Origin: Acidimicrobiia bacterium
GTDB taxonomy: Bacteria; Actinomycetota; Acidimicrobiia; IMCC26256; DASPTH01
Assembly: GCA_040880805.1 (NCBI GenBank)
Contig: JBBDHW010000029.1
Coordinates: 22,381-59,900, forward strand
Length of the DNA: 37,520 bases
Direction: 5' to 3'
In this document: in pieces, positions 1-37,520 of the stretch
How positions within the stretch are numbered: the stretch's first letter is position 1
How the letters are laid out: every line of letters starts with the position of its first letter
The notes under the pieces: model-generated
What the model was told of the DNA's origin: nothing
What the model saw: the letters and a program-made list of their open reading frames with translations, nothing else
Database searches by the model: none
Position numbers and translations under genes: made by a program

Positions 1-35
1 GCGGCGCTGGAACCCTGCGCCGCAACGAGCGACGA

Positions 36-1337
36 ATGGGGACGGTTATGAACGTCGAGGACATGATCTTCATCAGCGTGGACGACCACGTCGTCGAGCC
101 GCCGCACATGTTCCACGGCCGCATGCCGGCCAAGCACGCCGACCGGGCGCCGCGCGTCGTCCAGAACGAGCGCGGCGACGACGTATGGGTCTTCGAAGGC
201 AGCACGATCCCGAACATCGGCCTCAACGCCGTCGCCGGCCGTCCGCGCGAGGAGTATGGAGTGAACCCAACCTCCTTCGAGGAGATGCGGCCGGGCTGTT
301 ACGACATCCACGAACGCGTCAAGGACATGAGCGCGGGCGGCGTGCTCACGAGCATGTGCTTCCCTTCGTTCCCGGCCTTCTCCGGTCGGCTGTTCGCTGC
401 GTGTCCCGACAAGGACCTCGCGCTCGCCACCGTGCAGGCGTACAACGACTGGCACATCGATGAGTGGGCCGGCACCTATCCCGGGCGCATGATCCCGATG
501 GCGCTCCCGGTGTTGTGGGACCCACAGCTGTGTGGCGACGAGATCCGGCGCGTCGCGGCCAAGGGGTGCCATTCCGTGACGTTCACGGAGAACCCCGCTG
601 AGCTCGGGTACCCGAGCTTCCATCAGGAGCACTGGGACCCGATGTGGCAGGCGCTGGTCGACGAGGGAACCACCCTGAATGTCCACCTCGGATCGTCGGG
701 AAAGCTCGCAGTCACCGCGCCCGACGCACCGATCGACGTGATGATGACGCTCCAGCCCATGAACATCTGCATGGCGGCAGCCGACCTCGTGCTGTCGCGC
801 GTCTTCAAGAACTACCCCGATCTGAAGGTCGCGCTGTCCGAGGGTGGCACGGGTTGGATCCCGTACTTCCTCGACCGCCTCGACCGCACGTTCGACATGC
901 ACCACGCGTGGACCGGCATGGACTTGGGTGAGGGAGTGGTGCCGTCCGACGTGTTCCGGCAGCACATCCTCACGTGCTTCATCGCAGACCCGATCGGGCT
1001 CGCGCTGCGCGACGAGATCGGGATCGACAACATGTGCTGGGAGCAGGACTACCCGCACTCCGACTCGTCGTGGCCGAGCGCGCCCGAGGAACTCGTCGAG
1101 ATGGCGGCGAAATACCAGGTACCCGACGCCGAGCTCGCCAAGATCACACACGAGAACGCGATGCGCTGGTACCGCTTCTCCCCGTTCACCCACATCCCAC
1201 GCGAGCAGTGCACCGTGGGCGCGCTGCGCGCGTCGGTCGCCGGCCACGACACCTCGATCCGCGCGATGGACCAGGGCCGCTACGCCGGCGCCACCATGAT
1301 CAGCCTCGGCGAGCTCGCGGCCAACGCCACCGCCTGA
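36..1337 (+). CDS. Amidohydrolase-2 family metal-dependent hydrolase
   Basis: This is a TIM-barrel amidohydrolase of the ACMSD/amidohydrolase-2 type (433 aa). Seen: an N-terminal Asp-Asp-His (SVDDHVVEPP, about residues 14-23) in place of the usual HxH, a central LNVHLGSSG with the next metal-ligand His, ALSEGGTGWIP, and a late WEQDYPHSD with the barrel-end Asp. These fit a mononuclear metal hydrolase or decarboxylase, but the substrate cannot be read from sequence. A second ATG at 48 follows a GGGGACGG stretch and may be the true start. The next gene is a relative, so the two may act on related metabolites. The neighbourhood of CoA-dependent ring degradation suggests hydrolysis or decarboxylation of a ring-derived acid; that is inference. 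A palindromic repeat begins at the last base of the stop codon. Confidence 0.85.
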   Translation: MGTVMNVEDMIFISVDDHVVEPPHMFHGRMPAKHADRAPRVVQNERGDDVWVFEGSTIPNIGLNAVAGRPREEYGVNPTSFEEMRPGCYDIHERVKDMSAGGVLTSMCFPSFPAFSGRLFAACPDKDLALATVQAYNDWHIDEWAGTYPGRMIPMALPVLWDPQLCGDEIRRVAAKGCHSVTFTENPAELGYPSFHQEHWDPMWQALVDEGTTLNVHLGSSGKLAVTAPDAPIDVMMTLQPMNICMAAADLVLSRVFKNYPDLKVALSEGGTGWIPYFLDRLDRTFDMHHAWTGMDLGEGVVPSDVFRQHILTCFIADPIGLALRDEIGIDNMCWEQDYPHSDSSWPSAPEELVEMAAKYQVPDAELAKITHENAMRWYRFSPFTHIPREQCTVGALRASVAGHDTSIRAMDQGRYAGATMISLGELAANATA

Positions 1338-1392
1338 CCTGACGATGGGTCGCTCACTGCGAGCCGGGATACCCGGCTCGCGGGCGCTCGCT
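1337..1392. repeat. Palindromic intergenic repeat, copy A
   Basis: This intergenic element contains a 10-bp perfect stem (1359-1368 pairing with 1372-1381) with a 3-base loop. It matches the element at 13705-13759 at about 51 of 56 positions by eye (four substitutions and one single-base gap). It starts at the stop codon of the first amidohydrolase. There is no T-run after the stem. It may act as a terminator or mRNA stabiliser, but the sequence match outside the stem suggests a dispersed REP-like element. Confidence 0.75.
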
Positions 1393-1403
1393 CCCGGGTC
1401 GGA

Positions 1404-1440
1404 TAGAGTTTCCGAACGACGTTCGCCGCTCGCTGGAGGG
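1404..1440 (+). promoter_or_regulatory. Putative promoter -10 and RBS of second amidohydrolase
   Basis: TAGAGT at 1404-1409 fits the actinobacterial TANNNT -10. It is followed by a short palindrome, CGAAC-GAC-GTTCG (1413-1425), and by a purine-rich ribosome binding site GGAGGG at 1435-1440, eight bases before the ATG at 1449. The palindrome lies where the transcript would start and could be an operator, but it is short. Confidence 0.4.
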
Positions 1441-1448
1441 GATCTCCC

Positions 1449-2681
1449 ATGGGCACCAACTACCTCGTGATCTCGTCGGACGGCCATGCCGGGCCCCCTG
1501 CGGAGCACTACCGGGAGTACCTCGACCCCGAGTATCGGGCCGACTTCGACGAGCACCAGGCGAACCAGGCCCGGATGCGCGAAGCGATGCAGAAGGCGCG
1601 CGGCGCCGGCGACAACTCCGACTTCAAGAAGAAGTGGGAGGCGCAGACCGGTGGCGACGGCGGGCTCACCGCCGCGTACGACTCCGACCACCGCAACAAG
1701 ATCCTGAACATCGAAGGCGTGGCCGCGGAGGTTCTCTTCCCCGATGCCGACGTGCTCGGCACCGGCCGCATCGCGGCGTCGCCGTTCGGGTCGGGACTCG
1801 CGGGCGGCGCGGGCAACGCGCCCGAGCTCGCGCTTGCGGGCGCGAAGGCCCACAACCGTTGGCTCGCCGACTTCTGCGCGCAGGAGCCCGACCGCCGTAT
1901 CGGTGTCGCGCTCATCCCGATCCTCTACGACCTCGACGCCGCGGTCGCCGAGATCCACGACGCACGCGCACTCGGTCTGCGCGGTGCGATGATCCCCACG
2001 CGGTGGTTCGACCAGCCCGCGTACCACCACCCGCGTTACGACGTCGTGTGGGAAGCCTGCGAAGACACCGGCATGGTGTTGCACACGCACTCGGGCGCCG
2101 GGCCCGCCGACTACGGCGAAGGCCGCGGCACCATGGCGATCTACGCGTCGGAGGCGTACTGGTGGGCGGCGCGTCCGCTCTGGGTGCTGCTGTGGGCGGG
2201 CGTGTTCGAGCGCTACCCGAAACTGAAGTACGTCGTCGCGGAGAACGGCGCGTGGTGGGCACCCGACCTGCTCTACAAGATGGACGAGAAGTTCGTCGGC
2301 GGCCACAACACCGAGAAGATGGGCGACGCCTTCCGCCAAGAGCTGAAGATGAAGCCCAGCGACTACTTCCACCGGAACTGCTACCTCGCCGCGTCCACGC
2401 CCGGCACGGAAGACATCGACCGCCGTTACCAAGTGGGGATCAACAACCTCCTCTGGGGCAACGATCTCCCCCACCCTGAGGGCACGTTCCCGTTCACGCA
2501 GTACTGGATCCGCGAGCGTTTTCACGACCTGCCCCACGACGAGACCGCGCGCATCCTCGGCGAGAACGCGGCCGACGTCTACGGCGTCGACCGTGCTGCG
2601 CTCACCACGCTCGTGGAGGAGTTCGGGCCGTCGCCCGAGCAGGTGCACGGCGACAAGCCGGTGGAGCCCGCACCGGTGTAA
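1449..2681 (+). CDS. Amidohydrolase-2 family metal-dependent hydrolase
   Basis: This is the second amidohydrolase-2 type enzyme (410 aa), a distant relative of the gene upstream. Seen: N-terminal Asp-Gly-His (ISSDGHAGPP, residues 9-18), VLHTHSGAG in the barrel, VAENGAWW, and GNDLPHPEG with the metal-binding Asp. The start is supported by GGAGGG eight bases upstream. Compared with its neighbour it has an Asp/Glu/Lys-rich insert around residues 25-65, probably a lid over the active site. The substrate is unknown. The convergent SDR ends only 24 bases after its stop. Confidence 0.85.
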   Translation: MGTNYLVISSDGHAGPPAEHYREYLDPEYRADFDEHQANQARMREAMQKARGAGDNSDFKKKWEAQTGGDGGLTAAYDSDHRNKILNIEGVAAEVLFPDADVLGTGRIAASPFGSGLAGGAGNAPELALAGAKAHNRWLADFCAQEPDRRIGVALIPILYDLDAAVAEIHDARALGLRGAMIPTRWFDQPAYHHPRYDVVWEACEDTGMVLHTHSGAGPADYGEGRGTMAIYASEAYWWAARPLWVLLWAGVFERYPKLKYVVAENGAWWAPDLLYKMDEKFVGGHNTEKMGDAFRQELKMKPSDYFHRNCYLAASTPGTEDIDRRYQVGINNLLWGNDLPHPEGTFPFTQYWIRERFHDLPHDETARILGENAADVYGVDRAALTTLVEEFGPSPEQVHGDKPVEPAPV

Positions 2682-2705
2682 TGGGGTTCGCGGCGCGGGG
2701 ACCAG

Positions 2706-3476
2706 TCAGGGGCGCATGAGCGCGCCGCCGTCGACCATGAACGTCTCGCCCGTCACGTAGCGACACGCGTCCGACAGCAGGAACGACACCACCGGCGCGA
2801 TGTCGTCTTCGGCGTCGCCGTCACGCGCTATCGGCTGGTCGGCGAACGTCGACTCGTAGACCGCGACGCGCGCAGGGTCGTCATCGGGAGGCGCGCGGTG
2901 CGCGATCGAGACCGGACAGATGCAGTTCACGACGATCCCGTACTGGCCCCACTCGCGCGCCGCGGCGCGCGTCAGTGCACGGATCGCCTCCTTCGACGAC
3001 GCGTACGGCGCGTAGCCGACCGCACCGAGCAGCCCGGCGTGCGAGCCCAGCGTGACGATGCGACCCCAACCCTGGTGGCGCATGTGCGGGAACACCGCCT
3101 GCATCCCCCAGAGCGTCCCCTTGGGCCCGGTGTCGAAGAGCAGGTTCATGTCCGATTCGGTGACGTCCGCGAGCGGGGTCACCGAGCGGAACGTCTGTGC
3201 GTTCGCGACCAGGCCGTCGACGCGCCCGAAGCGTTCGACCGTCTGCGCGACGAGGTCGAACGCCCCGTCACGATCGGCCACGTTCACCGGCACCGCGAGG
3301 TACTGCGCGCCGAGCGTGTCGAGCTCCGCGGAGATCGCCTCGAGGCGATCGGGCCGGCGGCCGGTGATCGCGAGACGCGCCCCCTGACGAGCGAGGTGGA
3401 GCGCGATGCCACGGCCGATCCCGCGCGATGCGCCAGTGATGATGACCACGCGTCCCGCGACGCTGCTGTCGACCAT
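2706..3476 (-). CDS. Short-chain dehydrogenase/reductase
   Basis: This is a classical SDR (256 aa), an NAD(P)-dependent alcohol/ketone oxidoreductase. Seen: the Rossmann motif TGASRGIG at residues 14-21, an active-site YASSK, and the C-terminal VTGETFMVDGG typical of the family. The usual NNAG structural motif is altered to NAQT. The gene is divergent from the thioesterase at 3494 with only 17 bases between start codons, so the promoters must overlap the coding starts. The substrate cannot be assigned; a hydroxyacyl-CoA or ring alcohol is likely from context. Confidence 0.85.
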   Translation of the reverse strand: MVDSSVAGRVVIITGASRGIGRGIALHLARQGARLAITGRRPDRLEAISAELDTLGAQYLAVPVNVADRDGAFDLVAQTVERFGRVDGLVANAQTFRSVTPLADVTESDMNLLFDTGPKGTLWGMQAVFPHMRHQGWGRIVTLGSHAGLLGAVGYAPYASSKEAIRALTRAAAREWGQYGIVVNCICPVSIAHRAPPDDDPARVAVYESTFADQPIARDGDAEDDIAPVVSFLLSDACRYVTGETFMVDGGALMRP

Positions 3477-3481
3477 TGCCG

Positions 3482-3487
3482 TAGTCT
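3482..3487 (+). promoter_or_regulatory. Leaderless-type -10 box for thioesterase
   Basis: TAGTCT matches TANNNT and ends six bases before the GTG at 3494. This is the spacing expected when transcription starts at the start codon. No Shine-Dalgarno sequence is present, which also fits a leaderless mRNA. Confidence 0.5.
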
Positions 3488-3493
3488 GACATC

Positions 3494-4138
3494 GTGGCTG
3501 ATCGCTCGACGCCGATCTCGGCCGCGCGCCTCGCCGAGCAGCTCGGCGACCAGCTCCCTGCGGCCCACACCATCCCGCCCGAGTCGTTCGAGCTCGTGAG
3601 CCGCATCCGCGAGCTCGTCGAAGCGGTGGTGCTCACCGACGCCCCGGAGAGCGTGCGAGCGGCCGCGGCGGACGAGATCGCATCGATCACCGAGCGCCTC
3701 GGCGCGGAGCAGCGCGCATCGGCGCTGCTCCTGGTTCGCCATGCCGACGGGCGGGTCGAGAGCCTCGCCCAGGCCGGTTCGGGCCGCCTCAACCCGCAGG
3801 CGCCCCCGCTCGAGTTCGTCGAGTTCGGCGACGAGGTCGTCGCGCGGTGCACGCTGACCGCCGCGCACGGCGGATCGCCGTCACGCGCGCACGGCAGTGT
3901 GGTCGCGACGCTGCTCGACGAAGTGCTCGGCCGCGCGGTCACCGACGCAGGCGCGAGCGGCCTCACCGTCTCGCTCGAGGTGAGCTACCGCGCTGCCACT
4001 CCCTACGGCGTCCCGCTCGAGATCCGCGGCCGGCTCACGGGGCGCGACGGCCGCAAGAGCTTCGCCTCCGGCGAGGTCTACGCCGACGGCGTCGTCACCG
4101 CGGTCGGCGAAGCCGTGTACGTGGGCGAACGCCGCTAG
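3494..4138 (+). CDS. PaaI-type hotdog-fold acyl-CoA thioesterase
   Basis: This is a 214-aa protein with a C-terminal hotdog domain of the PaaI/4HBT thioesterase group. Such enzymes release free acids from acyl-CoA and so recycle CoA. Seen: the domain helix AHGSVVATLLDEVLGRA (about residues 135-151), where His-Gly and the acidic residue of LLDE correspond to the usual catalytic region, followed by beta strands (LTVSLEVSYRAATP, VPLEIRGRL). The N-terminal ~100 residues are a helical extension. The start is a GTG with a leaderless-type -10. A housekeeping role during CoA-dependent catabolism is inferred. Confidence 0.8.
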   Translation: MADRSTPISAARLAEQLGDQLPAAHTIPPESFELVSRIRELVEAVVLTDAPESVRAAAADEIASITERLGAEQRASALLLVRHADGRVESLAQAGSGRLNPQAPPLEFVEFGDEVVARCTLTAAHGGSPSRAHGSVVATLLDEVLGRAVTDAGASGLTVSLEVSYRAATPYGVPLEIRGRLTGRDGRKSFASGEVYADGVVTAVGEAVYVGERR

Positions 4139-4286
4139 CACACCAGTGGCCAAGGTTCACTCGTCTTGCGCGGCCGTGGTCGACGAGTCGCTCCGGATCG
4201 ATGGGCATTCTGTTTGGGCCTCGCGCCTCGGGGTACGTTCTGGTCTGTCGTGGTGATCTACATCTAGCCAGATTGAGACGCGAACC

Positions 4287-5219
4287 ATGGACTTTGGAGC
4301 TCATCTCCCTCTGATGGACTTCGGGGCTCACCCATATACCCTCGATCATCTCGTGGCGTACACGAAGACTGCCGCACAACTCGGTTTCCGTGCACTGTCG
4401 GTCAACGACCACATGGTCTTTTCGGTGCCCTGGCTCGACGGACCGATCGCACTTGCGGCGGTCATGGAGCACTCAGCGGAGATGGCGCTCGCGACGACGG
4501 TCGCGCTCGCGGTCGTGCGTGGCCCGGTGCCGGTCGCGAAGACGCTGGGGGCGATCGATCGTCTGTCCGGCGGTCGGCTGGTCGTGGCGGTAGGTCCGGG
4601 CTCATCGGCTGAGGACTACGCGGCTGTCGGCATCGATTTCTCGGAACGTTGGCAACGCTTCGACGAGGCAATCGGCGTGCTACGGGCGCTGTGGCGGCGC
4701 GACGGCGTCCCGTTCGTCGGGCGCTTCTATTCGACCGAAGGTCTGTCCCTGGATCCCCTGCCTGCGCAGCCCGGCGGACCACCGATTTGGGTGGGTAGCT
4801 GGGGTTCTGACGCCGGGCTTCGTCGCGTGGCTCGTCTCGCCGACGGCTGGCTGGCATCTGCCTACAACACCACACCAGACCTGTTCGGCGAAGCCTGGCA
4901 AGCCTTGCGCTCGAAGCTGACAGACCGCGGTAAGAACCCCGCCACGTTCCCCAACGCGCTGGCGACGATGTGGTGCTACATCACCGACGACCGCGACGAA
5001 GCCGACCGCATCCTCCGAGAGCGGGTGATACCCACCGTGCACCGGCCCGAGCACGTGCTTCGCGAACGTCTCCCGATCGGCCCTCCCGAACTCTTCGCCG
5101 AGAAACTGACGGCGTTCGCGAAGGCAGGCGTGCAACGCGTCTTCATCTGGCCGGTTGCCGACGAACTGCACCAGCTCGAACGCTTCTGGCACGACGTGCG
5201 ACCGCTCGTCGTTACGTAG
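4287..5219 (+). CDS. LLM-class (F420-type) oxidoreductase
   Basis: This is a luciferase-like (bacterial luciferase/F420-dependent) TIM-barrel oxidoreductase of 310 aa. Seen: the N-terminal strand and helix with LSVNDHMVFSVPWLDGP, the central GGRLVVAVGPGSSAEDY, the GGPPIWVGSWG strand, and RVARLADGWLASAYNTTP, all typical of the family. The cofactor could be F420H2 or FMN; the sequence alone does not decide. MDFGAH occurs twice at the start (residues 1-6 and 10-15), so translation could begin at 4287 or 4314. The longer form matches my memory of relatives. The 148 bases upstream are less GC-rich and hold no clear promoter. Confidence 0.85.
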   Translation: MDFGAHLPLMDFGAHPYTLDHLVAYTKTAAQLGFRALSVNDHMVFSVPWLDGPIALAAVMEHSAEMALATTVALAVVRGPVPVAKTLGAIDRLSGGRLVVAVGPGSSAEDYAAVGIDFSERWQRFDEAIGVLRALWRRDGVPFVGRFYSTEGLSLDPLPAQPGGPPIWVGSWGSDAGLRRVARLADGWLASAYNTTPDLFGEAWQALRSKLTDRGKNPATFPNALATMWCYITDDRDEADRILRERVIPTVHRPEHVLRERLPIGPPELFAEKLTAFAKAGVQRVFIWPVADELHQLERFWHDVRPLVVT

Positions 5220-5389
5220 ATTCCGATCCAGCGCATCCGATTCTCGCACCGCGACTCTCTCCCATCGTGCGGTGCGCCCAATACCGCCTACCCGGCATTC
5301 TGTGGTCCACCGTCGCTTTGATCCGGCGGGACCCCGCTCCTTCAGGGATGCCTGATGGATGCTGGACGCGGATGCGATTGCCGTCTCAC

Positions 5390-5851
5390 TCGCGAGGTGG
5401 TGGGTCGGGGTCCACCCGCGGTAGGTCTTGAGTTTGTGGTGGTGCGCGCAGATCCGCCAGGTGTACGTGCGCTCGAGCCAGCGTCGGAGTTTGGCGGGGA
5501 TCGTGCGTTTCGGTGACGAGACGCGGGTGATGTCGGTGCCTTCACGCGACAGCACGGTGATGCGGGCGTCGTCGAGGAGCCCGCGGGCGATGGTGACGGG
5601 GACGGGTCCGATGCCGTCGAGCTCGCCGTGCTCACCGGGCTCGACGTAGCCGCGTTCAACGGCGGCGTGGTCGGCGTCGAGGCGGACCTCGACTGGCTTG
5701 CACGGCCCGTCCTTGACGAGCGCGACCAGCGCGTCGGCGGCGTACGGGTCGACCGCGCGCAGCGATGCTTCGCGGCGCTCGTCACGCAGGCCCTTGAACC
5801 CCCTTCCAGGATCGCCACTACCGAGCGCACCCGCTCGAACACACTCTCCAC
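5390..5851 (-). pseudogene. DUF222/HNH endonuclease (13E12-type) remnant
   Basis: Between about 5798 and 5394 one frame reads like the C-terminal half of actinobacterial DUF222/HNH (REP13E12) proteins. Seen in order: DPYAADALVALV, VEVRLDADHAAVERG, GIGPVPVTIARGLLDDA, TVLSREGTDITRV, RTIPAKLRRWLERT. It then jumps directly to CAHHHKLKTYRGW. The roughly 30 residues that normally hold the zinc Cys and the H-N-H catalytic core between these blocks are missing. The N-terminal half is absent, and a family-like VFERVRS just upstream (5851 onward) lies in another frame. The rest of 5220-5937 shows no other gene. The frame stays open into the antisense of the upstream gene, but similarity stops near 5394. 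A dead gene. Confidence 0.75.
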
Positions 5852-5937
5852 GCACGCACCTCCCCGGCGCCTCGAACCAGCCTGGGAAGTTCCCCCACCC
5901 TATACGAACATACGTTCGCCTGTCAACTGTCAACCCC

Positions 5938-7122
5938 TCAATCGCGACCGAGGATCGAAACGAAGCTCACCATCTCGCCGGGGTAGCCGCCGAGGTTGTG
6001 GGTGAGGGCGAGCGACTTTTCGCTGTCGACCGTGCGCTCGGTTGGCGCCTCGCCGCGGAGTTGGAGCCACGCCTCGAACATCATGCGCAGGCCCGACGCG
6101 CCCACCGGGTGTCCGAACGACTTCAACCCGCCGTCGGGGTTGACGGGCAACTCGCCGTCGAGGTCGAACACGCCGTCGATCTCGTCGCGCCACGCCGCGC
6201 CGCGCTCGGAGAACCCGAGGTCCTCCATGAGCACGAGCTCGGTGATCGTGAAGCAGTCGTGCACTTCGGCGAGCGCGAGCTCGCGACGCGGATCGGTGAC
6301 GCCGGCCTGCGCGTAAGCATCGCGCGCGGTAGCCGCGACCTCGGGGAACGTCGTGTAGTCGTAGTCGGGGTCGGTGAGACCGCTCCCGTTGCCCGCCACG
6401 AACGACAGCGCCTTCACGAACAGTGGCTTGTCGGTGTAACGGTGAGCGTCTTCGGCGCGGCACACGATCGCGGCAGCTGCGCCGTCGGCCACACCGGCGC
6501 AGTCGAACACACCAAGCGTGCCGGCGACCTTGGGCGACGCGCAGATGGTCTCCATCGACACCTCACGCCGGAACTGCGCGCGCGTGTTGCGCGCGCCGTT
6601 GTAGTGATTCTTGTACGCGACGTGTGCCATCGACTCGCGCAGCTTGTCGGGGTCGACGCCGAACTTGTCGGCGTACGCGGGTGCGACCATCGAGAACATC
6701 GCCGCCGCCGTGAGCGTGCGCAGCGTGCCGTCGTTCGGCGGGTTCACCGCCGCCAGGCCCTGGTAGCCCGAGTCCTTTGTCTTCTCCACACCGATCGCCA
6801 TCGCCACGTCGTACGCGCCTGACGCCACCGCGTACGAAGCTTGCCGGAACGCCTCGGCGCCCGTAGCGCAGTAGTTCTCGACACGCGTGACGGGCTTGTG
6901 CTCGAGCTGGAGCGGCCGGGCGAGCGTGATGCCGCTCATCCCGCCCTGCGCGGTGCCGAGCCAGTAGGCATCGACGGCGGCCTTGTCGACTCCCGCGGAG
7001 GTGTACGCCTCGTTGGCGGCGTCGATGAGGAGGTCGTCGAGGCCGAGGTCCCAGTGCTCGACGAAGCGCGTGCATCCCATGCCGACGACCGCGACGCGGT
7101 CTTTGATCCCGTGACTAGCCAT
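5938..7122 (-). CDS. SCP2/Ltp2-type thiolase
   Basis: This is a thiolase-superfamily protein (394 aa) of the SCP-x/acetyl-CoA acetyltransferase-like group. Such enzymes cleave beta-ketoacyl-CoA with CoA, or act as retro-aldolases (Ltp2) in steroid side-chain removal. Seen: a nucleophile-type Cys85 in ENYCATGAEAF, EVHDCFT with His289, and GHPVGASG with His338, so the canonical residues are present. The start at 7122 is chosen because the preceding OB-fold gene ends at 7115, giving an 8-base overlap and translational coupling. Pairing with an OB-fold partner is the known arrangement for Ltp2/DUF35 complexes. The exact reaction (thiolysis or aldol cleavage) is uncertain. Confidence 0.85.
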   Translation of the reverse strand: MASHGIKDRVAVVGMGCTRFVEHWDLGLDDLLIDAANEAYTSAGVDKAAVDAYWLGTAQGGMSGITLARPLQLEHKPVTRVENYCATGAEAFRQASYAVASGAYDVAMAIGVEKTKDSGYQGLAAVNPPNDGTLRTLTAAAMFSMVAPAYADKFGVDPDKLRESMAHVAYKNHYNGARNTRAQFRREVSMETICASPKVAGTLGVFDCAGVADGAAAAIVCRAEDAHRYTDKPLFVKALSFVAGNGSGLTDPDYDYTTFPEVAATARDAYAQAGVTDPRRELALAEVHDCFTITELVLMEDLGFSERGAAWRDEIDGVFDLDGELPVNPDGGLKSFGHPVGASGLRMMFEAWLQLRGEAPTERTVDSEKSLALTHNLGGYPGEMVSFVSILGRD

Positions 7123-8515
7123 CTCGAACCAGCCTGCCTTTCCAGAAGTAGTTCGCGATGCCATCCGCCGTGAACAACCGGCGGAACGTCATCTCGACCC
7201 GCATGCCGATCGCGACTTCGCTCTCGTCGACGTCGGTGAGCTCGACCGGGAGCCGGCCACCGCCGTCGAAGTCGACGACGGCGAATACGATCGGAGGGCT
7301 CGGCGAGTACGCGAGGCGGTCCACGGTGAACGTGGCGATGGTGCCCTGCTTGTCGGCGAGGGGCGCCGGATCCATGTTGTCGGTGTGCTCGCCGTCACGC
7401 GACACGCGCGCCGGGGGCACGTGCACCACGCCCGTGTCGCGTTCTTTCGAGCCGACGAACGCGAACTTCCAGTCTTCGTTTCGCGCGGCAGCGGTGGCCG
7501 ACACACGTTGTGGCTCGGCGCGGCGCGGCGGCTCCACCGGCAACACGCCCTTCCACGCCAGGAACTTGCCGTACGGGAGCGCGCCACCCGCCGCAACTTG
7601 CGTCGCGATCGTGCGCGCCGGACGGTGGCGCGCAATGGCGTCGGTCGCGCGGAACAACAGCACGTCGGCGCCGTCGGCCGCGCTCACCAACGCGACGACC
7701 TGACCCGGTTCGGCCTGTTCGAGCAGCGCGACGAGGAGCAGGCCCGGGTGCGCGGCACCAGCGATACCGACGGTTGACGAGAGGTCGTCGATCACCTGCA
7801 CGCCGTCGAGCTTGCCGCCGGCGCTGCGCGCAACACGCTGCACGGGCGCGGCGACCGCGGCGAGCGCAATATCACCGGCGGTGAGCCCGGCCGACTCGAG
7901 CGCCGCGTTCCACGCGTCGACGGCCAGCGGAACCGAAGCGACCTCGCTGAACCGCTCGTCCCACACCTTCGTGCGCAACTCGCCGGGCGTGCGCCAGCGC
8001 TCGACGTATTCGTCGGTGACGCTCGCGCTCCCGAGGAACTCGGCAACGACCGCCGTGTCGTGGTCGCTGCCGACCAGGAACGCCGCGGCTGCGTCACCTT
8101 GCATCGCCTCCTCGGTGCTGCCCGCGAGGCCGGTCCGCACGTCGGCGCTGACCACCAGCGCGGGTTTCGACCCGCCGAGCGTGAGGAGTAGGGCGCCGAC
8201 CGCCGAGCGCGGCGACAGCCCGACGTCGAACGCGGCGGTGGTGGACGGCAACCGCAGCGCGGCCTGCACGCCCGTCGCGTTGGTCTTGTCGGCATAGGCG
8301 GGCGTGGTGGAACCGAACAGGATCTGCGCGGGTATGACGTCGGTTGCGCGCCGCGCAAGTCGAGCCGCTTCCACGGCCATCGTGGTGGAGTCTTCGTCGT
8401 AGCTCGCGACGGTGCGGGTGCCCTTCCCGCCGCCTTGCCCGACGAATGGCGCGATCTCTCCGCGGTCGAGGCGTCGATACGGCAGGTACGCAGCCCACGA
8501 AATGATCCCGCGCAT
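7115..8515 (-). CDS. HMG-CoA synthase-like/OB-fold (DUF35) fusion protein
   Basis: This is a two-part protein (466 aa). Residues 1-~300 have a thiolase-like/HMG-CoA synthase fold: MRGIISWAAYLPYRRL start, GSTTPAYADKTNATG, FDVGLSPRSAVGALLL, DAAAAFLVGS. The position of the synthase nucleophilic Cys reads Ser/Pro (GLSPRS), so this half looks non-catalytic. Residues ~320-466 resemble the DUF35 OB fold that binds acyl-CoA in partner complexes. The zinc-ribbon knuckle just before it (around VGSKERDTGVVHVPPARV) has no cysteines. The gene overlaps the thiolase start by 8 bases, so a complex with that thiolase is likely. A leaderless-type -10 lies directly upstream. Confidence 0.75.
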   Translation of the reverse strand: MRGIISWAAYLPYRRLDRGEIAPFVGQGGGKGTRTVASYDEDSTTMAVEAARLARRATDVIPAQILFGSTTPAYADKTNATGVQAALRLPSTTAAFDVGLSPRSAVGALLLTLGGSKPALVVSADVRTGLAGSTEEAMQGDAAAAFLVGSDHDTAVVAEFLGSASVTDEYVERWRTPGELRTKVWDERFSEVASVPLAVDAWNAALESAGLTAGDIALAAVAAPVQRVARSAGGKLDGVQVIDDLSSTVGIAGAAHPGLLLVALLEQAEPGQVVALVSAADGADVLLFRATDAIARHRPARTIATQVAAGGALPYGKFLAWKGVLPVEPPRRAEPQRVSATAAARNEDWKFAFVGSKERDTGVVHVPPARVSRDGEHTDNMDPAPLADKQGTIATFTVDRLAYSPSPPIVFAVVDFDGGGRLPVELTDVDESEVAIGMRVEMTFRRLFTADGIANYFWKGRLVRDG

Positions 8516-8521
8516 GCGGTC

Positions 8522-8527
8522 AGGCTA
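8522..8527 (-). promoter_or_regulatory. Leaderless-type -10 box for the OB-fold/thiolase pair
   Basis: On the minus strand TAGCCT is followed by six bases and then the ATG at 8515, the leaderless spacing. It sits in the 18-base gap after the DinB-like gene. The thiolase pair can therefore be transcribed independently of the SDR-DinB pair. Confidence 0.5.
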
Positions 8528-8533
8528 TCCGTC

Positions 8534-9082
8534 TCAGGGCGGGATGCTTCGTGCCGTCCCTCGCCGGAGGTCGCGGAGCAAGCTGATCTCCGCGCCGTGG
8601 TGGATGTGCTCGAACTGGATCGTCCACACCAGGAACTCGATCGGCAGCTGCCCGCCCCAGTGCGCGGGCCGGAGCTCGTCCAACTCGTCGTCGCGCACGG
8701 ACGCGACCGCGGCTGCGAACGCGTGCTGCGAACGGTCGAGCCAGTCGAGCGCGACGGCCGCGCTGCCGGGCACCTCGAAGCCCGGAAGACCGAGCGACGC
8801 GTCCTCGAACGTGTACGACCGGTAGACATCCGTCCAGGCCGACAGATGCGCGAGCCTCCACGCGATCGTCGTCACGAGCGGCGGGTCCGGTGGCGGCCAT
8901 ACGTCTTCGCAGACCCATTCCCCCGCTCCCCACCCGGGCCCGGCTTCGTTGCGCCGCCGGACCGACCAGCAGGGCGTGACCGGTTCCCAGAAGTACTCGT
9001 CGTCGTCGAGAGCCTCCACATCGACGCGGGCGGCATCGAAGGCGCGCTGGAGCTGCGTCAGCAGCAGCTCGGCCGATCCCAT
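8534..9082 (-). CDS. DinB-like metal-binding four-helix protein
   Basis: This is a 182-aa DinB/YfiT-like protein. Seen: an N-terminal helix (LLLTQLQRAFDAARVDVEAL), the conserved WEPVTPCWSVR segment with an aromatic/acidic run, TTIAWRLAHLSAW with the first His of the metal triad, and IEFLVWTIQFEHIHHGAEI with the other two His residues. Members are often thiol-dependent transferases or isomerases with Ni/Zn, and in actinobacteria some use mycothiol. The start at 9082 overlaps the SDR stop (TGATG), so the two are co-translated. The substrate is unknown. Confidence 0.8.
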   Translation of the reverse strand: MGSAELLLTQLQRAFDAARVDVEALDDDEYFWEPVTPCWSVRRRNEAGPGWGAGEWVCEDVWPPPDPPLVTTIAWRLAHLSAWTDVYRSYTFEDASLGLPGFEVPGSAAVALDWLDRSQHAFAAAVASVRDDELDELRPAHWGGQLPIEFLVWTIQFEHIHHGAEISLLRDLRRGTARSIPP

Positions 9083-9939
9083 CAGCGCGGCAGCTCGCCG
9101 CGCATCGCGGCGTCGAAGTCGTCTTCGCCGAACACGGTGCGCGCCAGATCGGTGAGATCGGGGAACCGGCGCAGCGTGTGACCGCCGTCGACCGTGAGGC
9201 ACTGCCCGGTGACCCAGCTCGACTCCGGTCCCGCGAAGTAGCGGACCGCGTGCGCGATGTCGTCGACCTGCCCGACGCGCTTGATCGGCTGCTGCTCGAG
9301 GAAGCGCTGGAGGATCGCGTCGTTGCCGACGAGCCCCCTGGTGGTGTCGGTGGCGGTGAGTCCGGGGCGCACCGCGTTCACCCGCACCCCGGCGCCGCCC
9401 AGCTCGTCGGCGGCGATGCGCACGAGCATGTCGACCGCCGTCTTGCCCGCGGCATAGCCGGCGTCGAACGGCATCGGGAAGACGGCGACCGTCGAGGAGA
9501 TCGCGACGATCGATCCGCCACCCGACCGCACCATCGCCGAGCCCGCGTACTTGATCGTGAGGAACTGCGGACGGACGTTGGCGCGGATCGCGGCGTCGAA
9601 GTCGTCGTCGCCGTAGCCGAGCACCGGGCTGTACGGACCGCCGCCCGGGACCGTCACCGCGATGTCGAGGCCGCCGTCACCCGCGGCCACGTCGACCGCG
9701 CGCCGTACGTCGCCGCCGATGAGCACGTCGCAGACCGACACGCCGATCTCCGCGCTCGGCAACTCGTCGCGCAATTCCACGGCCGCGCCTTCGAGCTTGC
9801 TGAGCGTGCGGCCCGCGAGCGTCACGCGCGCGCCGTCGGCCGCGAGCAGACGCGCGCTGCCGAGACCGATCCCGCTCCCCCCACCGATGACCAACGCCCG
9901 CATGCCGTCGAGCGGCCGCGCACCGTCTTCCTCCGTCAT
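9082..9939 (-). CDS. Short-chain dehydrogenase/reductase
   Basis: This is a classical SDR of 285 aa. Seen: the cofactor motif GGGSGIG near the N-terminus, ISSTVAVF with the active-site Ser, YAAGK with the Tyr/Lys pair (GYAAGKTAVDM), and the C-terminal WVTGQCLTVDGGH. The NNAG motif reads VTVPGGG, an unusual variant. The start at 9939 (MTEEDG) is preferred over the much longer open frame because the Rossmann strand starts soon after. It is divergent from the CoA-transferase at 9995 and co-translated with the DinB-like gene. Some relatives are annotated as dienoyl-CoA reductase-like; the function is unassigned. Confidence 0.8.
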   Translation of the reverse strand: MTEEDGARPLDGMRALVIGGGSGIGLGSARLLAADGARVTLAGRTLSKLEGAAVELRDELPSAEIGVSVCDVLIGGDVRRAVDVAAGDGGLDIAVTVPGGGPYSPVLGYGDDDFDAAIRANVRPQFLTIKYAGSAMVRSGGGSIVAISSTVAVFPMPFDAGYAAGKTAVDMLVRIAADELGGAGVRVNAVRPGLTATDTTRGLVGNDAILQRFLEQQPIKRVGQVDDIAHAVRYFAGPESSWVTGQCLTVDGGHTLRRFPDLTDLARTVFGEDDFDAAMRGELPR

Positions 9940-9981
9940 CACCACCCCATTCGTCTCCGGAGATGCTGTCACACCGCCGGG

Positions 9982-9987
9982 TAGTGT
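9982..9987 (+). promoter_or_regulatory. Leaderless-type -10 box for CoA-transferase operon
   Basis: TAGTGT lies seven bases before the GTG at 9995, with no Shine-Dalgarno sequence between them. It matches the boxes at 3482 and 27572 in form and spacing. It supports GTG 9995 over upstream in-frame starts inside the divergent SDR. Confidence 0.5.
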
Positions 9988-9994
9988 CCACCCC

Positions 9995-11254
9995 GTGAAG
10001 TTGGGTGACGTTGTCAACGCGCAGGCCGCGGCCAACGGCAAGCCGCTCGACGGCGTGCGCGTGCTCGCACTCGAGCAGATGCAAGCGCTCCCCTACGCCA
10101 CGCAGTTGCTCACGCGCCTCGGGGCCGAGGTGATCAAGATCGAGCCGCCCACGGGTGAGTCGGGCCGAGGCTCGCTGCCGGGGATGCAGGATCCGTACGG
10201 CCGTCTCGTCGGCGCCACCTTCCTCCGCAACAACCTCAGCAAGCGCAGCGTCGCGATCGACCTCAAGAATCCAGCCGGTCGCGACCTCGTGCTCCGGATG
10301 GCGCCGCGCTTCGACGTGGTCGCCGAGAACTTCAAGCCCGGCACCGCGCACCGCCTCGGGCTCGGCTACGCCGACGTCGCCGCCGCGCACCCCACGGTCA
10401 TCTACGTGTCGGTCTCGGGGGCGGGCAACCTCGTGGAGTCGCCGTACGCGGAGTGGCCGGCCTATGCGTCGATGGCCGAAGCCGTGTCGGGGATCTACGA
10501 GTACACGCGCCCGGCCGGTCAACGTCCGCGCGCGAACCCGGTCGGCGCACTCGGTGACATCAGCTCTGCGCTCTTCGCCGTGATCGGCACGCTCGCGGCG
10601 TTGCGCCACCGCGACACGCGCGGCATCGGGCAGCACGTCGACATCTCGATGTTCGACGCGACCGCGGCCATGACCGACATCGTCACCAACCTCGGTTCGC
10701 TCGGCATGGAGCATCTCCACGACTCGAAGGCGCTCGTGCTCGACACCTTCCAGGCCACCGACGGCTTCTTCGTGCTGCAACTCGTCCGCGAGCACCAACT
10801 CGAGCGGCTGGCTCACCTTGTCGGTCACCCGGAATGGCTCAGCGATCCACGCCTTGCCACGCGTGAGCAGTGGGGTGAGCACGTCGAAGACATCTTCCGG
10901 CCTGCGATCGAGACATGGGCGGCAGGGCTCACGAAGCTGGAAGCCACCCACGCGTTCAGCGATGCGGGCATCGCCGCAAGCCCGTGCCAATCGTCCGCCG
11001 AGGTGCGGGTCGACCCTCACCTCACCGCTCGCAACATGCTCGTCGAGATGGAACGCACCGACGGCGTCGCGCAACCGGTGCTGATCCCCGGCAACCCGGT
11101 GAAGCTCTCGGCGGTCGCGGAGGGGCCCGAGACGCGCGTCCCCTGGGTCGGTGAGCACACCTTCGAGGTGCTCCACGAGGAGCTCGGCCTCGACGACGAC
11201 GAGCTCGCCCGGCTGGCGAAGGACGGCGCGATCACCGGCCTTCCCGCCGAGTAG
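9995..11254 (+). CDS. Class III CoA-transferase (CaiB/BaiF family)
   Basis: This is a family III CoA-transferase (419 aa), which moves CoA between carboxylic acids through an aspartyl-CoA anhydride. Seen: the N-terminal Rossmann-like block GVRVLALEQMQALPYATQLLTRLG, VIKIEPPTGESGRG, FLRNNLSKRSVAIDL, DVVAENFKPGTAHRLG, and the catalytic region PVGALGDISSALF, where Asp188 fits the nucleophile. The GTG start is chosen because the conserved block starts ~20 residues later and a leaderless -10 precedes it. It begins a three-gene run with the sulfotransferase and the DUF1214 protein. It may activate a steroid acid or a small acid; the substrate is unknown. Confidence 0.85.
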   Translation: MKLGDVVNAQAAANGKPLDGVRVLALEQMQALPYATQLLTRLGAEVIKIEPPTGESGRGSLPGMQDPYGRLVGATFLRNNLSKRSVAIDLKNPAGRDLVLRMAPRFDVVAENFKPGTAHRLGLGYADVAAAHPTVIYVSVSGAGNLVESPYAEWPAYASMAEAVSGIYEYTRPAGQRPRANPVGALGDISSALFAVIGTLAALRHRDTRGIGQHVDISMFDATAAMTDIVTNLGSLGMEHLHDSKALVLDTFQATDGFFVLQLVREHQLERLAHLVGHPEWLSDPRLATREQWGEHVEDIFRPAIETWAAGLTKLEATHAFSDAGIAASPCQSSAEVRVDPHLTARNMLVEMERTDGVAQPVLIPGNPVKLSAVAEGPETRVPWVGEHTFEVLHEELGLDDDELARLAKDGAITGLPAE

Positions 11255-11275
11255 ACGACGCAGCCGGCGCGCTCC

Positions 11276-12547
11276 GTGACCTGGCAGCCTCCGCCCCGCC
11301 CCGACTGGGTGCGCGCGGTCAACTCCGGCGACGTTCCCCCGATCGCCGACGTCGCCAAACTGCCACTCGACCGTGACGGACTGCTCGACGAAGCGCGCGC
11401 GGAGCTCGCGATCGACGGCCGGGGTGTCGAGGGTTTCGCCGATTCCGGACTCGGCGACGACGGCTTCCTCGAACCGCTCTCCGTGCTCCTGCCTGCGCTC
11501 GAGGAGGAAGCCCAGCTCACCGTGCTCGGCCGGTGGATCACGCGCCGGTTCCTGCTGCGGCTCCTCGAGGTCCGCGCGCAGACCGTCGCGTACGTGCGTG
11601 ACGACCCCGGCGTCCGCGACGAGGTGATCGACGAGCCGGTGATCGTGACCGGCGCGCCCCGTACCGGCACGACGATCCTCCACGCGTTGCTCGCGCAGGA
11701 TCCGACGAGTCGAGTGCCGGAGGGTTGGGAGCTGCTGCGCCCGGTGCCGCCGCCCGATCCCGCGACGTTTCCCGACGAGGCGCGCGTCGCGCTCGCCGAT
11801 CGCGAGCTCCGAATGCCCGCGCTCGCGACGGGAACGCTCGACGCGATCCACGAGTACGGCGGGCGGATGCACAAGGAGTGTGTCTCATCCATGTCGTTCG
11901 AGTTCCGGTCCGAGGAGTTCACCGCGCGGTACCACGTACCGAGCTACGCGCGGTGGCTCGGGTCGTGCGACATGGCCCCCGCCTACGAGTGGCACCGCCT
12001 CGTGCTCCAGATCCTCCAGCGCCGGTTCACCGGCACCCGTTGGGTCCTGAAGTCGCCGGTGCACCTGCACTCGTTGGCCACACTCTTCGCGGTGTACCCC
12101 GACGCCCGCCTCGCCGTGACCCATCGCGACCCGCTCGCGGTGCTCGGTTCCGTCACGAGCCTCGTCGCGACGATGCGGTGGGCACACAGCGACGAGGTCG
12201 ATTTCGCCGATATCGGTCGCTACCACGCCGATCTCTACAGCGGAGCGCTCGATCGACTGGTGGACCTCACCGAGTCGGGCGCGCTCGACGGCGCGCACGT
12301 GCACCACACGCACTACGCCGAGTTCATGGCCGACCCGCTCGTCACCGTCACCGCCGTGGCCGACGGGCTCGGCACGCCGGTCACCAACGAAACGGAGCAG
12401 GCGATGCGCGCGTATCTCGACGCGCATCCCCAAGGCGCGCACGGTGAGCACCAGTACTCGTTCGACGATCTCCATGTCGACCCCGACGACATGCGCGCGC
12501 GTTTCTCGCGCTACCAGTCTTCCTTCGACGTCCTCCGCGAGGTATGA
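11276..12547 (+). CDS. PAPS-type sulfotransferase family protein
   Basis: This is a 423-aa sulfotransferase-fold protein. Seen: the 5'-phosphosulfate-binding loop TGAPRTGTTILH (residues 125-136) and the 3'-phosphate region LAVTHRDPLAVLGSV (about 275-290). Between them lie EGWELLRPVPPPDP and the KSPVHLHSLATLF segment. Known members transfer sulfate from PAPS to hydroxyls or amines of lipids, steroids or sugars. The N-terminal ~120 residues are an all-helical extension common in actinobacterial members. The GTG start has no strong RBS. Its stop overlaps the next start (ATGA). Sulfation of a steroid-type alcohol would fit the context but is not shown. Confidence 0.8.
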   Translation: MTWQPPPRPDWVRAVNSGDVPPIADVAKLPLDRDGLLDEARAELAIDGRGVEGFADSGLGDDGFLEPLSVLLPALEEEAQLTVLGRWITRRFLLRLLEVRAQTVAYVRDDPGVRDEVIDEPVIVTGAPRTGTTILHALLAQDPTSRVPEGWELLRPVPPPDPATFPDEARVALADRELRMPALATGTLDAIHEYGGRMHKECVSSMSFEFRSEEFTARYHVPSYARWLGSCDMAPAYEWHRLVLQILQRRFTGTRWVLKSPVHLHSLATLFAVYPDARLAVTHRDPLAVLGSVTSLVATMRWAHSDEVDFADIGRYHADLYSGALDRLVDLTESGALDGAHVHHTHYAEFMADPLVTVTAVADGLGTPVTNETEQAMRAYLDAHPQGAHGEHQYSFDDLHVDPDDMRARFSRYQSSFDVLREV

Positions 12548-13710
12548 ACCCGATGACCGACCCAACCGAGCTTGGCAACTGGCGCGAGCTTCTGACCGGG
12601 TTCGACGCGCTCGGTGCACGGATCGTGAGCGACGAGTTCCCCGGCCCGGGGATCGACGCGGACGAGGGCTTCCGCCACCTGGCACAGCAGTTGCTGTGCT
12701 GGCTCGGCTGGTCGATCGGTCACGGCGACCCCACGGCGCCCGCGTTCCAGCGCCAGAACGACCTCGTCACGATGTGGGGCGGCCCCAACGCCGACAACGT
12801 GTACCGCCACGCCCGCGTCGACCCCGGGTGCACCTACCGCATCCGCGGCCGGATGCACACGTGCGAGGAGTTCGCCCTCGCCGTCCGCGAGGGGTTCCGT
12901 CACACCGATCGCCCCGCGACCCTTGCGGAGCTCACCGCGACCGACATCGGCATCGTCGCCGGCACCGACTTCGAGATCCTCCTCGGTGGCGAGGGCAACG
13001 AGCCCAACCGCGTCCCGTTACCCGACGGGGCGATCATGTGCTCGATCCGCGAGTACTACTTCGACTGGGAACCGCGCGAGCCGGCCACGTTCACGATCGA
13101 GTACCTCGGCGGCGCTCCCGTGCGCCCGGCCAACACGTTCGCGGATGCGACGGCCGAAGCGCTCGACCTCACCGAACGCTCGATCGTCTTCTGGAACCAA
13201 TACATGCTCGACGCCCGCGCCAAGCAGCGCGACAACACGTTCGGCGACAAGATCGACGTGCCCCGCGGTCTCCAGATCTCGCAGTTCGGCTTCTGCTTCT
13301 ACGACCTCGCGCCCGAGGAGGCGCTCTACGTGCACTCCGACGTGCCGGATGCGCGCTACTGGAGCCTGCAGCTCTACGGGATGTCGTGGTTCGAGCCGTA
13401 CGACATCGGCCGGATCACGAGCCTCAACCACCGCCAGGCGTTCGTGGGCCCCGACGGCCGGCTCCACGTGGTACTCGCGCACCGCGATCCCGAAGTCCCG
13501 AACTGGCTCGACTCCGAGGGCCGGCGCGAGGGACTCCTGAACTTCCGATACTTCTGGGGTTCGCACCTGCCCACGCTCGAGGCGCAGGTCGTGAGCCTCG
13601 ACGACGTGCGGAGCGTCCTCCCCGGCAACACGCCATCGATCGACGCCGTCGCCCGCGCCCGAGAAATTCGGGCCCGTCGCGATCACCTCGCCTGGCGCTT
13701 CCGCACCTGA
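12544..13710 (+). CDS. DUF1214 domain protein
   Basis: This is a 388-aa protein whose C-terminal half matches the DUF1214 family. Seen: YWSLQLYGMSWFEPYD, SLNHRQAFVGPDGRLHVVLAHRDP, and PNWLDSEGRREGLLNFRYFW. The N-terminal half (QNDLVTMWGGPNADNVYRHARVDP) resembles the region that precedes this domain in related proteins. The biochemical role is unknown. It overlaps the sulfotransferase stop by four bases (ATGA), so the two products are made together and may work on the same molecule. An alternative start, ATG 12553, is three codons later. No signal peptide is seen. Copy B of the palindromic repeat begins within its last codons. Confidence 0.75.
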   Translation: MNPMTDPTELGNWRELLTGFDALGARIVSDEFPGPGIDADEGFRHLAQQLLCWLGWSIGHGDPTAPAFQRQNDLVTMWGGPNADNVYRHARVDPGCTYRIRGRMHTCEEFALAVREGFRHTDRPATLAELTATDIGIVAGTDFEILLGGEGNEPNRVPLPDGAIMCSIREYYFDWEPREPATFTIEYLGGAPVRPANTFADATAEALDLTERSIVFWNQYMLDARAKQRDNTFGDKIDVPRGLQISQFGFCFYDLAPEEALYVHSDVPDARYWSLQLYGMSWFEPYDIGRITSLNHRQAFVGPDGRLHVVLAHRDPEVPNWLDSEGRREGLLNFRYFWGSHLPTLEAQVVSLDDVRSVLPGNTPSIDAVARAREIRARRDHLAWRFRT

Positions 13711-13759
13711 CGATCGGTCGCTCACTGCGAGCCGGGGTACCGGCTCGCGGACGTTCGCT
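13705..13759. repeat. Palindromic intergenic repeat, copy B
   Basis: This is the second copy of the element at 1337-1392, in the same orientation. It has a 9-bp perfect stem (13727-13735 pairing with 13740-13748) around a GGTA loop. The loop differs from copy A, but the stem remains fully paired. It overlaps the end of the DUF1214 gene and lies before the promoter of the acyl-CoA dehydrogenase operon. Confidence 0.75.
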
Positions 13760-13784
13760 CTGAGTGCTTCGCCGGGTGGGTCGG

Positions 13785-13790
13785 TAGGCT
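13785..13790 (+). promoter_or_regulatory. -10 box for the dehydrogenase/racemase/hydratase operon
   Basis: TAGGCT is nine bases before the ATG at 13800. No Shine-Dalgarno sequence is present, so a leaderless or nearly leaderless transcript is likely. It would drive the five-gene run to 18350. Confidence 0.45.
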
Positions 13791-13799
13791 GGCCACCCG

Positions 13800-14978
13800 A
13801 TGGACTTCGAATTCTCTCCCGAGCAACTCGCCTTCCGTGACGAGGTCGAAGCGTTTCTCGATTCCAACGACGACCCCGTGCTCTTCGACGTCACGCGCGA
13901 GAACATGGCGCAGATCGCCGACACCCCCGACCGCCGCGCGTTCATGCGCAAGATGGCGGAGCAGGGTTGGCTCGGGATCACGTGGCCTTCCGAGTGGGGC
14001 GGCCAGGAGGGTGACGGCGTGTACGAGTACCTCCTCAACGAGGCACTCGCCGCGCGCGGCGGACCCCAGATCGGCAAGGGCGTCGGCATCATCGGCAAGA
14101 CGATCCTGCGCCACGGCACCGAGAAGATGAAGCAGGAGTTCCTGCCACAGATCCTGCGTCACGACATCGACTTCGCGGTCGGCTACAGCGAGCCCGACGC
14201 CGGCTCCGACGCCGCGTCGATGAAGCTGAAGGCCACTCGAGACGGCGACGGCTGGCGCCTGAACGGCCAGAAGACCTGGACCACCTCCGCCCACTTCGCC
14301 GACTGGTACTGGGTGGGGGCCCGTACCGACCCGGCCTCGAAGCACAACGGGATCACGCTCTTCCTCGTGCCGCTCGACCATCCCGGCATCACGATCAACC
14401 CCATCTGGACGATGGGCGACGAGCGCACCAACGACGTGTTCTTCGATGACGTGTTCGTGCCCGACGATTACGTGGTGGGCGATCTCAACCACGGGTTCCA
14501 GTACATCTCCGAGGCGCTCGACCTCGAGCGCTTCACGATGTTCACCTACTCGCCGATCGAGCAGCGCTTGAACCTCCTGTGCGACTACGTCGCGACCGAG
14601 ACCGTCGACGACGAACCACTGCGCGACGACCCGGTGATACGCAAGCAGATCGCCCGACTCGCGACCGACGCCGAGGTCGCGCGTCTCCTCGGCTTGCGGT
14701 TCGTCGCGAAGTCGATGAAGGGTGGCGCGCCGCCCACATCGGAGGCATCGGAGTACAAGCTGTTCGCGACCGAACTGTCGAAGCGGTTGGCCAACGCGTC
14801 GATGGACATCGGCGCGCCCGGCTCGCAGTTGCGCGTGCACACCGACGACGCGCCGATGAAGGGGCGGGCCGAGTCCACCTACCGATACACCGTGATCGAC
14901 ACCGTCGGCGGCGGCGGCTCCGAGATCCAGAAGAACATCATCTCCCGTCGCAAGCTCGGCCTTCCCAAGAACTTCTGA
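13800..14978 (+). CDS. Acyl-CoA dehydrogenase, catalytic-Glu subunit
   Basis: This is an acyl-CoA dehydrogenase (392 aa), which makes the alpha,beta double bond of acyl-CoA with FAD. Seen: GYSEPDAGSDAAS (128-140) and KTWTTSAHFADW (158-169) for FAD/substrate contact, and LDLERF around Glu243, the helix-G Glu that serves as base in isovaleryl-CoA dehydrogenase-like enzymes. The C-terminal motif is GGGGSEIQKNII, with Gly where medium-chain enzymes have the base. The Arg-x-x-Phe-Gly FAD-binding motif of homotetrameric enzymes is not found. This matches the alpha subunit of the alpha2beta2 steroid dehydrogenases (ChsE type). The partner is probably at 17211. It overlaps the racemase start (TGATG). 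Confidence 0.85.
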   Translation: MDFEFSPEQLAFRDEVEAFLDSNDDPVLFDVTRENMAQIADTPDRRAFMRKMAEQGWLGITWPSEWGGQEGDGVYEYLLNEALAARGGPQIGKGVGIIGKTILRHGTEKMKQEFLPQILRHDIDFAVGYSEPDAGSDAASMKLKATRDGDGWRLNGQKTWTTSAHFADWYWVGARTDPASKHNGITLFLVPLDHPGITINPIWTMGDERTNDVFFDDVFVPDDYVVGDLNHGFQYISEALDLERFTMFTYSPIEQRLNLLCDYVATETVDDEPLRDDPVIRKQIARLATDAEVARLLGLRFVAKSMKGGAPPTSEASEYKLFATELSKRLANASMDIGAPGSQLRVHTDDAPMKGRAESTYRYTVIDTVGGGGSEIQKNIISRRKLGLPKNF

Positions 14979-16150
14979 TGCCAAGTGGCGCGATGCTCGA
15001 CGGCATCACGGTGCTCGACCTCGCGAGCGTCGGCCCGGCCGCGCGCGCGTCGCGCTGGCTCTCCGACTACGGCGCGCGCGTCGTCAAGGTCGGCCCGGTG
15101 CCCGGCCGCCAGGGCGTGCAGATCGTCCCGCCCTATTACTCGTACAGCGCACACCGCGGCATGCAGCGCGCGCTCTTCGACCTCAAGGCTCCGGAGGGAC
15201 GGGAAGCATTCCTCCGCCTCGCCGACAACGCCGACGTGATCATCGAAAGCTTCCGTCCCGGCGTGGTCGACAAGCTCGGAATCGGTTACGAGGCCGTCTC
15301 GGAGCGCAACCCGAGCGCGGTCTACTGCTCGACCACCGGCTTCGGCCAGGACGGCCCGCACGCGCAGTGGGCGGGCCACGACCTCAACTACCTCGGGGTC
15401 GGCGGCTACCTCGAGTGCACCGGTCGGGCCGAGAACGGTGGTCCACCGATCCCCGGTGCCACGGTCGCCGACAGCGCGGGTGGCGGCATGCACGCGGTGA
15501 TGGCGATCCTCGCCGCGCTCGTACGTCGCGCGACCACAGGAGTCGGCGCGTACCTCGACGTGTCGGTGGCCGACGGTGTGCTCGCGCTCATGGCGCTCCA
15601 GGTCGACGAGTTCCTCGCCACCGGCGACGTGCCCGGGCCGGGCCACGGTCTCCTCACCGGTCGGTATGCCTGCTACGACAGCTACCCGACCCGCGACGGA
15701 AGATGGGTCACGGTTGCCGCCATCGAGCCGCGCTTCTGGGCCAACCTCTGCACCGCGCTCGGTCTCGAACAGTGGGCCGCGCACCAAACCGACGACGCCG
15801 TGCAAGAGCAGATCCGCGCCGACATGCGCGCCGCGTTCCTCGCGCGCGACCGCGACGACTGGGTCGCCGAGTTGTCTCCCGCCGACACGTGCGTCACCGC
15901 GGTGCTCTCGGTGCCCGAGGTCGTGAACGACGCGCAGTTCGCGGCGCGAGGTGCGTTCGTCGAAGCGAAGCATCCCGACCACGGCACGTTCCGCCAAGTG
16001 GGGCCGATGTTCGCGGGCACCACCGCCGCACCGGCCGGTCCCTACGAAGTGCGCGACGCCACCGCTACCGACACCGACGAGCTGCTGCGGGCGGCAGGCC
16101 TCACTGCCGAAGAGTGCGCCGAGCTGCGCGACGCGGGTGCGATCGCATGA
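14978..16150 (+). CDS. Alpha-methylacyl-CoA racemase (AMACR/MCR type)
   Basis: This is a 390-aa CaiB/BaiF-family protein of the racemase branch. It epimerises 2-methylacyl-CoA thioesters, needed when a branched side chain carries the wrong stereochemistry for the dehydrogenase. Seen: WAGHDLNYLG with His134, VADSAGGGMHA with Asp165, and VAAIEPRFW with Glu250. These align with the catalytic His126, Asp156 and Glu241 of the M. tuberculosis enzyme. DVIIESFRPGVVDKLG is the family CoA-binding stretch. It lies between the dehydrogenase and hydratases with overlapping starts and stops, which fits side-chain beta-oxidation. A CoA-transferase role is less likely because the racemase residues are intact. 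Confidence 0.8.
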   Translation: MPSGAMLDGITVLDLASVGPAARASRWLSDYGARVVKVGPVPGRQGVQIVPPYYSYSAHRGMQRALFDLKAPEGREAFLRLADNADVIIESFRPGVVDKLGIGYEAVSERNPSAVYCSTTGFGQDGPHAQWAGHDLNYLGVGGYLECTGRAENGGPPIPGATVADSAGGGMHAVMAILAALVRRATTGVGAYLDVSVADGVLALMALQVDEFLATGDVPGPGHGLLTGRYACYDSYPTRDGRWVTVAAIEPRFWANLCTALGLEQWAAHQTDDAVQEQIRADMRAAFLARDRDDWVAELSPADTCVTAVLSVPEVVNDAQFAARGAFVEAKHPDHGTFRQVGPMFAGTTAAPAGPYEVRDATATDTDELLRAAGLTAEECAELRDAGAIA

Positions 16151-16707
16151 CCGACACCGACACCGCACAACTTCCCGACGGCGTCGTCCCCGAAGAAGTG
16201 GTGAAGGTGATCGGCGTGCTCCAGTACGAGGAGGAAGCCGACTTCCCCGTCGAGCGCGGCTACTTCTGGAACTACTGCTCGTCGGCCGAGAACGGCAACC
16301 CGCTGTTCTGGGACGACGAGGTCGCAGCGGAGCTCACCGACGGCCCGGTCGCACCGCCGTCGATGCTGTCGACCTGGTTCCGTCCCCACCACTGGGCGCC
16401 CGGACGCGCGGAGCCGAAGGTGCCCCTCCAGGTGCACTTCGACATGAAGGAGGCCTTCGACCTCCCCGAAGCGATCATGAGCGACTACGTGATGACGTTC
16501 TACGAGCCGATCCGCCCCGGCGACCGGATCACGAGCGGCCAGATCCTCCGCTCCGTCAGCGACGTCAAGACCGCCCGCGTCGGCACCGGAAGGTTCTGGG
16601 TGATCGACGTGGAGTACCGCAATCAGCGCGCCGAGCTCGTCGGCGTGGAAACCTGGACCGGGTTCGGCTACCGCAAGGGCGATCAGCGACCCGAGGCGAG
16701 CGGATGA
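16147..16707 (+). CDS. MaoC-like hydratase subunit lacking catalytic residues
   Basis: This is a 186-aa hotdog-fold protein of the MaoC N-terminal type. The hydratase motif position reads SSAENGNPLFWDDEVA (about residues 45-60). The usual catalytic Asp is replaced by Asn49 and the catalytic His by Phe54. The hotdog strands follow (VPLQVHFDMKEAF, YVMTFYEPIRPGDRITSGQ, RFWVIDVEYRNQ). Known steroid hydratases of the ChsH type are heteromers with one inactive half, so this is probably the structural/substrate-binding partner of the next gene. It overlaps both neighbours by four bases (ATGA), giving strict co-translation. Confidence 0.8.
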   Translation: MTDTDTAQLPDGVVPEEVVKVIGVLQYEEEADFPVERGYFWNYCSSAENGNPLFWDDEVAAELTDGPVAPPSMLSTWFRPHHWAPGRAEPKVPLQVHFDMKEAFDLPEAIMSDYVMTFYEPIRPGDRITSGQILRSVSDVKTARVGTGRFWVIDVEYRNQRAELVGVETWTGFGYRKGDQRPEASG

Positions 16708-17189
16708 CCACGGCAACCACTCCCCTCCTCTTCGCCGATGTGCACGTCGGCGACCAGCTCCCGCCACTCACCTACGACGTCACCGCAACCACCGTCGTGC
16801 TCGGCGCGTTCGGCGGCCGCGACTGGCGTCCGATGCACCACGACCACAAGTTCGCGGTCGAGCGCAACGGGGTGCGCGACATCTTCCTCAACACCACGGG
16901 CCAGGCCGCGTTCTTCGAGCGCTACGTCACCGACTGGACCGGCCCGGCCGGGCGGCTCGGTCGGCTCGGGTTCACCATGCGCAGCCCGGTGTTCCCCGAA
17001 GAGACGATGGTGATCACGGGCACGGTCACGAACGTCGAGACCGACGACACCGGCTGCGGCTGGGTCGAGCTCGACTTCGCGCTGTACGTAGGCGACGAGG
17101 CGCGCGCCACCGGCCACGCACGCGTCGCCGTGCCCATCACTTCCGACGACAACCCGTGGGCCCGGCGCGGTGAGCGCTGGAAGCCCTGA
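16704..17189 (+). CDS. MaoC-like enoyl-CoA hydratase, catalytic subunit
   Basis: This is a 161-aa hotdog-fold enoyl-CoA hydratase. Seen: GGRDWRPMHHDHKFA (residues 37-51), which keeps the D-x4-H pair (Asp40 and His45) of R-specific hydratases, though the usual Asn is Arg. TMRSPVFPEETMVITGTV and VELDFALYVGDEARATGHA are the later hotdog strands. It would hydrate the enoyl-CoA made by the dehydrogenase pair. Its start overlaps the previous gene by four bases. ChsH1 of M. tuberculosis is the closest functional analogue by organisation; orthology is not proven. Confidence 0.82.
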   Translation: MTTATTPLLFADVHVGDQLPPLTYDVTATTVVLGAFGGRDWRPMHHDHKFAVERNGVRDIFLNTTGQAAFFERYVTDWTGPAGRLGRLGFTMRSPVFPEETMVITGTVTNVETDDTGCGWVELDFALYVGDEARATGHARVAVPITSDDNPWARRGERWKP

Positions 17190-17210
17190 CGAGAGGGAGA
17201 GAGGCAGCCC

Positions 17211-18350
17211 ATGGATCTCGACTTCACCGCCGAGCAGGAGATGCTGCGGGAGGCCGTCGCCGGCGTGTGCGGGCGCTACTCGGACCTCGACGTCGTCCGT
17301 CAGATGGAGAACGACCCGATCGGATATCCGGACAAGTTCTGGGAGCAACTCGCCGAGCTCGGTCTGCTCGGCATGACGATCCCGGAGGAGTTCGGCGGCA
17401 GCGGGATGACGATGCTCGACGCGATGGTGGTGTACACGGAGCTCGGGCGCGCGCTCGCGCCGTCGCCACACTTCGTCAGCTCGGTGATGAGCGGTGGTGT
17501 GGTCCTGCGGGCCGGGTCCGATGCGCAGCGCGACGAGTGGCTCCCCGCGATCTCGGCCGGCGAGGTGATCGTCACGACCGCGTGGTTGGAACCCAGGCGC
17601 GGCTTCGGTCCGGAAGGGGTGCAACTCCGCGCCGTGCCCGACGCCAATGGGACGGGCCGGGGCTGGCGGCTCACCGGCGCGAAGCGGCACGTGCAGTTCG
17701 CGACCGCCGCCGACCGCATGCTCGTGCTCGCACGCACCGACGACGGGCCCACCTTCTTCCTCGTCGACCCCAAGTCCGACGGCGTCACCTTGTCCCAGCA
17801 GCTCACGATCTCGTCGGACACGCAGTACGCGATCGTCTTCGACAATGTCGTGGTCGACGGTGACGCGATCGTCGGCGAGTCGGGTGGCGCGTGGCCGGTG
17901 TGGGACGACACGATGCACGACGGCATCATCCTCCTCGCCGCGCAAGCAGTGGGTGGCGCGCAGTACTCGCACGCCATCGCCACGCAGTACGCGAAGGATC
18001 GTCACCAGTTCGACAAGCCACTCGGAGCGTTCCAGTCGCTCGCGCACTACCTGTCGGATGCGGTCACCGCGGTCGACGGTGCCGAGACGCTCGTGTGGGA
18101 AGCCGCGTGGGCGCGCACGACCGGGCGACCGATCGACAAGCTCGCCCCGATGGCGAAGCTGTTCGCGTGCCAGACGTTCCGCGACGTCACCGCAACCGCG
18201 CAGCAGATCTTCGGCGGCGTGGGCTTCACCCTCGAGTACGACATCCAGCTCTACTTCCGTCGCGCCAAGCAGCTCCAGATCTCGTGGTGGGACGACCGTT
18301 ACCTCGAACAGCTCGTAGCCCACGAGGTGCTCGACACCCGCGTGAGCTGA
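17211..18350 (+). CDS. Acyl-CoA dehydrogenase, non-catalytic partner subunit
   Basis: This is a second acyl-CoA dehydrogenase-fold protein (379 aa). Seen: a standard N-terminal helical domain (FTAEQEMLREAV), IPEEFGGSGMTML, and YAKDRHQFDKPLGAFQSLAH (260-279) with Arg264 of the FAD-binding motif that the other subunit lacks. The helix-G position reads WDDTMHDG and the C-terminal base position reads QISWWDD, so neither catalytic Glu is present. The FAD/substrate loop is altered to TAWLEPRRGFG. These complementary losses fit an alpha2beta2 enzyme with the 13800 product. A strong purine-rich RBS (GAGGGAGAGAGG) precedes the ATG. Confidence 0.82.
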   Translation: MDLDFTAEQEMLREAVAGVCGRYSDLDVVRQMENDPIGYPDKFWEQLAELGLLGMTIPEEFGGSGMTMLDAMVVYTELGRALAPSPHFVSSVMSGGVVLRAGSDAQRDEWLPAISAGEVIVTTAWLEPRRGFGPEGVQLRAVPDANGTGRGWRLTGAKRHVQFATAADRMLVLARTDDGPTFFLVDPKSDGVTLSQQLTISSDTQYAIVFDNVVVDGDAIVGESGGAWPVWDDTMHDGIILLAAQAVGGAQYSHAIATQYAKDRHQFDKPLGAFQSLAHYLSDAVTAVDGAETLVWEAAWARTTGRPIDKLAPMAKLFACQTFRDVTATAQQIFGGVGFTLEYDIQLYFRRAKQLQISWWDDRYLEQLVAHEVLDTRVS

Positions 18351-18780
18351 ATGCCAGCAATCGGCGCTACCTGACGAGACGCCGATCGCGAAGCGGCGGT
18401 GCACGCCGATAAGTGCTGTCGCGCCCAGCAGTCGTCAACCTGTCGTTCTGTCGTCACGTTCTGGCACGTTGCTCGCCGTGCCGCGTTGAGGATCATGGGA
18501 CACGGTGGGCGGAGCGTCGAAACCGCTGGGGCCCGGCCCGCGCCTGGGCGTCGTCGCCGGGACGTCAGCGAGTCTGCTTCTGACGACGTAGCGCTGACCC
18601 AAGAACCGGCCGACGCGCCGCTGCCTCACGAACGAAGCGTCGCGCCGCCCTCACCACAACCCGTGGGCGCACCGTGACGTACCAGGAGCCTGTCCTCGAC
18701 GGCGAGTGACTCACGGCGGCTTGGAACGGCACACGACCGAGGGGTTGGAGTAAGAACCCATCACTCGGGTTGTCGCGGGA
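18351..18780. other. Intergenic region without a supported gene
   Basis: This stretch separates the dehydrogenase operon from the convergent multicopper oxidase. Open frames here are short and have the Arg/Pro/Ala-rich make-up of shadow frames. A small inverted repeat (AACCC at 18755-18759 and GGGTT at 18767-18771) just beyond the oxidase stop could help end its transcript, but it is only 5 bp and has no T-run. No tRNA or riboswitch pattern is seen. Confidence 0.5.
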
Positions 18781-20265
18781 TCAGGACACGTTGACAACGG
18801 CCATCATGCCGTTGTCCTCGTGGGCGAGGATGTGGCAGTGGAACACGTACTGGCCGGTGTAGTCGCGGAACCGCATCCGCATCACGACGCTCCCACCGAC
18901 GGGGAGCACGACCGTGTCCTGCCACGACTTGGCGTCGTAGGGCTCGCCGTTGACACTGACCACCTGGATGTCGTTCACATGGATGTGGAACGGATGCTGC
19001 TCCTGGCTCGAGTTGGTGACGGTCCACTGCTCGGTAGTGCCGAGGGTCACGGGTGCGTCCACCCGGTTGGCGTCGAACTGCTGGCCGTTGATGAAGAACT
19101 GGTTGCCGTTGGCGCTCTCCGAGAAGTCGAACGTGCGCTCGTGCGCGATGGGGTCGTTGCGGAGGTCGTCGAGCACCGCGAGTGACGTCGGCATCGCCTT
19201 CGGTTTCACCGCGTTGCCCTTCACCGCGACGGTGGCCAGCTTCGTCTGTGGGTACGTGTCGCCGGCAGGGCCGGTCGAGTACTCGAGCGTCTCGAGCTCG
19301 AGCGTTCTGGGCTCGGAAGGGGCTTGGACGAGCACGTCATAGCGCTTGCCCGGTGGCAGCAGGAGCTCGTCCGCGGCGGTGACCTCGCGGACCGGGTTGG
19401 CGTCCTCGGCGATGACGTGGAACTGCATGCCGTCGACATGCAGCTGGTACCAGATGTCGGCACCGATGTTGGCGAGGCGCCAGAGCTGGGTCGCGCCCGG
19501 CCGCATCGTGAGGCGCGGGTCGACGAGGCCGTTGACGGTCCGGATCGTCGGCGCATCGCTGTCGATGTCCTTCGCCGGAATCGTGCCGCCGGGGTCGACC
19601 TGGAAGTCCTTGAGCGCGAAGACGTGGTCCTCGATGTCTTGGAGATTGGCGGGAAGCAAGTCGCGGAGGCCATCGACGATCAGCACGCCCGACATGCCAC
19701 CGAACACCTGGCCCTCCGCGAGCGGGTGAGCGTGGGAGTGGTACCAGTAGGTGCCGGGGGGGACGTCGTCCGACAGCTGGTACACGTTCTCGAACGTCGC
19801 CCTGCCGCTCACCATCACGAAGACGTTGTCGGAGTTGCCGGCGGGCGAGACGAACAGGCCGTGCGTGTGCAGGTTCGTCATGTCGCGCAAGTGGTTGCGC
19901 GTCGTGAGATCGAGCGCGTCGCCGGGCTGCACGACGAGTGTCGGGCCGACGAACCCGCGGTTGTAGGTGCGGCCGCGGACGGTCGTGCCCGAGATGCCGA
20001 CCGGTCCCTGGCGGGCATGGAGCGTCTCGCGCAGCACGCCGTCACGCGAGTGCACCGCCGGTGGGTCGCGGAAGGGCAGCTTGCGGTCGACGCGCTGCGC
20101 CAGGCGGGCCGTGGCTTCCTTGCGCGCCCGCGCGCCATCAGTCCCTGCCGTGGCGGAGCTCGCGCCGGCGACGAGCGCGAGCAACCCAAGAGACACCGCG
20201 GCACAGCGTGCCGCGGATGATGTCCGCGCACCACGCCGATACCTTCGCGGAGGGGTCGAAGTCAC
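18781..20265 (-). CDS. Exported multicopper oxidase
   Basis: This is a three-domain multicopper oxidase (494 aa), which couples oxidation of metal ions or phenolic substrates to reduction of O2 to water outside the cytoplasm. Seen: an N-terminal arginine-rich stretch and hydrophobic segment ending ASSATA (to ~40), a signal peptide, Sec or possibly Tat. All four copper motifs are present: NLHTHG (131-136), YHSHAH (175-180), HPFHIH (424-429) and HCHILAHEDNGM (476-487). The last gives the type 1 Cys477 with Met487 as axial ligand. A copper- or manganese-type oxidase or laccase role is possible. The start is taken as GTG 20265. It is isolated from the CoA genes, and an 18-base palindrome lies upstream. 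Confidence 0.88.
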   Translation of the reverse strand: MTSTPPRRYRRGARTSSAARCAAVSLGLLALVAGASSATAGTDGARARKEATARLAQRVDRKLPFRDPPAVHSRDGVLRETLHARQGPVGISGTTVRGRTYNRGFVGPTLVVQPGDALDLTTRNHLRDMTNLHTHGLFVSPAGNSDNVFVMVSGRATFENVYQLSDDVPPGTYWYHSHAHPLAEGQVFGGMSGVLIVDGLRDLLPANLQDIEDHVFALKDFQVDPGGTIPAKDIDSDAPTIRTVNGLVDPRLTMRPGATQLWRLANIGADIWYQLHVDGMQFHVIAEDANPVREVTAADELLLPPGKRYDVLVQAPSEPRTLELETLEYSTGPAGDTYPQTKLATVAVKGNAVKPKAMPTSLAVLDDLRNDPIAHERTFDFSESANGNQFFINGQQFDANRVDAPVTLGTTEQWTVTNSSQEQHPFHIHVNDIQVVSVNGEPYDAKSWQDTVVLPVGGSVVMRMRFRDYTGQYVFHCHILAHEDNGMMAVVNVS

Positions 20266-20372
20266 CCTCGAGGAGCTCCGGCGCGGTCCTCGCTGATGTC
20301 ACGCATCCTCTGAACGGTACCGAGAAGCTGTGACAACAACGCGGCACTTGGACGCCCCGCGAACACGTCCGT

Positions 20373-20390
20373 GTGGCACGTTCGTGCCAC
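20373..20390. promoter_or_regulatory. Palindrome between glyA and the multicopper oxidase
   Basis: GTGGCACG-TT-CGTGCCAC is a perfect inverted repeat with 8-base arms and a 2-base centre. It lies about 108 bases upstream of the oxidase start and 80 bases after the glyA stop. It could be an operator for the oxidase gene. The 2-base loop makes a terminator hairpin unlikely, and no T-run follows. The rest of 20266-20470 shows no gene. Confidence 0.4.
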
Positions 20391-20470
20391 GAAGCCGGAG
20401 CACTGACGAACCGCGCGGGCGGGCAGGGCCGCGACCTGCGGTTTTGTGTGGACCGTATGACACCCGCTCG

Positions 20471-21904
20471 TCAGAGGTCGATCGTAGGGTACAGCGGGAA
20501 TTTCGCCAGAAGGTCGGAGCAGCGCCTGCGGCTCGCGTCGGCGACGCTGTTGGCCAGCTCGTAGCGAGCCTGCGAGGTACCCGACTTCGTCGGCGCCGGG
20601 GTGGTGGCCTGCAGCACGTCGACGATGATGCCGGCCACCTCGTCGAGCTCGTCGGGGCCGAGCCCGAGCGTGGTGAGCGCAGGTGTGCCGAGCCGGACTC
20701 CTGACGTGTACCACGCGCCGTTCGGATCGGCCGGGATCGAGTTGCGGTTCGTGACCACTCCCGACTCCACCAACGCCGACTCGGCCTGCCTGCCGGTGAG
20801 GCCGAAGCCGGTGTGCACGTCGAGCAGCACGAGGTGGTTCTCCGTGCCGCCGCTCACGAGGCGCGCACCGCGGCGCATGAGGCCATCGGCGAGCGCGGCG
20901 GCGTTGTCGACGATGCGGCGCGCGTAGTCGGCGAAGCCCGGCTGTCGCGCCTCCGCGAGCGCGACCGCCTTCGCCGCCATCACGTGTGGCATCGGGCCAC
21001 CGAGCACCATCGGGCAGCCCCGGTCGACGAACTCCGAGTACTCGCTCGTGCAGAGCACGAAACCACCGCGCGGGCCGCGCAGCGACTTGTGCGTGGTGGA
21101 CGTGACGACGTGCGCGTGCGGCACCGGATCGAGGTCGCCGCTGAGCACGCCACCCGCGACGAGGCCGGCGAAATGCGCCATGTCGACCATGAACGTCGCG
21201 TCGACCTCGTCGGCGATCTCGCGCAGGATCCGGAAGTTCGGGTTGCGCGGATACGCGGAGTAGCCGGCCACGAGCACGAGCGGCCGGAACTCCTGCGCGA
21301 GCTTGCGTACCGCGCTGTAGTCGATCTGCTCGGTGACCGGATCTACGCCGTAGCTCCGCTGGTCGAACAGCTTCCCCGAGATGTTGGGACGGAAGCCGTG
21401 CGTGAGGTGCCCGCCCGCGTCGAGCGACATCCCGATCATCCGCTGGTTGTTGAGCTCACGGCGGAGCTGCTCCCACGCGTCGAGATCGAGGTCGTTCACG
21501 TGCTTGACACCCAACGATTCGAGCCGAGGAAGCTCGACGCGCTTGGCGAGGATCGACCAGAACGCGACGAGGTTGGCGTCGATCCCCGAGTGCGGCTGCA
21601 CATACGCGTGCTCGGCGCCGAAGAGCGCACGCGCATGTTCGGCTGCGAGCAACTCGACCTGGTCGACGACCTCGCACCCCGCGTAGAAGCGGTGTCCCGG
21701 CGTGCCCTCGGCGTACTTGTCGGAGAACCAGGTGCCCATCGCGAGGAGGACGGCCGGCGACGCGTAGTTCTCCGACGCGATGAGCTTGAGCTGGCGTCGC
21801 TGGTTCGCGAGCTCATCGACGATCGCGGTGGCGATGCGCGGCTCGACCGCGCCGATGACTTCCAGCGCGGCGGTGTATGCAGTGGCTTCGGGCGACAGGG
21901 CCAT
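20471..21904 (-). CDS. glyA: Serine hydroxymethyltransferase
   Basis: This is a PLP enzyme that interconverts serine and glycine while loading one-carbon units onto tetrahydrofolate (477 aa). Seen: [13 protein letters not shown] (41-53), [18 protein letters not shown] (64-81), [23 protein letters not shown], and the PLP-binding [14 protein letters not shown] with Lys273. It is longer than the E. coli enzyme, with an extra segment around residues 120-155 ([18 protein letters not shown]...). The start at ATG 21904 is set by GAGGAG (21912-21917 on the minus strand), seven bases upstream. A ZTP riboswitch directly precedes the RBS, so expression should respond to 10-formyl-THF shortage. Confidence 0.93.
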
Positions 21905-21928
21905 CAACGTGCTCCTCGATTGATGGGT

Positions 21929-22001
21929 TGCCCAGGCGCACGGCGAATCGTTCGGGCCGCTCCCCGGTGGTGATCCACCTCGAACGCCAGTTACGACCCG
22001 A
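21929..22001 (-). promoter_or_regulatory. ZTP/ZMP riboswitch (pfl motif) upstream of glyA
   Basis: On the minus strand the aptamer begins with GGGTCGTAACTGGCG (21999-21985), contains GGGGAGCGGCC, and ends with GCGCCTGGGCA near 21929. These are the conserved blocks of the pfl RNA. The structure fits: P1 pairs TCGGGTC (22001-21995) with GGCCCGA (21958-21952), including one G-U. An inner hairpin GGTGG-atca-CCACC lies at 21979-21966. GGCG of the first half can pair with CGCC of the second half as the known pseudoknot. The glyA RBS starts 12 bases downstream, suggesting control of translation. Only one block differs from consensus (TAACTGG for TGACTGG). Confidence 0.88.
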
Positions 22002-22023
22002 GGGCAGCATATTCGCTACCGCT

Positions 22024-22824
22024 TCAGAGACCGCCCGCGAACTCCTGGCCGCCGGCCGCGGTGACACCGCCGTCGACGACGACCGCCGACCCGTGGATGT
22101 ACTGGGCCTCGTCGGACAGCAGGAAGCGCACCAGCCGAGCGACGTCCTGGGGCGCGCCGAGGCGCTGCATGGGGATCTTCGACAGGTAGGACTCGCGCGC
22201 GCCGGGCATCGCGAGCGCCGGGGTGAACATCGGCGTCTCGATATAGCCGGGGCACACCGCGTTCACGCGGATCCGCTCGGCTCCGAGGGCGTGCGCGAGC
22301 GCACGGGTCAAGCCGATCACGCCGTGCTTCGAGGCCGTATACGCCGGGATCGCACCGTGCCCGATCAAACCTTCGATCGATGCGATGCCCACGACCGCCG
22401 ATCCCGGTTGCGCGTCACGCAGCGCGGGAAGGAATGCACGCACCAGCGTGGCCTCGGCGCGCAAGTTGATCTGGAGGACGGTGTCGAAGCCGAGCGCGTC
22501 GAGCGGGTGTTCGGCCGGCGCCATCGGGATCCCCGCTGCGTGCACCAGACCGCCGACTGCGCCGAGCGCGCCGAGGGTGGGCTCGACCCCTGCATTGATC
22601 GCGTCGGTGTCGCGCACGTCCAGTTCATAGGAACACGCCTTCGTCCCGAACTCGGACGCGCACTCGTCGGCGACGGCTTTGGCACCGGCCCCATTGAGAT
22701 CCCATACCGCGACGGCGCGTCCGACCTCGGCGAGCGCGCGGCACGTGGCCCGTCCAATTCCCGATGCACCACCGGTGACGACCACCGGGGTACCCGGCCG
22801 ACCCAACCGATCACCGTCGCTCAT
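22024..22824 (-). CDS. Short-chain dehydrogenase/reductase
   Basis: This is a classical SDR of 266 aa. Seen: VVVTGGASGIGRAT near residues 14-27, AAGIPMAP after the VHAAG motif (a variant of NNAG), GIASIEGLIG with the active-site Ser, YTASKHG with the Tyr/Lys pair, and the ending IHGSAVVVDGG. NAVCPGYIETPM is the conserved post-active-site loop. A GGGAGA sequence upstream of the ATG acts as RBS. It ends 23 bases before the riboswitch, on the same strand as glyA, but the riboswitch separates control of the two. The substrate is unknown. Confidence 0.85.
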   Translation of the reverse strand: MSDGDRLGRPGTPVVVTGGASGIGRATCRALAEVGRAVAVWDLNGAGAKAVADECASEFGTKACSYELDVRDTDAINAGVEPTLGALGAVGGLVHAAGIPMAPAEHPLDALGFDTVLQINLRAEATLVRAFLPALRDAQPGSAVVGIASIEGLIGHGAIPAYTASKHGVIGLTRALAHALGAERIRVNAVCPGYIETPMFTPALAMPGARESYLSKIPMQRLGAPQDVARLVRFLLSDEAQYIHGSAVVVDGGVTAAGGQEFAGGL

Positions 22825-22860
22825 GCCATCTCCCGTCCTCCGCTGACGGGTGACGCTACG

Positions 22861-23517
22861 TCAATTGACTGCGACGGGCACGAGGGCGAGCGCGTGCTGC
22901 TGGCGGCGCTGGTTCATACGGATGAACCACACCACCGTCACGCTGATGGCGAGCGCGGTGAGCGTCCACGACATCGCGGCACGGGTGATCACGTAGGTGC
23001 TCACCGACTGGCTCACGAGCAGCCACAGCGTGACCCCCGCGTTCAACAGCTGCGTCGCCCCCCACAAGAAGGAGATACCGAGGAAGAACCGACGGAGGTG
23101 CGGATCGCGCATGCTGTCGACGGGCAGCGGGCAGAAGTCTCGGGCGATGCGGAGGACCACCGGCTGGCCCGCGAACGCCGAAGCGAGGATCACGATGCCG
23201 ATCACGCCGGCGCCGACCGTGGGCTGGATGAAGTAGAGGAAGCTGCTGCCGGTCGCCAGTGCCAGCAAGGTCCGGAGGAACAGGACACCGAGGCCGACGA
23301 ACACGAGGGTCGGGACGCGACGGCCGAGCAGCCGCCGGACGACGATGACGGCGACAGACCAACCGAACCCACCCACAATCGCCGCGCCCAGGCCGATTGT
23401 GTTCATGAGCACGAGGAACAGCGCGGTGGGACAGAACACCCCTTCCACCAGACGGGGCACCGCGCCCAAAGCGAGCTCACGCACCGGCGGAAGATGGAGC
23501 GTCTCGCCGGAGCTCAT
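22861..23517 (-). CDS. VC0807-like integral membrane protein
   Basis: This is a small polytopic membrane protein (218 aa), similar in pattern to the VC0807/intracellular-septation-A-like group. Seen: about six hydrophobic segments (VFCPTALFLVLMNTIGLG, VGGFGWSVAVIVVRRLLG, LVFVGLGVLFLRTLLAL, VGAGVIGIVILASAFAG, FFLGISFLWGATQLLN, YVITRAAMSWTLTALAISV), with FCPLPVDSMRDPHLRRFF between them. No enzymatic motif is visible. ATG 23517 is preferred to GTG 23535. It may affect membrane permeability or septation; the role is unknown. It is not coupled to the CoA genes. Confidence 0.7.
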   Translation of the reverse strand: MSSGETLHLPPVRELALGAVPRLVEGVFCPTALFLVLMNTIGLGAAIVGGFGWSVAVIVVRRLLGRRVPTLVFVGLGVLFLRTLLALATGSSFLYFIQPTVGAGVIGIVILASAFAGQPVVLRIARDFCPLPVDSMRDPHLRRFFLGISFLWGATQLLNAGVTLWLLVSQSVSTYVITRAAMSWTLTALAISVTVVWFIRMNQRRQQHALALVPVAVN

Positions 23518-23646
23518 CGGCTGCTTTCGGTACACATCGGACGGGGGGTTCCCAAGCTAGTCGGGCGCGGAACTCCCGAGGTATCGGCGCGGCGGAAGGA
23601 ATTGTTGAGCGACCGCGTCGGAACGTGACTTCAGACCATCCCGACC

Positions 23647-24108
23647 TCAGAGCACCCAGCGGGAGAGCGACTCGATCACGCACGCGGGCTTCTCCGAGCC
23701 CTCGACCTCCATCGTGATCTGCATTCGGGTCTGGAGGCCGCCGGAGACCTCGGTGACCTCGAGCAGCTCGACCCCGGCGCGGACACGCGCGCCCACCGGC
23801 ACCGGCGCCGGGAAGCGCACTCGGTCGACTCCGTAGTTGATGCCCATCTGGAAGCCGTCCACGGTGACGACGGTGGGCACGAGCATGTTCGACAGCGCCA
23901 TCGTGAGATAGCCGTGCGCGATGGGCCCGCCGTAGGGCGATTCCTTCGTCGCGCGTTCGACGTCGACGTGGATCCACTGGAAGTCGCCGGTGGCCTCGGC
24001 GAACAGGTTCACTCGATCCTGTGTGACCTCGAGCCACTCGCTGTACCCGAAATGGCGTCCGACTGCCACGCTCACCTCGTCGACGCCGTTCAGCACGACG
24101 GTCGTCAC
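23647..24108 (-). CDS. MaoC-like enoyl-CoA hydratase
   Basis: This is a single-domain MaoC hydratase (153 aa). Seen: EATGDFQWIHVDVERA (38-53), which keeps the D-x4-H pair Asp42/His47 in a form close to the R-specific enoyl-CoA hydratase motif, then YGGPIAHGYLTMALSNML and the strands GINYGVDRVRFPAPVPVGARVR. Unlike the 16147/16704 pair, it carries full catalytic residues and should work as a homodimer. The GTG start overlaps the ipdC stop (GTGA), making it the last gene of the echA20-ipdABC operon. It may hydrate an enoyl-CoA produced after ring opening; this is inference. Confidence 0.85.
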   Translation of the reverse strand: MTTVVLNGVDEVSVAVGRHFGYSEWLEVTQDRVNLFAEATGDFQWIHVDVERATKESPYGGPIAHGYLTMALSNMLVPTVVTVDGFQMGINYGVDRVRFPAPVPVGARVRAGVELLEVTEVSGGLQTRMQITMEVEGSEKPACVIESLSRWVL

Positions 24109-25172
24109 GTCGCCCCCAGGTCCTTCAACACTTCGTCGGCCTGTGCGACGATTCGGTCGATCAGCTCTTTGCAGGTGGGCAGGTCGTCGATCACGCCCAC
24201 CACCTGTCCGCTCGCCATCACACCGGATTCGACCTTGCCGTCGACGAGCGCGGCCTTCAGCAGCATCGGCGTGTTCGCGGCCATGAGCGTCTGGGTCCAC
24301 GTGAGGCCCATCGACTTCCGCATCGCCAGCCCCTCGTGGATCATGTCGCGCAGCGGGATGCCCGTCATGCGGCGAAACGCCCACGCGTTGCGAAGCGCGC
24401 GCGGGAATGCCCAGACGCGCCCACGCGTCGACTCGAGGTCGTCGACGAGGTCGGTGTGCAACACGCGGTGCGGTACGCCGTCGACCTGCGTGGTGACCAC
24501 GGTCTCGGTGACGGCCTTGCCGAGGTAGAACTGCTTCACCGAGTCGGGCACCGCGGAGTCGGCCGTGAGCAGGAACCGCGTGCCCATCGCGATGCCGTCG
24601 GCGCCGTAGGCGAGCGCGGCGACCAGCCCGCGGCCGTCGAAGAAGCCGCCGGCCGCGATCACGGGGATCGCACCCTGCACCGCGTCCACCACCTGCGGGA
24701 GCAGGAGGCTCGTGGGCACGGACCCGGTGTGGCCGCCGCCCTCGCCTCCCTGCACGAGCACCGCGTCGACACCCCACCCGAGCACCTTCTCGGCGTGACG
24801 CTTGGCGCCGATCGACGGCACCACGAGCACGCCGCCGTCGTGCAGGGCGGCGATCAGGTCCTCACGCGGCGCCTGGGCGAAGCTCGCCACCTTCACGCCC
24901 TCGTTGATCAGCAGCTTGACGCGGTCGTTGACATCGGCGGCGTCGGCGCGCAGGTTCACGCCGAAGGGGCGGGGGGTGCGCGTCTTGACGTCGGCGATCG
25001 CGTTCTGGAGCTGACGGAAGTCCATGGTTGCGCTGGCGAGAATGCCGAGCGCACCGGCCTCGGCGGTGGCCGACACGAGACGCGGACCGGCAACCCAGCC
25101 CATGCCGGTCTGGACGATCGGCACGTCGATGCCGAAGAGATCGCACAGGCGCGTGTGCAGGCGCGCGTGCAT
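24105..25172 (-). CDS. ipdC: IpdC-like flavin-dependent oxidoreductase
   Basis: This is a 2-nitropropane dioxygenase/nitronate monooxygenase-fold flavoprotein (355 aa). Seen: N-terminal GIDVPIVQTGMGWVAGPRL, the FMN phosphate loop VLVQGGEGGGHTG, VIAAGGFFDGRG, and GADGIAMGTRFL. In cholesterol degraders the family member directly after ipdAB is IpdC, which acts on the bicyclic ring C/D CoA thioester before EchA20 opens ring D. The assignment rests on family plus the conserved echA20-ipdA-ipdB-ipdC order. Its start overlaps the ipdB stop (TGATG), and its stop overlaps the maoC start. A second family member lies at 34580. Confidence 0.85.
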   Translation of the reverse strand: MHARLHTRLCDLFGIDVPIVQTGMGWVAGPRLVSATAEAGALGILASATMDFRQLQNAIADVKTRTPRPFGVNLRADAADVNDRVKLLINEGVKVASFAQAPREDLIAALHDGGVLVVPSIGAKRHAEKVLGWGVDAVLVQGGEGGGHTGSVPTSLLLPQVVDAVQGAIPVIAAGGFFDGRGLVAALAYGADGIAMGTRFLLTADSAVPDSVKQFYLGKAVTETVVTTQVDGVPHRVLHTDLVDDLESTRGRVWAFPRALRNAWAFRRMTGIPLRDMIHEGLAMRKSMGLTWTQTLMAANTPMLLKAALVDGKVESGVMASGQVVGVIDDLPTCKELIDRIVAQADEVLKDLGAT

Positions 25173-25936
25173 CAGTTCGGGAGCTCGTGGAGGCGGAGCC
25201 CGGTGGGGTCGACCTGCTCGATCACCACGAGCTCCTCGTCGGTGGGCACACGGCTCTCGGGTACTTCGCCGTCGATGGCGAGCTCGAACCCGGTCGCTTC
25301 GACCACTTCGTCGACCGTCACGCCGGGATGCAGGCTCGCGAGGCGCATGCGGTGGTCGGGCGTCGCAAAGTCGAGGACCGCGAGGTTGGTGACGACGCGC
25401 CGGATCTCGTGGTGGGCGCGCACCCAGTCACCGAGCTTGGCGGCGCGGTCGTACCCCACTCCTGACACAACGTCGACCTTGGGCACGAACACGCGTGTCG
25501 TGTGGTTCGGGATCCAGTAGCTCGTGGTGTGGTTCACGGTGTTGCCGGGAGCGCCGCGCATACCGAGGAGCTGACTCTTCGGATGCCCCCATTCGCCGAT
25601 GAACGCGAAGTTCTGGTTCCCGTACCGGTCCATCTGCGAGGCGCCCATCACCACGTGGCGGCGCCCGGACCACACCACGTCGAACATCGTGCGGTACGGG
25701 TTCCACGCTTCGACGACCTTCTCCGCGTCGTCGACCCCGATGGGCATCGGGTTGGCGACGAGCAGCGCGAAGCCATCGGTCATCACGAGGTCGGGCTCGA
25801 ACACGACCCGGGCGACGCGACCACCGATCATCGGGATGTTGCCGATCGGGTTCGCCATGATCTCGCCGTCGCCGCGGAACGTGTCGGCGATCGCCACCAC
25901 ACAGATGTCGGCGCGGGGGATGCCTGCGTCGGTCAC
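25172..25936 (-). CDS. ipdB: IpdB, beta subunit of ring-C-opening CoA-transferase-like hydrolase
   Basis: This is a class I CoA-transferase beta-subunit fold (254 aa). With IpdA it forms the hydrolase that opens the last steroid ring (COCHEA-CoA) in actinobacteria. Seen: DTFRGDGEIMANPIGNIPMIGGRVAR at the N-terminus, SGRRHVVMGASQMDRYGNQNFAFIG, GAPGNTVNHTTSYWIPNH, TNLAVLDFATPDHRMRLASLHPG. These differ from glutaconate/acetate CoA-transferases, which supports the IpdB branch. The GTG start at 25936 is chosen because it overlaps the ipdA stop (GTGA); longer frames upstream are antisense to ipdA. It overlaps the ipdC start by one base. Confidence 0.9.
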   Translation of the reverse strand: MTDAGIPRADICVVAIADTFRGDGEIMANPIGNIPMIGGRVARVVFEPDLVMTDGFALLVANPMPIGVDDAEKVVEAWNPYRTMFDVVWSGRRHVVMGASQMDRYGNQNFAFIGEWGHPKSQLLGMRGAPGNTVNHTTSYWIPNHTTRVFVPKVDVVSGVGYDRAAKLGDWVRAHHEIRRVVTNLAVLDFATPDHRMRLASLHPGVTVDEVVEATGFELAIDGEVPESRVPTDEELVVIEQVDPTGLRLHELPN

Positions 25937-26781
25937 AGCCCGACCACCTTCCGGTACTCGGCGTGGTTGCCGCAGTCGAGGTACTTCGCCGTCCACGCGC
26001 TCCACGCGTCGGCATCTCGGGCCGTGAGCGCGTACTCGCGCTGGAACGCCTCGTCGCGCTCGTAGTCGGGGACGCACTCGGTGAAGTGCGCACCGTGCGC
26101 TGCCTCTACGACTCCGTGGGTCATCAGCCGGTTGATCTTGAGCGTTTGGATCGGGCCGTTCGACGCGAGCTCGTCGGTGGGCACGACGCGCTCGACGCTC
26201 ATGAACGCGCGCGGCGCGGCCATGCAGAACAGGTCGTCGAAGTAAGGGTCGACGTTCAGGTACTGCCCGTTGCCGCGCGCGTCGCCGCGGTGCATGTGCA
26301 CGAGGGCGACGTCGAGGTTGAGTGCGGGCGCGGCGACCAGCTCCTCGCGATCGTCGTACGGTGAGATGACAGTGCGGATCTCGTCTTGGCGGGCGACCAC
26401 GTCGGAGCCGAGACCGACCCTCGTGGGAAGGAACGGCACCCGCCACGCGGCGGCTTGCAGGCCGAGGAGGAACATGCCCTCATCGAGCTCGAGCGTGGTG
26501 ACCGCGCCGGCTTCACGCGCTTTGCGGAAGTGCGGCTCCAGCGCGATCGAGTCGAGCGAGCAGAACGAGTACACGACCTTCTTCGCCTTGCCCGTCGCGC
26601 AGAGCAACCCAACATCGGGACCGCCGTAGCTCACGATGGTGAGATCGCGGAGGTCGGAGCGCGCGATGGCGCGCACGATGCTCATCGGCTTGCGCCGCGA
26701 TCCCCAGCCGCCGATGCCGATCGTCATGCCGTCGCGCAGCTCGGCGACCACGTCTTCTTCGGTGATGCGTTTGTCGGTCAT
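25933..26781 (-). CDS. ipdA: IpdA, alpha subunit of ring-C-opening CoA-transferase-like hydrolase
   Basis: This is the alpha subunit (282 aa) of IpdAB. Seen: MTIGIGGWGSRRKPMSIVRAI (residues 19-39), VSYGGPDVGLLCATGKAKKV, TTLELDEGMFLLGLQAAAWR with Glu101 of DEGM, VDPYFDDLFCMAAPRAFMSVE, and AAHGAHFTECVPDYERDE. These closely follow the M. tuberculosis IpdA sequence as I remember it. Glu101 sits where the essential Glu105 of characterised IpdA is expected. The enzyme hydrolyses a C-C bond of the ring C diketone CoA thioester instead of transferring CoA. ATG 26781 follows the echA20 stop by 16 bases. Confidence 0.92.
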   Translation of the reverse strand: MTDKRITEEDVVAELRDGMTIGIGGWGSRRKPMSIVRAIARSDLRDLTIVSYGGPDVGLLCATGKAKKVVYSFCSLDSIALEPHFRKAREAGAVTTLELDEGMFLLGLQAAAWRVPFLPTRVGLGSDVVARQDEIRTVISPYDDREELVAAPALNLDVALVHMHRGDARGNGQYLNVDPYFDDLFCMAAPRAFMSVERVVPTDELASNGPIQTLKINRLMTHGVVEAAHGAHFTECVPDYERDEAFQREYALTARDADAWSAWTAKYLDCGNHAEYRKVVGL

Positions 26782-26797
26782 CGCAAGTTGGACGTGC

Positions 26798-27559
26798 CTA
26801 ATCGGAAGTATCGGCGTCGCGGCCTTCGACGAACGCGTCGCGCAGCTCGTCGGACACACCTGACAGGTTGAGCTCGAAGGTGAAGCCCTGCTCGAAGCGG
26901 TACGAGCGTTTCACGTCCCACAGATCGATCCCGTTGAGACTCTCCTTCGCCGCCCGGATGACCCTGGGCGACTTCTCCGCGATGCTCTCGGCCACCTCCA
27001 ACGCGGCGGCGCGCAGCTCGCCGCGCGACACGACTTTCAGCACGGAGCCGAACGCGTGGAGCTCGGCTGCGGTGGCGGTGGCGCTCGTGTAGACCATCGC
27101 CCGCATCTTGTGCTGGGGAACGAGGCGTGAGAGGTGCGTGGCGGCCCCAAGGGCGCCGCGGTCGACCTCGGGGAGGCCGAAGTAGGCGTCGTCGCTGGCG
27201 ACGATCACGTCGGCGTTGCCCACGAGGCCGATACCGCCGCCGACGCAGAAGCCGTGGACAGCTGCGATCACGGGGACCGGGCAGTCGTACACCGCGGCGA
27301 AGGCGGCGAAACAGCCCTTGTTGGCTCCGATCAGGGCGTCGAAGCCCTCGGAGTTCTGCATCTCCTTGATATCGACGCCGGCGTTGAACCCGCGGCCTTC
27401 GGCGCGCAACACGACGACGCGCACGGCGCGATCGGCACCCAACTCGTTGAGGACGCGGGCGAGGTCGAACCAGCCGTCGACCGTGAGCGCGTTGACGGGC
27501 GGCGCGTCGACGATCACCTCGGCGATTCCCCGCTCGTCGACGTGCGAAGTGATCCCCAC
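26798..27559 (-). CDS. echA20: EchA20, ring-D-opening crotonase
   Basis: This is a crotonase-fold CoA hydrolase (253 aa). In cholesterol degraders EchA20 hydrolytically opens ring D of HIEC-CoA. Seen: LRAEGRGFNAGVDIKEMQ (51-68), with Asn in place of the usual Cys/Ser of the oxyanion loop, FCVGGGIGLVGNADVIVA (104-121), and YFGLPEVDRGALGAATHLSRLVP. The NAGVD and GGGIGLVGN forms match the M. tuberculosis protein as remembered. The GTG start at 27559 is chosen over an upstream ATG that would overlap the divergent HAD gene. It heads the echA20-ipdA-ipdB-ipdC-maoC operon, with a -10 box eight bases before the start. Confidence 0.9.
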   Translation of the reverse strand: MGITSHVDERGIAEVIVDAPPVNALTVDGWFDLARVLNELGADRAVRVVVLRAEGRGFNAGVDIKEMQNSEGFDALIGANKGCFAAFAAVYDCPVPVIAAVHGFCVGGGIGLVGNADVIVASDDAYFGLPEVDRGALGAATHLSRLVPQHKMRAMVYTSATATAAELHAFGSVLKVVSRGELRAAALEVAESIAEKSPRVIRAAKESLNGIDLWDVKRSYRFEQGFTFELNLSGVSDELRDAFVEGRDADTSD

Positions 27560-27567
27560 GAGGCGGC

Positions 27568-27577
27568 AGCGTAGTGT
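27568..27577. promoter_or_regulatory. Overlapping divergent -10 boxes (echA20 / HAD gene)
   Basis: In the 28-base gap between start codons, the minus strand has TACGCT (27573-27568) eight bases before the echA20 GTG. The plus strand has TAGTGT (27572-27577) ten bases before the HAD ATG. The two boxes share two bases, so polymerase cannot sit on both at once. No CAAG-nn-CTTG palindrome of KstR2 type is seen here. Confidence 0.45.
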
Positions 27578-27587
27578 GCTGTCCCGC

Positions 27588-28232
27588 ATGACGATCGAAG
27601 CGGTGCTGTGGGATTACGGCGGCGTGTTCACGCCGTCGCCGTTCGGGGCCGCTACTGCGTACGCGCACGCGGTCGGCGCCGAGCCTGCCGTCCTGCTGGA
27701 AGTGGTGTTCGGCTCGTACGACACCGACGGCGACCACGTGTGGCACCGGCTCGAGCGCGGCGAGGTGCCGTTCACCGAAGCTCTCGCGGAGATCGCGGTA
27801 GCGGCCGAGGCAGCGGGTTTCCGTTTCGAGGCGCGGGAGATGTTCGCCGCGATGCGTTCCGACGAGATCGACCGCACCATCGTCGTCGACTCCGTACGCG
27901 CGGTCCGGGCGCGCGGTCTGCGCACCGGGATCGTCACGAACAACATCCGTGAGTACGGCGATTCGTGGCGTGGTCAGCTCCCGATCGACGAGCTGTTCGA
28001 CACGGTCGTCGACTCGTCACACGAAGGCGTGCGCAAGCCGAATCCAGTGATCTACCACACCGCCCTCGAACGCCTCGGCGTAACCCACCCGTCGCACGCG
28101 GTGTTCCTCGACGACTTCGAAGCGAACGTGGTCGCGGCGCGCAACCTCGGTCTGCACGGCATCGTCGTCGACGAGGATCCGCGCGCCGCGATCGATGCGC
28201 TCGACGCCCTGCTCGACCGCGAGCTCGGTTAG
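27588..28232 (+). CDS. HAD-superfamily hydrolase
   Basis: This is a HAD-type phosphatase/hydrolase fold (214 aa). Seen: motif I as WDYGGVF (residues 8-14), as in the epoxide-hydrolase-N-domain-like subgroup; the nucleophile Asp is present but the second Asp is Gly. Motif II is GIVTNNIREY, motif III has the Lys of EGVRKPNP, and motif IV is VFLDDFEANVVAARNLG. The helical cap between motifs I and II holds EVPFTEALAEIAV. The substrate is unknown. It is divergent from echA20 across an overlapping promoter, so the two could be reciprocally expressed. Confidence 0.85.
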   Translation: MTIEAVLWDYGGVFTPSPFGAATAYAHAVGAEPAVLLEVVFGSYDTDGDHVWHRLERGEVPFTEALAEIAVAAEAAGFRFEAREMFAAMRSDEIDRTIVVDSVRAVRARGLRTGIVTNNIREYGDSWRGQLPIDELFDTVVDSSHEGVRKPNPVIYHTALERLGVTHPSHAVFLDDFEANVVAARNLGLHGIVVDEDPRAAIDALDALLDRELG

Positions 28233-28555
28233 TTCCCGAAGGACCTTGACCTCGGGGTGGCGGCTGCTACGTGGCTCCCCGTCGCGGGGTGGTGGTGGTC
28301 GTGGCAGGTGGTGCAGGACGCGTCGGCACCATGTCGATCGGCTGGCCGCCACTCTCACATGCGCGGGTCGGGACCGCAGTGTGTTCATGCGCAGGCGGTT
28401 GCCCCAAACTGTGTACGCCGGTGACCGTCCAAAGACGGTGGTGCGGAGATTGACTCGGGGATCGGTGCCTGCGAAGGCGCTGGCCGACGCGTCCTGCGAT
28501 CGGGCGCGCGTGGGTCCTCGAGCCGATCGGCGAGGAGTACGCGCGGCGGTCATGG
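28233..28555. other. Intergenic region left of the insertion sequence
   Basis: No supported gene is seen. A minus-strand frame contains a Cys/His-rich run (CTTCHDHHHP, around 28285-28320), but nothing around it resembles a protein domain. The region may hold remnants disturbed by the insertion sequence; I cannot identify them. Confidence 0.4.
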
Positions 28556-28557
28556 TT

Positions 28558-29825
28558 AGGGCTCACGCCGGATCTGATTGAGCGTTGATGGTGTAGTTCC
28601 ATTCGCCGTGCCAGTCGTGGGGGTCGAGCGGCACGGCCGCGAGGTGGCCGTCGCTGATCTTGACGCCGGTCGGGTACCAGTTGGGGTCGTAAGCGGCTTG
28701 GATCGTGAGCCCGGTGGCGGTGGCGGTGGCGGAGATGAGCTCGACGATGGTGCGCAGGCTGGTGAGGGGCCGGCCGCGCCAGTTGATGGTGATGAAGCTG
28801 AACATGCGGTGTTCGATCTTGTTCCACTTGCTGGTGCCGGGCGGGTAGTGGCACACGGTGATGCGCAGACCGGTCTCGGCCGCGAGTGCGGCGAGGTGAA
28901 CTTTCCAGGCTCGGAGCCGGTATCCGTTAGAGCTGCCAGCATCCGCGGTGATCAACAGCCGGTCGGCGTCGGGGAAGCGTGCCCGGCCCATCTGGTTCCA
29001 CCAGCGTCGAATGGACTCGACTGCGAACTCGGCGGTGTCAGCGACGTCACCGACACTGACCCAGCCTTCGTCGTTGGCCACGTCGTAGATTCCATAGGGG
29101 ATGGCCTTCGCGTACTCGCCCAGTGCGCGATCGGCGAAGTCGTGCACGTTCACGCGCGTCGGTTTGCCCTCCGGTGCCCACTCGGTGCCGCCGTTGGCGT
29201 AGTCACCGATCAGCTCCTTCTTCTTCGTGTCCACGCTGATCGCCGGTTGGCCGTCATCGATGAACGCGGCGGCCATGTCGTTGAGATACCGGAACTGGGC
29301 GTCCCGGTCGGGATGCTGACGTCCCTCGGTCACCTTGGCGTTGGCCTGCAACGAGTAGCCGAGTAGATGCAGCAAGCGAAGCACCGTGCGCGACGACACC
29401 TCGAAGCCTTGACGCACCAGATCCTCGGCCAGCTTCGTCGAGGACTTCGACGTCCAGCGCAGCAACGACATCGGGTTGCCACGCGTCTCGGGATGCACCA
29501 GCTCGTCGAGTGCCTCGAGCAAACCGGGTTGCTTGTCGATCAACGGCTTGTCGCCACCGCCCGCTGCTCGCAGACGCGCCGGCCGTTCGATCCCGGCCGC
29601 GACTTCCGCCTCGGCCTTGATCACCGTGTTGCGGCTCATACCCGACGCCGTCGCCACCGCTGTCTTGGCGCCTCGGCCCAGCATCTCCGACGCGGCACCC
29701 GCGACAACACGCCGCTGCACCTCGTTCATGTGCGGCAGAACCACGTCGAAGAACCGCGCGAGCGCCTCCGGCGTGACCTCCACACCACAAAGATACTACG
29801 CGCGTATTATCCTGGCGTGGACCCT
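28558..29825 (-). mobile_element. ISAzo13-family insertion sequence
   Basis: This is a compact element of about 1268 bases with one transposase gene. The ends are imperfect inverted repeats: left inward GGGGCTCACGCCGGAT (from 28558) and right inward AGGGTCCACGCCAGGAT (from 29825). Both are flanked by TA (28556-28557 and 29826-29827), a possible target duplication. The transposase stop codon lies inside the left repeat. The intact reading frame and recognisable ends suggest a recent arrival. Confidence 0.75.
28563..29783 (-). CDS. ISAzo13-type DDE transposase
   Basis: This is a complete 406-aa transposase. Seen: an N-terminal helix-turn-helix region (ASGMSRNTVIKAEAEV, 46-61), SLLRWTSKSSTKLAEDL, and the RNase-H-like catalytic core with ISVDTKKKE (Asp185), LITADAGSSNG (Asp281) and SKWNKIEHRMFSF (Glu324), the DDE triad. 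GYSLQANAKVTEGRQHPDRDAQF before the first Asp is typical of the ISAzo13 group. The start is a GTG just inside the right inverted repeat. No frameshift is seen, so it is probably functional. Confidence 0.92.
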   Translation of the reverse strand: MEVTPEALARFFDVVLPHMNEVQRRVVAGAASEMLGRGAKTAVATASGMSRNTVIKAEAEVAAGIERPARLRAAGGGDKPLIDKQPGLLEALDELVHPETRGNPMSLLRWTSKSSTKLAEDLVRQGFEVSSRTVLRLLHLLGYSLQANAKVTEGRQHPDRDAQFRYLNDMAAAFIDDGQPAISVDTKKKELIGDYANGGTEWAPEGKPTRVNVHDFADRALGEYAKAIPYGIYDVANDEGWVSVGDVADTAEFAVESIRRWWNQMGRARFPDADRLLITADAGSSNGYRLRAWKVHLAALAAETGLRITVCHYPPGTSKWNKIEHRMFSFITINWRGRPLTSLRTIVELISATATATGLTIQAAYDPNWYPTGVKISDGHLAAVPLDPHDWHGEWNYTINAQSDPA

Positions 29826-29827
29826 TA

Positions 29828-30184
29828 GCGCGTGGGGTAAACCCGTTCCCAAAATCGGGGTCCGGGCGCGACGCGCCTTACCCCGAACCCAATAGGGGCA
29901 GGCGCTTCCTCGTTTCGCTAGACCCTCCTTCTAGTACCGATCTGCCGTGCTGTGCGGCTGGACTGAGTACGCGGTTCGGGACGCTCGTTGCTCGATCCTG
30001 AACCATGGCCCACGCTGCGCCGCGCAGGCGAACGACCCGATGATCTGAAGGGTTGGCTGTGTCTCGGGTAGCGCCAGGGTCGGGTGAGCCCATCCATCGA
30101 GCAGCGTGATCGACGGGGACTCTGATGCGCCGCCTGCGCTCACGCTCGCCGTCGTCCTCTTCTGGTATCGGAAGGTTGACTATC
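29828..30184. other. Intergenic region upstream of the WhiB gene
   Basis: No convincing gene is seen. GGGGTAA (from 29833) and TTACCCC (from 29878) form a 7-base inverted repeat beside the insertion sequence, of unknown meaning. The distal part (30100-30184) is the WhiB upstream region. TTGACT there resembles a -35, but no good -10 follows. Confidence 0.4.
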
Positions 30185-30625
30185 GTGCGCGCCGTGATAC
30201 CCGCAGCGTGGCTCGCACCCGGAGACCCGCCCCTGTCACTCATCGACGCGCTGCGTTTGGCGGCCGCACCGTGGCGCAAAGACGCGCTGTGTTGCGAGCA
30301 TCCCGAGGTGAACTTCTACCCCGACCGCGGTCAGAGCGGCGCGTCAGCCAAGGTTGTGTGCAGGGACTGTCTCGTGAAGCGAGAGTGTCTGCTCTTCGCG
30401 ATGTCGAACCGGGACGCCTTCGAGCACGGCGTGTGGGGCGGCACCATCCCCTCGGAGCGCCGCGAGTTGCTCCGCCGCCATCAGTCACCCGGGCTGGCAC
30501 CGCGAACGCCGCCAAGCGTTCACTGCCCCGGCTGTGACGACATCCTGCCGCCTGGCCGCGTCGGCCTGTGCTGCGACTGCAGCGGCGAGGTAACCCAGTT
30601 GGAGTGGGTCCGAGTCCGCAGCTAG
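30185..30625 (+). CDS. WhiB-family iron-sulfur regulator with C-terminal zinc-ribbon-like tail
   Basis: This is a WhiB-like transcription factor (146 aa), an actinobacterial [4Fe-4S] protein that binds sigma factor. Seen: WRKDALCCEHPEVNFYPDRGQ (30-50), with a cluster Cys at 36 or 37, VVCRDCLVKREC with Cys59, Cys62 and Cys68, and GVWGGTIPSERRELLRR (82-98), the G[VI]WGG turn and basic helix. Unlike most family members it continues with CPGCD (114-118) and CCDC (129-132), a CxxC-x11-CxxC pattern like a zinc ribbon. The GTG 30185 start is preferred because the longer frame adds only an Arg/Ser-rich stretch. The target is unknown. Confidence 0.85.
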   Translation: MRAVIPAAWLAPGDPPLSLIDALRLAAAPWRKDALCCEHPEVNFYPDRGQSGASAKVVCRDCLVKRECLLFAMSNRDAFEHGVWGGTIPSERRELLRRHQSPGLAPRTPPSVHCPGCDDILPPGRVGLCCDCSGEVTQLEWVRVRS

Positions 30626-30942
30626 TCCGCGAGAAGCTGGTATAGCGTCGTGGAACCGCGCGGGCTGTGCTCGGTCCGGTATCCCCAGCCGTCAACAACG
30701 CGGAACCATGGCGAATCCGATGGGCCGTCGGGATGTCCGTAGGCGGGGAACCAGTAACCGACCACTTCCTCACCCAACGCCGCGAGCGCAGCACGCACTA
30801 GGGCCGAGAGACCCGCGACGGGGGCGGCGGCACGCGAGGTCGGGGCGTTCGCGCCAGAACTGGCGATCGGCGTGTTTTTCGCGAGTACCGCGCACAGCGC
30901 ACTGGCAGACCGTTCTCGGTCACGGCACCGGCTCCTCAGCAC
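30622..30942 (-). CDS. Small hypothetical protein
   Basis: This is a 106-aa frame on the minus strand. The C-terminal 60 residues (ALVRAALAALGEEVVGYWFPAYGHPDGP onward to YQLLAD) have a protein-like composition, rich in aromatic residues and Gly/Pro turns. The N-terminal part is Arg/Ala/Ser-rich and may be wrong, so the real start may be downstream. Its stop codon overlaps the WhiB stop at a CTAG. It follows the broken kinase on the same strand. I do not recognise a family. Confidence 0.4.
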   Translation of the reverse strand: MLRSRCRDRERSASALCAVLAKNTPIASSGANAPTSRAAAPVAGLSALVRAALAALGEEVVGYWFPAYGHPDGPSDSPWFRVVDGWGYRTEHSPRGSTTLYQLLAD

Positions 30943-31455
30943 TCTGTGGGAAGGGTCGCGGGCAGCGCGGCGAGGATGTCGTCGAGCACATCGGACGCTT
31001 CACGTCTCAACCTCGAGATGTGCGTCGCGAAGCGATCGTCGAAGAGGTGCGGCTCGTGCTCGTCGAGCTTGGTCGGGAACCACTCTCCGCCGTCCCCGCG
31101 TCCGGCGACCCGCGCGAGTACTTCGTCGCGAGATGCCGTCAAGCAGAAGTGCCGGACATCGATCCCGTCGGCGCGCAGACCGCCGACGATCTCGTCGAAG
31201 TAAGCAGGGTTCAGCAGCGTCATCGGGACGATGAGCGGCCGATGGAAGTCCCTGAGCAGACCGGCCGCGGTCTCACGGACGAGCCGTCGCCATACCGATA
31301 GATCCTGGAAGTCGGCAACTTCGGCATCGGCGGGCTGCCAGGCGCGCAGGAGAAACCCGAGGTGTTCGGGATCGAACACGGTTGCCCGCGGCCAACGCTC
31401 GGCCGGCCACCGTCGACTTCCCCACACCGAACGGACCGTTGATCCAGACGATCAT
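30936..31455 (-). pseudogene. Frameshifted P-loop kinase/ATPase
   Basis: The gene begins MIVWINGPFGVGKSTVAG (Walker A GxxxxGKS, residues 7-14) at 31455. It continues in another frame as AERWPRATVFDPEHLGFLLRAW, DFQDLSVWRRLVRETAAGLLRDF and IVPMTLLNPAYFDEI to a stop at 30936. These blocks are typical of small nucleoside/gluconate-kinase-like AAA proteins. The break is at a GGCCGGCC run (31401-31408). Dropping one GGCC gives the continuous reading GKSTVAERWPRATVFDPE, so a 4-base tandem duplication is the likely cause. It lies 7 bases after the SDR stop, as if once co-transcribed. A sequencing error is the alternative. Confidence 0.75.
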
Positions 31456-31462
31456 CGCTTGG

Positions 31463-32368
31463 CTATGGCGAGGATGCCTTCGCCTCGGCCTCCGCGTCGC
31501 GCTTCGCGTTCTCTGCGTCCTGCGCGGCGATGATCGCGGGGAGGTCGGCCGGCTGCCATCCCACGACGAGCTCCTTCCCGCGCAAGTCGTGCACCGGGCG
31601 GTCGAGTTCGGCGAGCAACGCGAGGCTGTAGGTGACTTGGCCCGTGAGTGTGCCGGGGTCCGCTGCTACGAGCGCGAGCGCGGCTTCGGCCATCGTGTCG
31701 AGCGGCTCGAAGTAGATGTCGGGGAACCACGCGTTCCCCACGAGCGACGCGGTGGCCGCCGCCTTCTGCGGTGACAGCGCGTTCACCTGGATGCCCTGGC
31801 CGTGCGTCTCGACCGCGAGACTCACGGTCCACCGGTTCAGCATCGCCTTGGTAGAGCCGTACGCAGACCCCGCGCGCGCGGGCGCAGTATGCGGGAAGGG
31901 CGGGCCTGGCGGGAGTTCGGCCGACGCCGAGCTGATGTTGAGGATGGCACCGTGTCCGCGCTCGCGCATGCCGGGCAGCACGTGCTGCGCGAGCAACCAC
32001 GCCGACCAGTTGTTCACCTCCTGGACTTTCTGGAGCTGTTCCATGGTCCACTCTTCGAACGGCTTGTAGCCACCGAGGGCGGAGTTGTTCACCATGACGT
32101 CGACCGGCCCGAGGTCGCGTTCGACCTCGGCGATGAGCGTCTCGCGGCCCCCGTCGGGGCGCGAGAGGTCGACCACGTACACGCCGCCGGTGGACCCCGC
32201 GGCCTCGACGAGAGCAAGCGCCTCCTCGAGCCCGGACCGGGTGCGCGCCGCGACCGCGACCTTCGCGCCCTCGGCCGCGAACCGCTCCGCGATCGCGGTG
32301 CCGATGCCACCTTTGCTCGCGCCGGTGACCACCGCCACCAAGCCGTCGAGGTCACGTCCCATCGTCAT
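31463..32368 (-). CDS. Short-chain dehydrogenase/reductase
   Basis: This is an SDR of about 301 aa. Seen: VAVVTGASKGGIGTAIAERF with the cofactor loop (an extra Gly compared with TGxxxGIG), NNSALGG as the NNAG position, ISSASAELPPGPP with the active-site Ser, and AYGSTKAML with the Tyr/Lys pair. The C-terminal 60 residues (LAELDRPVHDLRGKELVVGW...) and the acidic/basic tail extend beyond classical SDRs. Three starts are possible (GTG 32371, ATG 32368, ATG 32362). It is divergent from the 32395 SDR and followed by the broken kinase. Confidence 0.8.
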   Translation of the reverse strand: MTMGRDLDGLVAVVTGASKGGIGTAIAERFAAEGAKVAVAARTRSGLEEALALVEAAGSTGGVYVVDLSRPDGGRETLIAEVERDLGPVDVMVNNSALGGYKPFEEWTMEQLQKVQEVNNWSAWLLAQHVLPGMRERGHGAILNISSASAELPPGPPFPHTAPARAGSAYGSTKAMLNRWTVSLAVETHGQGIQVNALSPQKAAATASLVGNAWFPDIYFEPLDTMAEAALALVAADPGTLTGQVTYSLALLAELDRPVHDLRGKELVVGWQPADLPAIIAAQDAENAKRDAEAEAKASSP

Positions 32369-32380
32369 CACCGCCAGCGG

Positions 32381-32387
32381 TACCGTA
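32381..32387. promoter_or_regulatory. Shared -10-like box between divergent SDR genes
   Basis: TACCGTA reads as TACCGT on the plus strand (eight bases before ATG 32395) and as TACGGT on the minus strand (10-13 bases before the divergent starts). It could serve as the -10 for either gene. The whole intergenic space is under 30 bases. Confidence 0.35.
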
Positions 32388-32394
32388 GGTGACG

Positions 32395-33150
32395 ATGGGC
32401 ATCGAGATCGATTTCGACGGGCAGGTCGTACTCGTCACGGGTGGCACCCGCGGGGTGGGCCGCGGGATCGCGCAGCGTTTCGCCGACGTCGGTGCCACTG
32501 TCGCCACGTGCGCGCGCAAGGAAGTGGAAGACCTGCCCGACAACTGGACGTTCTTTCCCGCGGACTTGCGCGACGGCGACGCTGCGTGGGCGGTGATCGA
32601 CTCGGTCGTCGAACAACTGGGACAAATCGACGTACTCGTCAACAACGCGGGCGGCGCACCACCCGCCGACACCACCACGGCACCGCCGCGCTTCTCGGAG
32701 CGCGTCCTCGCGCTCAACCTCCTCGCGGCCGTGTACTGCTCGCAGCGGGCCAATCACTGGATGCAGGAGGGTGAAGGCGGTTCGATCATCAACATCAGCA
32801 GCGTGAGCGGCTTGCGGCCGTCGCCGACATCCGCCGTGTACAGCGCCGCGAAAGCCGGCCTCGTGAACTTCACGATGACAACGGCAATGGAGTGGGCGCC
32901 GAAGGTCCGCGTCAACTGCGTGAGCGTGGGGTTGATCCGCACCGAGCAGTCGCACCTGTTCTACGGCGACGAAGAGGGCATCGCGCGGGTGAGCGCGACA
33001 ATCCCGATGGGCCGGATGGCCGAGCCCACGGACGTCGGCGACGTATGCCTCTTCCTCGCGTCGCGCCTCGCCGCGTATGTGAGCGGTGCCAACATCCACG
33101 TCCACGGCGGCGGCGAACCACCCCCCTACCTCGAAGCCGCCGCCCCCTAA
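32395..33150 (+). CDS. Short-chain dehydrogenase/reductase
   Basis: This is a classical SDR of 251 aa. Seen: VVLVTGGTRGVGRGIAQRF, NNAGGAPPAD, ISSVSGLRPSP with the active-site Ser, YSAAKAGLVNF with the Tyr/Lys pair, and YVSGANIHVHGGGE in place of the common VDGG ending. VGLIRTEQSHLFYGDEEG replaces the usual NAVAPG-type loop. This ending and loop are similar to SDRs I associate with actinobacterial steroid clusters. ATG 32395 is chosen over GTG 32389. It converges with the IpdF-like gene across a long hairpin. Confidence 0.82.
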   Translation: MGIEIDFDGQVVLVTGGTRGVGRGIAQRFADVGATVATCARKEVEDLPDNWTFFPADLRDGDAAWAVIDSVVEQLGQIDVLVNNAGGAPPADTTTAPPRFSERVLALNLLAAVYCSQRANHWMQEGEGGSIINISSVSGLRPSPTSAVYSAAKAGLVNFTMTTAMEWAPKVRVNCVSVGLIRTEQSHLFYGDEEGIARVSATIPMGRMAEPTDVGDVCLFLASRLAAYVSGANIHVHGGGEPPPYLEAAAP

Positions 33151-33207
33151 CAACGAACCTGCGTCACCTGTGGGCGCTCTACGACCATGAACGACGCAAG
33201 TTCGTTG
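33151..33207. terminator. Bidirectional hairpin between convergent SDR genes
   Basis: Arms 33151-33165 and 33193-33207 pair over 14 of 15 positions (one C-A mismatch) around a 27-base loop. The element fills almost the whole 61-base gap between the two stop codons. It has no T-runs, so it would act as a Rho-assisted or stem-only terminator for both strands. Confidence 0.55.
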
Positions 33208-33211
33208 GGGG

Positions 33212-33970
33212 TCAGGGGTGCTGGCTCGACACGGAGACGATCTCGCCGGTCATGTAGCCCGAGTAGTCGGAGGCGAGGAACACGATCACGTTCGCCACCT
33301 CCCATGGCTCGGCCCATCGGCCGAACGCCTCGCGGGTGGCGAGCTCCTCGAGCAACTCCTGAGTGGTGACTTTCGCGAGGTTCTCGTGCATCGCGAGACT
33401 CGGCGCGACCGCGTTCACGCGCACGCCGCGGGGCCCGGCTTCGATCGCCGCGCTGCGGGTGAGCGCCATCACGCCCGCCTTCGCCGCGCTGTAGTGCGCC
33501 TGGCCGGCCTGCGCGCGCCAGCCCATGACCGATGCGTTGTTGACGATCGCTCCGCGCCCGCGCGCGTACATGTGGTTGAGCGCGGCGCGGGTGCACCGGA
33601 ACGTGCCGTTCAGCGTGACGTCGAGGACGACCGACCACTGCTCGTCGGTCATCTCGTGCAGTTCGGCGGTACCGCCGAGACCGGCGTTGTTCACGACGAC
33701 GTCGATACCACCGAGCTCCGACGCCGCCGCGGAGAACAGGGCCTTCACGTCGTCTTCGCTCGTAACGTCACACTGCACTCCGAGCACACCCAGTGCGGCA
33801 GCCGCCTCGCCGAGCCTCCGCTCGTGCTTGTCGCTGATCACGACGCGCGCCCCCTCCTCGACGCAGCGTTTCGCGGTGGCGAACCCGATCCCGGTGCCCG
33901 CCGCCGCGGTGACGAGGACACCTTTGCCCTCGAGGAGCGCGTGACCTTCTACGTATGGCGGCGTACTCAT
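33212..33970 (-). CDS. ipdF: IpdF-like steroid ring CoA-thioester dehydrogenase
   Basis: This is an SDR (252 aa) with the signature of IpdF, which oxidises the 5-hydroxy group of the ring C/D CoA thioester in cholesterol breakdown. Seen: VTAAAGTGIGFATAKRCVEEGARVV (the AAAGTGIG form is distinctive), VISDKHERRLGEAA, NNAGLGGTAEL, NNASVMGWRAQAGQAHYSAAKAG with the active-site residues, and the ending FLASDYSGYMTGEIVSVSSQHP. Each block is close to the M. tuberculosis protein as I recall it. It overlaps the TetR stop by four bases (ATGA). Its immediate next substrates in the pathway are those of IpdC and EchA20, encoded 6 kb away. Confidence 0.85.
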   Translation of the reverse strand: MSTPPYVEGHALLEGKGVLVTAAAGTGIGFATAKRCVEEGARVVISDKHERRLGEAAAALGVLGVQCDVTSEDDVKALFSAAASELGGIDVVVNNAGLGGTAELHEMTDEQWSVVLDVTLNGTFRCTRAALNHMYARGRGAIVNNASVMGWRAQAGQAHYSAAKAGVMALTRSAAIEAGPRGVRVNAVAPSLAMHENLAKVTTQELLEELATREAFGRWAEPWEVANVIVFLASDYSGYMTGEIVSVSSQHP

Positions 33971-34590
33971 GTGGTACCGGGCGCCGACAGCGCGCCCACC
34001 GCCATGTCGACGAGGTTGGCGACGAAGGCATCGTGCTCGAGCGCGGGCTCGGGGCCGTCATCGAGCGCACGGGCGCGCATCGCCAGCGCTTCGGACACGA
34101 GCGCGAGCAGGATCGTGACCCGCTCGTGGCGCACGGGTCGCGCGAGATGGCCGAGCCCGCTCTGGATGCCGAGCAGCACCTGCTGCGCGCCGGTGGGACC
34201 TCCGGCGATGTCGACGTCCCACAGGTCGAAGAGCCCGACGAGTTGCTCGACGATGCGCAGGTACTCGCGCCCGTCAGGAGTCGCGAGTTTGTGCGCGAAC
34301 GGGATCACGAGCGCTTCGACGAGCGAGCGGAGGTCGTCGAGCTTCCCCGTGTGGGCCAGCTCGGAGAGCATGACCGCGCGCTCGTCCTCGATCGCGCCGT
34401 CGTGGCGCGCCGTGATCGCGACGAGCAGGCCGTCGCGGCCACCGAAGTGGTAGTGCAGTGCCGACGCATTGCGCTGCCCGGCGGTCTCGACGATCCGCTT
34501 CAGCGGAACCTGGTAGATGCCGTCGCGCGCGAACATCTGCTGCGCGGTCCGGAGCAGCGTCTCCCGCGTGTCGGTCGCGTCACGAGCCAT
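33967..34590 (-). CDS. TetR-family transcriptional regulator
   Basis: This is a TetR-type repressor (207 aa). Seen: an N-terminal DNA-binding domain with LLRTAQQMFARDGIYQVPLKRIVETAGQRNASALHYHFGGRDGLLVAI (split here for position: helix-turn-helix at about residues 28-48, with the family HYHFG recognition helix end). The C-terminal ligand domain is hydrophobic and helical. The sequence does not resemble KstR or KstR2 beyond the family fold. It lies inside the operon SnoaL -> NMO -> TetR -> ipdF, overlapping both neighbours. It probably senses a CoA thioester or steroid intermediate and represses this operon, possibly through the inverted repeat at 36001-36048. Confidence 0.85.
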   Translation of the reverse strand: MARDATDTRETLLRTAQQMFARDGIYQVPLKRIVETAGQRNASALHYHFGGRDGLLVAITARHDGAIEDERAVMLSELAHTGKLDDLRSLVEALVIPFAHKLATPDGREYLRIVEQLVGLFDLWDVDIAGGPTGAQQVLLGIQSGLGHLARPVRHERVTILLALVSEALAMRARALDDGPEPALEHDAFVANLVDMAVGALSAPGTT

Positions 34591-35512
34591 AGGCGTCCGC
34601 GAGCGTAGCGATCGTCTCGTGGAACTCGGCGATGGTCTGTTCGATGATCTCGGCCACCGGCTTCACCTCGTCGATCCGGCCGGCCACCTGACCGCCGAAC
34701 GCGAACGCGGCGTCGAGGTTGCCGTCGAAGTAGAGGTCGAGCAGCCCCTCGAGCGACGCCATCGGCACCTGGTCGAGCGTTTCCTCGCGCGCCTCGCTGT
34801 AGGGCGTCGCGAGCACGCGGAACCCAGGTTTGTGGAACCGGTTGAGGAAGACGGTCCCGGTGTCGGCGGTGTCGACGACGAGCTTCTTGTAGTTGTCGTG
34901 CACCGGTGACTCAGCGGCGGAGACCATGCGGGTGCCCATCTGCACGCCCTCGGCACCCAGCACGAACGCCGCGGCCATCGAACGGCCGTCGCACACGCCG
35001 CCCGCCGCGATCACGGGGACGTCGACGCGCGAGCACACCAAGGGGATCAGCACCATCGACGAGACGTCACGGGAGCTCTTGAACCCGCCTCCCTCACCGC
35101 CCTCGGCGACGATGCCGTCGACACCGGCGTCGATCGCCTTCAACGCGGAGCGCAGGTTGGGTACGACGTGGAACACCGTGATCCCGGCCTCGTGGAGCGT
35201 GTCGGTGAAGCGATTCGGGTCACCCGCCGACGTGGTGACGAAGCGCACACCCTGGTCGTGCACGAAGTCGACGATGGCGGGATCGCGCACGAACAGCTGC
35301 GCGATGTTCACGCCGAACGGCTTGTCGGTGAGGTCACGCATCTTGGCGATCTCGTCGCGTACCTGGTCGAGCTGACCCGACGACGTCTCGATGATCCCGA
35401 GCGCGCCCGCGTTCGACACCGCTGACGCGAGTTGCGCGCGCGCGATGTAGCCCATCGGTGCCTGGATAATCGGGTACTCCACCCCGAGCAGGTCGGTCAC
35501 ACGGTTGTGCAT
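34580..35512 (-). CDS. Nitronate monooxygenase-like flavoprotein
   Basis: This is an FMN-dependent enzyme of the 2-nitropropane dioxygenase fold (310 aa), a relative of the IpdC-like protein at 24105. Seen: LGVEYPIIQAPMGYIARAQLASAVSNAGALG, GVDGIVAEGGEGGGFKSS (the FMN phosphate loop, His of the IpdC-like HTG replaced by FKS), VIAAGGVCDGRSMAAAFVLGAEGVQMGTRM, and a C-terminal helix. It could act as an enoyl/dienoyl oxidoreductase on CoA thioesters. The start at 35512 follows the SnoaL stop by 14 bases; the stop overlaps the TetR start by 11. Confidence 0.83.
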   Translation of the reverse strand: MHNRVTDLLGVEYPIIQAPMGYIARAQLASAVSNAGALGIIETSSGQLDQVRDEIAKMRDLTDKPFGVNIAQLFVRDPAIVDFVHDQGVRFVTTSAGDPNRFTDTLHEAGITVFHVVPNLRSALKAIDAGVDGIVAEGGEGGGFKSSRDVSSMVLIPLVCSRVDVPVIAAGGVCDGRSMAAAFVLGAEGVQMGTRMVSAAESPVHDNYKKLVVDTADTGTVFLNRFHKPGFRVLATPYSEAREETLDQVPMASLEGLLDLYFDGNLDAAFAFGGQVAGRIDEVKPVAEIIEQTIAEFHETIATLADAYGS

Positions 35513-35526
35513 CGGCGACTCCAGCC

Positions 35527-35982
35527 TCAAGCCCCTGGCGGGGCCATACCCTCGGGCGCGTTGTGGAAGTAGCAGAGCTCTTCGACGCGCTCCTTGATCC
35601 GCCAGCCCTCGCCGGTGCGGACGAGCTTGTCGTGATACCAAACACCGACGAAGAACGTGCGGGGCGGACCGTCCTTCTGGGGGAGCACCATCGGGTTGTG
35701 CAGGATCGACGTGGCGGTCGCCGTATCACCGTCGACGACGATCTTGCTCGTGCCCACCATGTGCTGGAACGACTTGAACATCGGCATCGCCTGCGCGAGG
35801 AACTCCTTGGTCGACGGCAGATCACCCGCGCTCCCGCCCGTCTCGGAATAGTCGATGAACGCGTCCGCCGTGAAGACGTCGTCGAGCGCGTCCCAGTTCC
35901 GCCGGTCGATCGCCTGCGTGTAGTCGACCAACAGCTCCTGGATCTCGAGCCGGTCCGAGATCTCCTGCAACGACATCGTCAT
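35527..35982 (-). CDS. SnoaL/NTF2-like (ketosteroid isomerase-fold) protein
   Basis: This is a 151-aa alpha+beta barrel protein of the SnoaL/steroid-isomerase fold. Seen: LEIQELLVDYTQAIDRRNWDALDDVFTADAFIDYSETGG (split across about residues 12-52), GTSKIVVDGDTATATSILHN, and GVWYHDKLVRTGEGWRIKERVEELCYFH. These match the family of dehydratases, cyclases and isomerases with an Asp/His active site. The start at ATG 35982 is set by GGGAGG five bases upstream. It is the first gene of the ipdF operon and could isomerise or dehydrate a ring intermediate. Confidence 0.8.
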   Translation of the reverse strand: MTMSLQEISDRLEIQELLVDYTQAIDRRNWDALDDVFTADAFIDYSETGGSAGDLPSTKEFLAQAMPMFKSFQHMVGTSKIVVDGDTATATSILHNPMVLPQKDGPPRTFFVGVWYHDKLVRTGEGWRIKERVEELCYFHNAPEGMAPPGA

Positions 35983-36000
35983 CGCCGCCTCCCTAGTGCG

Positions 36001-36048
36001 AACTGGCGTCAGCAGAGGGGGGTATAGCACCCTTTGTTGACGCCGGTT
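36001..36048. promoter_or_regulatory. Inverted repeat in divergent promoter (candidate TetR operator)
   Basis: Arms AACTGGCGTCA (36001-36011) and TGACGCCGGTT (36038-36048) are inverted copies with one mismatch. They are 26 bases apart. Between them is GGGT-atagc-ACCC, with overlapping -10-like TATAGC (plus) and TATACC (minus) sequences. The repeat therefore brackets the promoters of both the SnoaL-NMO-TetR-ipdF operon and the luciferase-like gene. This is a natural place for a TetR operator, or the arms could be two half sites for a looped complex. Confidence 0.5.
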
Positions 36049-36062
36049 CGTGAGGAGTGGTT

Positions 36063-37100
36063 GTGAAGCTGGGAATGATGCTCGGTGCGTGGTCGGGCGC
36101 GAACCTCACGGTGCCGGTGGAGCGCGTGAAGCTCGCCGAGGAGCTCGGCTACGACTCGGTCTGGTCGAGTGAGGCGTATGGCGCCGACGCGCTGAGCCCG
36201 CTCGCGTACCTCGCGGCGATCACCGATCGCATCAAACTCGCCACCGCAGTCGTGCAACTCGGGGCGCGCACCCCCACCGCCACCGCGATGGCGTTCTCGA
36301 CCATCGAGGCGCTCGCGGGACGCGGGCGCGTCATCGTCGGTCTCGGATTGTCGGGTCCTCAGATCGTCGAAGGCTGGTACGGCACGCCGTGGGCCAAGCC
36401 GATCGCCCGCACACGCGACACCGTCGCCATCATGCGGCAGGTGTTCGCACGGGAGGGGCCCGCCGCGTACGACGGCGAAGTCATCTCGCTCCCGTACCAG
36501 GGTCCCGACGCGACCGGCGTGGGCAAGCCGCTCAAGTCGATCCTGCACACCAACCCCGACACGCCGATCTTCATTGCCGCCGGCGGGCCCGCCAACGTCG
36601 CGCTCACCGCGGAGATCGCCGACGGCTGGCTGCCGATGGGGCTCACGCCGTCGAACGCGCACACGTACCGGCCAACGCTCGAACGCGGTGCTGCACGATC
36701 GGGACGCCCACTCGAAACGCTGGAGATCCAATCCGGCTGCGGCGTGAGGATCACCGACGACGTCGGCGCGGTGATCGCCGCCGCGAAGCCGCAGCTCGCC
36801 TTCTACGTGGGCGGCATGGGCTCGCGCGCGCAGAACTTCCACAAGGACGCGATGACGCGGCGCGGCTACGGCGACGCCGCCAACCGGATCCAGGAACTAT
36901 TCCTCGCCGGGAAGCGCGAGGAGGCCATCGCTGCAGTGCCCGACGAGTACGTCGACGAAGGCGGGCTGTACGGAACGACGAAGCGCATCCGCGAGCGTCT
37001 CGAGCCGTGGACGAGCTGCGGGATCACCGGACTCACCGTCACGACCGAACAAGACGATGCGCTCGGGCTGATGGCCGACCTCCTCGAGACGCGCCCGTGA
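36063..37100 (+). CDS. LLM-class F420-type oxidoreductase
   Basis: This is a luciferase-like oxidoreductase of 345 aa, resembling mycobacterial Rv3520c, a gene near the cholesterol locus. Seen: KLGMMLGAWSG at the N-terminus, AEELGYDSVWSSEAYGADALSPL, AGRGRVIVGLGLSGPQIVEGWYGTPWAKPIARTR (split: binding loop around 95-125), FIAAGGPANVALTAEIADGWLPMG, and GMGSRAQNFHKDAMTRRGYGDA. The start is GTG 36063 because GAGGAG (36052-36057) lies five bases before it. The overlapping GTGA with the next gene couples it to the carboxyltransferase. F420 or FMN would be the cofactor. Confidence 0.85.
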   Translation: MKLGMMLGAWSGANLTVPVERVKLAEELGYDSVWSSEAYGADALSPLAYLAAITDRIKLATAVVQLGARTPTATAMAFSTIEALAGRGRVIVGLGLSGPQIVEGWYGTPWAKPIARTRDTVAIMRQVFAREGPAAYDGEVISLPYQGPDATGVGKPLKSILHTNPDTPIFIAAGGPANVALTAEIADGWLPMGLTPSNAHTYRPTLERGAARSGRPLETLEIQSGCGVRITDDVGAVIAAAKPQLAFYVGGMGSRAQNFHKDAMTRRGYGDAANRIQELFLAGKREEAIAAVPDEYVDEGGLYGTTKRIRERLEPWTSCGITGLTVTTEQDDALGLMADLLETRP

Positions 37101-37520
37101 CCGGCGACTGGGCGCCGATCCTCGCCGACCTCGAACGCCGACGCGCCGACGCGCAGGCGATGGGTGGACCCGAACGCGTGGCACGACATCACGCGCGCGG
37201 AGAGCTCGACGCCCGGCAGCGGCTCGACCGGCTGTTCGACGCGGGGACGTTCCGTGAGCTCGGCGCGTTCACCGGCGGCATCACCGAGCCCGACGCACCG
37301 CCGGCGGCGGCCGACGGTCTGGTCGCGGGAATGGGCATGATCGACGGACGTCCGGCACTCGGCGCCGCGGAAGACTTCACCACGCTCGGCGGTTCGATCG
37401 GCAACGGCGCGTCCGACAAGCGCTATCGGATGTGCCAGCTCGCGCGCCAGGAACGCGTGCCCCTCGTGTTCATGCTCGAAGGCGCCGGCCATCGGCTCAC
37501 GAACGCGCCCGCTGGCCGGC
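37097..37520 (+). CDS. Acyl-CoA carboxylase carboxyltransferase (partial, 5' end)
   Basis: This is the N-terminal 141 residues of a biotin-dependent carboxyltransferase (AccD-type beta chain) running off the end of the window. Seen: RVARHHARGELDARQRLDRLFDAGTF, the conserved start of these subunits, then FTTLGGSIGNGASDKRYRMCQLARQERVPLVFMLEGAGHR, the first crotonase-fold strand and glycine loop (split: about residues 94-133). It would carboxylate an acyl-CoA such as propionyl- or acetyl-CoA; which one is not visible. The GTG start overlaps the upstream stop (GTGA). The end is not in the window, so integrity is unknown. Confidence 0.82.
   Translation, partial: MTGDWAPILADLERRRADAQAMGGPERVARHHARGELDARQRLDRLFDAGTFRELGAFTGGITEPDAPPAAADGLVAGMGMIDGRPALGAAEDFTTLGGSIGNGASDKRYRMCQLARQERVPLVFMLEGAGHRLTNAPAGR

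What the first reader, a model, noticed from the sequence alone, without database searches (positions are those of the whole stretch)
7115..8515. HMG-CoA-synthase-like/OB-fold fusion without catalytic Cys and without zinc-ribbon cysteines
The synthase-like half has Ser/Pro at the nucleophile position, and the DUF35 knuckle has none of the usual four cysteines. The protein thus looks like a pure acyl-CoA-binding scaffold for the coupled thiolase, in contrast to the small separate DUF35 proteins or ChsH2 fusions that partner Ltp2.
Basis: partly seen in the sequence, partly recalled or inferred. Interest (0 to 1): 0.55.

Follow-up and report, generated by a model that had tools for sequence, protein, structure and literature searches.

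The report
Zinc-free dead-synthase scaffold for a thiolase
This gene makes a one-piece helper protein, built from a synthase that has lost its catalytic residues and a small domain that has lost its usual zinc site; it sits next to an active thiolase and probably holds that thiolase and its substrate in a complex.

Summary
The 466-aa gene at 7115-8515(-) is an HMG-CoA-synthase-like half (best fold match 6esq_I, Z 43.6) fused to a DUF35/OB domain. All three HMGS catalytic positions are lost (Cys->Pro102, Glu->Thr70, His->Ala223), as are all four zinc-ribbon cysteines (Glu358, Thr361, Ser372, Gly375). Of 160 relatives only one, a separate archaeal HMGS, has the nucleophile. Inert HMGS-like partners are already published (PhlA), so that half is not new. 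The zinc loss is: 57 of 97 tree rows lack the cysteines, are compatible with one clade (AU p 0.87), and mostly keep the loop as D-x2-[ST]...S-x2-G; sisters, including a paralogue in this genome, keep C4. 159 of 160 have a thiolase just downstream; in 94 paired thiolases the catalytic Cys is invariant. Best reading: a single-chain, metal-free version of the PhlA+PhlB scaffold serving a catalytic thiolase, near a conserved CaiB CoA-transferase and, in this genome, steroid-ring-degradation-like genes. CoA binding and contact with the thiolase remain untested.

The parts
7115..8515 (-). fusion gene: HMGS-like + DUF35/OB, 466 aa
7538..8515 (-). HMG-CoA-synthase-like half, residues 1-326
   Evidence: 6esq_I Z 43.6, rmsd 1.9, 325 aligned; NF003274 109.7 bits, below cut-off 244
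8210..8212 (-). Pro102, at the HMGS nucleophile (Cys) column
8306..8308 (-). Thr70, at the HMGS catalytic Glu column
7847..7849 (-). Ala223, at the HMGS catalytic His column
7361..7456 (-). former zinc knuckle, residues 354-385; ligand columns E358, T361, S372, G375 hold no Cys; two-strand loop kept in the model
7124..7354 (-). OB-fold domain (OB_ChsH2_C), residues 388-464
5938..7122 (-). partner thiolase, 394 aa, PRK06157 family (596 bits, cut-off 403); Cys85, His288 and His338 present
9980..11254 (+). divergent family III CoA-transferase (CaiB), conserved neighbour of the zinc-less clade

Best explanation
The protein is the non-catalytic subunit of a thiolase complex. Its N-terminal half keeps the HMG-CoA-synthase fold but has lost the Cys/Glu/His catalytic set; it serves as a platform and probably lines the shared CoA/acyl cavity. 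Its C-terminal DUF35 part grips the thiolase, and the thiolase (Cys85, His288, His338) does all the chemistry, cleaving or forming a 3-oxoacyl-CoA. So it does in one chain what PhlA and PhlB do in two. In this clade the DUF35 ribbon no longer uses zinc: the turn is kept by a conserved D-x2-[ST]-G-x2-H-L-P-P-x-R-V-S-x2-G sequence instead. Shown: residue losses, clade-wide conservation, gene adjacency, covariation with the thiolase, fold. Inferred: physical complex, cavity sharing, metal-free state, substrate (bulky acyl-CoAs, possibly from steroid rings).
For: Losses at all three catalytic columns and in all four ligand columns. Best fold matches are 6esq_I/6et9_I, CsATase (9skh), PhlA (5m3k/5mg5) and MucABC (9vbo) subunits, Z 38-44. 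Model pLDDT 90.5, pTM 0.92; the 10-residue blocks of the knuckle score 88-92. Thiolase downstream on the same strand in 159 of 160. Fusion and thiolase distances correlate, r 0.91 against a permutation maximum of 0.39, n=94; the zinc label needs only 2 changes on the thiolase tree. Thiolase Cys and HDCF His in 94 of 94, GHP His in 93 of 94 with one gap. Zinc-less rows as one clade: lnL 35.3 higher than the free quick tree, p-AU 0.87. In the 45 of 57 zinc-less rows with all four ligand columns filled: D/E at 358 in 45, S/T at 361 in 44, S at 372 in 42, G at 375 in 44. PhlA lacks Cys and Glu, and only PhlC does the chemistry (PMC6392133).
Against: No complex prediction and no coordinates of 6ESQ were available, so contact is not shown. 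PhlACB lacks CoA-binding residues, so the CoA-platform role may not carry over. Within the 56 zinc-less pairs the distance correlation is only 0.53. The free trees do not make all zinc-less rows one clade: L055 and L092 fall outside and 3 changes are needed, although the constrained tree is better. Operon neighbours share ancestry, so correlated trees do not prove contact.
Confidence: 0.75

Rival explanations
1. The HMGS-like half still catalyses something with other residues, for example by Ser101 or by acid-base chemistry in the old cavity.
For: Ser101 lies next to the nucleophile column. Twenty-two mycobacterial-type zinc-bearing relatives of 160 have a Cys three columns upstream of it.
Against: The nucleophile column varies freely (L, V, A, G, I, T, P, M) and Glu and His are replaced in all but L139. 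Window Ser101 is not conserved: clade members mostly have Gly or Ala there. PhlA with the same losses is not the acyl-transfer subunit (PMC6392133).
Confidence: 0.08
2. The knuckle still binds a metal with other ligands (Asp358, His365 or others).
For: D358 (44 of 45, E in the window) and H365 (42 of 45) are highly conserved in full-knuckle zinc-less rows. CtShy shows that DUF35 zinc ligands can change (C3H1; PMC12329534 passages).
Against: H365 is nearly as common in zinc-bearing rows (31 of 40), so it is no replacement ligand; columns 372 and 375 became Ser and Gly; 12 of 57 zinc-less rows lack some ligand columns altogether.
Confidence: 0.12
3. A narrower form of the best explanation: the fusion/thiolase pair is specifically the thiolase of steroid C/D-ring breakdown, acting after IpdAB in place of FadA6.
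For: The window holds EchA20-like (PRK07938, 431.5 bits, cut-off 260), IpdA/IpdC-like and SDR genes 15-25 kb away. In L188 the same genes lie 4-8 kb from the fusion, and L072 has an EchA20 homologue at 4 kb. PMC5380842 says the thiolase of this step is not certain (passages).
Against: Co-occurrence with EchA20 is weak: 40 of 46 genomes with the fusion against 9 of 15 without, p 0.055. The association with CaiB is far stronger (36 of 46 against 1 of 15). The own genome has canonical thiolases too, one on the same contig.
Confidence: 0.3
4. Sequencing or assembly artefact, or a decaying pseudogene.
For: Several relatives are fragments or frame-broken copies.
Against: Open frame, relatives at about 50-64% identity with the same losses in dozens of genomes and a conserved operon.
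Confidence: 0.01

Closest known systems
PhlACB / PpATase Friedel-Crafts acylase (PDB 5M3K/5MG5) and relatives CsATase (9SKH) and MucABC (9VBO)
   Same: PhlA: HMGS-like subunit with Cys and Glu lost, encoded with a DUF35 subunit and a catalytic thiolase subunit (PMC6392133); fold Z 38-42 for the three complexes
   Different: separate PhlA and PhlB genes; PhlB keeps the C4 zinc site; CoA-independent acyl transfer on phenols
[quoted passage not shown]
   Same: same three folds; HMGS chain is the top fold match and thiolase chain the second-best sequence match of the partner
   Different: its HMGS is catalytic (Cys114, Glu82); DUF35 is a separate zinc protein; mevalonate pathway
ChsH2-Ltp2 and Shy-Sal steroid side-chain complexes
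   Same: DUF35 domain on a partner protein holds a thiolase-superfamily enzyme (PMC12329534, PMC11321319, passages)
   Different: partner is a MaoC hydratase; zinc is C4 or C3H1; enzyme is an aldolase
Zinc-bearing HMGS-like/DUF35 fusions of Mycolicibacterium, Conexibacter, Nocardioides and the own-genome C40 paralogue
   Same: same fusion, same kind of thiolase partner, no HMGS nucleophile
   Different: four cysteines intact; about 40-50% identical

Membership tests
HMG-CoA synthase (enzyme) | nucleophilic Cys | tested here: not met
   Pro102 in that column
HMG-CoA synthase (enzyme) | catalytic Glu and His | tested here: not met
   Thr70 and Ala223
HMG-CoA synthase (enzyme) | curated model score over cut-off | tested here: not met
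   NF003274 109.7 of 244 bits; TIGR00748 67.9 of 353.35
HMG-CoA synthase fold | thiolase-superfamily fold of archaeal HMGS | tested here: met
   6esq_I Z 43.6, rmsd 1.9, 325 aligned
DUF35 / OB_ChsH2_C | OB-fold domain | tested here: met
   PF01796 53.3 bits, cut-off 27.1
DUF35 / OB_ChsH2_C | N-terminal rubredoxin-like ribbon with Cys4 zinc site | tested here: not met
   0 of 4 Cys; strand-loop-strand kept in the model
PhlACB-type acyltransferase scaffold | inactive HMGS-like subunit encoded with DUF35 and thiolase | tested here: met
PhlACB-type acyltransferase scaffold | physical three-component complex | not testable with these tools
   no complex prediction available
PhlACB-type acyltransferase scaffold | CoA-independent phenol C-acylation | not testable with these tools
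   needs an assay; CoA-pathway neighbours make it unlikely (inference)
PRK06157 thiolase (partner) | equivalog score; thiolase Cys and His residues | tested here: met
   596 bits against 403; Cys in 94 of 94 pairs

The most novel reading that the evidence does not exclude
A whole lineage of DUF35 proteins has replaced the zinc ribbon, present in all DUF35 structures named in the papers read, by a metal-free hydrogen-bonded turn. In the fused form, dead synthase and metal-free DUF35 together with PRK06157 thiolases make a new two-gene acyl-CoA machine that handles bulky (steroid-ring) 3-oxoacyl-CoAs in actinobacteria, mostly of Acidimicrobiia type.
Probability: 0.25. Interest if true: 0.6.

Novelty: new variant of a known kind. 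Interest (0 to 1): 0.42.

Why it matters
DUF35 domains are the grip by which several thiolase-like enzymes are assembled, and a 2019 paper states that every structurally characterised DUF35 protein binds zinc (PMC6996347, passage). A conserved zinc-free clade, with a zinc-bearing sister group and even a zinc-bearing paralogue in the same genome, is a natural experiment for asking what the zinc is for. The single-chain arrangement also gives a simple two-gene system for testing what a dead HMGS-like subunit contributes to thiolase catalysis.

Tried and rejected
Strict steroid co-occurrence: tested with EchA20; only weak (p 0.055). ACAD1 co-occurrence was weaker than CaiB's. The presence/absence sets were entered by hand; they count 46 genomes with a close fusion (E better than 1e-60, including G031 and G059, whose copies are zinc-bearing, and fragmentary copies) and ignore genome incompleteness.

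Uniqueness of zinc loss: rejected. Of 22 DUF35 domains in the own genome, 16 have an in-frame four-Cys ribbon. Of the other six, three keep 3 of 4 Cys, two have none (the window's and the first of a tandem pair at C48:67154-67348), and one (C12:38941) has a frame that starts too late to tell.

Two or more independent zinc losses in the fusion: L055 and L092 fell outside the main zinc-less clade in the quick tree; L139, L177, L062 and the 28-33% class were left out of the 97-row tree, where the constrained single clade scored better. A further AU run there (without L055) did not finish.

Rows dropped: 167 extracted sequences, 7 identical removed, giving 160; 11 short or partial hits were skipped; 112 rows after leaving out 5 rows and thinning at 80% identity, 97 after leaving out distant rows, 94 with a partner thiolase over 300 aa. 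The last two rows printed (NLGG motif) are not valid, because the reference thiolase row was cut at the locus end; they are not used. Checkpoint note 2 gives '158 of 159' for the downstream thiolase; the script's own count is 159, with L139 alone without, so 159 of 160.

Thiolase positions that differ between zinc-less and zinc-bearing partners (115, 121, 140 and others) could mark the DUF35 contact, but shared ancestry explains them equally well.

Literature: no paper on this fusion or on zinc-free DUF35 domains was found in searches of the held library (open-licence PMC only). The PNAS paper on the archaeal complex is not held; it is known here only through passages of other papers. 9vbo was not found in text; the search on MucABC was seen as a listing only. 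Papers seen as passages: PMC6392133 (plus its section 6 whole), PMC12329534, PMC10398937, PMC2954200, PMC6996347, PMC5380842, PMC11321319.

Full report
What is there. The gene at 7115-8515(-) encodes 466 aa. The thiolase gene at 5938-7122(-) begins 8 bases inside its end. The N-terminal half matches archaeal HMG-CoA synthase models below their cut-offs; the C-terminal part is an OB_ChsH2_C (DUF35) domain over its cut-off. An AlphaFold2 model from 47 aligned sequences has mean pLDDT 90.5 and pTM 0.92. Against the PDB, the top matches of residues 1-336 are the HMGS subunit of the archaeal thiolase/HMGS/DUF35 complex (6esq_I, Z 43.6, rmsd 1.9, 325 aligned), then CsATase, PhlA and MucABC subunits.

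Catalytic residues. In phmmer alignments to solved chains, the HMGS Cys, Glu and His columns hold Pro102, Thr70 and Ala223. Published analysis of PhlA says the same Cys and Glu are replaced there (Gly115, Cys83), and that only PhlC residues do the acyl transfer (PMC6392133, section 6 and passages). In 160 aligned relatives the Cys column is Cys only in L139, a Thaumarchaeota HMGS that also keeps Glu and His.

Zinc knuckle. In 82 of the 160 the four ribbon cysteines are present and in 78 they are not complete; the 78 include L139, L178 and L179, which show nothing aligned in the ribbon columns and whose matches end before the DUF35 part. The zinc-bearing set includes Mycolicibacterium, Conexibacter and Nocardioides and a paralogue on contig C40 of this same genome (L009). 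The zinc-less set includes the window and its relatives at about 50-64% identity. In the 97-row tree (knuckle columns left out) 57 rows are zinc-less. Holding them as one clade gives a log-likelihood 35.3 higher than the free quick tree, p-AU 0.87, so one loss is compatible with the data and favoured. In the 45 zinc-less rows with all four ligand columns filled, these columns are D (44; E in the window), S/T (44), S (42) and G (44), while the neighbouring G-x2-H-L-P-P-x-R-V pattern is shared with zinc-bearing rows. The other 12 zinc-less rows have lost part or all of the loop. Model strands 354-358 and 381-385 are spaced as 338-342 and 365-369 are in the model of the zinc-bearing M. neoaurum protein, so the loop appears to keep its frame without the metal (inference).

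Partner. A same-strand thiolase lies downstream in 159 of 160, as a rule within tens of bases (in L158 the gap is 909 bases); the exception is L139, with 505 bases of room. In 94 pairs the thiolase Cys and the HDCF His are invariant, and the GHP His is present in 93 with one gap. Pairwise distances of fusion and thiolase correlate at 0.91 (500 permutations, maximum 0.39). Within zinc-less pairs alone the correlation is 0.53 and within zinc-bearing pairs 0.97.

Neighbourhood. The zinc-less clade mostly has a divergent CaiB (56-64% identical) upstream and often two acyl-CoA dehydrogenases; no CaiB over 35% identity is seen in the zinc-bearing loci examined. Across 61 genomes CaiB is found in 36 of 46 with a close fusion and in 1 of 15 without (p 1e-6); EchA20 in 40 of 46 and 9 of 15 (p 0.055) (hand-entered). 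The window also carries EchA20-, IpdA-, IpdC- and SDR-like genes. Their reading as the steroid C/D-ring set follows the gene table of PMC5380842 (passages), not an assay.

Mechanism. Most likely the fusion is a single-chain scaffold, PhlA plus PhlB in one, for a catalytic thiolase. The dead HMGS half holds the complex and may line a shared CoA/acyl cavity; the DUF35 part contacts the thiolase; the ribbon is metal-free. Adjacency, residue losses and folds are shown; contact, metal content and substrate are inferred.

Novelty. The inert HMGS partner is published. One paper states that all structurally characterised DUF35 proteins bind zinc (PMC6996347, passage); later work adds a C3H1 case (PMC12329534, passages). 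A conserved zinc-free fused clade was not found in the literature searched. It is not the only zinc-less DUF35 domain in this genome. Hence: new variant of a known kind.

Noticed in passing
window 24105-27589: EchA20-like (PRK07938 over cut-off), IpdA-like and IpdB-like CoA-transferase and IpdC-like genes in a row: a steroid C/D-ring degradation set, with SDR, TetR and F420 LLM (Rv3520c family) genes further on.
   Followed up: partly
window 9980-11254: Divergent family III CoA-transferase that tracks the fusion across genomes (36 of 46 with, 1 of 15 without).
   Followed up: yes
L222 (G000:C48:66468-68000): Tandem DUF35 protein; its first DUF35 has none of the four cysteines, an apparently separate zinc loss.
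   Followed up: partly
L153 (G178:C1:1364540-1373251): Two zinc-bearing fusion genes, each with its own thiolase, in tandem.
   Followed up: no
L178 and L179: HMGS-like proteins of 329-351 aa without a DUF35 part and without the nucleophile, next to a thiolase: a possible split or pre-fusion form.
   Followed up: no
L161-L176: A distant fusion class (about 27-33% identical) with the C4 site kept, present in many of the same genomes alongside the zinc-less one, also followed by a thiolase.
   Followed up: partly
window 28563-29783: Transposase of the ISAZ013 type among the steroid-like genes.
   Followed up: no
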